A stretch of 38,576 bases of DNA, taken from the IMG/VR virus record IMGVR_UViG_3300021960_000201, positions 1-38,576 of that record. One strand, written 5' to 3'. Positions 1 to 38,576 of the stretch are shown piece by piece; the first letter of the stretch is position 1, and each line of letters starts with the position of its first letter. Origin of the DNA: a virus. Below the pieces are notes generated by a model. It was not told the DNA's origin. It made no database searches and was given only the letters and a program-made list of their open reading frames with translations. A program made the translations under genes and the position numbers.

Positions 1-1726
1 TGCCGGTTGCCGTGCGCCTTGGAGGCTTCTGCAAACGGTTTATGGCCAGCCCAATGGGCATGACTTCATTTGCAATAAAATGGTAGATGCCCGTTCGACT
101 AGCCCAGAATAGGCCAGACTCGGTAGACACAATGCTTTTCTCTGAGTCGCAACCAACACCCTCCCACGTCTCCTCTATGTCAAAGGCAATGGGGTCAATC
201 ACGTATATCCTGCTAGCAGAGAATGCATATACGCGGCCTCCGTACGACACCAAGGCGGTTGGCTTGCTTGGCAAGACCAGATACTCTCGGCTCCAGTCAA
301 AGGTGTTGTACCTAAACGGCTTAGACCTAAACAGCCAAGTGTCCACATCCTCTAGCTCCTCTGACCAGCAGTTGCCGATGATGTGATAGGCGTTGGATAT
401 GCAGGACGTGGCCCAGTGGATGTTCATGTTATCCAGTGTGGCAGCGTACCCGGTGTTCTGCTCAAAGGTGTACGTACCCGGCAAGCTGTCTAGCACCCAC
501 AGATATATGTAGTTGCCATCTTCCGCGAAAGAAACTGAGCTGCCGAATGTTGGCTGCTCTTGAAACCAAGTCGTAACGCCAGGCTCGTTGTACAGGTTGT
601 AGAAGTTTATAAATGCTGGCTCGGACTCCTGAGCCTTGCCAGATTCATCCGTGAATACCTCTGATCGATATATCTTGACGCCTGTGACCCTGCGATTTAG
701 GGTTGGGAGTGAGGATCCGCTGTTGTCGGAAAGGCGAACCTTGAGAAAAAAGCCAAACTCCTCGATGCCCTCGGCAGGTGTTCTTGCGTTGAGGCTCGCC
801 GTTCCTCCCCCACTAGCCGTTCTCCAAGCAGAGGACGTAAACGTAAAGTCTGGTGATCCGCTGTTATACGCTGGTCGATTGCCCATGATATACAGCTTGT
901 CCTCATTCGTCGCCTCGTTGGCTATGCGGACATAATCTGCATTGTACTCGCCCTCAAACGCCTTTCTGCTTTTAAGCTGTATGCTATCCTTGGAAAGGCG
1001 CATCTCCATTAGGAGAGCAACTGGCGCCTCTTGGCTTCCATCATAAACAGCGCTGGCATAGTACCTGTATGCCCTTCCTATCCTAAGGTTGGCATTGGTC
1101 GAGTCGTAAGAGTTTACCGAGTCAAGAACCGTGGTGCTGGCGCTGGTGGTATTGCTTGCTGGCGGGAGGCCAATGAATACACGGTCAGTTATTGTCCCGG
1201 CTTCACTAACGCACCACCCAAAGGCATCGCTTGTGATGGTCGCATCTTCTACCAGATAGTCACCGGACGCTATGCTTTTGTTTTCATTGCCGCCAGTTAT
1301 GTCGGCTTGTCCAGTGTACACCTTGCCAGCCCAAAGCGGCTTATCGTCTGACGAGCTAGTGCCACCCATCCCAACGTGTATAGCCTGACCGGACGAAGCC
1401 ATGGCAGGGGTCTTTCCGTTCGTTTGGCTACTGGTCAACTCAGCCGTAACGCTTTTGTTGTCGTGGTCAAACGAGATAATCTTTAGGTCTCCACTGACTG
1501 CGTCATAAGACACACCAGTGTTGCCGTCCTCAAACAGCTCCACTTCTGCCCCGCCAGCGTGCTCGCCGGCATACTCTTCGTCGTCAGGCAACCCCACAAA
1601 GCTGGCGTCCTGCGTTACGATGTCAAGGTTCTCTGCGTAATACGCTGCGCCCTCGGGAAGGTCGTGGGCGTCAGTTACGCCAATAACGCCGTCGAAGCGC
1701 TTAATGTGTACTCTTTCCTTAGGCAT
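1..1726 (-). CDS. Tail / head-completion beta-rich protein, 3' end cut by window edge
   Basis: The frame is open from an ATG at 1724-1726 to base 1 (575 codons plus one base), so the C-terminus is missing. The protein opens with MPKERVHIKRFDGVIGV and is beta-rich. Near its visible end it has propeller-like strands, with YGGRVYAFSASRIYVIDP followed by GLFWASRTGIYHF. This arrangement is seen in podoviral tail proteins such as P22 gp10-type stabilisation factors and T7 gp12-like tubular proteins. I infer a virion tail or neck component; the match to a specific family is by pattern only. It follows the endolysin gene by 47 bases in the same transcript. No clear Shine-Dalgarno lies upstream, but a TGCTAGCA palindrome does (1743-1750). 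If the genome is circular, the frame continues in phase into the ORF at the right edge. Confidence 0.75.
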   Translation of the reverse strand, partial: MPKERVHIKRFDGVIGVTDAHDLPEGAAYYAENLDIVTQDASFVGLPDDEEYAGEHAGGAEVELFEDGNTGVSYDAVSGDLKIISFDHDNKSVTAELTSSQTNGKTPAMASSGQAIHVGMGGTSSSDDKPLWAGKVYTGQADITGGNENKSIASGDYLVEDATITSDAFGWCVSEAGTITDRVFIGLPPASNTTSASTTVLDSVNSYDSTNANLRIGRAYRYYASAVYDGSQEAPVALLMEMRLSKDSIQLKSRKAFEGEYNADYVRIANEATNEDKLYIMGNRPAYNSGSPDFTFTSSAWRTASGGGTASLNARTPAEGIEEFGFFLKVRLSDNSGSSLPTLNRRVTGVKIYRSEVFTDESGKAQESEPAFINFYNLYNEPGVTTWFQEQPTFGSSVSFAEDGNYIYLWVLDSLPGTYTFEQNTGYAATLDNMNIHWATSCISNAYHIIGNCWSEELEDVDTWLFRSKPFRYNTFDWSREYLVLPSKPTALVSYGGRVYAFSASRIYVIDPIAFDIEETWEGVGCDSEKSIVSTESGLFWASRTGIYHFIANEVMPIGLAINRLQKPPRRTATG

Positions 1727-1773
1727 GGGCTAGCTGGTTTCGTGCTAGCATAAGTTACGAAATATAGACCCAA

Positions 1774-2316
1774 CTATCGCACGCGCCTATTCAGCCAGCC
1801 ATACACAAATCGCTCGTCCTTTTCTCGCTTCTCTGCTAGTGTTATGTAGTGATGCCCCTGAAGGCTGTCTATTGCCTTCACAAGGACAGCTGAGTCACAC
1901 CTGAGGTGCAGGTATGCCGAAAGCGCCTCGAGCGTCTTGGGGCCAATACGGCCGTCTGGCACGAGGTCGTCATAATGCTTGCCCTGATTGTTCAGGACGG
2001 ACAGGGATCTTTGCAACCACTTGGACGCCAGCGCAGTCCCAACATTAACACCTGCGTCGAACAGCTCCTTGGCTAGTTTTTCGTCTAGGTCGGCTACGCG
2101 GTGGAAGTTGGGCTTAACCCAATACTCCTTGTAGTATATCTCCTTGGCTTTCTCGAGGGGCAGCTGCCTCATGTCGCCATGGTATCCGTTCTTCTCGGCA
2201 ACAGCCTTGGTAATACCATACATGGTTGCACCGCCGCTGTCGGCAGCGTCGTCACTAAACAGGCCCTCGCTCTCCAGCGTATGAGCCAGAACATACGAGA
2301 ATACCGCGTCGGTCAT
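1774..2316 (-). CDS. Endolysin, GH108-type muramidase with peptidoglycan-binding C-terminus
   Basis: This 180-residue protein should cleave the glycan strand of host peptidoglycan at lysis. The N-terminus carries the GH108 pattern: LESEGLFSDDAADSGGATMY at residues 14-33 has the catalytic-type Glu followed by the D-x-GG-x-T-x-YGIT signature. The C-terminal half (about residues 85-178), with VPDGRIGPKTLEAL and a final QGHHYITLAEKREKDERFVYGWLNR, matches the peptidoglycan-binding region that normally follows GH108. The length is normal for the family. There is no signal peptide, so export presumably depends on the holin-like protein at 2517-2798. The ATG overlaps the TGA of the upstream gene (ATGA), implying translational coupling. 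Confidence is high. Confidence 0.93.
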   Translation of the reverse strand: MTDAVFSYVLAHTLESEGLFSDDAADSGGATMYGITKAVAEKNGYHGDMRQLPLEKAKEIYYKEYWVKPNFHRVADLDEKLAKELFDAGVNVGTALASKWLQRSLSVLNNQGKHYDDLVPDGRIGPKTLEALSAYLHLRCDSAVLVKAIDSLQGHHYITLAEKREKDERFVYGWLNRRVR

Positions 2317-2471
2317 TTGCGCTTCTTGGCTGTCTTGGCGGATTGCTTAAAGTTTGCCGCCGTTGGAGCACCCTTGCTGCCCGGCTTGCGCATCTTCTCT
2401 CCGCTACCCGCTTTGATTCGAGCACGCTTGGCGTGGATGTTGGCGTACAGCCCTTTTTTCTTTGCTGGCAT
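2313..2471 (-). CDS. Small Lys/Arg-rich phage protein between holin-like gene and endolysin
   Basis: A 52-residue, very basic protein starting MPAKKKGLYANIHAKRARIK. I chose the ATG at 2469-2471 over a longer upstream start because this opening resembles small phage proteins that I recall as widely conserved, and because the upstream DNA is a terminator hairpin. Its composition (roughly one third Lys/Arg, with Gly and Ala) suggests nucleic-acid binding or a virion-packaged basic protein, but the function is unknown. Its TGA overlaps the endolysin ATG. The gene starts directly in the T-tract of the hairpin at 2482-2510, so its expression may depend on terminator read-through or on a new transcript start. 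Confidence 0.75.
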   Translation of the reverse strand: MPAKKKGLYANIHAKRARIKAGSGEKMRKPGSKGAPTAANFKQSAKTAKKRK

Positions 2472-2510
2472 AATAAACAAAGCCCGGCCAACCAAAGCGG
2501 CTGACCGGGC
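2472..2510 (-). terminator. Rho-independent terminator or attenuator before the basic-protein/endolysin pair
   Basis: On the minus strand the arms GCCCGGTCAGCC and GGTTGGCCGGGC pair over 12 bp (two G-U wobbles) around a GCTTT loop. TTTGTTTATT follows directly and runs into the next ATG. It lies between the holin-like gene (ends 2517) and the gene starting at 2471, inside a co-directional operon. It therefore probably acts as a partial terminator that reduces downstream transcription. Confidence 0.8.
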
Positions 2511-2516
2511 ATTTAG

Positions 2517-2798
2517 TTATCCGTTGTTGTCTTCGGTCTGGGGCTTACCCTCTGGGATAAACATAGCTGCTACTGCAGCCAGCGCCGTGACGGCCTCCCA
2601 TACAACCTGAAGCTCTTCAACCCCGATGGGCAGGAACTGGGCGATGATAGCAAGACCAGCCCATGTAGATGCCTCTTTGAGGCGGTTGAGTAGTGTTTTT
2701 ACCATTTGTTGATTCGCTGTTGGTAGCGTCGTTGGTGGCTTGATGCCGTTGGTCGGAAGCTGCTCCGGCTTCAACGGTGTGATTTTCTTGATGTCCAT
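2517..2798 (-). CDS. Holin-like small membrane protein
   Basis: A 93-residue protein with start MDIKKITPLKPEQLPTNGI at 2798; a longer upstream frame would overlap the preceding gene. After a polar Pro-rich N-terminus come two hydrophobic stretches, WAGLAIIAQFLPIGV and VVWEAVTALAAVAAMFIPEG, separated by a short segment, then a charged tail. The size, topology and position two genes before the endolysin fit a phage holin that permeabilises the inner membrane. I infer holin from topology and context. It overlaps no other gene and ends just before a strong hairpin terminator. Confidence 0.7.
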   Translation of the reverse strand: MDIKKITPLKPEQLPTNGIKPPTTLPTANQQMVKTLLNRLKEASTWAGLAIIAQFLPIGVEELQVVWEAVTALAAVAAMFIPEGKPQTEDNNG

Positions 2799-2799
2799 A

Positions 2800-3084
2800 T
2801 TACCACATCTTGCAGGACCAGTACCGTGCGGTAAACTTGTCCTTGGCTGTGTGGCAGCGGTGTCTGGCACGGAAGCTCTTGCGCCGCTCGGGAATGTCTT
2901 TCTTGATGGTCATGTTCGGATCACCAAAGCGAACCAGCTTGACCTGATCTCCCTTCTTGGCTAGGACAGCAAACTTCTTGCTTGCTCCCGGCGTGCGCTT
3001 GGGCTTGTTGAAGCCAGAAAAGGTTTCGCCTGCATACTGCAGCTTGCCGCTTGGCGTTCTCTTTACTTTGCTGGCGCTAGGCAT
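2800..3084 (-). CDS. Conserved small basic phage protein (DUF6321-like)
   Basis: A 94-residue basic protein. The core has KPKRTPGASKKFAVLAKKGD, then VKLVRFGDPNMTIKKD, then a RRKSFRARHRCHT segment and a final ARYWSCKMW. This pattern recurs in many aquatic phages under DUF6321, from memory. The two Cys (in RARHRC and YWSC) together with His could bind a metal. The molecular role is not known; the conserved basic, Cys-containing tail is compatible with nucleic-acid or virion binding. It sits in the lysis cassette, between a membrane/coiled-coil protein and the holin-like protein, with gaps of only a few bases. Confidence 0.8.
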   Translation of the reverse strand: MPSASKVKRTPSGKLQYAGETFSGFNKPKRTPGASKKFAVLAKKGDQVKLVRFGDPNMTIKKDIPERRKSFRARHRCHTAKDKFTARYWSCKMW

Positions 3085-3087
3085 GGC

Positions 3088-3378
3088 TTATAAGCATTGC
3101 TGGTAGGGCTGGTCTTCCATCTCCGCTACCTGAAGACACGTCATCATCCGTATCTCTCTCTCCAGCGAGGCCATCTTGTCCTCTATAGCGCCGACGCTCT
3201 CCTGCATGCGGATGTCTGCCGCCTCTAGGGCTGTTACCCGCTCGGGCAGATTCTGAAACCCAGACAAGGCAAAGCCAATGGCGATAAGCCCGGCAATGCC
3301 AATCAGGACAGCCCTTCCCGCCTTTACTGTGTCTGCTGTTTGTTCGAGAGCGTCAATCATCTTTGCGCTTGTTGGCAT
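3088..3378 (-). CDS. Small membrane-anchored coiled-coil protein in lysis cassette
   Basis: A 96-residue protein read from the ATG at 3376-3378 (MPTSAKMIDALEQ); a GTG twelve bases upstream is the alternative. It has a polar N-terminus, one membrane segment around VLIGIAGLIAIGFALSGF, and a C-terminal helix rich in Ala, Glu and Met with heptad spacing (ERVTALEAADIRMQESVGAI onward). This architecture resembles i-spanins and some small holins. A role in lysis is inferred from topology and from its position before the holin and endolysin genes. No lipobox is visible. Confidence 0.6.
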   Translation of the reverse strand: MPTSAKMIDALEQTADTVKAGRAVLIGIAGLIAIGFALSGFQNLPERVTALEAADIRMQESVGAIEDKMASLEREIRMMTCLQVAEMEDQPYQQCL

Positions 3379-3405
3379 TGGTGCTAGCACAATATACCAA
3401 ACATG

Positions 3406-3768
3406 TTAGTTGTTGTCATCAGGAGAAATCAGCCACGAGATGAAAGATTCTTCTTCCCCGGTAACACCGTCGAATGTCTCTGTGTATCGCTCTGGAATGA
3501 GGTACGGCTCAATCTCGCACGACTCCTCCTTGAGGAACTTCTCAAATCGCTCGCGGAAGCCGGAGTCGCTCGTCGGCAGGCTTCCATTTATATCCCAACC
3601 ATTGTCTTGCGCATCAGCCTGAAGCCACTCACGAATGTCTTCGATGCACTCGCTCATCTTCCTAAGGTTGCGCTTGATGGCGTACTTGACTTTTCCGACG
3701 GTTGACGTCTTGTAGATCTTCTCTAGAACTCCCTGTGCGTTGAACACGAGGATATATGGAACCTTCAT
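3406..3768 (-). CDS. Hypothetical late-operon protein
   Basis: A 120-residue protein I do not recognise. It begins MKVPYILVFNAQGVLEKIY, suggesting a short beta-hairpin fold, then has a basic amphipathic helix (KVKYAIKRNLRKMSECIEDI) and an acidic C-terminal half ending EESFISWLISPDDNN. No catalytic motif, signal peptide or membrane segment is evident. It lies between a conserved 110-residue tail-region protein and the lysis cassette. A tail accessory or lysis-timing role is possible but unsupported. Confidence 0.6.
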   Translation of the reverse strand: MKVPYILVFNAQGVLEKIYKTSTVGKVKYAIKRNLRKMSECIEDIREWLQADAQDNGWDINGSLPTSDSGFRERFEKFLKEESCEIEPYLIPERYTETFDGVTGEEESFISWLISPDDNN

Positions 3769-3788
3769 TTTTGCTGCTGCTAGTTATG

Positions 3789-4121
3789 TTAAGGTGTTTC
3801 CCAAGGCATGCCGCCAACAAACTTGTTGATGCTGGCTTTCTTTGCATCAAGTCGATTCTGCAATTCCTGCTCAATCGACTCTTTGTTAATACGTCCAAAC
3901 ACCCACGCAAGGACGGCATCCTCGGTAAGGCTTTCAAACGGAACAAATCCATCTGCTGATGGGTCGGGCTGGAACTGGGCCTGACCCGTTTCCTGCGGAT
4001 TGATGTGGTGAGTTTTATCGCCAACCACATAGTCCTCAGAGATGGAGGCTTTCCAGTAAACGATAACTACGCCGCCGTCTTCTGCATGACGGATCATGTT
4101 TTGTACTTCCCAAGTAGCCAT
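3789..4121 (-). CDS. Conserved phage tail-region protein of unknown function
   Basis: A 110-residue protein opening MATWEVQNMIRHAEDGGVVI, followed by YWKASISEDYVVGDKTHH. The start predicts a short helix and two beta strands typical of small phage proteins found near tail-fibre genes (I recall a DUF7936-like group, not verified). The C-terminal third is helical (SLTEDAVLAWVFGRINKESI, then EQELQNRLDAKKASI). It ends in the GGMPWETP motif common at the tail of such proteins. No enzyme motif is visible. It follows a tail-fibre-region gene with a two-base gap. Confidence 0.7.
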   Translation of the reverse strand: MATWEVQNMIRHAEDGGVVIVYWKASISEDYVVGDKTHHINPQETGQAQFQPDPSADGFVPFESLTEDAVLAWVFGRINKESIEQELQNRLDAKKASINKFVGGMPWETP

Positions 4122-4123
4122 TT

Positions 4124-4552
4124 TTAGCCCATTTTTTTGAAGAATCGAACAGTGAAGATAACGACGTCACCAGCGTTAGATGTAGACCCGTTGTTGAAGG
4201 CTACCCGAAAGTACGGATATTCTGGCTTCCAGCCTGTGGGTGTGCCTGCTGTGGTCGGATCTCCAGTAAAAGTCATCCCGCCTCCACTTGTTACGAAAGG
4301 GAGTGCAGACAACGCTTCTGTGCCATCGGGATAATTATTAAAATCGGTATTGGCTGGGTCAACAGAACCCATAAGTTTCCACTGGTTTGTCCCAGTCAAG
4401 CTCTCGCTTTCTGCGGCAATAGACATGTAATGCCCAGATGGATAGTAAAACCAAGGCGAATACTTCCAGCCAGTAGTGCCTGTATCTGAAGTAAAGTCCA
4501 CCTGAATATACTCTTCTCCCGCTGGGTCGGTTATGTATTTAAGTGTTGCCAT
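4124..4552 (-). CDS. Beta-rich tail-associated protein
   Basis: A 142-residue protein rich in Gly, Thr, Ser and aromatic residues. Segments such as WKYSPWFYYPSGHYMSIAAE and FVTSGGGMTFTGDPTTAGTP suggest an all-beta, jelly-roll-like domain. It ends in YFRVAFNNGSTSNAGDVVIF plus a short basic tail. I cannot assign a family. It is encoded two bases after the 871-residue propeller-like protein, so a distal tail or adsorption role is the simplest inference from context. Confidence 0.65.
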   Translation of the reverse strand: MATLKYITDPAGEEYIQVDFTSDTGTTGWKYSPWFYYPSGHYMSIAAESESLTGTNQWKLMGSVDPANTDFNNYPDGTEALSALPFVTSGGGMTFTGDPTTAGTPTGWKPEYPYFRVAFNNGSTSNAGDVVIFTVRFFKKMG

Positions 4553-4554
4553 GT

Positions 4555-7170
4555 CTATGCGGTTGTTGTAACGCGGTTAACGTAACCATCAGTCTTGGTG
4601 GAGTATGATGCCTCTACAGCTGTTTTATCAGCTGCTGATGACTGCCGTATTGGCTGGCTTGTTTCTGTCTTCGACCTTCCAGACTTTGCAACTTCACCAA
4701 TATCAACGCCGCCGTACCCCGGTTCATAAGCGCCTTTTCCACCAGCTGATACCGCCGGGGACAGATGGTGGAATATCATGTTTGAATAACTGCTGCTGCT
4801 GCCTACGTAAATGCTTTGTGTAACTATGGCGTGCCAGTCCTTGTGAACAGAAAAGTGATCGTACCCATTCATTGATATGCCAGCGATATTGCTAGGAGTG
4901 CCAAATGGCGTGTATTGGCTTATTTCACTGGTTGAGGAACCAGCAGTAATGTCATAGGCGTAAGCAGTGGTGGTGCTGTCTCCTGCGATCACTTGGTACG
5001 GAAAAGATAAGTTACCCCCAGCACTTCTTGGCCACGGAACAAAGCACACAGTAACCATAATCGCGCCGATACTGGTGTCACTGTCATAGGAGTCAAAGCT
5101 GCTTGCCCCAACCCTATGGTAATTCATTGTTGCCACGCCGTTTGATGGGTAAACAAGCCAGTCATATCCCGTGCCTGTGTCGGCATTAGGTATAAGGTCC
5201 ATGGTTTGCTGGCCATAGGATGGATTCGGTGGAGAAGCAAGTGAGCTTGAAGTGTTATATGAAATGCTATCTGTTGTTATGTCAGCAGCATACAGGTTAG
5301 TTCCAGAAAAATAGTAGTGTAGCCCAGTAGATGCGAGGTATTTTGGCCTCGTACCTGTTGTGGTAGCATCAAAGTTTAGGAAGCCTGTGGGGGACCCATC
5401 GGCTGTGCCAATCACGGCATTATTTGACAGAGCGCCTGTTCCGATGTTTATGTCAAATGTGTAAACGTCGCCTTGGTAGTCAATGTAGTACAGCTTGTTG
5501 TTTGTGTCATCAACCCAAGAATACACAACCCTCCTATCCGTGGAGCTTGTTGTGTAAGAAGAAAAGGCCGTGGTGTCTGAGCTTCGCCAAGATGGCGTAG
5601 CGCCGCTTGTGTCAAACAAATAGCAGTTGCCATCATCTTCAAAACGATAGAATGTCTCGCTGGCGTTATGAAATGCGCCTACACCCCAAACATCTCCCCA
5701 CGTCCTATCTGTACTTGTATCATCATAATAGTAGTTGCCAGACTCAAACTTGTAGATCAGGGGTGTGCCGCCTCTCCTGTTGTAAACTGCAATGGCATTA
5801 TTGCCACTTCCGTACGTTTCAGTATATGAAACGTAGTTTGACGAACTCCCGCCGGTCCTTGAGTGAGCAACCTTCTTGTATTTCGCTGTCCCGGTTGCAA
5901 CGTCTATTCCGGTGAACGAGGTGATGGTGAGAGACGATTGGTTTGCAATCCACCAAATCTCATTTTCGGAATCGTAATGGCTCAGCTTGTCAGCGGTCAT
6001 ATTTTCAAAGCCAATAGACTCGCTGATAGCAGAGGCGTATTTAGTGAAAGTCTGGGTTGCCGTGTCGTATTTGTACAGGTTCGCGTAGTTACCGGCAGCG
6101 CCATCTGAGCCATTATACCCGGCCCACCAGACCTCATTCCTTGACGGAATAGACACCATTGTTTGGGATCCAGTGCCAGTCGTGTATGGGATTGCGGTTA
6201 GCGATGTGCCATCCCACTTTACAATGTCTGGTACGTAGCTACCGCTGTTATCGCTGTACACCCCATAAAAACAACCATCACTAAATCCATAGCCGCCAGC
6301 GCCATCAAGCGACCTTGTAACTGATACGGAGTCTAAAAACGTGTATGTAGTGCCACTAAATTGAATTGCGGCTACAGTACTGCTTGAGTTGTAAGCTGAA
6401 ATAAATACATCGGCGTTGCTCGTTGGGAAGTACCCGCCGTAGCCCCTATCCAGAGCTGTAGTATTGACTCCAACAGCTAATGTTTTGTTTACCAGATCTA
6501 CAGCAATAGATGCGAAATAAGAGTCATTCCAAGTAAGAATCCAGTTATCGCTGTAAGACGAGTTGAGGGCATTGGGGTAATAGGTAGCGTCAGTGACGCT
6601 TGATGTTTCTGTCTGCGTAGAAGCATCATACATATACCAAGTGCCACTTTGCATATATACCGCGACACCCACAGAGGGGTAGTAATGGTAGAAATCTATG
6701 CTGCCTGCACTTCTGCTTGGGTGTATGCCGCCATCGGCTGCGTCGGCCAATAGAATCTCGTCTGACCCATCAGCGTTTGACATAAGCATCGTGTTCTGGC
6801 CTTCTGACTTAAACACAATGCCATCAGTAATAACTTGTGATGACGGGAACAGCGTGTCGTCAAGGTCCAAGGACAAGGGGTGCTTGATCTTGATGAGGTC
6901 GCCAGCCTGAAGGTTGTTGATTTCAACAATGCTTTTTTTGCCACCTACAACAGCAAGCGTTTTTACAAGGTCTGTGTTCTTGTAGATTGACACCTCGATG
7001 TTTTCTGTTACACTTGTGCCAGTAACAATCTCAAGAGTAACATTGTCTTGAGCAGATGCTGGCACGGTGTGTACCGTCTTTAGCACATTGCTATCAGCCG
7101 CGCCGATAACCAGCTCACTGCCGGAGCTTGCGTTGAGAGTAATCCTATTTCTTGTAAACTCCTGTGCCAT
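4555..7170 (-). CDS. Large propeller-like tail / host-recognition protein
   Basis: An 871-residue protein. Residues 1 to about 95 form a small beta domain (MAQEFTRNRITLNASSGSEL, then HTVPASAQDNVTLEIVTGTS), similar to small phage tail domains of the PASAQDNVTL type. The rest is a long series of loosely repeated strands rich in Ser, Thr, Tyr, Asp and Gly. Recurring units such as NEVWWAGYNGSDG, NEIWWIANQSS and NKLYYIDYQGDVYTFD look like WD/Kelch-type propeller blades. A receptor-binding or virion-tip role is likely. The start carries AGGATA five bases before the ATG, the spacing seen at several genes here. It follows the tail-fibre gene by two bases. Confidence 0.75.
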   Translation of the reverse strand: MAQEFTRNRITLNASSGSELVIGAADSNVLKTVHTVPASAQDNVTLEIVTGTSVTENIEVSIYKNTDLVKTLAVVGGKKSIVEINNLQAGDLIKIKHPLSLDLDDTLFPSSQVITDGIVFKSEGQNTMLMSNADGSDEILLADAADGGIHPSRSAGSIDFYHYYPSVGVAVYMQSGTWYMYDASTQTETSSVTDATYYPNALNSSYSDNWILTWNDSYFASIAVDLVNKTLAVGVNTTALDRGYGGYFPTSNADVFISAYNSSSTVAAIQFSGTTYTFLDSVSVTRSLDGAGGYGFSDGCFYGVYSDNSGSYVPDIVKWDGTSLTAIPYTTGTGSQTMVSIPSRNEVWWAGYNGSDGAAGNYANLYKYDTATQTFTKYASAISESIGFENMTADKLSHYDSENEIWWIANQSSLTITSFTGIDVATGTAKYKKVAHSRTGGSSSNYVSYTETYGSGNNAIAVYNRRGGTPLIYKFESGNYYYDDTSTDRTWGDVWGVGAFHNASETFYRFEDDGNCYLFDTSGATPSWRSSDTTAFSSYTTSSTDRRVVYSWVDDTNNKLYYIDYQGDVYTFDINIGTGALSNNAVIGTADGSPTGFLNFDATTTGTRPKYLASTGLHYYFSGTNLYAADITTDSISYNTSSSLASPPNPSYGQQTMDLIPNADTGTGYDWLVYPSNGVATMNYHRVGASSFDSYDSDTSIGAIMVTVCFVPWPRSAGGNLSFPYQVIAGDSTTTAYAYDITAGSSTSEISQYTPFGTPSNIAGISMNGYDHFSVHKDWHAIVTQSIYVGSSSSYSNMIFHHLSPAVSAGGKGAYEPGYGGVDIGEVAKSGRSKTETSQPIRQSSAADKTAVEASYSTKTDGYVNRVTTTA

Positions 7171-7171
7171 G

Positions 7172-9469
7172 CTAGTATCCTGCGAAAAGAGCGTTTGCTA
7201 CTGGGTTAAAGCCGCCGCCGCCGCCTGCTGCGTCTAGCGTCAGCGTTCCTGCGCCGTCGTCATAAGTGAGCGTGATGTTGTCGCCAGCCGTTAGCAGCGT
7301 AGCAACTTGATCGTCAACGCCCTCTCCGAAGTCCGTAATGTTTGATACGGTGTGCGTATGCGATGCTGCTGCGTACGCGCTGTCGGCATAATTTACCCAA
7401 ACCGAGCCATTATACCTAAGCAGATCCCCCGTGCTAGCAGACGTGATCGTAACGTCAGACACGTCATTGAGCGGACCAGCTGCGGCTGACGAGTTGATCG
7501 TTAACGTTCCAGCCCCATCGTCGTATGAGAGAGACACGTTTGTGCCGCCAACGAGAAGGGTGGCAACCTGATCGTCAACAGACTCGGCAAAGTCGGTGAC
7601 ATCGGATGATGTATGCGTATGCGACGCGGCAGCGTAGTTGCTGTCAGCGTAGTTCACCCACTCTGTGCCACTCCACCGCAGAACGTCTCCCGTGGTGATG
7701 CTGGTTTCCGTTACGTCGGACAGGTCGTCTAGCACGGCCGCAGAGATGCGGGCATCGGCACGAACGTCAGTGTAATACAGATTCGTGCTGCCCTCGCTGA
7801 CGTCATCCGTGTCAAGAACAACGGTTCCGGTAAGGCTATTGACAGACGTTACGGCATCAGGAAACTGCAGCTCCGTGTAGTCGGCCATTGTGCCAGCCGT
7901 GCCGCCGTTATGCACGTACGTCTTGCTTTCGTCCGTACGGATAACGAGGTCTCCCTCCTGAGCGGTAAGGGCAAGCTGTGCGGACTGGCTGGCGACTACG
8001 AAAACGTCAGTGAGAGCCAGAGCCGGTAGCTGTGCCGACGGAACCTTGCCAGATCCGTCAAGGCTGGCAACACCATTGGCAAGCGCCTTGTCGCTAATCT
8101 GACTGCTAGCAATAGACAGCGCTGCTTCATGCTGGGTTACGTTGCTCTCCGCTACACTAGCATCAAGAAGGGTATTGGCTACGTCTGTCTGTAGGTCAAC
8201 CTGCCCAAGAGTAATGTCTTGACCCGTGATCGTCAGGTAGTCGTAGCTGCCGGACAGCGTAACGTCAGTAGAGTTGTCTGTGCCAGCCTGATCTACGCCA
8301 ATCGTGGCGCGAACAGTAGCCGCGTCAGCGTCGTCGAGAATCGTACGAGCAAACGACGTGACCGTAGTTGTATCCCACGTATCCGTTGCCGTGGTGTACA
8401 GCATCTTGTCGGCAATCGTGGGCAGGCCAGCGATAGACGTAAGCCCAGCATCGTACTCCTGAATACCAGCCTCGAAGAGCGTATTGTTGATCCACTTGGA
8501 TCCGTCATACTTGATGATCTCCCCGGAGGCAACAGAAGTAAATGTGACATCCTCCTTGTTTTCCAGCGCTCCCTCAAACGTCGGGCGAACAAAGATCTCG
8601 CCTACAGTGGTGCTCTTGGTCACAACAATGGCAACGGTAATAATGTTGTTGCCAGCAGATGGGCGCGTTGTCGTCAGGCCGCCAGCCGTAGAGGGGTCGG
8701 CATACAGGATGTCGCCCTCGTTGAAGGCGTTGGTGTTGATCTTGCGGACCTTGCCGAAGTGGGTTACAAACCCCGTGTCGCCATTGGCAATAGCGTCCGA
8801 CGTGATGCCCATGAAGTATTTGCTGTCGTACGTGCCATCGGCCGTGAACTCGGCAATACTAATTTTTCCGCTAGAACCAACAGTTCCTACCGCATACACC
8901 GCCTTTCCCTTGGCGATGTCTGATCCGGTCTGGTTGATTGCGTGATATACGGTATCCTGACCAATGTGGATATGCGTGTCAGCATTAAGGCCAAGCATCA
9001 GTGTCTCGGCATCAACGTCCCACGTAACCTCTCCGGCAGCATCTACCTCTAGCGCTGCCGCCGTGTCGTATTGTAGAATGTCCGCGTTAACGGTGTCTCC
9101 CGTGAGCGTGGTAAACGTTCCAGCAGCAGGAGTAACGCCGCCAACGACAGTATTGTCGATAGCATCTACAGAAATTGTTAGGGTGTCTGCGCCGTCGTCA
9201 TACGTAAGGGTGATGTTGCTACCCTCTGTAAGAAGGGCGGCGACTCGATCATCTACTCCCTCTAGCAGGCCAGACTCCAGAGCAATGTCTGCTACGAAGT
9301 TGGCGTATGTAATCGTCTTGGGCGTGCCAGCGTCCCAGAGAGCAACGTACTCGGAGCCACTGATAGACGTGACAATGGTAGTCCCGTTCGGGGACGCGGT
9401 ATCCCCGATGATTGCGCTAATCGCGCCATCTATCTCGGCTGAGGTATGTTGGCTTACAAATGCTGGCAT
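7172..9469 (-). CDS. Tail fibre / fibre-network protein built of repeats
   Basis: A 765-residue protein dominated by modules common in phage tail fibres. Examples are GDLLRYNGSVWVNYADS, then YAAASHTHTVSNITDFGEGV, then DDQVATLL and NITLTYDDGAGTLTLD. At least three module copies occur in the C-terminal 200 residues, and a related one occurs near the N-terminus. The middle holds a conserved beta domain (KGKAVYAVGTVGSSGKISIA) found in many virion surface proteins. The C-terminus is Gly-rich. The protein should trimerise as an adsorption fibre. The start codon overlaps the stop of the preceding 68-residue gene (TAATG). Module recombination within the DNA repeats could vary host range. Confidence 0.88.
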   Translation of the reverse strand: MPAFVSQHTSAEIDGAISAIIGDTASPNGTTIVTSISGSEYVALWDAGTPKTITYANFVADIALESGLLEGVDDRVAALLTEGSNITLTYDDGADTLTISVDAIDNTVVGGVTPAAGTFTTLTGDTVNADILQYDTAAALEVDAAGEVTWDVDAETLMLGLNADTHIHIGQDTVYHAINQTGSDIAKGKAVYAVGTVGSSGKISIAEFTADGTYDSKYFMGITSDAIANGDTGFVTHFGKVRKINTNAFNEGDILYADPSTAGGLTTTRPSAGNNIITVAIVVTKSTTVGEIFVRPTFEGALENKEDVTFTSVASGEIIKYDGSKWINNTLFEAGIQEYDAGLTSIAGLPTIADKMLYTTATDTWDTTTVTSFARTILDDADAATVRATIGVDQAGTDNSTDVTLSGSYDYLTITGQDITLGQVDLQTDVANTLLDASVAESNVTQHEAALSIASSQISDKALANGVASLDGSGKVPSAQLPALALTDVFVVASQSAQLALTAQEGDLVIRTDESKTYVHNGGTAGTMADYTELQFPDAVTSVNSLTGTVVLDTDDVSEGSTNLYYTDVRADARISAAVLDDLSDVTETSITTGDVLRWSGTEWVNYADSNYAAASHTHTSSDVTDFAESVDDQVATLLVGGTNVSLSYDDGAGTLTINSSAAAGPLNDVSDVTITSASTGDLLRYNGSVWVNYADSAYAAASHTHTVSNITDFGEGVDDQVATLLTAGDNITLTYDDGAGTLTLDAAGGGGGFNPVANALFAGY

Positions 9470-9675
9470 TAGCTAAGTACGTATAGTCTGAACCCATTAG
9501 AAGTTACGAAATCGCTGGCATCCGATGGGAGAAATTGTATCGCATCAGACTCTTGGAAATACCATTCGGACACCCCGCTAGCGCCCCAGTTATAATCAGA
9601 AACGCCAGCAGGATCCCAATACCAATCGGATGTCCCACTGGCGTCCCAGTTGTAGTCTGAAACCATTACAGCCAT
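9469..9675 (-). CDS. Small Trp/Tyr-rich tandem-repeat protein
   Basis: A 68-residue protein whose residues 6-43 are four tandem copies of a roughly 10-residue unit: SDYNWDASGT, SDWYWDPAGV, SDYNWGASGV, SEWYFQES. The remaining 25 residues form a hydrophobic and polar tail (IQFLPSDASDFVTSNGFRLY). No family is recognised. The regular aromatic spacing suggests a stacked beta structure or adhesive surface peptide. It is sandwiched by one-base overlaps (TAATG) between a head/tail protein gene and the tail-fibre gene, so it is translated in coupling with virion proteins. Confidence 0.7.
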   Translation of the reverse strand: MAVMVSDYNWDASGTSDWYWDPAGVSDYNWGASGVSEWYFQESDAIQFLPSDASDFVTSNGFRLYVLS

Positions 9676-9986
9676 TAGAACGCCTGCATGTTTGCTACTT
9701 TGATTCTTATGGGTCGCCCCGAGTTATCGTCTGGCAAGAGCACGGTGGGGTTAGTGCCAGCCACGTCAGCAATTACCTCTAGGTGGTAAACCGTATCTAC
9801 GGTCAGCCCGTCGAAGTCACAGGTGATCGTGTACTCTGTATCAGCTGCCCCTCCGGCCACTGTACCCAAAAGCGTAGACGAGCCACCCGCCTCCGGCGTC
9901 ACGTATGCGCCGATGGTGGTTGACGCTGTGTCTACGACCGGAGTAAAGTTCAGGTCAAGGAGTGCTTTTTCGCTGATTATCTTCAC
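9675..9986 (-). CDS. Small beta-rich virion protein, possible baseplate/fibre connector
   Basis: A 103-residue protein. The visible pattern is a beta-sandwich: strand-forming stretches TIGAYVTPEAGGSSTLLGTV, EYTITCDFDGLTVDTVYHLE and IRIKVANMQAF. This looks like an immunoglobulin-like small virion domain. It has no signal peptide and no catalytic residues. It lies in the late operon between a 101-residue capsid-region protein and the aromatic repeat protein; its stop overlaps the next start. A role as a head decoration or tail connector is inferred from context only. Confidence 0.65.
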   Translation of the reverse strand: MKIISEKALLDLNFTPVVDTASTTIGAYVTPEAGGSSTLLGTVAGGAADTEYTITCDFDGLTVDTVYHLEVIADVAGTNPTVLLPDDNSGRPIRIKVANMQAF

Positions 9987-9988
9987 GC

Positions 9989-10294
9989 TTATACGTAGTA
10001 AGCGTAGACGACACCGCTGGCCACAACAAGGGTCGTGAGGCGCTGTGCGTCTACTTCATCCTGAGTAATGACGTCTGCGTTAGCAGGGGCATCGCCAATG
10101 GCAGCAACGCAGCCAGTTCCGTAGGTAGCGTTGGCGTTCTTGGCTTTGATAAGCACGTACTCGCTAATGTCTTCGTGACCAGCGGTCGTGCCAGCAACAT
10201 AAGTGCCAGCAGTAAGCCGCTTGAATCCAATGCCACCAACCATAAGGTTGAGTGCCTCTTTTTCGGTCAGCCGGTTCAAGTGTAGTTCTGCCAT
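9989..10294 (-). CDS. Hypothetical virion-region protein
   Basis: A 101-residue protein starting MAELHLNRLTEKEALNLMVG. An N-terminal helix is followed by beta strands (GIGFKRLTAGTYVAGTTAGH, EYVLIKAKNANATYGTGCVA). It resembles small trimeric head-fibre or decoration proteins in composition but I cannot name a family. Its start is preceded by AGGATA with a five-base spacer, a strong translation signal shared with the capsid gene, which suggests high expression. It sits ten bases downstream of the long coiled-coil protein. Confidence 0.65.
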   Translation of the reverse strand: MAELHLNRLTEKEALNLMVGGIGFKRLTAGTYVAGTTAGHEDISEYVLIKAKNANATYGTGCVAAIGDAPANADVITQDEVDAQRLTTLVVASGVVYAYYV

Positions 10295-10303
10295 GGTTTT
10301 ATC

Positions 10304-12958
10304 CTAGTAGTCATGAGCCCATGCGGTCATGGGACGGCGGTGGGTGTATTGTTTTTTGTAAGCGCGTAGGGCAACCTCATATTGCCTAGAAAGACGCTGG
10401 CGCTCGTCATCCTTGAGGCTAACCTTTGCGCGGGTTGCAGATGTATCGCCGCCCTGCTTCTGGATGACCGCAGCAATCTGCTGGGCATAAGACTGAATCT
10501 GGTTGCTATACCTACCCAGCTCTGCTTGGTAGTCTGCTATTTGCGACTCAAGATCCCTAGCTTTGTTGGCGACATCAACGTCCGTTGCCTGAGCAGCTAT
10601 TTGCTGCTGCTCTTGGCGTGCGATCTGGGCCTGAAGGTTGTTTCTCTCAAGCGCAGCCTGATAGATCGACAGGTTTTTCTGGAAAACAGCCTGAGCGTTC
10701 TGTGTCTCTGCTTGGTATCTCTGAACGTCTCCGGAAATCTCAGCCTCGAACAGGCGAATTGATCGGTCCAGATCCGCTACATACTCCTGTATCTTGGCCT
10801 CAATCTCGGCTGTGTACAGCTGCGTCTTGAGCGAAAACAGGCTTAACGACTCTGCATAGTTTCTAAGCGCGATCTCCGCATCCCTAGCCTCGTTCTGGAT
10901 AGAGGTATCAGTGTCGAGCTGGGCCTGCCTAGCAAGTTTGTCTGCGTCGATTCTAGACTGCTCTAGTATGCGCTGCACCTCAAGCTGGTGGTCTTCCATG
11001 GCTCCACGGAAAGAATCTCCGCTCTGAGCAATGTCGGCCTGATATTTCTGCATGTACAGAGCCTGCTGCTGCTGCCATGACTCGAAGGCTTTTTGGTATT
11101 CGAGCTGGAAGGTTTGCACCTGACGAGCAATCTCTGCCTCGTAGCGCTGCAGCCCTGACTGGAACACGGACACGTCAGCCTGAAAATCAGCTATTGCCGC
11201 TTCTAGCTCACGAGCCCTGTTCTGAACGTTAACATCTGTCGACAGGCGTGCATCTTGAAGAGACTCCTGTAGCGTCGTCCTAACCTGCTCAATCTTATGC
11301 TGCGCATCCTGCTGATAGATAGCAAGTTCCTTTTGAAACTCTGCTGTTTCGTTCTGAACATCTTGAGCATATTGCTGCAGGTACAGGGCCTGCTGCTCAC
11401 GCCATGTTGAAAATGCGTTCTGGAACGCAGCCTGATACTCCTCAAGCTGCGCCTGCGTGTCGCTCGTGTACGCCGATAATTGAGCCTGATAGCGGGAAAG
11501 CTCCGACTGGTACTCTTGTACTTGCGCCTCAAATGCTCGCAGCTGGTTCTGGACATCTACATCCGTAGAAGACCTAGCATCTGCCAAGGCCTCCTGAAGC
11601 GTTGTGCGAGCCTGCTCAATCTTGTGCTGGGCATCTTGCTGATACTCTGCAAGCTGGCGCTGAAAGTCTGCCGTCTCGTCTTGAATGTCTGTCTGGCGCT
11701 CGGAAAGTTCCGTGTTGAGGCGAGCCAGAATCGACTGCATCATTTCCGGATCCTCGTTGGTCTCATACGAGGTGTATTCCGTAAGATCCAGAGGATCAGA
11801 TGACTTGACGTATGTCGGGGCAGATCCTAGCGAGGCAACAGTTGTGGCTGCCGTGGTTGCGCTCGTAGCGTTTACATAGGCAAAGCTAGGTGCGGCCGGG
11901 GCAGACGGTACAGACTTCAGAGTGCTTCCGTCGATTTCTGTCTCAAGGTCCAAAGTTGGAAGCACTGGAATAGATAGCGAACCACCAAAGACAGGCTTGC
12001 TGTACGTTGGGGCCGTACCAAGAGCAGAAAGCGTATTTGCAACGACGCTTGATGCAGTTGCACTAATGTGAGAAATAGACGGGGCGGCAGGTGCAGATGG
12101 TGGGTCCAAGGCTGTTAACCCGTCTGCCTCCGTGGTAAGGTCCAGAGAGGGAAGAGTCGGAAGCGTCAGGGATCCCCCAAATGCCGAGATGCCATAAGTT
12201 GGCAAGGACGGCAGTTCTGCTACTGTCGTATCGGAAATGGTGGCAGCAACAGCATCAGTGTAGAAAAATGTCGGTGCATCCGGAGCAGTCGGAACAGAAA
12301 CACTGCTAAGGTCTAGCGTGCCAACCGTCGGTGATGTCGGCCTAGTGTTTAGCGTAGCTTCCGTGTACACAGGGGCGGCCGGGAGCGCTGCAATAGATAC
12401 AGTGGCCGGATCTGACTCGGAAGCAGAAGTATATGCAATAGCTGGCGCAACAGGGACGACAGGAGCCGTCGGCAAGGTTACGTCGACCTCTATACCCTCT
12501 TTTTCCTTGGCTGCCAGCACAGCAAGCATATTGAACGCTGTGCGCAGCACAAACAGCTGCATGAGCGAGTCTGGCACATTGGCCACGGTTGTATCACTCG
12601 GGTCAATGCTTGGCGGCGTGACAACCAGAACAGTGCCACCGCTTGGGATAACATAGGTGCTTCCCTGCCAAGAGTAGTAGAGGGGTTGCGTTGAGCTGGC
12701 AGCATCCGTTGTCCTCATGCTCGGACTGATCTGCTGCGCACGGTACAGATTCTTGCGAACCTCTACAATAAACTTGTTGGAGGTATCAACGCCGCTGCCG
12801 CTGTCGGTCAGCTCCTCCCAAAGCGTAGTAAGCGAATCCAATGGCAAAAGCCCGATGACTTCTTTCACGCTGTCATCGAGCACCTGAGCAAGCTCATCAC
12901 TATAGGCGGCCAAGCTGAGGCCGATATAGTGCTCTACTCTTTGCTGTACTGTTGCCAC
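10304..12958 (-). CDS. Very long repeat-built coiled-coil structural protein
   Basis: An 884-residue protein with a GTG start at 12956-12958. Residues 1 to about 130 look like a globular phage head/tail-connector domain (VEHYIGLSLAAYSDELAQVL). Residues of about 170-390 are Ala/Pro/Ser/Thr-rich with repeats of about 75-80 residues (SLTLPTLPSLDL and SLSIPVLPTLDL, each with a following SAPAAPS). From about 400 to 870 there is an almost unbroken coiled coil rich in Gln, Glu and Ala. It carries long repeats with QDAQHKIEQARTTLQEAL and the near-identical QDAQHKIEQVRTTLQESL. It could be a tail-needle, internal core or tail-length protein. It follows the capsid gene, so it is certainly expressed late. 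The function is inferred. Confidence 0.75.
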   Translation of the reverse strand: MATVQQRVEHYIGLSLAAYSDELAQVLDDSVKEVIGLLPLDSLTTLWEELTDSGSGVDTSNKFIVEVRKNLYRAQQISPSMRTTDAASSTQPLYYSWQGSTYVIPSGGTVLVVTPPSIDPSDTTVANVPDSLMQLFVLRTAFNMLAVLAAKEKEGIEVDVTLPTAPVVPVAPAIAYTSASESDPATVSIAALPAAPVYTEATLNTRPTSPTVGTLDLSSVSVPTAPDAPTFFYTDAVAATISDTTVAELPSLPTYGISAFGGSLTLPTLPSLDLTTEADGLTALDPPSAPAAPSISHISATASSVVANTLSALGTAPTYSKPVFGGSLSIPVLPTLDLETEIDGSTLKSVPSAPAAPSFAYVNATSATTAATTVASLGSAPTYVKSSDPLDLTEYTSYETNEDPEMMQSILARLNTELSERQTDIQDETADFQRQLAEYQQDAQHKIEQARTTLQEALADARSSTDVDVQNQLRAFEAQVQEYQSELSRYQAQLSAYTSDTQAQLEEYQAAFQNAFSTWREQQALYLQQYAQDVQNETAEFQKELAIYQQDAQHKIEQVRTTLQESLQDARLSTDVNVQNRARELEAAIADFQADVSVFQSGLQRYEAEIARQVQTFQLEYQKAFESWQQQQALYMQKYQADIAQSGDSFRGAMEDHQLEVQRILEQSRIDADKLARQAQLDTDTSIQNEARDAEIALRNYAESLSLFSLKTQLYTAEIEAKIQEYVADLDRSIRLFEAEISGDVQRYQAETQNAQAVFQKNLSIYQAALERNNLQAQIARQEQQQIAAQATDVDVANKARDLESQIADYQAELGRYSNQIQSYAQQIAAVIQKQGGDTSATRAKVSLKDDERQRLSRQYEVALRAYKKQYTHRRPMTAWAHDY

Positions 12959-12976
12959 TGGCCACTTTGTTTAATT

Positions 12977-13060
12977 GGTGTTAAACACACCGTAGGCGCG
13001 GGGCAGGCCCGGAGACTGGCTCCAGACCTGCACCCGGTCTACGATCCTGATTAGGTCAGG
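12977..13060 (-). other. Cluster of four hairpins between capsid and coiled-coil genes
   Basis: Downstream of the capsid stop the sequence can form consecutive small hairpins. These are CCTGA/TCAGG at 13046-13060 (covering the stop codon), AGACC/GGTCT at 13024-13040, GGAG/CTCC at 13011-13023, and GGTGT/ACACC at 12977-12991. No long T-tract follows, so a full terminator is not supported. They may stabilise or process the capsid mRNA, or attenuate transcription into the next gene. Confidence 0.45.
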
Positions 13061-14394
13061 TTAATCAGCGCGTGCGATTCCATCAGCGTGAGTTTCAGGC
13101 CGAGGAAGTCGACGAACTCATCCTTAATGACACGAGGGTTGTTCTCGGTCTTGATGTTCGTGTGGTACTGGCTAGGCTCGTACCGAACAAGAGAGACGTT
13201 CGAAGGCGTCGTGATAAGGATGGAGTCGTTGTACGGAGTACCACGGAGCAGAGGATCTGCGATCAAGCGGATAGCACCGTGCGGCGTGTCTACAATTTTG
13301 TAGTTCAGGCCGATAGCGCTGGTCCGCGTCTCGGAAATCTTCAGAGGCTCTTTCGTGCCGTCTGCCGTTACGAAACCGCTGGATCCAATTTTGGCGAAGT
13401 GCGAGAGAGCACCGGGGCCGCAATAGGCTTCTTTCATATCGCCATCATCGTACTGGAAGATTTTTTCAGTCATGTCAACCCACGTATTGTACGTGAAGCT
13501 GGCTTTCGACTGGTTCCAGTAGTTCTGCTGGCTGCCGCTCGTGCGACCGTAGCGACGCATGGCTGGGAAGAGACCCATCGTCGTGCGTACGGACTTCGAT
13601 CCGGCATCGGTTACGTGATTGACAAACGTGGAGTCCGTGCCACCACCAGCACCGTGAGCCGTTCCACCGATACCGCCGGGGCGGTTCATGAAGTAGAGGG
13701 CGCGAGCGATGTTCATCTTGTGGTCGTTGCCACGGAGCGTGCGAAGGCGAGCAAGCTCGTCCGTTTCGCCACGAAGTGCGGCCTGCTGCAACGTTTTACC
13801 GATCTCTACAGAGGTACGGGAAAGGAAGCAGGAGTTGTACACGACTTCGAGCTCGTCGTTAGCAGCTTCAGGAGCCGTCGTTTCTTCGCCAAACGCTTTA
13901 CCTACCATGTAGAAGCGGTCGTCGTCGGCAAGAGCCGAGACGTACTCGTTAGCGTTAGCAGCGTTACCCATCGACTTAACGGTGATTTCCGTAGCCGAGG
14001 TAACAGCCGTAACAAAAACGGTTCCTTTGTAGGTCGTCAGGTCAGAGGCAAATACCTCGAACACAGAACCAACGAGCGAGCTGTCAACAACAATGCCAGT
14101 GGCGTTGTCGAGGGTGACGTTCGCGTCAAGCGTGTCGTTGGGCTGACCGTTGCTCGACCAAGCCGGAGGAGCCCCGGCATTCAGATCGAAGAACTGATAG
14201 CGCCATCCTGCACGGTGCTCGAAAAACTTGTAGTCCGGAGAAGGCAGCGTAGGAGCGCTACCATCTAGACGTGCCATTGCTGCAGAGAGGAACGGCGTGC
14301 TAGACGGGTAGAGCTGTGCATACTGCTGCGGCTCCGGATAAAACACAGTCCGGTCAGTCCAGAGGACGCCGGAGAACGAGAAGTTCTTAGACAT
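13051..14394 (-). CDS. Major capsid protein
   Basis: A 447-residue protein directly after the scaffold gene, the standard place for the shell subunit. It starts MSKNFSFSGVLWTDRTVFYP. The internal pattern fits HK97-fold major capsid proteins: a helix with LQQAALRGETDELARLRTLR, a MTEKIFQYDDGDMKEAYCG segment and a final ESHALINLT strand. It recalls the SU10/DUF5309-type capsids, but this was not verified. AGGATA lies five bases before the ATG, consistent with very high expression. A hairpin cluster follows its stop. The antisense long ORF across this gene is a shadow. Confidence comes from size and gene order more than from a diagnostic motif. Confidence 0.85.
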   Translation of the reverse strand: MSKNFSFSGVLWTDRTVFYPEPQQYAQLYPSSTPFLSAAMARLDGSAPTLPSPDYKFFEHRAGWRYQFFDLNAGAPPAWSSNGQPNDTLDANVTLDNATGIVVDSSLVGSVFEVFASDLTTYKGTVFVTAVTSATEITVKSMGNAANANEYVSALADDDRFYMVGKAFGEETTAPEAANDELEVVYNSCFLSRTSVEIGKTLQQAALRGETDELARLRTLRGNDHKMNIARALYFMNRPGGIGGTAHGAGGGTDSTFVNHVTDAGSKSVRTTMGLFPAMRRYGRTSGSQQNYWNQSKASFTYNTWVDMTEKIFQYDDGDMKEAYCGPGALSHFAKIGSSGFVTADGTKEPLKISETRTSAIGLNYKIVDTPHGAIRLIADPLLRGTPYNDSILITTPSNVSLVRYEPSQYHTNIKTENNPRVIKDEFVDFLGLKLTLMESHALINLT

Positions 14395-14421
14395 GTTCTT
14401 ATCCTATGATTTTGTCCTCGC

Positions 14422-15414
14422 TTAACCCCAAGGGTCAAGAGCTTTTGAGGACGTTGCAGTAAACAGTCCCGGTTTTGAGACTTGTCCCTGTGGCACACCT
14501 TGTGCCGCAGGGGTCATTGGCAACCGCTGCTGCTGCGCTTGCGCGTTCCTCTCAGCAACCTGTGAGCGCAGATTATCCAATCCGGAGTCTGGCACGCTAG
14601 TAGCTGAAGAGTTGTTGTTCATAATATAGGCTTTTGCTAGCAAATCTACATCTTGGAAAAGCTGGCCAGAAGCCAAGTCACGAACAAATCTTTCGGCATC
14701 CTGCTGATTCATTCCGAATCTAGCACTTACCTCCGTAACAGCCTCGCGCATCTCTTGCTGCTCGCGCATACTGTTGGTGTAGTCCTCGATGCCTTTGATT
14801 TTCTGTTCAAGGTTTTGCTGCATGTGGGTCTGGAGCTTAGTCTGGTATTCTGCTAGCTCCTGATTGTATGCGTGCACATCCTTGATATAGTCATCCCACT
14901 CGTCGCCATACGGCTCGTCGGGGATCTGCGGAACAACAGGCGGTTCCGGCGCGGCCTCTGGTGCTTGTTGGACCTGAGGCGTCACGGATTGAGCAACTGC
15001 CTGCTGCTGCTGTTGGGCCTGCTGAAGCTGCCTAGCCAGCTCGGCTACGTCTGCCTGTGTTGCGCCCTGCTGCTTTGCCGATTTCAGCTCATTAGCAGCT
15101 TTGGACGCTTCGCTCTGCCAGTAACGAGCCATGTTGTACGCCGTCTCGGCGTCCATGTGCTCAGGAATAGCCTGAACGTCAAGGCCCTCGGGAAGATTAA
15201 ACGACGGCTGAGCATCAGTAGTGGCAGCAACACTCTGCTGCTCAACCGCCGACTGCGAGCCATCGGGTTGTCCCTGAGGAGCCCCGGCATTTGCAGTTTC
15301 AGTGTGGACACCAGCTTGCCGAGCTTGGGCTTGCTGGTTGGCCATAAAGTCAATAGGATTTGGGTTCCCAGTGTTTTGCTCTGGGGGGGTGTCGCTAAAC
15401 GGATCGATAGCCAT
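14422..15414 (-). CDS. Capsid scaffold protein
   Basis: A 330-residue, Gln/Ala/Glu-rich, low-complexity protein. The N-terminus is disordered and Pro/Gln-rich. The middle (about residues 85-240) is predicted coiled coil, with a run of Gln in LQQAQQQQQAVAQSV and a helix QELAEYQTKLQTHMQQNLEQ. The C-terminus ends in KALDPWG, a short conserved-looking tail that may bind the capsid protein. Composition, length and location between portal and capsid genes are typical of phage scaffolding proteins. These direct procapsid assembly and leave the head before packaging. No protease domain is visible, so it probably exits intact or is cut by another factor. Confidence 0.82.
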   Translation of the reverse strand: MAIDPFSDTPPEQNTGNPNPIDFMANQQAQARQAGVHTETANAGAPQGQPDGSQSAVEQQSVAATTDAQPSFNLPEGLDVQAIPEHMDAETAYNMARYWQSEASKAANELKSAKQQGATQADVAELARQLQQAQQQQQAVAQSVTPQVQQAPEAAPEPPVVPQIPDEPYGDEWDDYIKDVHAYNQELAEYQTKLQTHMQQNLEQKIKGIEDYTNSMREQQEMREAVTEVSARFGMNQQDAERFVRDLASGQLFQDVDLLAKAYIMNNNSSATSVPDSGLDNLRSQVAERNAQAQQQRLPMTPAAQGVPQGQVSKPGLFTATSSKALDPWG

Positions 15415-15452
15415 ATTGCTGCTTTTTGTTGTTTTTGCTGCTTTCTAGCGCC

Positions 15453-15866
15453 TTAGTCAAAGGTCGCATACTCTACTTTTACTGTGCCAGAGGATGGGGC
15501 CCCAGTAAATGCTGTGCTAGACACGGGCGATGGCAAGAAAAACGCACCGCCAGCCTCAACGACTGCAATGTCAGTGCCACCAACGCTAACAGTAACAGTT
15601 GCCGTTGTTGCCGCGTTGTCTGTGTCTAAACCGGTGTTTCTGATAAAGATACCCTTGCAGCTAGCAGGGGTGGTAGCAATGGTTGCACTACCAGAAAGCG
15701 TGGTAGTACCCGTAGTACCATTTGTATACGTTGGAGAGGCAACTGACGCACCGCCGCCAAAAGACTTACCAAAGTCCGAAGCGATGCTGTGGACGTCTGC
15801 GCCTTCTCCACCTGTGTAGAGGTAAACAGGGCTTACGCTCACGGAGTAATCAATTCTGCTTGCCAT
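15453..15866 (-). CDS. Small beta-rich head protein (decoration-like)
   Basis: A 137-residue protein, rich in Thr, Ser, Gly and Val, with predicted beta strands (SVSVSPVYLYTGGEGADVHS, GTTTLSGSATIATTPASCKG, TATVTVSVGGTDIAVVEAGG). It lacks charged clusters, membrane segments and enzyme motifs. Its place between portal and scaffold suggests a head decoration or head-completion role. I do not recognise a family. No Shine-Dalgarno is visible at its start, and the gap to the portal stop is six bases. Confidence 0.7.
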   Translation of the reverse strand: MASRIDYSVSVSPVYLYTGGEGADVHSIASDFGKSFGGGASVASPTYTNGTTGTTTLSGSATIATTPASCKGIFIRNTGLDTDNAATTATVTVSVGGTDIAVVEAGGAFFLPSPVSSTAFTGAPSSGTVKVEYATFD

Positions 15867-15872
15867 GGGTTG

Positions 15873-18182
15873 TTACTGTTCAAGTTGTTGCTGTTGTTGC
15901 GATACCATCTGCTGACGCATTTGCTGCTCCTGCTTGCGCTTCTCGCGCATCACATAGTTGAACTTGTCTGCATCAACCTTGATGGATCCAAGAAGGTCAT
16001 TGAGCTTGCCCTTGAACTTCTCCAGCTCGGCTTTCTGCTTGGCATGCTGCGCCTCGCGTTGCCATGTCTGGAGATCACCTTCAAGCCCTTTGATCTGATC
16101 TTGGTATTGCTGCAAGGCACCCTGTAGCTGCGAGTAGATGCTCTTGCGCTCAAGAATCTGGTTAGCATCCGGGAACTCGCTGTGCTTGAGAACTGCGATG
16201 TCGTCGATGATTCCAGCGGAATACATCTCCATATCGACCTGCAGCTTGGCCCAGCGGTTGTTTGGCAGCGTAGAGCCGCCAAGGATGCGAATGTCGATAC
16301 GACCGGATGCAATGTCGTTTAGCTTGCCAGCCAGCTCGTCTGGTCGGTCGTAGTTTATAACGGTAGTCGTTATGTCTCCGGATGGGGCTTCGAGACGAAG
16401 AACCTTTTCCTGAGTGTAGTGGAACTGGGCATAGTCGCGCATAACCTCGCCAATGCGGGTCAGCGTGGCGTACACCATGTCCATCTTGCCCTTGATGCGG
16501 CGCTGCCCCATCTCATCGATTGCTAGCGTGCCACGATAGGTGCGGGGGCTAGCGGCAATGTTCCCCTCTTGGAACGAGTACAAGCCAAGGGTGCGCTCCA
16601 TGATCTGGTATGCGCGGTCCATGTTGGCGTACAAGGCGTTTGGCAGTGGAGGCGGCGATGCGATAACAATACCACCGGGCGCCCCACCGCCTCCTCCGTA
16701 TGCAGAGTCGTAGGGGATAAACGCTGTTCCAGCCTTTCCCCAGCGCTGCTCGAGGTCGTCTGCGTCGATCAGCGAGCCGTCCGGGTAGAACACCTTCATG
16801 TTGGTGCTGTTGGCGGCGTGGGCTAGGATAAGCGAAAGGCTCTTGTTGATGACGTCCTGCATGTCACGAACGCGCATAACGTCTGACATGGGGAACGGGG
16901 TGCGGTTGTGGGACGCTGGTAGCGGAACAACCGGGAAGTTCGAGATCGGGAGTACCACGGGGTCCGTAATCATCTCGTCGCCACAAGACATGACGAGACG
17001 AATACGGGTTTCGTAATAGTTGACAGGAGCGGGGAGGAGCTCCATATCAATGAGAACACCCACAGACGTAGGTGTAATTATTACGTGCGAACCCGGTACA
17101 GAGCCCTCGTGGGGTGGGCCGGGCATCTGATAGGTCTCTCCCGTCTCTGGATCCTGCATCTGGTGATGCTCAGGACCAATCTGCTCGTAAACCTGCATAA
17201 GACCGGCAATCTCCGTCAGATCGGTAGTGATCGTAACGGCTTGTCCGGGCTGCTCGACAATAACGGCTGGCATTGCCAGCTCTGCGTCCATGTCCTCGAG
17301 CGGAAACACTTTGTCAGTGCCGGTGGTCGGGTTGTACAACCGTACATACGGCACTTTGATTTTCTCGTAACGCTCTAGCACCTCGTACTTGTCGCGTGCA
17401 TAAGCGTCCGGGGCGTCGCCAGAAAGGCCTATTTCACCCGTTTGCGATGGTCTTCGCGTGCGAACCCATGGCTCTTCGTCTCCGTGGATGCGCCCCGTGT
17501 TCTTTTCTTTGAGTCTATCAGCCGCCTCTTGGTCGATCTGGCGCAGCTGGTAGTACGTCATTGGCGTACGAACAATCACCCAAGCAGCATCGTCCCACAG
17601 CGGGTGGGTACACTCGGGGTCAGGGAATACGCTTTTGGGCTCCAAAGCACGCCAAACAACCTCTCCACGTCCAGAATCCTTGTTTGGGTCGATATATACA
17701 AAGGCAACGCCGCGACCTTGTACGTACGAGTCCCGTACAACCTGCTTCATGTGTAGCTGTCCTTGGGACTGATACCACATGTGCGAGAACAGATCGGACC
17801 ATGCAGCCGCCAGCGCAACGTCGCTATCCTCTACGGGGGTAGCTCGGAAGGCCGGGTTGTTTGCCGTCAGCATGTCCACAGCCTGTTCCGTCAGCTGGAA
17901 CGTGGCTTGGATCGTGGTTGGCATCTGGCCGCGTGCTAGCAGTGCGCTGCGCTGCTCCTCCGTCCAGTGGTTGCCAGCATACAGGCTTTCGCCCTCGACG
18001 GCCATGCTGTCCATCCAGTCCTGAGCCATTTCGCGGCCATACTCGTATAGCTGCTGGTTGACCTCGGCCTCGCTCCGGTCGCTGGCCCCGACTACAATAT
18101 CGCTGTGGTCCGCAAAGACAGATTGCGGGTGAGGTCTCTTCGTCTCTACGGACGTGATTGTCTCAATATCTGGAAATGACAT
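15873..18182 (-). CDS. Portal protein (P22-like)
   Basis: A 769-residue protein that should form the dodecameric DNA-entry ring. The length and order after terminase are typical of P22-type portals. Visible family-like segments are the N-terminal region with QDWMDSMAVEGESLYAGNHW and WTEEQRSALLARGQMPTTIQ, the clip/wing region VVWRALEPKSVFPDPECTHP, and MERTLGLYSFQEGNIAASPR before the long stem helix. The C-terminal 90 residues are a Gln-rich coiled coil (LQGALQQYQDQIKGLEGDLQ onward), like the P22 barrel. AGGGG lies about six bases before the ATG. It follows the large terminase by 31 bases. Confidence 0.93.
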   Translation of the reverse strand: MSFPDIETITSVETKRPHPQSVFADHSDIVVGASDRSEAEVNQQLYEYGREMAQDWMDSMAVEGESLYAGNHWTEEQRSALLARGQMPTTIQATFQLTEQAVDMLTANNPAFRATPVEDSDVALAAAWSDLFSHMWYQSQGQLHMKQVVRDSYVQGRGVAFVYIDPNKDSGRGEVVWRALEPKSVFPDPECTHPLWDDAAWVIVRTPMTYYQLRQIDQEAADRLKEKNTGRIHGDEEPWVRTRRPSQTGEIGLSGDAPDAYARDKYEVLERYEKIKVPYVRLYNPTTGTDKVFPLEDMDAELAMPAVIVEQPGQAVTITTDLTEIAGLMQVYEQIGPEHHQMQDPETGETYQMPGPPHEGSVPGSHVIITPTSVGVLIDMELLPAPVNYYETRIRLVMSCGDEMITDPVVLPISNFPVVPLPASHNRTPFPMSDVMRVRDMQDVINKSLSLILAHAANSTNMKVFYPDGSLIDADDLEQRWGKAGTAFIPYDSAYGGGGGAPGGIVIASPPPLPNALYANMDRAYQIMERTLGLYSFQEGNIAASPRTYRGTLAIDEMGQRRIKGKMDMVYATLTRIGEVMRDYAQFHYTQEKVLRLEAPSGDITTTVINYDRPDELAGKLNDIASGRIDIRILGGSTLPNNRWAKLQVDMEMYSAGIIDDIAVLKHSEFPDANQILERKSIYSQLQGALQQYQDQIKGLEGDLQTWQREAQHAKQKAELEKFKGKLNDLLGSIKVDADKFNYVMREKRKQEQQMRQQMVSQQQQQLEQ

Positions 18183-18213
18183 AGGCCCCTGATTGTATAC
18201 TGTAAACTAAGGC

Positions 18214-19863
18214 TTATGCTAGCATAGGATCAAACCCCTTCTTGCTAGCATTGTAGCTGCCGTGCTTACTTTTGTCATACCCGCTTCTGCGGTCGTACGG
18301 GTCAGCATTTATGTCAAATCCGACATAGTTGTAAACGATTTCACTATGTCGCGGCTTGACGCGGTATCGGATAGCTTTTTCTAGGGCGTCAATAAGGTCA
18401 TCCTTGCCCCTAGGGTACATGCGGAACTGCTCTGCTAGGTCAGACATGTCCTTCATCATCCAGACGCGACCCTGCTTCATAAGCGGCTGCATCGCCTCGA
18501 GTCGACTGCCCTCGCCCTTCTTGGCCTGTGTTGGCTTATCAGTCATGGCGCGGATGCGGTGATCCTTCCACAGGTAGTCCGTTACGAAGCCAAAAGCCGC
18601 ACTTGTCTCGACCACCAGACGTGCTGGCTTGTATATCTTGTTCTGCCCGACGATTTTCTCAATGATCTGGTGAGGCATAAGTCGTTCGTGCACATAGGGT
18701 AACACGTACATGTTGTCGAACTTGTCGACAGCTATAGCCGCTATTGCGGTCTTGTCAGCCCTGACGTTCTGAGACGCGGCGGGGTCGACGGCCATAATCA
18801 CTGATACCGGAAACTCCTGTGGCTTGTCTAGATCTCTCAGCCTCTGGCTTCCGCGTGATGATCGCTTTGTTATGCGCATATAGGGCTGCTCTGCCTCGTC
18901 AAAGCGAAGCTCGCCCTCGTAGTACATCTCGTACTCTGGAAGGAAGATCTGGTCCTCGTCCCCTACGATCTCGCAGCAATACTCCCTGTAGAAGGATGAC
19001 AGGAGGCCCATGGCCTCTAGCTTCTCTTTTCGGTTCAGGAGCTTGTCAGATGGCTCAATATCTGGCCACAGCACGTCTTTGTAGTAGTGCCACTCGTTCT
19101 CAGCCTCGCTCCACCACAGTGATCGCTTCTGGTCTGGCTGGTTCTTAAACCACATAGAGTGCCATCCGGGCGTCTCGAACAGCTTTACGACCATACAATC
19201 GGTGTTGATGGGCGTCCCAATGACCACAACCTTGCTAAATCCGGTCCTCGTCATGGCCGGAACCACCACCTGCTCGAGCCAGCGAAGGTTTTTCTCTAGC
19301 GCCTCGGGCGTTCTGGTGTTCTCTTCGTCCTCGCCGTCATCCACAATAGACAATGTTGGACGCTGCGTACCAGCTTTCATTCCCCTTCCGGGCTGGCGCA
19401 TGCCAATAGCACGGACGGCAGAGCCGTTTTTAAGCTGGATAAAGTCTTCCTGCCACACAGAAGCGGTATCTTCGCCCCAGTTTCCAAAGACTTTTCGAAA
19501 GTTTGATGAATAAGATCCATCATGGCCGAGGACTCGCTTGATGGTGTTGAGTCGGGCCTTGGCTTCTCGCTGTGTTTTGCTGATGATGACGACATATCGG
19601 GGTGTGATGTCCCCGGTGTCGACGTGTCCCATCTCGTAGAGGTATCTGTCATAGCAAAACAGGTGGTGCAGCGCGTTTAGTTCCACGGCTACGGAGCTTT
19701 TTCCGCTAGCTCGCGGGGCAACGATGCTGATATTCTCCTTGAATGGGTCTAGGAGCGCCTCTTCGATGGCGTAGTGCATCGGAGGCGTCTTTGCCGTGAA
19801 CATCTCCGGCAGTATGGCCCTTCCAAAGGATATGATACTGCCTACGACCGGGGGCATAGCCAT
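18214..19863 (-). CDS. terL: Terminase large subunit (packaging ATPase and nuclease)
   Basis: A 549-residue packaging motor. The Walker A motif is APRASGKSS (residues 49-57) and the Walker B region is LSIVDDGED (171-179). The ATPase is followed by an RNase H-like nuclease: VIMAVDPAASQNVRADKTAI has the first acidic residue D360, VVET gives E419, and GKDDLIDALEKAIRY supplies the last Asp pair near 488-492. Motif order and length are typical. It cuts concatemeric DNA and pumps it through the portal encoded next door. The ATG overlaps the upstream stop (TAATG), linking its translation to the presumed small subunit. Confidence 0.97.
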   Translation of the reverse strand: MAMPPVVGSIISFGRAILPEMFTAKTPPMHYAIEEALLDPFKENISIVAPRASGKSSVAVELNALHHLFCYDRYLYEMGHVDTGDITPRYVVIISKTQREAKARLNTIKRVLGHDGSYSSNFRKVFGNWGEDTASVWQEDFIQLKNGSAVRAIGMRQPGRGMKAGTQRPTLSIVDDGEDEENTRTPEALEKNLRWLEQVVVPAMTRTGFSKVVVIGTPINTDCMVVKLFETPGWHSMWFKNQPDQKRSLWWSEAENEWHYYKDVLWPDIEPSDKLLNRKEKLEAMGLLSSFYREYCCEIVGDEDQIFLPEYEMYYEGELRFDEAEQPYMRITKRSSRGSQRLRDLDKPQEFPVSVIMAVDPAASQNVRADKTAIAAIAVDKFDNMYVLPYVHERLMPHQIIEKIVGQNKIYKPARLVVETSAAFGFVTDYLWKDHRIRAMTDKPTQAKKGEGSRLEAMQPLMKQGRVWMMKDMSDLAEQFRMYPRGKDDLIDALEKAIRYRVKPRHSEIVYNYVGFDINADPYDRRSGYDKSKHGSYNASKKGFDPMLA

Positions 19864-20759
19864 TAGTTATCACCATCTTCTGCGTGCTCGTCGGGCTCTT
19901 CGGCTACTTCGAGCCGCTCCGGCAGGAACTTTGGCTCCTCTGCCGCTGGTGCTTGCAAGAGCTCCCAGTTGGCCTCTACGCCTCCGCTCTTCTCTTCGGT
20001 CGTTATGACCTCTCTGATGCGGTCTGCGGCGTCTATCATGTTCTTGGCGTTGCCAGTGTTCTGCGCTACCGTGATGGCATCCTTGTATACGTCCAGCACG
20101 AAGCCCATATCCAGCCCACGCTCATGCAGGTACTCGCTGGTCTTCTTGATGACCTCTTCTTTGACCTTGGGCTGCTTGTAGACAAGTTTGGCTTTTGCTG
20201 CTGGAACTTTTGCGTTTGGCTCCAAAACCTTACCTATATCGTGAAAGTCTTCTTCTCTGAGCTTGAAGTCACTAGATATGAGCCTATCGGCAAACATCTG
20301 TATGGCGACCTTGCCCCTTGTACGCCGTAATATATCATCTACCCACGACATGGGCGTTGGAGAGTGGTATCCGTGGCCTAGATACTTGTAAGGCAGGTAC
20401 TCTAGCTTCTCCCTGAGCGCATTTTTGATATGCTCACCCCAGTGGCCCTTATTCTCTAGCACCTCCCTGCCATGCTCTATGCTATCTGCCTTTACTACGA
20501 ATCGGTCTTTTGCGAACGAAAAGGTCAGGTCGACCAGCATGCCGTTGCTTGGCCGATGTGTCATCGACTCTTTCCTAATAAGTAGCTCGCCCACCCATCC
20601 GTCAGAGGTCAGGATCCAGTCCCCCGGCTCGGCCGCACGGTAGTCTTTGTGGTAGGTGATGCCAAGGCGGTCCGCTTCATGCTGCTGGTAGACAGCATAT
20701 TCTATCGCGGAGCCATCAAAAGGTGGTGTTCGAAGTCGCCGGACAATAGTGTCGGCCAT
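19863..20759 (-). CDS. Putative terminase small subunit / DNA-packaging accessory protein
   Basis: A 298-residue protein (MADTIVRRLRTPPFDGSAIE) using the ATG at 20757-20759; a longer frame exists but would run into the preceding gene. The N-terminal domain has an SH3-like beta pattern (PGDWILTSDGWVGELLIRKE). The C-terminal third is helical (KEEVIKKTSEYLHERGLDMG, then DVYKDAITVAQNTGNAKNMI) and ends acidic. Its position just before terL and coupling to it (TAATG) support a small terminase or packaging adaptor. It is longer than most small subunits and no HTH is obvious, so the assignment rests largely on context. Confidence 0.6.
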   Translation of the reverse strand: MADTIVRRLRTPPFDGSAIEYAVYQQHEADRLGITYHKDYRAAEPGDWILTSDGWVGELLIRKESMTHRPSNGMLVDLTFSFAKDRFVVKADSIEHGREVLENKGHWGEHIKNALREKLEYLPYKYLGHGYHSPTPMSWVDDILRRTRGKVAIQMFADRLISSDFKLREEDFHDIGKVLEPNAKVPAAKAKLVYKQPKVKEEVIKKTSEYLHERGLDMGFVLDVYKDAITVAQNTGNAKNMIDAADRIREVITTEEKSGGVEANWELLQAPAAEEPKFLPERLEVAEEPDEHAEDGDN

Positions 20760-20761
20760 AA

Positions 20762-20986
20762 TCACTTGTTGGGGTAGCCGTTGTTGCCGTATCGCATCAG
20801 TTTTCCGCGAGCTGCGGACAAGATGTCGCCGCAATGCCGCGTCACAACGTCAAGATAGGAGTCAGCCTCCGTCATTCCTTCCTGCGTGTGATCCAAACAG
20901 GACAAAACGATCCATGTGGCTACCTGTAGGCGTTCTTTTTGGCTAGCGCTCTCTAGAATCCTACCTACTTGCTCAATATGTGTCAT
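20762..20986 (-). CDS. Hypothetical small helical protein
   Basis: A 74-residue protein (MTHIEQVGRILESASQKERL). It appears wholly helical, with segments ATWIVLSCLDHTQEGMTEAD and VVTRHCGDILSAARGKLMRY. No family was recognised. It lies between a 70-residue gene and the putative small terminase gene, with gaps of two or three bases. It may be part of the packaging module, but nothing in the sequence proves this. Confidence 0.6.
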   Translation of the reverse strand: MTHIEQVGRILESASQKERLQVATWIVLSCLDHTQEGMTEADSYLDVVTRHCGDILSAARGKLMRYGNNGYPNK

Positions 20987-20989
20987 AAA

Positions 20990-21202
20990 TCACCCCTTTT
21001 GCTGCCTATAGACCCATTTATGGCTCTTCTTGCGCAAAACGTCCCGCTCGACAGCATGTTTCTGGTACTCTATAAACGACATGACGCCAGCAGCGTCCTT
21101 GTACGGCACCCTAATCGTCTCAGGATACTCCCAGATGTTGTTGATCTTGATGGTATCGCCAGCCCTAGGGCCATCCTCCAGCTCTATCAGTATCTGCGAC
21201 AT
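20990..21202 (-). CDS. Hypothetical small protein
   Basis: A 70-residue protein starting MSQILIELEDGPRAGDTIKI. It is predicted to be a small beta domain (NNIWEYPETIRVPYKDAAGV, then FIEYQKHAVERDVLRKKSHK) with a basic C-terminus. Proteins of this size and composition often sit near the terminase genes of phages, sometimes as head-tail accessory or regulatory proteins. I cannot assign a function. Confidence 0.6.
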   Translation of the reverse strand: MSQILIELEDGPRAGDTIKINNIWEYPETIRVPYKDAAGVMSFIEYQKHAVERDVLRKKSHKWVYRQQKG

Positions 21203-21205
21203 AGC

Positions 21206-21376
21206 CTAGTTGTTCAGATCAGGCCAGCCGTTGCCCATAAACAGCGTGGCGTAGCCACCAGTGATGACCCTTCGGCACTTCTGCCCCGTCTCAGGGCATT
21301 TCTCCAGAGGCTTATCCTTCATACTCTGCTCAACCTCGAACTTGGTACCATCTTCTCTCTGATATACGTACGTCAT
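21206..21376 (-). CDS. FmdB-like zinc-ribbon-type small protein
   Basis: A 56-residue protein with MTYVYQREDGTKFEVEQSMK, then KPLEKCPETGQKCRRVITGG. This is the FmdB family pattern, but the first Cys pair is absent and the second is C-x5-C rather than CxxC, so metal binding is doubtful. I chose the ATG at 21374-21376 because FmdB proteins start this way; an ATG 14 codons upstream (21418) is possible. It is the first gene of the late operon, next to the DnaA-box region. It could be an early regulator of late transcription, but this is inference. Confidence 0.65.
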   Translation of the reverse strand: MTYVYQREDGTKFEVEQSMKDKPLEKCPETGQKCRRVITGGYATLFMGNGWPDLNN

Positions 21377-21723
21377 AGGGTTATCAACAGGTGTGGATTC
21401 ATTTTGTGCATAAGTCATATCAAAAAATATGAAACAAAACGCCAACTCATCAATATTTGAAGACGCTTTTTGTCTGGCAAGCGGCGCCAAGCGGAACGAA
21501 GTGTAGCGAGCGACGCCCCTGATCTTGCATCCTTGGCCGACCAGCCATTCCTGCACCACGCCCAGAGAATATATATATATTTTTTTTTGTTTCTGGGCTT
21601 ATAGAGAAGGCGCCTAAGCCAGCCTTCAAGCTGATTCCCGTTGAGAAATCCACAGAAAAGCACATCTCGCTGTGGATAACCCAAAAGAAAGCGCGACATC
21701 AGGAGTGGGTATAGTAAAATGTG

Positions 21724-21756
21724 ACCCGACCCCCCTAATTCGGGTTCTATGGGGGG
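21724..21756 (+). other. Potential H-type pseudoknot / C6-G6 structure
   Basis: ACCCGA (21724-21729) pairs with TCGGGT (21740-21745). CCCCCC (21730-21735) pairs with GGGGGG (21751-21756). The arms interleave, giving an H-type pseudoknot layout, though the first loop is zero length unless one C stays unpaired. TATAGT at 21710-21715 lies just upstream and could be a -10 box, but no -35 is seen. The function is unknown. Confidence 0.4.
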
Positions 21757-22114
21757 TGCCGACACGTTTAAAATGTGCGCGAAAGTGTGCGCGAGGGACA
21801 GCCCTCCAGCCAGCAGTGCTAGCACGCCAGCGCCCAGCCACGCCAGCAGTGCCAGCGGGTACGGGGAGCTCGCCTATGGATCACACACCGAGCCAGTCCA
21901 ACGCCTAGGCATACACGAGACAGCACGGAACATACGCACAGAAGGTACCTGTGCTACCGGGTCTAGCTAGGTGCCAGCCGCATGAATCCATCCATGGCAT
22001 GCAGGCATGCAGGAACACCAGCAACCAGCCAGCCTATCGGGTGTCGTGCTAGATTTAAATGAGCCTTTTTTGGGGGCATGCGGGGCGATTCTGAAAAAAA
22101 GTGCTAGACGGGTG

Positions 22115-22142
22115 TTGACTTTCCATTCGGCTACCGTATTTT
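22115..22142 (+). promoter_or_regulatory. Sigma70-like early promoter
   Basis: TTGACT (22115-22120) and TATTTT (22137-22142) are separated by 16 bases, a good match to a housekeeping promoter. It lies 57 bases before the first early gene and is the best rightward promoter I can see. Transcription would start near 22150 and read the whole early block. Confidence 0.7.
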
Positions 22143-22198
22143 ACTACCAGCCAACGGGACACACCCCGGCACACACACACCTAGAGAGGATACACACC

Positions 22199-22447
22199 AT
22201 GCAAGGAGAGATCACCGAATACGGACACAAGGCTTTCGACTACCTGCGCCAGCACGAACCGGAGACGCTGGAGCTTGTGAACGAGGAAGTCTACAGGGCT
22301 TATGAGCCGGAAGACCTGACCCTCCGAAGCGTCTTTGCCATCGAACGTGCGCTTAAGCAACTGGGACTCGAGCCAAACGTCTTCCTCTGCTGGTACTACG
22401 AGTGGGAGGAGGAGGAAGACCATTACGACGACTTCTATGTATGCTAA
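22199..22447 (+). CDS. First early protein, small acidic hypothetical
   Basis: An 82-residue protein read from the ATG at 22199 (MQGEITEYGHKAFDYLRQHE). AGGATA lies six bases upstream. A longer frame reaching back to 22007 would cross the promoter, so it is rejected. The protein is helical and strongly acidic, with ELVNEEVYRAYEPEDLTLRS and a Trp/Tyr/Glu/Asp-rich tail (CWYYEWEEEEDHYDDFYVC). No family was recognised. As the first gene expressed it may be a host-takeover factor; small acidic early proteins often bind host enzymes. The last base of its stop codon is the first paired base of the hammerhead ribozyme that follows. Confidence 0.75.
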   Translation: MQGEITEYGHKAFDYLRQHEPETLELVNEEVYRAYEPEDLTLRSVFAIERALKQLGLEPNVFLCWYYEWEEEEDHYDDFYVC

Positions 22448-22498
22448 GCCGAAACGCCCTTCGGGGCGTCCACCGGTATCGCCGGTGCTGACGAGGCT
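22447..22498 (+). ncRNA. Type II hammerhead self-cleaving ribozyme (HHR1)
   Basis: All core positions of a hammerhead are present, with the open end at stem II. Stem II is AGCC (22447-22450) with GGCT (22495-22498). GAAA lies at 22451-22454, whose last A pairs with U22469. Stem III is CGCCC/GGGCG with a TTCG loop (22455-22468). The cleavage-site C is 22470. Stem I is CACCGG/CCGGTG with loop TATCG (22471-22487), and CTGACGA is at 22488-22494. Cleavage is expected after C22470, separating the first early gene from the AAA+ ATPase mRNA. Loop TCG (22479-22481) could pair with CGA (22499-22501). A second copy with covarying stems lies at 24628. Confidence 0.95.
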
Positions 22499-22540
22499 CG
22501 ACAACCGACCCGCAGACACACACACCTAGAGGATACACAC

Positions 22541-23689
22541 ATGAACCCTATCATCCCCATCATCCGCAAGTACGAAGCCGGTAGCTACGACGAGAACGCC
22601 CTTCGCACCGTCCTGCGGAACCGGTCAGCCAACGCACTTCGCGAGGCATGCCGCATCAACTTCGCCGACCACCCTGACGGCACCACGTGGGTTGCCAGCG
22701 CACGTAAGGACGCCATGATCGAGGCGCTGGTCAGCGGTCTAAACCACGGCAACACCGTGCCAGCACCGGGCGTCCAGCCCGCAGGGTCCGACCCTGCCGA
22801 CCTGCTCTTCGCCGGGCTACGTGGGCTCATAGGTCAGCAACCCGCCAGCATCGACCGGGACGCCGTGGTGTCCATCGTGCAGGAACAGCTAGCCAGCATG
22901 CCAGCACGCACCGTCGAGGTGGTCATCCCCGACCGTCCGACCGTGGACGTGGGGCGCCAGCATCCGCACTTCGACAAGCTGGTCAAGGCGCTTGCCCTTG
23001 GCACCGTGGCTCTCGTCGGTCCAGCCGGGTCCGGCAAGACGTCAGCCGCCCGTGCCGCCGCCAAGGCGTACGGTCAGGCGTTTACTGCCATCTCCGTGGG
23101 CGCACAGACCAGCGCGTCCGACATCTTCGGGTTCGTCGATGCCAACGGTCAGCACCGCAAGGACACCGTGGCGCGTGCCATCACCGAGGGGCATGTGCTC
23201 CTGCTAGACGAGTACGACACCTGCCACCCCGGCGTGTCCAAGCAGATGAACGGCATCCTCGACTCCGACACCACCGTGGTCGAGTTCCCGCACGGCAAGG
23301 TCGAGAAGCATCCCGACTTTCGGGTCGTGGTTGCCATGAACACCACCGGACGTGGCGCGTCCCGCGAGTACGTTGGTGGACGCCAGCAGGATGCCAGCAC
23401 GCTGGACCGCATGTTCTGGATCGACTGGTCGTACGACCTCGACTTCGAGCGCGAGCTCACACTAGCTCAGGGCGCCAGCACGAAGGATGCCACCGACTGG
23501 ATCGACACCATCGACAAGCTGCGCGACCGCGCCGTCGAGACCGGTCTGCGTATCACCATCGGCACCCGTGCCAAGATCCGCGGAGCCCGTGCCCTCGCCG
23601 CTGGCTTCAGCAAGGATGAGGCGCTGGACCTCGTGCTCCTGTCAGCCCTCGGCGCGGACGAGCGTGCCAGCCTCAAAGCGTCCCTGTAA
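22541..23689 (+). CDS. MoxR/CbbQ-like AAA+ ATPase
   Basis: A 382-residue ATPase. The Walker A motif is GPAGSGKT (160-167), Walker B is VLLLDEYD (219-226), the sensor-1-like Asn is in AMNTTGRG (about 267), and an arginine-finger-like Arg lies in LDRMFWIDW (290). The N-terminal 70 residues resemble a small helical DNA- or protein-binding module (SAP-like: LREACRINF, then RKDAMIEALVSG). MoxR-type ATPases remodel partner proteins, usually a VWA-domain partner encoded next door; here the next gene may fill that role. AGGATA lies five bases before the ATG. It is the first gene after HHR1 and is GC-rich with C-ending codons. The substrate is unknown. Confidence 0.93.
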   Translation: MNPIIPIIRKYEAGSYDENALRTVLRNRSANALREACRINFADHPDGTTWVASARKDAMIEALVSGLNHGNTVPAPGVQPAGSDPADLLFAGLRGLIGQQPASIDRDAVVSIVQEQLASMPARTVEVVIPDRPTVDVGRQHPHFDKLVKALALGTVALVGPAGSGKTSAARAAAKAYGQAFTAISVGAQTSASDIFGFVDANGQHRKDTVARAITEGHVLLLDEYDTCHPGVSKQMNGILDSDTTVVEFPHGKVEKHPDFRVVVAMNTTGRGASREYVGGRQQDASTLDRMFWIDWSYDLDFERELTLAQGASTKDATDWIDTIDKLRDRAVETGLRITIGTRAKIRGARALAAGFSKDEALDLVLLSALGADERASLKASL

Positions 23690-23737
23690 TCACACACCCG
23701 CAGGCGCCGTAACGCCAGCCCCAAACCACACACAGCC

Positions 23738-24619
23738 ATGAAGCGCATCAAGACAGAAACCAGCAACACCTTCATCTTTGACAGCATCGAGGATGCCGTG
23801 TCCTACGGCACGAACAGCAAAGCGCCTTGGGACCAGTCCAAGACCAACGGCGAGGACTTCGCCTTCTCCCGCGACTGGGACCACCACGTCGAGCTCATGA
23901 CCACCGGCTGGGTATACGGTCGCAAGCAATTCGCAGATGCTAGACGCGACAGCGGCGTGCCCGTCAGCGCCCCCGTGGTCGAGTCCTTTGAAGCCGCCTT
24001 CGACGTCTGCGGGTCCGTGGTCGACATGGGTCGCTACGTCGACGGTGAGCCCGAGAACATGCTAGACTACCGCCTCGAGGAGATCGAGGGCACGGGCAAC
24101 ATCATCACCATCCTAGCCGGTGGTTGCGTTGCCGGGTGGACCAGCACGGACAGCATGGTCCGCTACGGTGTGGCTCTAGCATGCACCATCGACCTGCTCG
24201 AGTCCAACGGCTACCGTGTCGAGCTACTGGTCGCTTACTCGAGCTATCACAACACGTTCGTGGAGCCGACCGGCAAGAAATACCTCAACTCGGTCGTGCC
24301 CATCAAGCGTGCCAACGAGCCCCTCGACGTGGAGCGGTTCATCAAGACGCTGGTCTGCCCTAGCTGGTTTCGCCGTGGCATGTTCCGCGTGGACGAGGCA
24401 ATGGTGCACGAGCTCTCGGGCGGCAAGACAACCCTCGAAAAGCTGACGCCCGGCTACGGCACGGTCAACTGGGATCTTGACGAATTGGCTACTGTGCTAG
24501 ACGCCGACACCGTGGTGGAGTCTATCAAGCGCCACAACCAGCACTACAGCGTCAAGGAGCACATGGTCAACATGCTGGGCGCGGTCGGGCATGCAGACCT
24601 CGCAGACTTCTACGCCTAA
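23738..24619 (+). CDS. Putative partner of the AAA+ ATPase (VWA-like fold suspected)
   Basis: A 293-residue protein starting MKRIKTETSNTFIFDSIEDA. The N-terminal part has aromatic and acidic clusters (DFAFSRDWDHHVELMTTGWV). The centre (about residues 120-170) has the strand-helix-strand order of a von Willebrand A domain: IITILAGGCVAGW, then VRYGVALACTIDLLESNGYR, then VELLVAYSS. The DxSxS metal site is not evident, so any VWA fold would be degenerate. I recognise related phage proteins but no function. It follows the ATPase by 48 bases and shares its GC-rich codon use. It is the last gene before HHR2, so the pair would be released as a two-gene mRNA. Confidence 0.75.
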   Translation: MKRIKTETSNTFIFDSIEDAVSYGTNSKAPWDQSKTNGEDFAFSRDWDHHVELMTTGWVYGRKQFADARRDSGVPVSAPVVESFEAAFDVCGSVVDMGRYVDGEPENMLDYRLEEIEGTGNIITILAGGCVAGWTSTDSMVRYGVALACTIDLLESNGYRVELLVAYSSYHNTFVEPTGKKYLNSVVPIKRANEPLDVERFIKTLVCPSWFRRGMFRVDEAMVHELSGGKTTLEKLTPGYGTVNWDLDELATVLDADTVVESIKRHNQHYSVKEHMVNMLGAVGHADLADFYA

Positions 24620-24627
24620 ACCAACCA

Positions 24628-24681
24628 AGCCGAAACGGTCCCGTAAGACCGTCCGCTGGTATCGCCAGCGCTGACGAGGCT
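24628..24681 (+). ncRNA. Type II hammerhead self-cleaving ribozyme (HHR2)
   Basis: A second complete hammerhead. Stem II is AGCC (24628-24631) with GGCT (24678-24681). GAAA is at 24632-24635. Stem III is CGGTC/GACCG around a CCGTAA loop (24636-24651). The cleavage-site C is 24653. Stem I is CGCTGG/CCAGCG with loop TATCG (24654-24670), and CTGACGA is at 24671-24677. Stems I and III differ from HHR1 by paired changes that keep base pairing, while core and stem I loop are identical. This is strong evidence of a selected RNA. It lies nine bases after the stop of the 293-residue gene and cuts before a 33-residue membrane peptide gene. Confidence 0.95.
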
Positions 24682-24721
24682 CGACACCCGAACCCGCAGA
24701 TACAGAAAAACACACACCACC

Positions 24722-24823
24722 ATGACACCTATCGACCGAATCTGCCGCGTGCTAGACCGCGCATGCCTCGCCGGGCTCACGCTTGGCACAGCTTACCTCA
24801 TCATCAGAACCATCATCGGATAG
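24722..24823 (+). CDS. 33-residue membrane peptide
   Basis: A short ORF beginning MTPIDRICRVLDRACLAGLT and ending LGTAYLIIRTIIG. One hydrophobic helix (about residues 15-32) is preceded by a basic amphipathic start. It has a CA-rich leader (CACACACCACC directly before the ATG), like several early genes. It is the first gene after HHR2. It may be a small membrane toxin, lysis inhibitor or superinfection-exclusion peptide, but this is speculative. Confidence 0.55.
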   Translation: MTPIDRICRVLDRACLAGLTLGTAYLIIRTIIG

Positions 24824-24827
24824 ACCA

Positions 24828-25010
24828 ATGCAGACACTACGCAGAACCAAGACCGGGGCGCTTGCGCCAGCCGATCAAGCACTACCAACAGAGAAGCCTG
24901 AGATCAACCGCGAAAGTGAATACTCGTGGTGGTTCGACTGGGAGCGGGACGAAGACCCCCTGACCTTTTGGGACCGCAAACTTGCACGCCGCAGAGGCAA
25001 CCACAAATAA
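24828..25010 (+). CDS. Small hypothetical early protein
   Basis: A 60-residue protein read from the ATG at 24828 (MQTLRRTKTGALAPADQALP), four bases after the preceding stop. It ends in a Trp-rich charged region (EYSWWFDWERDEDPLTFWDR) and a basic tail. No family is recognised. The close spacing suggests coupling to the membrane peptide gene. A frame beginning 45 bases upstream at TTG lies inside the previous gene and is not preferred. Confidence 0.6.
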   Translation: MQTLRRTKTGALAPADQALPTEKPEINRESEYSWWFDWERDEDPLTFWDRKLARRRGNHK

Positions 25011-25072
25011 GCGGGAACCAACCCATTCACACCTCGTAACACACCTACACACACCACAAAACACACACCACC

Positions 25073-25399
25073 ATGGAAACCACACCATACACCACCCCCG
25101 TTCCTGAAGTCGGCAACATCTCCGACGGATCACTATCGCCACGGTTCGGACTGGGAAACCTCGTAGCCACGCCGGGCGTCATCGACGCCATCGGGCTGGA
25201 CAACGTGATGCCCTACGTATTCATGCACCTGACCGGGCACTGGGGAGACCTAGACGAGGAAGACCAGCGCACCAATGACTGGTCCGTAGAGAACGGCTCC
25301 CGCATCCTGTCCGCGTATCATTGGAAGGGCGAAAAGTTTTGGATCATCACGGAGCGCGACCGAAGCGTCACCACCCTGCTCCTGCCCGACGAATACTAG
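25073..25399 (+). CDS. Conserved phage/plasmid protein (LGNLVATPG family)
   Basis: A 108-residue protein with a pattern I know from many phages and plasmids. It has FGLGNLVATPGVIDAIGLDN, then HLTGHWGDLDEEDQRTNDWS, then GSRILSAYHWKGEKFWIITE, and finally DRSVTTLLLPDEY. Database entries often carry the unproven label 'type I restriction endonuclease subunit M'; no methylase motif is present. The actual function is unknown. It is in the early operon, preceded by a CA-rich leader (CACACACCACC before ATG). Confidence 0.85.
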   Translation: METTPYTTPVPEVGNISDGSLSPRFGLGNLVATPGVIDAIGLDNVMPYVFMHLTGHWGDLDEEDQRTNDWSVENGSRILSAYHWKGEKFWIITERDRSVTTLLLPDEY

Positions 25400-25409
25400 A
25401 CACACACCA

Positions 25410-25427
25410 GCCACCCCGTAAGGTGGC
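25410..25427 (+). promoter_or_regulatory. CCGTAA-loop leader hairpin H1
   Basis: GCCACC (25410-25415) pairs perfectly with GGTGGC (25422-25427) around loop CCGTAA. The hairpin ends exactly 17 bases before the ATG at 25445. The spacer reads ACAACCCTAC then TAAGACA, without a Shine-Dalgarno. Two more hairpins with the same loop and the same 17-base distance occur at 25732 and 29804. Confidence 0.8.
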
Positions 25428-25444
25428 ACAACCCTACTAAGACA

Positions 25445-25681
25445 ATGGCACAGATTAATCTGATTCTACCTACCTACTTGGCGTTCGCCATCAAGAATGA
25501 TGACTATGATGACCTTGACGCTCAGGAGCGGCGCGAGTTCGACGCATGGTGGGCAGACCTTGAAAAGCGGCACGGATCCCTGTGGTTCTATGGTTGCCGT
25601 GACTACATCGGCGATGCCGAAGGCGACGATTACACGGGTGGTCGGATATGGGACCACCAACTCGTCACCCTTGGAGAATAA
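25445..25681 (+). CDS. Small acidic conserved phage protein
   Basis: A 78-residue protein (MAQINLILPTYLAFAIKNDD). The pattern, a short strand then YDDLDAQERREFDAWWADLE, resembles a small phage family I recall as DUF6926, not verified. The middle has GSLWFYGCRDYIGDAEGDDY and it ends RIWDHQLVTLGE. No enzyme motif is seen. Translation probably depends on the CCGTAA-loop hairpin 17 bases upstream. The last codons are duplicated just downstream (25701-25721). Confidence 0.7.
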   Translation: MAQINLILPTYLAFAIKNDDYDDLDAQERREFDAWWADLEKRHGSLWFYGCRDYIGDAEGDDYTGGRIWDHQLVTLGE

Positions 25682-25721
25682 GCGCTCCAGACACCACGTA
25701 CTCGTCACCCTTGCAGAATAA
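25661..25721 (+). repeat. Imperfect direct repeat at the 3' end of the 25445 gene
   Basis: CTCGTCACCCTTGGAGAATA (25661-25680) recurs as CTCGTCACCCTTGCAGAATA (25701-25720), one base different and exactly 40 bases apart. The first copy encodes the last residues and part of the stop; the second is non-coding. It suggests a local duplication that also involved the hairpin leader. Confidence 0.7.
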
Positions 25722-25731
25722 ACACACACCA

Positions 25732-25749
25732 GCCGCCCCGTAAGGCAGC
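25732..25749 (+). promoter_or_regulatory. CCGTAA-loop leader hairpin H2
   Basis: GCCGCC (25732-25737) and GGCAGC (25744-25749) pair with one C-A mismatch around loop CCGTAA. It ends 17 bases before the ATG at 25767. About 45 bases of leader and the first codons (ATG-ACA-CAG-ATA versus ATG-GCA-CAG-ATT) match the leader of the 25445 gene, so this is a duplicated control element. Confidence 0.75.
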
Positions 25750-25766
25750 ACAACCTTACCAAGACA

Positions 25767-25985
25767 ATGACACAGATAGATAAAGACGTGCAGTACCTGA
25801 GGGCTATCGCTGATGCCTTCCCGAAACCGAGAAAGACAATGGCATCCGAATCAGAGGAGCAGGAAGAAGAGGAGCACGACGATCCGGCGCTAGACCCGGA
25901 CAACGAGTACTGCTCATGCGGCAGGCTGACGGACAACTATCCCGTGATCTGCGACCACTGCAGGTACATGGCAAGAATACCATAA
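25767..25985 (+). CDS. Small acidic protein with C-terminal Cys-rich zinc motif
   Basis: A 72-residue protein. The N-terminal 30 residues are helical (MTQIDKDVQYLRAIADAFPK); then comes an extremely acidic stretch (SESEEQEEEEHDDPALDPDN). The C-terminus has C-x-C (EYCSCGRL) and C-x2-C (ICDHCRYMARIP), a likely single zinc ribbon. The acidic linker plus zinc knuckle is compatible with protein or nucleic-acid mimicry. Its function is unknown. The gene has the H2 hairpin leader. Confidence 0.7.
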   Translation: MTQIDKDVQYLRAIADAFPKPRKTMASESEEQEEEEHDDPALDPDNEYCSCGRLTDNYPVICDHCRYMARIP

Positions 25986-26074
25986 ACCGCCTACGCTACG
26001 AACGTGAAGCCGCCTGCACTACAAACACGATTGTATACCACATTCAGGAATACAGAACAAAAACACACACGACC

Positions 26075-26353
26075 ATGCTAGACTTCAAAACACTGTACCC
26101 AACCCCGTCCGAGTCGGACTTCTATAGCAACGCCGACATGGGCAAGCACAAGATAGCCGCCACGATAGCACGGTTTGCCGAGGCTGACTACATCAGCCCG
26201 TTCGACGTGACCCACGAGGACTTGCGACAATATGCAGACGAGCACGAAGCCGCAGATGTGCTGGAGCTAGCACGTATCAAGTACCGCCTGTTCCAGTACG
26301 AAGAGTTTTATGTGGCTCACATGGATGACCAGCAGAGCTATCGGTTCAACTAA
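26075..26353 (+). CDS. Hypothetical early protein
   Basis: A 92-residue, acidic, helical protein starting MLDFKTLYPTPSESDFYSNA at the ATG at 26075. A longer open frame to 25916 overlaps the preceding gene and is not favoured. Segments KHKIAATIARFAEADYISPF and DEHEAADVLELARIKYRLFQ suggest two helical hairpins. No family was recognised. It is preceded by a CA-rich leader (AAACACACACGACC then ATG) without a Shine-Dalgarno. Confidence 0.65.
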   Translation: MLDFKTLYPTPSESDFYSNADMGKHKIAATIARFAEADYISPFDVTHEDLRQYADEHEAADVLELARIKYRLFQYEEFYVAHMDDQQSYRFN

Positions 26354-26377
26354 TCCACAACCAACCAACACACTACC

Positions 26378-26701
26378 ATGGGACTTATTAACGGACTTCG
26401 AGACGCATTTTACAACACCACAAACGAGACCGGAGAAGACCTGAAGGAGCACCGGGAGCGTGCCATATCACAGGAGGAGGCAATAGAGTCTCTTTACAGG
26501 TCCAATCCGGACTGGGCTATCGGTCCATGGCAGGTGGAGAAGCTGATAGAGGGGGAGTGGCCTATCACCAGCATCAGGCGTGCTATCACGAACCTCACCA
26601 AGCGTGGGGTGCTGGTCAAGACGGACCATAAGCGGCGAGGCAGGCATGGACGCCCCGAGTACATGTGGCAACTAAACCCAAGCATGGAGGCACAGCCATG
26701 A
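26378..26701 (+). CDS. Winged-helix DNA-binding protein
   Basis: A 107-residue protein. Residues of about 28-100 fit a winged helix-turn-helix: helix ISQEEAIESLYRSNPDWAIG, then PWQVEKLIEGEWPITSIRRA, recognition helix AITNLTKRGVLVKTD, and a basic wing KRRGRHGRPEYMWQL. This is the common shape of small phage and plasmid transcription or replication regulators. It may control the early-late switch or recruit replication proteins at the origin; the target is unknown. Its stop overlaps the next start (ATGA). Confidence 0.75.
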   Translation: MGLINGLRDAFYNTTNETGEDLKEHRERAISQEEAIESLYRSNPDWAIGPWQVEKLIEGEWPITSIRRAITNLTKRGVLVKTDHKRRGRHGRPEYMWQLNPSMEAQP

Positions 26702-26847
26702 AGCTAGACTGGTTCGAGCGCGAGGCTTACCACGACGGTCCAGCCACTACGGACAGGCAGGGGCAGATCATCAGGGTTGCCAAGCTGAAGCTGGCAATGC
26801 TCAAGCATCGCATCACACAATCAATCCGAAGGAGGATACGCAAATGA
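26698..26847 (+). CDS. Small basic hypothetical protein
   Basis: A 49-residue protein (MKLDWFEREAYHDGPATTDR) with a strongly basic helical C-terminus (VAKLKLAMLKHRITQSIRRR). GGAGG lies just upstream of its ATG. It overlaps the winged-helix gene by four bases and the next gene by four bases, so it is coupled. The basic helix could bind nucleic acid. The function is unknown. Confidence 0.6.
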   Translation: MKLDWFEREAYHDGPATTDRQGQIIRVAKLKLAMLKHRITQSIRRRIRK

Positions 26848-27299
26848 ATGACATGAACGCTGGATACAAGGCACACGGGGTGGGACCACTTTCGCCACCG
26901 GAGTTCCGAGGCATCGAGTGCAAGCACTGTGAGCTGGAGTTTGCGCACGAGGAGCTCACATTCGGCGCATGCTGGGAGTGCATACGGGAGTACCACTGCA
27001 TAGGGTGCGAGGCTGACGAGGAGCTAGACAGGTACGGTCTGTGCAAGTCGTGTAGCGCTACGTCGGACACATGGGCAGTGCGCGTGGTGTACTGGGGCGT
27101 GATACATCACCACAAAGGAGAAGAGGACGATGAGGTTCTGCAATTCGTTGACCCATCCGAAGCAGGAACAACTGTCGAGCTCATACCGGGGATGTACCAC
27201 AAGGAAGTCCTTCGATCTGCCGTCAGGTATCTGACCGACAAATATCACGAGTTCAAGGTTACACATATCGGGGAGCTAACCCCCATGGAGGAGCTATAA
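26844..27299 (+). CDS. Multi-Cys zinc-binding protein
   Basis: A 151-residue protein with four C-x2-C pairs: CKHC (26-29), CWEC (43-46), CIGC (52-55) and CKSC (67-70), probably two zinc ribbons. The C-terminal half is a separate domain with VRVVYWGVIHHHKGEEDDEV and LRSAVRYLTDKYHEFKVTHI. Zinc ribbons suggest contact with DNA, RNA or RNA polymerase. The gene has GGAGGATACGCAA then ATG, combining a strong Shine-Dalgarno with the AGGATA motif at five-base spacing. The function is not established. Confidence 0.75.
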   Translation: MNDMNAGYKAHGVGPLSPPEFRGIECKHCELEFAHEELTFGACWECIREYHCIGCEADEELDRYGLCKSCSATSDTWAVRVVYWGVIHHHKGEEDDEVLQFVDPSEAGTTVELIPGMYHKEVLRSAVRYLTDKYHEFKVTHIGELTPMEEL

Positions 27300-27815
27300 A
27301 TGGAGTTCACAGCAACATCAACATCAAAGCTGGCACGCAAGCACGTCTACGTGACGCCCGAGCAGTCGGCTGGCATATCGGAGCGATCCGGTTCGGGCAA
27401 CGTGTCCACGTACCTCCGCAATCAGGAGGAGTGCTACAGCATGACGCTGGCATGCGCCAAGCTGGTGCTTGCAGACGTGCTAAAGGAAGCCGGGGCAAGC
27501 GAGGCAGAGCGTGCGCTTATCATATCACGGATCTACGATGCCGTTGCGCCTAGCGACGGGGATCTGTATGAGCACACAAGCTCGATGCGAGACTGCCCCT
27601 CGTGCATGTACATCAAGGCAGAAAAGCTATCAGAGATCCTATACGGCATGGACCACCCAACAGGAGGCTCTAGAGGGGGGTGGGTGGAAGCCATATCGGT
27701 CATGTGCAGTGCCATGTTCCCTATGATTATGATGCTAGCATGCGACGCAAGGGCTGGCATCAGTGTTGGCACAGCAAACACACACCAGTACACCACAACA
27801 CAGGAGGCAATATGA
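27300..27815 (+). CDS. Hypothetical early protein
   Basis: A 171-residue protein I do not recognise. It begins MEFTATSTSKLARKHVYVTP. A helical middle (LACAKLVLADVLKEAGASEA) is followed by a Cys-containing part (SMRDCPSCMYIKAEKLSEIL) and a hydrophobic segment (VEAISVMCSAMFPMIMMLAC) that could be a membrane helix or buried core. GGAGG lies upstream of the ATG. Its stop overlaps the next ATG. Confidence 0.6.
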   Translation: MEFTATSTSKLARKHVYVTPEQSAGISERSGSGNVSTYLRNQEECYSMTLACAKLVLADVLKEAGASEAERALIISRIYDAVAPSDGDLYEHTSSMRDCPSCMYIKAEKLSEILYGMDHPTGGSRGGWVEAISVMCSAMFPMIMMLACDARAGISVGTANTHQYTTTQEAI

Positions 27816-29017
27816 AACGCGATGTTATAGGCATAGAGGTCAATGGTCGTGAGATTATGACAGAGACCACGGTGTCATTTAGCCGAGAAACAAGAGACAC
27901 AAAGCCATGGATCTTTCAGGCGCTGGACGCCAAGGAGAACGCGCATGCAACCATTGCCGCGCACGTCATGACCGAGTGCATTACGCGATCAAAGAGGGTG
28001 TCGGAGGCGCTCATCGAGGCTTGCGGCTCCGATGGTATTTCGCTAGAGATAGATCCGGAGCACATTTTACCGCCCATGATCGAGGCAATTCTATGGAGAC
28101 CGGGACCAGTTGATGGGGAGATAGAGTTATGCACCGTTTCAGGCGCCCCGCAGGTGCAAGAAGATGTTATATCCGAGGAAGATGGGTACGGGTTCTTGCA
28201 CATATCTCATCCCGACGCAGGAACGATTGGGCAACTGACCAAGATTACACTGGAGGGCATGGGGGGAGACGAGTGGAGGCTACTCTCCTTCATGTCAGCC
28301 GGGTCGGACAAGATGGATAGAGCCCTGCCGAGCGGCGAGACTGTTGCCATTGACGCCATTGTCAACGAGGTCGCCTGCCCCATCGACCCACATGAAGATC
28401 ACAGGCTTGGCTCGTCCGCGTTTTACATGGCTACATACTGCATGGAGATTGCCGAGGATGACGATGGCATGCTGATAGTCAGGGACTACCTAGACGAGGG
28501 GAAGGGCATAGAAGACCTAGACTCAATGGGGTTGGCGTCACAGGGTCAGTTCCTAGGAGAGCACGCCGCTATTTATTACCCCATGAATCTAGCTGGATAC
28601 CTTATCGACAGGCTACAGAAAAGACCGTATCAAAGCATGCTAGATTCAGCCGGATCGCTAATCAAAGCGTCACCCTGCGATAAGATGGCTGGAATGTCGT
28701 TTGTCGCTGGCGTATTCCACCGCACCGATGGCTTTGGTGACTTGATTTGTGATTTCGTGCCCCTGATGATGACAGCCAGCTACACAGAGGCGGCTGGGCT
28801 TTTGATGCCGATGCTTGAGGAGGTAGCTGATGCACTTGACGGGGGCGATGCTGAATCTGTGGTCGGAATAACAGATATGCTCAAGGATGCTTGCATAGCA
28901 TTTAACCTATTCGAATGGTCCTTGTGCGCACTGTCAGACAGCTTGCATCGGGCTGATCCGCTCAAGTGGAACAGGCTAAAAAGCCTAATGATCGAAATAG
29001 GGGGAACCGATGCCTAG
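27812..29017 (+). CDS. Large hypothetical early protein
   Basis: A 401-residue acidic protein with a good Shine-Dalgarno (ACAGGAGGCAAT before ATG); the longer frame from 27680 overlaps the previous gene and is not used. I cannot assign a family. The N-terminal third is mixed beta/helix (MKRDVIGIEVNGREIMTETT); the centre contains DEWRLLSFMSAGSDKMDRAL; the C-terminal third is helical and hydrophobic (GLLMPMLEEVADALDGGDAE). No nucleotide-binding, nuclease or protease motif is evident. Its position between the Cys-rich gene and the ParB-like gene gives no clear function. Confidence 0.65.
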   Translation: MKRDVIGIEVNGREIMTETTVSFSRETRDTKPWIFQALDAKENAHATIAAHVMTECITRSKRVSEALIEACGSDGISLEIDPEHILPPMIEAILWRPGPVDGEIELCTVSGAPQVQEDVISEEDGYGFLHISHPDAGTIGQLTKITLEGMGGDEWRLLSFMSAGSDKMDRALPSGETVAIDAIVNEVACPIDPHEDHRLGSSAFYMATYCMEIAEDDDGMLIVRDYLDEGKGIEDLDSMGLASQGQFLGEHAAIYYPMNLAGYLIDRLQKRPYQSMLDSAGSLIKASPCDKMAGMSFVAGVFHRTDGFGDLICDFVPLMMTASYTEAAGLLMPMLEEVADALDGGDAESVVGITDMLKDACIAFNLFEWSLCALSDSLHRADPLKWNRLKSLMIEIGGTDA

Positions 29018-29051
29018 CCATCTTGTACACAGACTCGCCAACCCATTACCA

Positions 29052-29078
29052 ACACACCATACACACCATACACACCAT
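29052..29078 (+). repeat. Three tandem copies of ACACACCAT in a leader
   Basis: The 9-base unit ACACACCAT repeats three times without change immediately before the ParB-like gene. The last copy creates an in-frame ATG (29077) twelve bases before the ATG I chose. It resembles the CA-rich leaders before several other early genes. Confidence 0.7.
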
Positions 29079-29088
29079 GCACACAACA

Positions 29089-29793
29089 ATGAAAATCCGC
29101 ACAACAACCAATTACAACCAGTTCAAACAGCTCACCGGAAACCGGTCTATCAACCAGTCGCACAAAGCAAGGCTGATGGAGTCCATGCGGGAAAACTACC
29201 GCTTCACGGTCGTCACGGTAAACGAGAATTACGAGGTGATCGATGGTCAGCACCGCCTAGCATGCGCCAAGGAGCTCGGGCTTCCTGTACACTACGTGGT
29301 ATGCAAGGGTTATGGTCTATCTGATGTCCAGCAACTAAATGCAAACCTGAAGAGGTGGACCACTAACGACTACCTCGAAGGCTACTGCGAGATGGGCAAC
29401 GAGCACTATCTGTTTTACCGGGCTTTTAAGAATAGCTTCAAGCTCGGTCACAATGAGTGCATGAGGCTCTTGTCCGGCTCCTACAAGGGAAAGAAGTTTG
29501 ATGACTTCAGGAACGGAGAGTTCACGGTGGTAGACGGCGCCAAGGCAATGGACTACGCCGAGAAGATCGTAGGGCTTGAGGATCTGTACTCCGGTGTGCG
29601 CCGACGAGCCTTTGTGTTTGCCATGATGGACCTACTGGATCTACCACAATTCGACTACGACAGGTTCCGCTCAAAGCTCGAGCGCCAGCGTGCTAAGATG
29701 CACGACTGCACTTCGTCTGACCAGTACAAGGATCTGATCGAAACGATCTACAACTTCTACACCAGCGACAAGGTAAACCTGCGCTTCGCATAG
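29089..29793 (+). CDS. ParB/Srx-fold protein
   Basis: A 234-residue protein with the ParB N-terminal signature: FTVVTVNENYEVIDGQHRLA, then CAKELGLPVHYVVCKG (residues 39-74). The DGQHR motif is the nucleotide-handling site in ParB/Srx proteins. Many phage ParB-like proteins act as nucleases, modification factors or regulators rather than in partition. The C-terminal helical domain (RFRSKLERQRAKMHDCTSSD onward) is uncharacterised. I prefer the ATG at 29089 over that at 29077. Its neighbours (recombinase, DnaA-like, nuclease) suggest a role in DNA metabolism. Confidence 0.85.
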   Translation: MKIRTTTNYNQFKQLTGNRSINQSHKARLMESMRENYRFTVVTVNENYEVIDGQHRLACAKELGLPVHYVVCKGYGLSDVQQLNANLKRWTTNDYLEGYCEMGNEHYLFYRAFKNSFKLGHNECMRLLSGSYKGKKFDDFRNGEFTVVDGAKAMDYAEKIVGLEDLYSGVRRRAFVFAMMDLLDLPQFDYDRFRSKLERQRAKMHDCTSSDQYKDLIETIYNFYTSDKVNLRFA

Positions 29794-29803
29794 GCATCAA
29801 TCT

Positions 29804-29821
29804 GCCGCCCCGTAAGGCGGC
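29804..29821 (+). promoter_or_regulatory. CCGTAA-loop leader hairpin H3
   Basis: GCCGCC (29804-29809) pairs perfectly with GGCGGC (29816-29821) around loop CCGTAA. It ends 17 bases before the ATG at 29839, matching H1 and H2. The spacer is ACAAAGCACA then CAGAACA, again without a Shine-Dalgarno. Confidence 0.8.
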
Positions 29822-29838
29822 ACAAAGCACACAGAACA

Positions 29839-30399
29839 ATGGCAAGAAAAGACACAGGCGTCGTGAACATTCACGGCAAGGAATACAAGACGGTAGCCCT
29901 TCGGGTTGCCGAGTTTCGCAACGAGTACACCATCAAGGATGGTTGGGGCATCGTGACATCGCTTGTCCACCATGACGAGGACACGGTTATTATGAGAGCC
30001 GAGGTGGTCAACCCATCAGGCATGGTGGTCGGGACTGGTTACGCAGAGGAAAAGCGGTCAGCCAGTCAGATCAACCGCACCTCAGCCATGGAAGTATCGG
30101 AGACTAGCAGCATCGGACGCGCACTCGCAGCCGTGGGGCTTGCCGGGACCGAGTACGCTTCTGCCGATGAGGTAGCCAATGCTATACAGCAGCAGTCCTC
30201 TAGCCCCAAGCAATCGGGAGGCGGCTACACGTCCGGTGCTAGCGAGAAGCAGGTAGGCTTTGCCAAATCCCTGCTCAAGAACCCCAAGCTGTCAGCCGAG
30301 CAACGCCGTGACGGCATGGCGTATCTCGATGGGGATCGCACTGGCAAAGAGGTTAGTGCTTTCATCGACCGGCTCAAAGCCCTGATAGGTGATGAGTGA
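29839..30399 (+). CDS. Putative Rad52/ERF-like single-strand annealing protein
   Basis: A 186-residue protein. Residues 1-115 show the beta-rich start and the final motif TSAMEVSETSSIGRALAAVG, then EYASADEVANAI. This Glu-Thr-Ser then GRALA arrangement resembles Rad52/ERF-type annealing proteins. A Ser/Gly-rich linker follows, then a C-terminal helical region (EKQVGFAKSLLKNPKLSAEQ) of a kind seen in phage recombinases and ssDNA-binding proteins. The role would be annealing or recombination during phage replication. The family call is by resemblance. It has the H3 hairpin leader and is followed by a coupled gene. Confidence 0.65.
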   Translation: MARKDTGVVNIHGKEYKTVALRVAEFRNEYTIKDGWGIVTSLVHHDEDTVIMRAEVVNPSGMVVGTGYAEEKRSASQINRTSAMEVSETSSIGRALAAVGLAGTEYASADEVANAIQQQSSSPKQSGGGYTSGASEKQVGFAKSLLKNPKLSAEQRRDGMAYLDGDRTGKEVSAFIDRLKALIGDE

Positions 30400-30854
30400 T
30401 GGCAAACGCATGGAGATCACAAAGAACAGTCGGCATTGCAGAAGCCCTAAAGAGCTTTCGGGCTAAGGCATGCAAGCTGGCAACGGGAAAGAACCTAGCT
30501 GAGTGGGAGCAGTTGTTTGCCAAGCGCAGAACGGTAGGCATACAGCGCAACCATCTCAACTCTGACAGGATCTTCTACCCATGGAGCAATGCCGACAAGA
30601 GGTTCGATACCTACTACGGTTTGCCCAAAAGCGCTTGGGAGCTGGTCGTGATGAAGGTGGATCCATTGCACGATCTGCCCGAGCACTTTCAGGAGGCTGT
30701 CGACATGGATTCGATGCCCCTGATTATAGCTAGAAAGGATCACATGCGCGACATCCACACACACCTGTACGGTAAGTCCAAGTATCACGAATACGAGATG
30801 CCCAAGTGGCTACTGGTCAAGCGCATTAGAAAGCAGTACCTGCAAACCATATAA
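30399..30854 (+). CDS. Hypothetical early protein
   Basis: A 151-residue basic protein. The ATG at 30399 overlaps the previous TGA by one base; a GTG three bases earlier is possible. Features are MANAWRSQRTVGIAEALKSF, a Lys/Arg-rich helix (CKLATGKNLAEWEQLFAKRR), and KWLLVKRIRKQYLQTI at the end. No conserved domain is recognised. Coupling to the annealing-protein candidate suggests a role with it. Confidence 0.6.
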   Translation: MANAWRSQRTVGIAEALKSFRAKACKLATGKNLAEWEQLFAKRRTVGIQRNHLNSDRIFYPWSNADKRFDTYYGLPKSAWELVVMKVDPLHDLPEHFQEAVDMDSMPLIIARKDHMRDIHTHLYGKSKYHEYEMPKWLLVKRIRKQYLQTI

Positions 30855-30863
30855 CACACACCC

Positions 30864-31094
30864 ATGACACACATTGCAAAAACCATGACCCTCAGAGACG
30901 GCGAGATCAAAACAACAGTCCGCGCCATCAACCATGCACACAGTGCTATCCACAAGGTAGTATCGAAGTATGCTGGCGACATTGACGACGAGACATCCTC
31001 CGAGTGCATGATCGCGCTGGCAGAGCTGGAGGCAATAATCCAGCACGTGTTTGGCTCCCTGTCAACATCGAAGACAAAGGAGGTTTCTAAGTGA
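30864..31094 (+). CDS. Small helical hypothetical protein
   Basis: A 76-residue protein (MTHIAKTMTLRDGEIKTTVR). Predicted to be two helices (AINHAHSAIHKVVSKYAGDI and ECMIALAELEAIIQHVFGSL). No family is recognised. It has a CA-rich leader (AACACACACCC before the ATG). Its TGA overlaps the GTG start of the DnaA-domain gene, so it may regulate or associate with that protein. Confidence 0.6.
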   Translation: MTHIAKTMTLRDGEIKTTVRAINHAHSAIHKVVSKYAGDIDDETSSECMIALAELEAIIQHVFGSLSTSKTKEVSK

Positions 31095-31516
31095 TTACCA
31101 ATCAAATGATAGACGAAGCCATCGGCGCTGGCAAAAACATACCGACCCCGGAAGAGGTCAAGTTTGTTGTCGCCGGTGTATGCGGAATACCGCAGGATGA
31201 GATCGTGGGCAAGAGGAGGTTTCAGGCAGTCGTCACGGCTAGGCACATCGCCATGTGGATATGTGTCTGCCTGAGGCACTTGTCCCTAGCTGATATTGGC
31301 AAGAGCTTCGGTGGAAGAGACCACACGACAGTCATACATGCCGCTAGAACCATTGATGGATACCTGAGCATAGCGCTTATGCCTAGCGCAAGTGGAGCTC
31401 ACCACGAAAGGGAGGTGCTCAAGAATATCAAGGCGTCAGTAGACATTCTGAAAAGCCGTGGATACGACATGATAGACGCGGCAGATCTCATCAACGCAAG
31501 ACTGAACCGTGGCTAA
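31091..31516 (+). CDS. Stand-alone DnaA domain IV protein
   Basis: A 141-residue protein with a GTG start overlapping the previous stop. Residues 15-90 match the DNA-binding domain IV of bacterial DnaA: KNIPTPEEVKFVVAGVCGIP, then EIVGKRRFQAVVTARHIAMW, LSLADIGKSFGGRDHTTVIH. The last includes the DnaA signature helix GGRDHTTV (74-81) that reads the TTATNCACA box. The AAA+ ATPase and oligomerisation domains are absent. It should bind DnaA boxes, such as those at 21381-21679, and could help recruit or block host DnaA. A short C-terminal helix follows. Confidence 0.94.
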   Translation: MITNQMIDEAIGAGKNIPTPEEVKFVVAGVCGIPQDEIVGKRRFQAVVTARHIAMWICVCLRHLSLADIGKSFGGRDHTTVIHAARTIDGYLSIALMPSASGAHHEREVLKNIKASVDILKSRGYDMIDAADLINARLNRG

Positions 31517-31931
31517 GCGACAAGACCTAGAGCATCACGAGCAGGTCATCCTGTTTAAATGGCTAGAGCAGTGTGCCGGTGCACACATGCTATGGAACAA
31601 CATCTTTGCCATACCCAACGGTGGGCACAGGCATGTATCCGTAGCAACGAAGCTGAAGGCAGAGGGTGTCCGGAGAGGCGTGCCGGACATCTTCTGCGCG
31701 GCTCCGACCGAGCGACACGCTGGACTGTTTATCGAGATGAAGATCAAGCCCAACCGACCGAGCAAGAATCAGAAGGAGTGGCTTGCTAGACTCGAAGATG
31801 CTGGGTACAGGACCGAGGTGTGTTACTCATTCGAAGAGGCGCACTCCGTGATAACGTCGCACATGCGACAGGCAATAGAACACTACGACAAAGCACACCA
31901 AGACAATGGAAAAGACACAGAACCTGTTTGA
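31509..31931 (+). CDS. VRR-NUC nuclease
   Basis: A 140-residue protein with a GTG start overlapping the previous gene by eight bases. The VRR-NUC fold is clear: HHEQVILFKWLEQ, then FAIPNGGHRH, LKAEGVRRGVPDIFCAAP (catalytic Asp in GVPD), LFIEMKIK (Glu and Lys) and SKNQKEWL (Gln). In phages these enzymes act on branched or structure-containing DNA, for instance in junction resolution. It is expressed with the DnaA-like and Gp157-like proteins, forming a DNA replication and recombination set. Its end overlaps the next gene. Confidence 0.93.
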   Translation: MAKRQDLEHHEQVILFKWLEQCAGAHMLWNNIFAIPNGGHRHVSVATKLKAEGVRRGVPDIFCAAPTERHAGLFIEMKIKPNRPSKNQKEWLARLEDAGYRTEVCYSFEEAHSVITSHMRQAIEHYDKAHQDNGKDTEPV

Positions 31932-32451
31932 CCTTACTGCCAACCAGCTGGACATCATGTACCAGCTCGAGGCCCTGCTGGAGGAGACGGCTGGCTATAT
32001 AGACGTGCGTGCTGATTTCCTGCTGGACGAGCTGAGCCAAGCCGAGGATGACCTGCTTGCCAAGATGGATGCCTACGCCATCGTGATAGCACAGATGGAG
32101 CTGGACGCAGAGGCCTACGAAGCCAAGGCGTCCTACCTACGGGGCAAGATGGAGACCATGAGGTCGAGGGCTGGTAGCAAGCGCCGGGTTGTCGACACCC
32201 TCAAGTCTAGAATCATCCAATCGATGAAGGCGCTTGGCATGCAGAAGGCAGAGACGCCCAACAAGGTTAGCATGTCCATAAGAAAAGCCAAGGCTCCGGT
32301 CATCATCGAGGACGAATCACTAGTCCCTGATGAGTTCAGCAGAATCACCCGAAAACCGGACAAAACAGCCATCGCTCAGGCTCTGCAAGATGGGCTACCA
32401 TGCGACTTTGCAAAACTTGGAGAGCCTCAGGAGTACGTAGTTTTGCGGTAG
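31906..32451 (+). CDS. Gp157-like protein
   Basis: A 181-residue protein, mostly coiled coil at the N-terminus (YQLEALLEETAGYIDVRADF and on to AKASYLRGKMETMRSRAGSK), then a beta part with VSMSIRKAKAPVIIEDE and SLVPDEFSRITRKPDKTAIA, ending DFAKLGEPQEYVVLR. This is the layout of the Siphovirus Gp157 family (PF05565). Members sit next to recombination genes; Gp157 was linked to phage resistance in Streptococcus thermophilus, and the biochemical role is not known. The spacer before its ATG reads ACCAAGACA, as in the CCGTAA-hairpin genes, though no such hairpin is seen here. Last gene of the early block. Confidence 0.85.
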   Translation: MEKTQNLFDLTANQLDIMYQLEALLEETAGYIDVRADFLLDELSQAEDDLLAKMDAYAIVIAQMELDAEAYEAKASYLRGKMETMRSRAGSKRRVVDTLKSRIIQSMKALGMQKAETPNKVSMSIRKAKAPVIIEDESLVPDEFSRITRKPDKTAIAQALQDGLPCDFAKLGEPQEYVVLR

Positions 32452-32459
32452 CACTACAA

Positions 32460-32497
32460 TTGCCAATTGCCAATTCCTTAGGGTTGGCAAATGGCAA
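32460..32497. terminator. Long hairpin between convergent early and phosphoesterase genes
   Basis: TTGCCAATTGCCAA (32460-32473) pairs with TTGGCAAATGGCAA (32484-32497), 13 of 14 positions, with a 10-base loop. No T-tract follows on either strand, so it may act as a factor-dependent terminator or RNA-stabilising structure at the end of two converging transcripts. Confidence 0.5.
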
Positions 32498-32512
32498 ATG
32501 CACCTTACCGCC

Positions 32513-33379
32513 TCAGAGCGTCTCCATCGTTTGGAAGACTACCTGCTGAGACGCCCTGTCCCATGTGAACCGGACCCACCAGCCACCGAGTGGCTTCGGT
32601 GGTGCTCCGCGTTCATAGTGGAATCCACCCGCCAAATTGTACTCCTGCTTGTATGTTGATGTACACAGGTGGATCTGCGGCTTGAGAACAACCTTCCCGT
32701 AGTCCGTTATTTTCTCGCGGACAATCTCCATGCGCCAGCGCTCGTGTATGTGACCAGTCACAACAATGTCAGCATCGCCGTATATCTCTGCGTTGCGCTG
32801 TGAGATAAGTGTTCCGCGAGTGACCCTTCCTCCTCCTCCATGCCCATGGTGATACCGAAGCCATAGCGACTTTCGGTTGCTGTTTGTTTCGTCGACGAAC
32901 CTGAGCTTGATGTATCCTCCGTATCCACCCACCTGCACATTGCTACCAGCCTCTTTGTTTAGGGTGTAGGCAAAGCGTGCTAGAATATCTGTTTGGTGGT
33001 GCTTGATAATAGACGTCTCGTGGTTGCCATGACCAATGACTGCCAGCTGGTGGGCATACGGCTTAAAGAAGTCTACCGCCGTGTTCGGCACATCGTCGAA
33101 ATACTCTTCCCCACGGTGGATAGAGCGCAGTGCATCCGATGACTTGCGCCGGTCATACTTTCCCTGCATCAGGCAGAAGAAGTCGCCGACATCTATGACG
33201 GGTGCGTTCCTCTCTTTTGCTAGATCAAGATGCCTCTTTTGTAGATCCCAGTCAGAGTGCCTGTTGTCCCAGTGGCGGTCTCCGGTTATCAGAAGCCACT
33301 GCTCCCATTCGGAATTGGTGTACGTGGCTTCAAATCTAATCTCGTGTGCGTCGGGTCCAAGCCTATCTACGGTCCACAT
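32513..33379 (-). CDS. Calcineurin-like metallophosphoesterase
   Basis: A 288-residue enzyme with all metal-binding motifs in order: GDRHWD (33-38), VGDFF (64-68), GHGNHE (116-121), HHGHG (177-181) and GHIH (209-212). Such enzymes hydrolyse phosphomono- or diesters with two metal ions. Phage members cleave nucleic acids, nucleotides or cyclic phosphates; the substrate here is unknown. It is the only minus-strand gene in this stretch and faces the early operon. Its promoter is not obvious, but the upstream 200 bases hold a DnaA-like box (33394-33402). Confidence 0.93.
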   Translation of the reverse strand: MWTVDRLGPDAHEIRFEATYTNSEWEQWLLITGDRHWDNRHSDWDLQKRHLDLAKERNAPVIDVGDFFCLMQGKYDRRKSSDALRSIHRGEEYFDDVPNTAVDFFKPYAHQLAVIGHGNHETSIIKHHQTDILARFAYTLNKEAGSNVQVGGYGGYIKLRFVDETNSNRKSLWLRYHHGHGGGGRVTRGTLISQRNAEIYGDADIVVTGHIHERWRMEIVREKITDYGKVVLKPQIHLCTSTYKQEYNLAGGFHYERGAPPKPLGGWWVRFTWDRASQQVVFQTMETL

Positions 33380-33551
33380 AATCTAATAGGTTTTTGTCCA
33401 CAATCGCTGTTGAGCAAACAGTGATAGGGAACATGTTTTTTGTGCTGCTGTAGGCTGCAATAGTGAGCTTTCCGTATGTGTGAGCTGGGTGAATCCTAGG
33501 ACCAGCAAGAGCTATGAGGCGGACTCACGATCCTCCAAGGTGAAAGAGAAA
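33380..33551. other. Intergenic spacer with DnaA-like box, no gene seen
   Basis: About 170 bases without an ORF. TTGTCCACA at 33394-33402 is one mismatch from a DnaA box. Short hairpins can form, such as GCTGG/CCAGC near 33473-33495, with GTGAG/CTCAC around them. No tRNA could be folded. It may hold the phosphoesterase promoter or a small RNA, but I cannot show it. Confidence 0.4.
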
Positions 33552-33595
33552 GGGGGGCGAGGTAGTGTGTGTCCTCGTCCCCCTTTTTTCTTTTA
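33552..33595. terminator. Strong bidirectional Rho-independent terminator
   Basis: An 11-bp GC-rich stem pairs GGGGGGCGAGG (33552-33562) with CCTCG-T-CCCCC (33573-33583), one wobble, around a 10-base loop. On the plus strand TTTTTTCTTTT follows directly. On the minus strand TTTCTCTTT follows. It closes the late transcript after the gene ending at 33593 and would also stop rightward early transcripts. Confidence 0.9.
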
Positions 33596-36500
33596 GTCCG
33601 GGAATGTCGCCATATACTCCGGTGGCGTTTCGATCTCTGTCTCAAAATCTAGAGACTGGAAGATTTCCTTGTTCTGCAGGTATATCCGCATGTAGCCAAG
33701 GTCTCTAGCGCGTATGTCGTCAGTGTCCTTCAGCAAGGATTGCGTGTCTACACCCTTGAAGTACCCATCCTCAACGGTTTGTGCCATCTTGGAGGATATG
33801 ATCTTGTCATCTATCATGTATTCCAAGGTCTGACCCACGTCCCCGTAGTCAAATAGATAGGATATTGCTAGCACGTCCTGATCCAGCTCCATCTGTGCCC
33901 GGAGGTACTCCCGGTTTGTCTCTTGGATTTTATTGACAATATCCTCCTCTTCTAACCCCGCCTCCTCTGTTAGGTATCTCTTCAGTTCTGAGGTGGCTGA
34001 GGCGCGGATATTCTGATACCTGTTGTACGCCCCCTTGCCAGCAAAAGACCGGTTGAGCTTGGAGATCCTGAATCCAAAGAGCGCGGTCATCTCCCTCGCA
34101 AACTGTGCCTCGTCGTCCTTCTTGTTGGCCTCCACCATTCTTCTGATCTGCTTAATAGTGGTGGGGAGGGTGCTAGAGAATATGTGGTCCAGCTGCTTCT
34201 CTACAATATCGGCAGCGCTGTCAACGTCTTCGTTGTAGAGAGTGCCACCGCGACCATCAGAGTTGTTAAAAGCCTCAAGAATGGCCGGGACAGCCACTTC
34301 CTTGGACACAAATGGGGATATAAGGCCATATATGCTCTCATACATTGCGCCAACGACGTCTCTGGCGTAGTCATCTGGCGTGTACTCCTTTGTATTCTGC
34401 TCCCAGTCTCTTCCGAACGCGGTTCTCTTGAGGTTTTTTAAAGCGTCGGCCTGAACGCTGTGGATGTTAAAGAAGCTGGTGTTTGTATATAGGATTTCGT
34501 CCCTGCTATTTGGGTTTCTGCCAAGCACCACAAGGTCTGAGTTCTTGTAGTAGTCAGGGCCAAGCCTGCGAAGGGCGCTGTTGTACTCCCACTCGTCCCA
34601 CATACGCTCCGGCGGCTCATCGCCTCCACCGGAACGACTTAGCGCTAAGTACCAAAGGACAGCCTTCGTCGTTTGCAGCGCTACGGCGTTTGTGGTCACA
34701 AGAAGTAACCCGCTAAGCCGAGCCGCCCCGCGCCTAATTCGCGCAGGATTATTTTGCGCCCTGCCCTCTGTTACCTCCTTGAATCCCTGCCTTGCTATCT
34801 CGATCCCATTTCTCATCGCCTCAAAGTTAAATGACGGGAAGGCTGCCTGAAACGGGTTAAGCACGCCCCACTTCCTTAAGCCGGGAGAAACCTCGGAATA
34901 CGTGGGTGTTGTTTTTCTGACTATAGGGGCGGCCTGATCCATGAGCCACTCAATGTCGCCAGCCCTGTCTGGGTATTGCTTGGCGAGGGACTGCATTTCA
35001 AGATCGGCTGACATGATCTTGAATATGTTGTCAGAACCTTGGTAGATAGACGAAGCCTTCTCGCCGGTTAACTTGGCGGCAGAGACAACTTGCCCGGCAA
35101 CACCTTTGCCATCAAGGCCAGAGGATGTTTCGTATAGCTTTCTGATCTCGCTCTCCTCAGTTACTGCTAGCAACCTGCCAAGGTCGCCAGCACGAGCGCT
35201 TTCATTCAGAACCCCCCTTTCTGCGAGACCAGTTAGAGCATTCTCTACCGTTGTTTCGATGCCTCCAAACACAATCACATCATCCGGCTTGGCTGTCAAC
35301 CAAAACTCCTTGTCAGACCCAATGGCATTTTTGAGCTTGCTTCTAGATTTGGTCAGATCCTTGAATCCAGCCTGAGCCGACACTCTGGTGGCTTTAGCAA
35401 ATCCCCTCGGCACATGCCCGTTTGACACGGGGAATAACACGGCGCTGAGCAAGTTTCTTATTTGAGTTGGGACCGACAGCACGAGCAAGCCAAACTTCAC
35501 AACAGCGTTTGACTTGAGGGCGATCTTGTGCAGCGCACCCATATCCTCATTTGCCCCGAAGTGATACCTAAGCATGTCATAGATTTCTGCATCTATGACG
35601 TACCCATCAAGCGGCGCAAATGCCGGGTTGTCATCTTTTGAAATCCTAACCCCTCCTTCCATTGACTCGGACAGCGCCCTTTCTGGAGACATGAGAACAT
35701 CCGGACCCAGCGTTTCCTTCATGGTCAAGAGCAAGTCTGTAACCAGAAGCAAATCAGACTGCTTGACAATGGTGTTTACCCATCTAGCTTCGGGCGAATC
35801 GTATTCTCCAAGAAGAAACCGCTCCCAGTCCTTCAGAGTTTTTCTTCTCTTGAGTATGCCGAGATCGCGCTTTAGCGCATTAGCCTTTTTGCTCTTAGGG
35901 TCTCCGCTATATACACCAAGGAAAGCATCTACTCTCTCGTTTACACTCTGCCCATAGGGGTCTATGGCCTTTTCCATTGCGGCCCTATGCTTCCTGAATA
36001 TGGCCTTCCATTTGGACCCCTTCTTCATTGGCATGGTTACAACCTGTACGCCATACTTCTCCTTGTACTCCTTTTCTGCCGCACGTCTAGCCTCGATTGT
36101 TACCAGCCTGCGCTTTTCCACAGATCGAAGCTGATTCATAGCGCTGACAACCTCGGTGTCGCCAGCGGCCTCTGCATCCTTTACGATCTGAGCCCAGTCA
36201 CTCTCTGCATGGGCACGGAACGCTCGCGTCAGGTATACGCCCGTATTTTCCTGAAATACAGCAACAAGTTTTTCGTCAATCTGCCCCTGCTCGATTAGTC
36301 TAATAGTCAGGCTGTCCACCATGCCGCGCAGATTCGTTGCCTGCTTTTGCACCGACTCAGGAAGATCAAGAAGTGCCTCCTGCTCCCCACCCAAAAACCT
36401 ATTTAGCGCGTCCCGTTGCTGCGGGGTCACTTTGTCATAGCCGCCGTTAGACTCTGCAAAGGACGCATCTAGCTTGGCCAGCGCCAGCTTGATGCGAACC

Positions 36501-36652
36501 ATATTGCTCATTTTCCGACCCCTCGCCATAACGGAAATAGCGTAGGCCTCCTTGGACCTGCGGGCAATTGACCCTCCGGGCAAAACGAAGTCCCACCCAA
36601 GTTTCTTTAGGCGCTGCCGCCACGTTTTTTTAGTGCTACACGTTGCTGGCAT
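33593..36652 (-). CDS. Large virion/ejection-type polyvalent protein
   Basis: A 1019-residue protein, mostly helical. The N-terminal region is basic (MPATCSTKKTWRQRLKKLGW); residues of about 320-470 look like a structured core (VVKFGLLVLSVPTQIRNLLS includes a hydrophobic helix). Residues of about 590-800 include KWGVLNPFQAAFPSFNFEAM and VTTNAVALQTTKAVLWYLAL, a pattern I associate with LPD-type polyvalent proteins and podoviral internal core proteins. A helical C-terminus follows. It is probably packaged in the capsid and ejected with DNA. Its ATG overlaps the upstream stop (TAATG), and a terminator follows it. Confidence 0.7.
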   Translation of the reverse strand: MPATCSTKKTWRQRLKKLGWDFVLPGGSIARRSKEAYAISVMARGRKMSNMVRIKLALAKLDASFAESNGGYDKVTPQQRDALNRFLGGEQEALLDLPESVQKQATNLRGMVDSLTIRLIEQGQIDEKLVAVFQENTGVYLTRAFRAHAESDWAQIVKDAEAAGDTEVVSAMNQLRSVEKRRLVTIEARRAAEKEYKEKYGVQVVTMPMKKGSKWKAIFRKHRAAMEKAIDPYGQSVNERVDAFLGVYSGDPKSKKANALKRDLGILKRRKTLKDWERFLLGEYDSPEARWVNTIVKQSDLLLVTDLLLTMKETLGPDVLMSPERALSESMEGGVRISKDDNPAFAPLDGYVIDAEIYDMLRYHFGANEDMGALHKIALKSNAVVKFGLLVLSVPTQIRNLLSAVLFPVSNGHVPRGFAKATRVSAQAGFKDLTKSRSKLKNAIGSDKEFWLTAKPDDVIVFGGIETTVENALTGLAERGVLNESARAGDLGRLLAVTEESEIRKLYETSSGLDGKGVAGQVVSAAKLTGEKASSIYQGSDNIFKIMSADLEMQSLAKQYPDRAGDIEWLMDQAAPIVRKTTPTYSEVSPGLRKWGVLNPFQAAFPSFNFEAMRNGIEIARQGFKEVTEGRAQNNPARIRRGAARLSGLLLVTTNAVALQTTKAVLWYLALSRSGGGDEPPERMWDEWEYNSALRRLGPDYYKNSDLVVLGRNPNSRDEILYTNTSFFNIHSVQADALKNLKRTAFGRDWEQNTKEYTPDDYARDVVGAMYESIYGLISPFVSKEVAVPAILEAFNNSDGRGGTLYNEDVDSAADIVEKQLDHIFSSTLPTTIKQIRRMVEANKKDDEAQFAREMTALFGFRISKLNRSFAGKGAYNRYQNIRASATSELKRYLTEEAGLEEEDIVNKIQETNREYLRAQMELDQDVLAISYLFDYGDVGQTLEYMIDDKIISSKMAQTVEDGYFKGVDTQSLLKDTDDIRARDLGYMRIYLQNKEIFQSLDFETEIETPPEYMATFPD

Positions 36653-38576
36653 TATTTACATGTGCTAGAGTTTGCCAATCTTGCGGCAAGCTGCTTCGCC
36701 TCCGCAAACATAGACCTAAAAGAGGAGTAGCCCACACCGTTATCGCGTCTCGTTGTTGCCTCTGCGCCAAGCGCGGCTATTACTTGGGTTTCTGTTGTTG
36801 CCCCTGCACTGCTTGCCGGAGCAGGGAGCGCAGCTCCGAAGACACTCGGGGCCTGCTGAGGTGCGAACGCACCTTGGCCTGCTTGTCGGTCGAAGAGCTC
36901 GTCTGCTTGTTTTCGTATTTCATTGGACAGCCTAATTCTGTCGGAGGTTGTTATATCCTGCTCGGAAAGATAAGAAACGGCCTCTGGGAATGATGTCGTT
37001 TGGCCCAGACCCATAAGCATAACATCGTCTGCCATTGCTTCTAGCTCGGCATAGGTGGCTTGGTTCATGTCCACCCCTGTTCTCGAAAGGAATGTAGACG
37101 CTATTGCCGGAAGGTCTTCACTGAGCTGTGCATTTTGATACAGCGGACTATTGCGAACGCGGTCCCACTGGCGCTGCTCCATGGATGACGGAGCCTTGCC
37201 GGTGAGTTCGGTGTATCTGCTAGACAGCTTCTGATATGCTTCTGACTGAGTGCCCTGCTCTCTGGCAATAACCATAGCATCTAGCACTTCATACCTGTTC
37301 TGGCTGTGAACCGCGACGTGATCCAGCGACTGATCCAGCGTGGCCCCGGCTGGAATAGTGTCTACAACAGATCCGGAGTAGAGGGCATCAGACATCTTGC
37401 CCCGAAGTATAATTGGATTCTGGTTTGCCGCATCCGGAATACCCATCCTGTCTGCCATGTCCACCAGATCGACATCGCTAATCTGCGACATCTCTGCGTC
37501 TGGGGCGAATTGGCGGGTGGGCATATATATAGGTGGGCGCTGAACCTGAGCATCTAGGCCCCTAGATACCGCATGGTCGAAAGCCGCTGCAACAACTATC
37601 GCGGACGCCTGCGGGTCGCTGCCAGCAGAAACTATTTCCTGATCCGACTTGGCGGCCATCTTCTGGTACACGTCAGCGTACCTAACTCTAGCAGACACGG
37701 ACGCCGTTGGGCCGGGTGGGGCATACTGGCCCTGAATCTTGTCTACCTCTTGCCTCTGCAGCGCCTGACCCTGTTCATACGACTCAACCATAACGCCGTC
37801 TCCCGCCTTGTATGGAGATGCGTTTTCTGGGTCGTAAACCATAAACACTACATCTGGGCGACCACCATTGTAGTCCCCAAACAGGTCATAGTCCCACCCC
37901 GGAGGCTTGTAATCGTCATTAAAGGCAACCCTAGCAACGGCTCTGAATCCAGACCGGGCATACAAAATCGGCAGCACAGTGTCGTATGCGTCTAGGTGCG
38001 TGCCCCCATTCGCTACAGCCGCATTAAGTCCATACCTGACAAAGCCTTTGTTGCTTTCGCCAGAAGAAAAGACCGATACAATGTCTCCGTCAGGCTTTAC
38101 GGCCACGCCAGCCTGAGAGTCTTCACTAACAAAAACCTTAATGCCAGAGTAGTCATCGTATACGTCAACAGCCACGCGATAGGGGTTGGCCTCTAGCGCG
38201 GAAACCATGGACGACCTGAAGTAGGCTGGCCCCTCCTCTTCAGACAGCTCAAGAACTCTCCTTGTCTCTTTGCCCTGCGGCGTGATGCTATAATCTGTCT
38301 TTACCGCAGATGTCTCATCGCCCCTGCTTACAAGTTGAAGGCTTCCACCATCCTCAACTGTGCCTCCGACATCTTCTGCTTGTCCTTCTCCCACCCCTCC
38401 TCGTCGAACCTGAATGGCGGGAACGGCCTCTTCTGCGGCTGGCTCTCCTGCTGCTTCTGGGGTTGCGGCTGGCTCTGCTGCTGGCTCTGCTGCTGTTTCG
38501 GATCCATCTTTGATAACCTTTTTTTGTGTGCTTAGTTGCTCATACTCCAATGCGGCAGGAGAGCCAGCCGCAGAAG
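36652..38576 (-). CDS. Virion polyvalent protein with GNAT-like domain, 5' end beyond window
   Basis: The frame is open to the right edge; no ATG start is seen (a TTG at 38550 is possible), so the N-terminus is likely missing. About 640 residues are visible. A Pro/Ala/Glu repeat (AAEPAAEPAATPEAAGEP) is followed by a domain with KPDGDIVSVFSSGESNKGFV, then GGTHLDAYDTVLPILYARSG and RAVARVAFNDDYKPPGWDYD, ending PDVVFMVYDP. This is the GNAT-like fold found in phage polyvalent proteins. The rest is helical. Motif order suggests a virion or ejected effector. Its stop overlaps the next start. In a circular genome it would join in phase with the gene at the left edge. Confidence 0.75.
   Translation of the reverse strand, partial: SAAGSPAALEYEQLSTQKKVIKDGSETAAEPAAEPAATPEAAGEPAAEEAVPAIQVRRGGVGEGQAEDVGGTVEDGGSLQLVSRGDETSAVKTDYSITPQGKETRRVLELSEEEGPAYFRSSMVSALEANPYRVAVDVYDDYSGIKVFVSEDSQAGVAVKPDGDIVSVFSSGESNKGFVRYGLNAAVANGGTHLDAYDTVLPILYARSGFRAVARVAFNDDYKPPGWDYDLFGDYNGGRPDVVFMVYDPENASPYKAGDGVMVESYEQGQALQRQEVDKIQGQYAPPGPTASVSARVRYADVYQKMAAKSDQEIVSAGSDPQASAIVVAAAFDHAVSRGLDAQVQRPPIYMPTRQFAPDAEMSQISDVDLVDMADRMGIPDAANQNPIILRGKMSDALYSGSVVDTIPAGATLDQSLDHVAVHSQNRYEVLDAMVIAREQGTQSEAYQKLSSRYTELTGKAPSSMEQRQWDRVRNSPLYQNAQLSEDLPAIASTFLSRTGVDMNQATYAELEAMADDVMLMGLGQTTSFPEAVSYLSEQDITTSDRIRLSNEIRKQADELFDRQAGQGAFAPQQAPSVFGAALPAPASSAGATTETQVIAALGAEATTRRDNGVGYSSFRSMFAEAKQLAARLANSSTCK

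Follow-up and report, generated by a model that had tools for sequence, protein, structure and literature searches.

The window analyzed here is the whole of one virus record in IMG/VR (IMGVR_UViG_3300021960_000201; 38,576 nucleotides), in which the structural genes lie leftward and the early region rightward. Comparison with phage records gave only weak mycobacteriophage matches, of up to 85 bp, around position 24,000. The following features lie at the start of the early region.

22115–22142, + strand: promoter-like TTGACT-16-TATTTT before the first rightward gene (consensus scan; weak, within shuffle expectation)
22199–22447, + strand: first rightward gene, 82 aa, without a Pfam or PHROG match; TAA stop codon at its end
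22447–22498, + strand: HHR1, type II hammerhead ribozyme (RF02276 match, our own covariance model, stems, and fold)
22470–22471, + strand: predicted cut, after C17 = C22470 (conserved-core position), 23 nt past the stop codon
22488–22515, + strand: alternative hairpin CUGACGAGGCUCG/CGACCCGCAG, competing with the core and stem II (folding)
22513–22540, + strand: leader of the AAA+ gene with ribosome-binding site, a near-copy of the first gene's leader (repeat D8)
22541–23689, + strand: AAA+ ATPase (AAA_5; PHROG 249, CobS-like; Pfam/PHROG)
23738–24619, + strand: DUF7192/PHROG 1909 protein (Pfam/PHROG)
24628–24681, + strand: HHR2, second type II hammerhead, predicted cut after C24653 (RF02276, 33.6 bits)
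24722–24823, + strand: small membrane-like protein downstream of HHR2 (boundary conserved in L003, L213, and L034)

HHR1 and HHR2 bracket the gene pair encoding the AAA+ ATPase and the DUF7192 protein. The predicted cut in HHR2 falls 34 nt past the stop at 24619, and its stems III and I differ from those of HHR1 by compensated base-pair changes. A + strand scan for intrinsic terminators (G+C hairpin with a T-run) found none near either ribozyme. The small genes at 24722–24823 and 24835–25010 keep their order in L003, L213, and L034 and form a stable landmark beside HHR2.

The closest relative of the window, the sister phage L003 (93% identity across long stretches), was the sole close relative obtained with a one-protein query. 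L003 retains HHR2 but has neither HHR1 nor the first gene; the promoter region there leads directly into the AAA+ leader, the breakpoint of the cassette. The missing segment is flanked in the window by leader near-copies at 22166–22197 and 22509–22540. Because L003 is without both elements together, the first gene and HHR1 behave, and move, as one cassette. In L213 and L034, which are more distantly related, the same small membrane gene again has a hammerhead ahead of it, with an unrelated gene on the ribozyme's upstream side; the second hammerhead of L213 begins on a stop codon as HHR1 does (TAAGCCGAAACGCCC).

HHR1 Is a Complete Type II Hammerhead

HHR1 reads A-GCC / GAAA / CGCCC-UUCG-GGGCG / U-C / CACCGG-UAUCG-CCGGUG / CUGACGA / GGC-U. 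The TAA stop codon of the first gene occupies 22445–22447, and its last base doubles as the first base of stem II, as an earlier note on this sequence had observed. In stem II, AGCC (22447–22450) pairs with GGCT (22495–22498). Stem III (22454–22469) comprises A22454–T22469 and 5 bp closed by a TTCG loop, with GAAA at 22451–22454, and stem I (region 22471–22487) has 6 bp (22471–22476/22482–22487) and a TATCG loop. The catalytic strand CTGACGA spans 22488–22494, with a C at position 7 that the consensus permits. The core contains C3 U4 G5 A6 N7 G8 A9, G12 A13 A14, the A15.1–U16.1 pair, and H17 (T22469–C22470). Stems I and III are closed by loops and stem II is open, the arrangement that characterizes type II. 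This topology supports the earlier prediction that a cut after C22470 would part the first cistron from the AAA+ message and leave a 5'-hydroxyl hairpin on the downstream RNA.

The Rfam model Hammerhead_II (RF02276) aligned with HHR1 from end to end at 33.7 bits (E = 0.0031) and thus narrowly missed the gathering score of 37; an Infernal score above threshold, the check proposed in the earlier note, was not reached with this model. The gathering score is a curator's cut-off rather than a structural feature, and RF02276 models a larger loop I than HHR1 has. With our own covariance model, made from 61 viral short-loop-I relatives with the window's own hammerheads excluded, HHR1 scored 71.7 bits (E = 1.2e-19) and HHR2 60.7 bits. 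In the alignment of these relatives, the rows of which were partly selected for pairing, 98.6% of cells are paired (33–43% in slid-alignment controls), the covariation score is 0.665 versus 0.155 for shuffled alignments, and the stems covary, with double changes in 12 of 16 pairs. When 1500 Markov windows of the same dinucleotide make-up were searched on both strands, 22 relaxed matches appeared, none with stems of at least 4/5/6 bp. For the 62-nt HHR1 element, the hammerhead secondary structure is both the minimum free energy (MFE) and the centroid fold, which together with the stem check bears out the three paired stems and open stem II described earlier. On its sequence, HHR1 is a genuine and complete type II hammerhead, at exactly the coordinates given in the earlier note, and its cleavage is predicted.

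HHR1 resembles the type II hammerheads of bacteria and prophages (RF02276; PMC3088659) in its core, three stems, open stem II, and occurrence in arrays to either side of one gene or a short block in phage genomes. Perreault et al. 2011 (PMC3088659) described type II hammerheads in prophage arrays flanking genes. Similar prophage arrays underwent cleavage both in vitro and inside E. coli cells; of 18 consensus hammerheads that these authors assayed, 4 showed no activity (PMC3088659).

Type II Hammerheads Commonly Abut Stop Codons

Pattern scans of IMG/VR, which are blind to the sequence upstream of the ribozyme and biased in sequence and GC content, gave 266 non-redundant type II hammerheads among the matches listed; upstream ORFs of at least 50 aa were called mechanically. 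A stop codon ends 2–5 nt before GAAA in 54% of these 266 and in 1.3% of random same-strand positions. Among the matches listed, stem II begins a median of 1 nt from the stop, the next start codon lies a median of 32 nt from the core, and 199 of 223 lie nearer to the upstream stop than to the downstream start. The start of HHR1 on a stop codon is therefore the usual arrangement. The earlier note had taken such placement within an operon as exceptional; it is in fact the commonest one among viral type II hammerheads. As a control, GCCGAAAC sites outside called ribozymes were stop-abutted in 19% of cases, and these are probably imperfect hammerheads that the scan missed.

A separate, smaller set of type II hammerheads from bacterial genomes gave a similar picture, with 62% within 8 nt of a stop. 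Among annotated Streptomyces phages (mostly one clade) and two other annotated phages, 9 of 26 hammerheads are at most 8 nt and 16 of 26 at most 20 nt from an annotated stop. The Streptomyces phages Celia, Janus, Alvy, Puginator, and Wentworth carry ribozymes of the same type between small early genes, although mostly with a long loop I and at looser distances from annotated stops than HHR1. Celia (L846, NC_054655, 37203–50260) has ten type II motifs in 13 kb of its early region and Janus (L125, NC_054660) six in 5 kb; the annotation listed for these two phages makes no mention of them. Dense arrays also occur in L137 and L197, with 8 and 6 exact pattern matches in 4–9 kb, and L100 has nine called hammerheads on a single strand.

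Hammerheads placed at stop codons are thus common, with hundreds of phage examples. The text of Perreault et al. 2011 (PMC3088659) does not use the term "stop codon", and in the open-access literature searched we found no statement of a stop-codon placement rule. A review by De la Pena et al. 2017 (PMC6155905) regarded it as unsettled what hammerheads do in prokaryotes and phages.

A Competing Helix and Two Loop Subtypes

In a 96-nt context, the MFE structure (−31.3 kcal/mol) contains the alternative hairpin at 22488–22515, compared with −25.5 kcal/mol for the ribozyme fold; the hairpin also folds in HHR2. Because the MFE structure in this longer context swaps stem II for the competing helix, HHR1 activity may depend on co-transcriptional folding. 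In this folding model, the alternative hairpin may represent how the downstream product folds.

The 5-nt loop I of HHR1 (UNANG) places it in a short-loop subtype. HHR1 differs from the type II hammerheads of RF02276 in this loop, in its score below the gathering cut-off, and in having no 4-bp pseudoknot between loop I and the tail. Pseudoknots of at least 4 bp between these elements occur in 77% of long-loop type II hammerheads versus 29% with swapped tails. We rejected such a pseudoknot for the short-loop subtype, which shows no excess over swapped tails (HHR1 could form 3 bp at most). The pseudoknot, described by Perreault et al. 2011, is a majority feature in their set rather than a defining one.

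A different relationship was found in the short-loop subtype, where complementarity of at least 5 bp between tail and catalytic strand occurs in 36% of members versus 2.5% after shuffling. A general product-trap helix across type II was rejected, since long-loop members reach 3.8% versus 2.2% for shuffles; the feature is confined to a short-loop subset. Core base N7 matches the G/AUCAG tail in 38 of 38 cases (C7 with GUCAG in 31/31, U7 with AUCAG in 7/7; Fisher 8e-8, uncorrected for shared ancestry). Tails that are the reverse complement of the core (CUGAC-GA-GGCC-GUCAG or CUGAU-GA-GGCC-AUCAG) were seen in L011:3339–3400, L098, L166, L195, and L219, mostly in short-loop members. Judged from its sequence, the core-complementary tail resembles a lock that would hold the product after cutting. 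Neither HHR1 nor HHR2 has the exact form of this tail; theirs is only a weaker, bulged one.

A Tendency toward a Hairpin between Stop and Cut in Types I–III

Type I hammerheads lie at a median of 1 nt from the stop to stem I, which puts hairpins II and III between the stop and the cut. Type III hammerheads do not abut the stop and instead lie 29 nt from it. The spacers between stop and type III ribozyme average −14.2 kcal/mol versus −6.1 kcal/mol for shuffles, and their first paired nucleotide comes 7 nt past the stop, as in type II. In the first type III set, 47 of 56 spacers (84%) have z < −1.64, and a T-run is present in 1 of 56. A replicate with two other patterns was weaker (12 of 23 spacers, 52%). 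Over both sets together, a separate strong hairpin stands between stop and cut in 59 of 79 spacers; among other stops in the same loci, 25–29% are followed by sequence that is clearly stabler than its shuffled versions. Cleavage of a type III ribozyme would, by its topology, put no ribozyme hairpin on the upstream RNA.

On the other side of the cut, the first 40 nt average −14.2 kcal/mol for type II and −13.7 kcal/mol for type III, the products of which begin with stem I. Downstream of type I cuts, we found no extra hairpin (28% clearly more stable than shuffles versus 25% of controls). Given where stop and hairpin sit in types I–III, the upstream message in all three therefore tends to end in "stop, hairpin, cut". 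This is the shared feature, and the downstream 5' hairpin, which type I lacks, is not; we therefore assign the function to the upstream message.

Proposed Role of HHR1 in Forming a 3' End

We consider it reasonably probable, judging from sequence comparisons, that HHR1 is a self-cleaving 3'-end maker, or punctuation, for the gene that precedes it. HHR1 would be transcribed within the rightward operon, fold, and cut after C22470, 23 nt past the stop. The first gene's message would then end in the stable hairpin CGCCC-UUCG-GGGCG and, by hammerhead chemistry, a 2',3'-cyclic phosphate. General RNA biology suggests that such an end could not be polyadenylated, would be a poor substrate for 3' exonucleases, and would resist polyadenylation-assisted decay. 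By the same chemistry, the AAA+ message would have a 5'-OH at its start, immediately within the stem I hairpin, and the cuts of HHR1 and HHR2 would free the AAA+/DUF7192 pair as a separate bicistronic RNA. A ribosome positioned on the stop codon would cover stem II, GAAA, and the base of stem III, making translation and cutting briefly mutually exclusive. Because the stop sits on stem II, cutting would be possible only before or between ribosomes.

The resulting message would resemble the product of an intrinsic (Rho-independent) terminator in that its 3' end is a hairpin just past the stop. It would differ in that HHR1 has no T-run and the end would arise from RNA cleavage while the polymerase continues. 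Several points count against a role in 3'-end formation: the longer-context MFE favors the competing helix over stem II, some consensus hammerheads proved inactive in the assays of Perreault et al., distances to stops are looser in annotated phages, the type III replicate is weaker than the first set, and the placement figures come from mechanically called ORFs and sequence-biased scans. Short gaps after the stop could also partly reflect compact genomes.

That the ribozyme acts for the downstream gene, giving the AAA+ mRNA a 5'-OH, hairpin-capped, RNase E-resistant 5' end, is in our judgment unlikely. Type II and III products do open with a stable stem I, and there is a precedent in haloviruses HF1/HF2, where a transcript 5' end was mapped at most 3 nt from the cut of a hammerhead that precedes a helicase gene (PMC3088659). 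Like HHR1, that hammerhead lies in an early region ahead of a replication gene, although it is a core variant in an archaeal virus and sits 13 nt before the start codon. Type I, which is equally common in phages, nevertheless leaves no special 5' hairpin; among the matches listed, type II hammerheads are tied more closely to the preceding stop than to the next start, and the AAA+ gene of L003 manages without HHR1. Compact genomes offer another account, in which selfish or neutral hammerheads are tolerated only in gaps and appear stop-bound since phage gaps are small. The short gaps, the duplication of hammerhead copies within genomes, and the presence or absence of the first gene plus HHR1 as a cassette between leader repeats would all suit it. 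We nonetheless think it rather improbable: type III hammerheads, in comparable gaps, stand clear of the stop and yet have an extra hairpin, the median type II gap among the matches listed is far longer downstream than upstream, and four relatives retain the hammerhead ahead of the small membrane gene despite differing upstream genes.

Paired hammerheads might instead liberate RNAs whose 5'-OH and 2',3'-cyclic phosphate ends are then joined by ligation, giving circular or spliced mRNAs. The two-gene block between HHR1 and HHR2 would have joinable ends; even so, this is very improbable, as no RNA ligase was present among the early proteins scanned against Pfam, and Perreault et al. sought ligated products and found none (PMC3088659).

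The evidence points to two features that the earlier note overlooked, namely, that a 3' end for the upstream message is better indicated than a 5' end for the downstream one, and that the first gene and HHR1 form a cassette. If HHR1 is a 3'-end maker, one long transcript would be divided into separate messages without proteins or terminators. The placement rule suggests a concrete, testable role in providing hairpin-capped 3' ends for single phage genes, for which the culturable Streptomyces phages Celia and Janus offer test systems. We propose more tentatively, as an extension that could well fail, that phage hammerheads of the three topologies are convergent 3'-end makers in which evolution has kept a stable hairpin between stop and cut, either built in (types I and II) or added (type III), and that in some short-loop type II members a core-complementary tail locks the product after cutting.

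Additional Features of the Window

Matches to mir-1305 and MIR162_2 at the right end of the window fall below their cut-offs and are not credible. At 31091–31516, the window encodes a small phage protein with a DnaA C-terminal DNA-binding domain (PF08299, E = 3e-22). An element repeated at 25397–25455, 25719–25777, and 29791–29849 follows stops and precedes starts, and consists of the hairpin GCCRCCCCGUAAGGYGGC and then ACAA. It is absent from Rfam, and its exact core occurs in 12 contigs of IMG/VR, among them the relative L034 and the record of L003.
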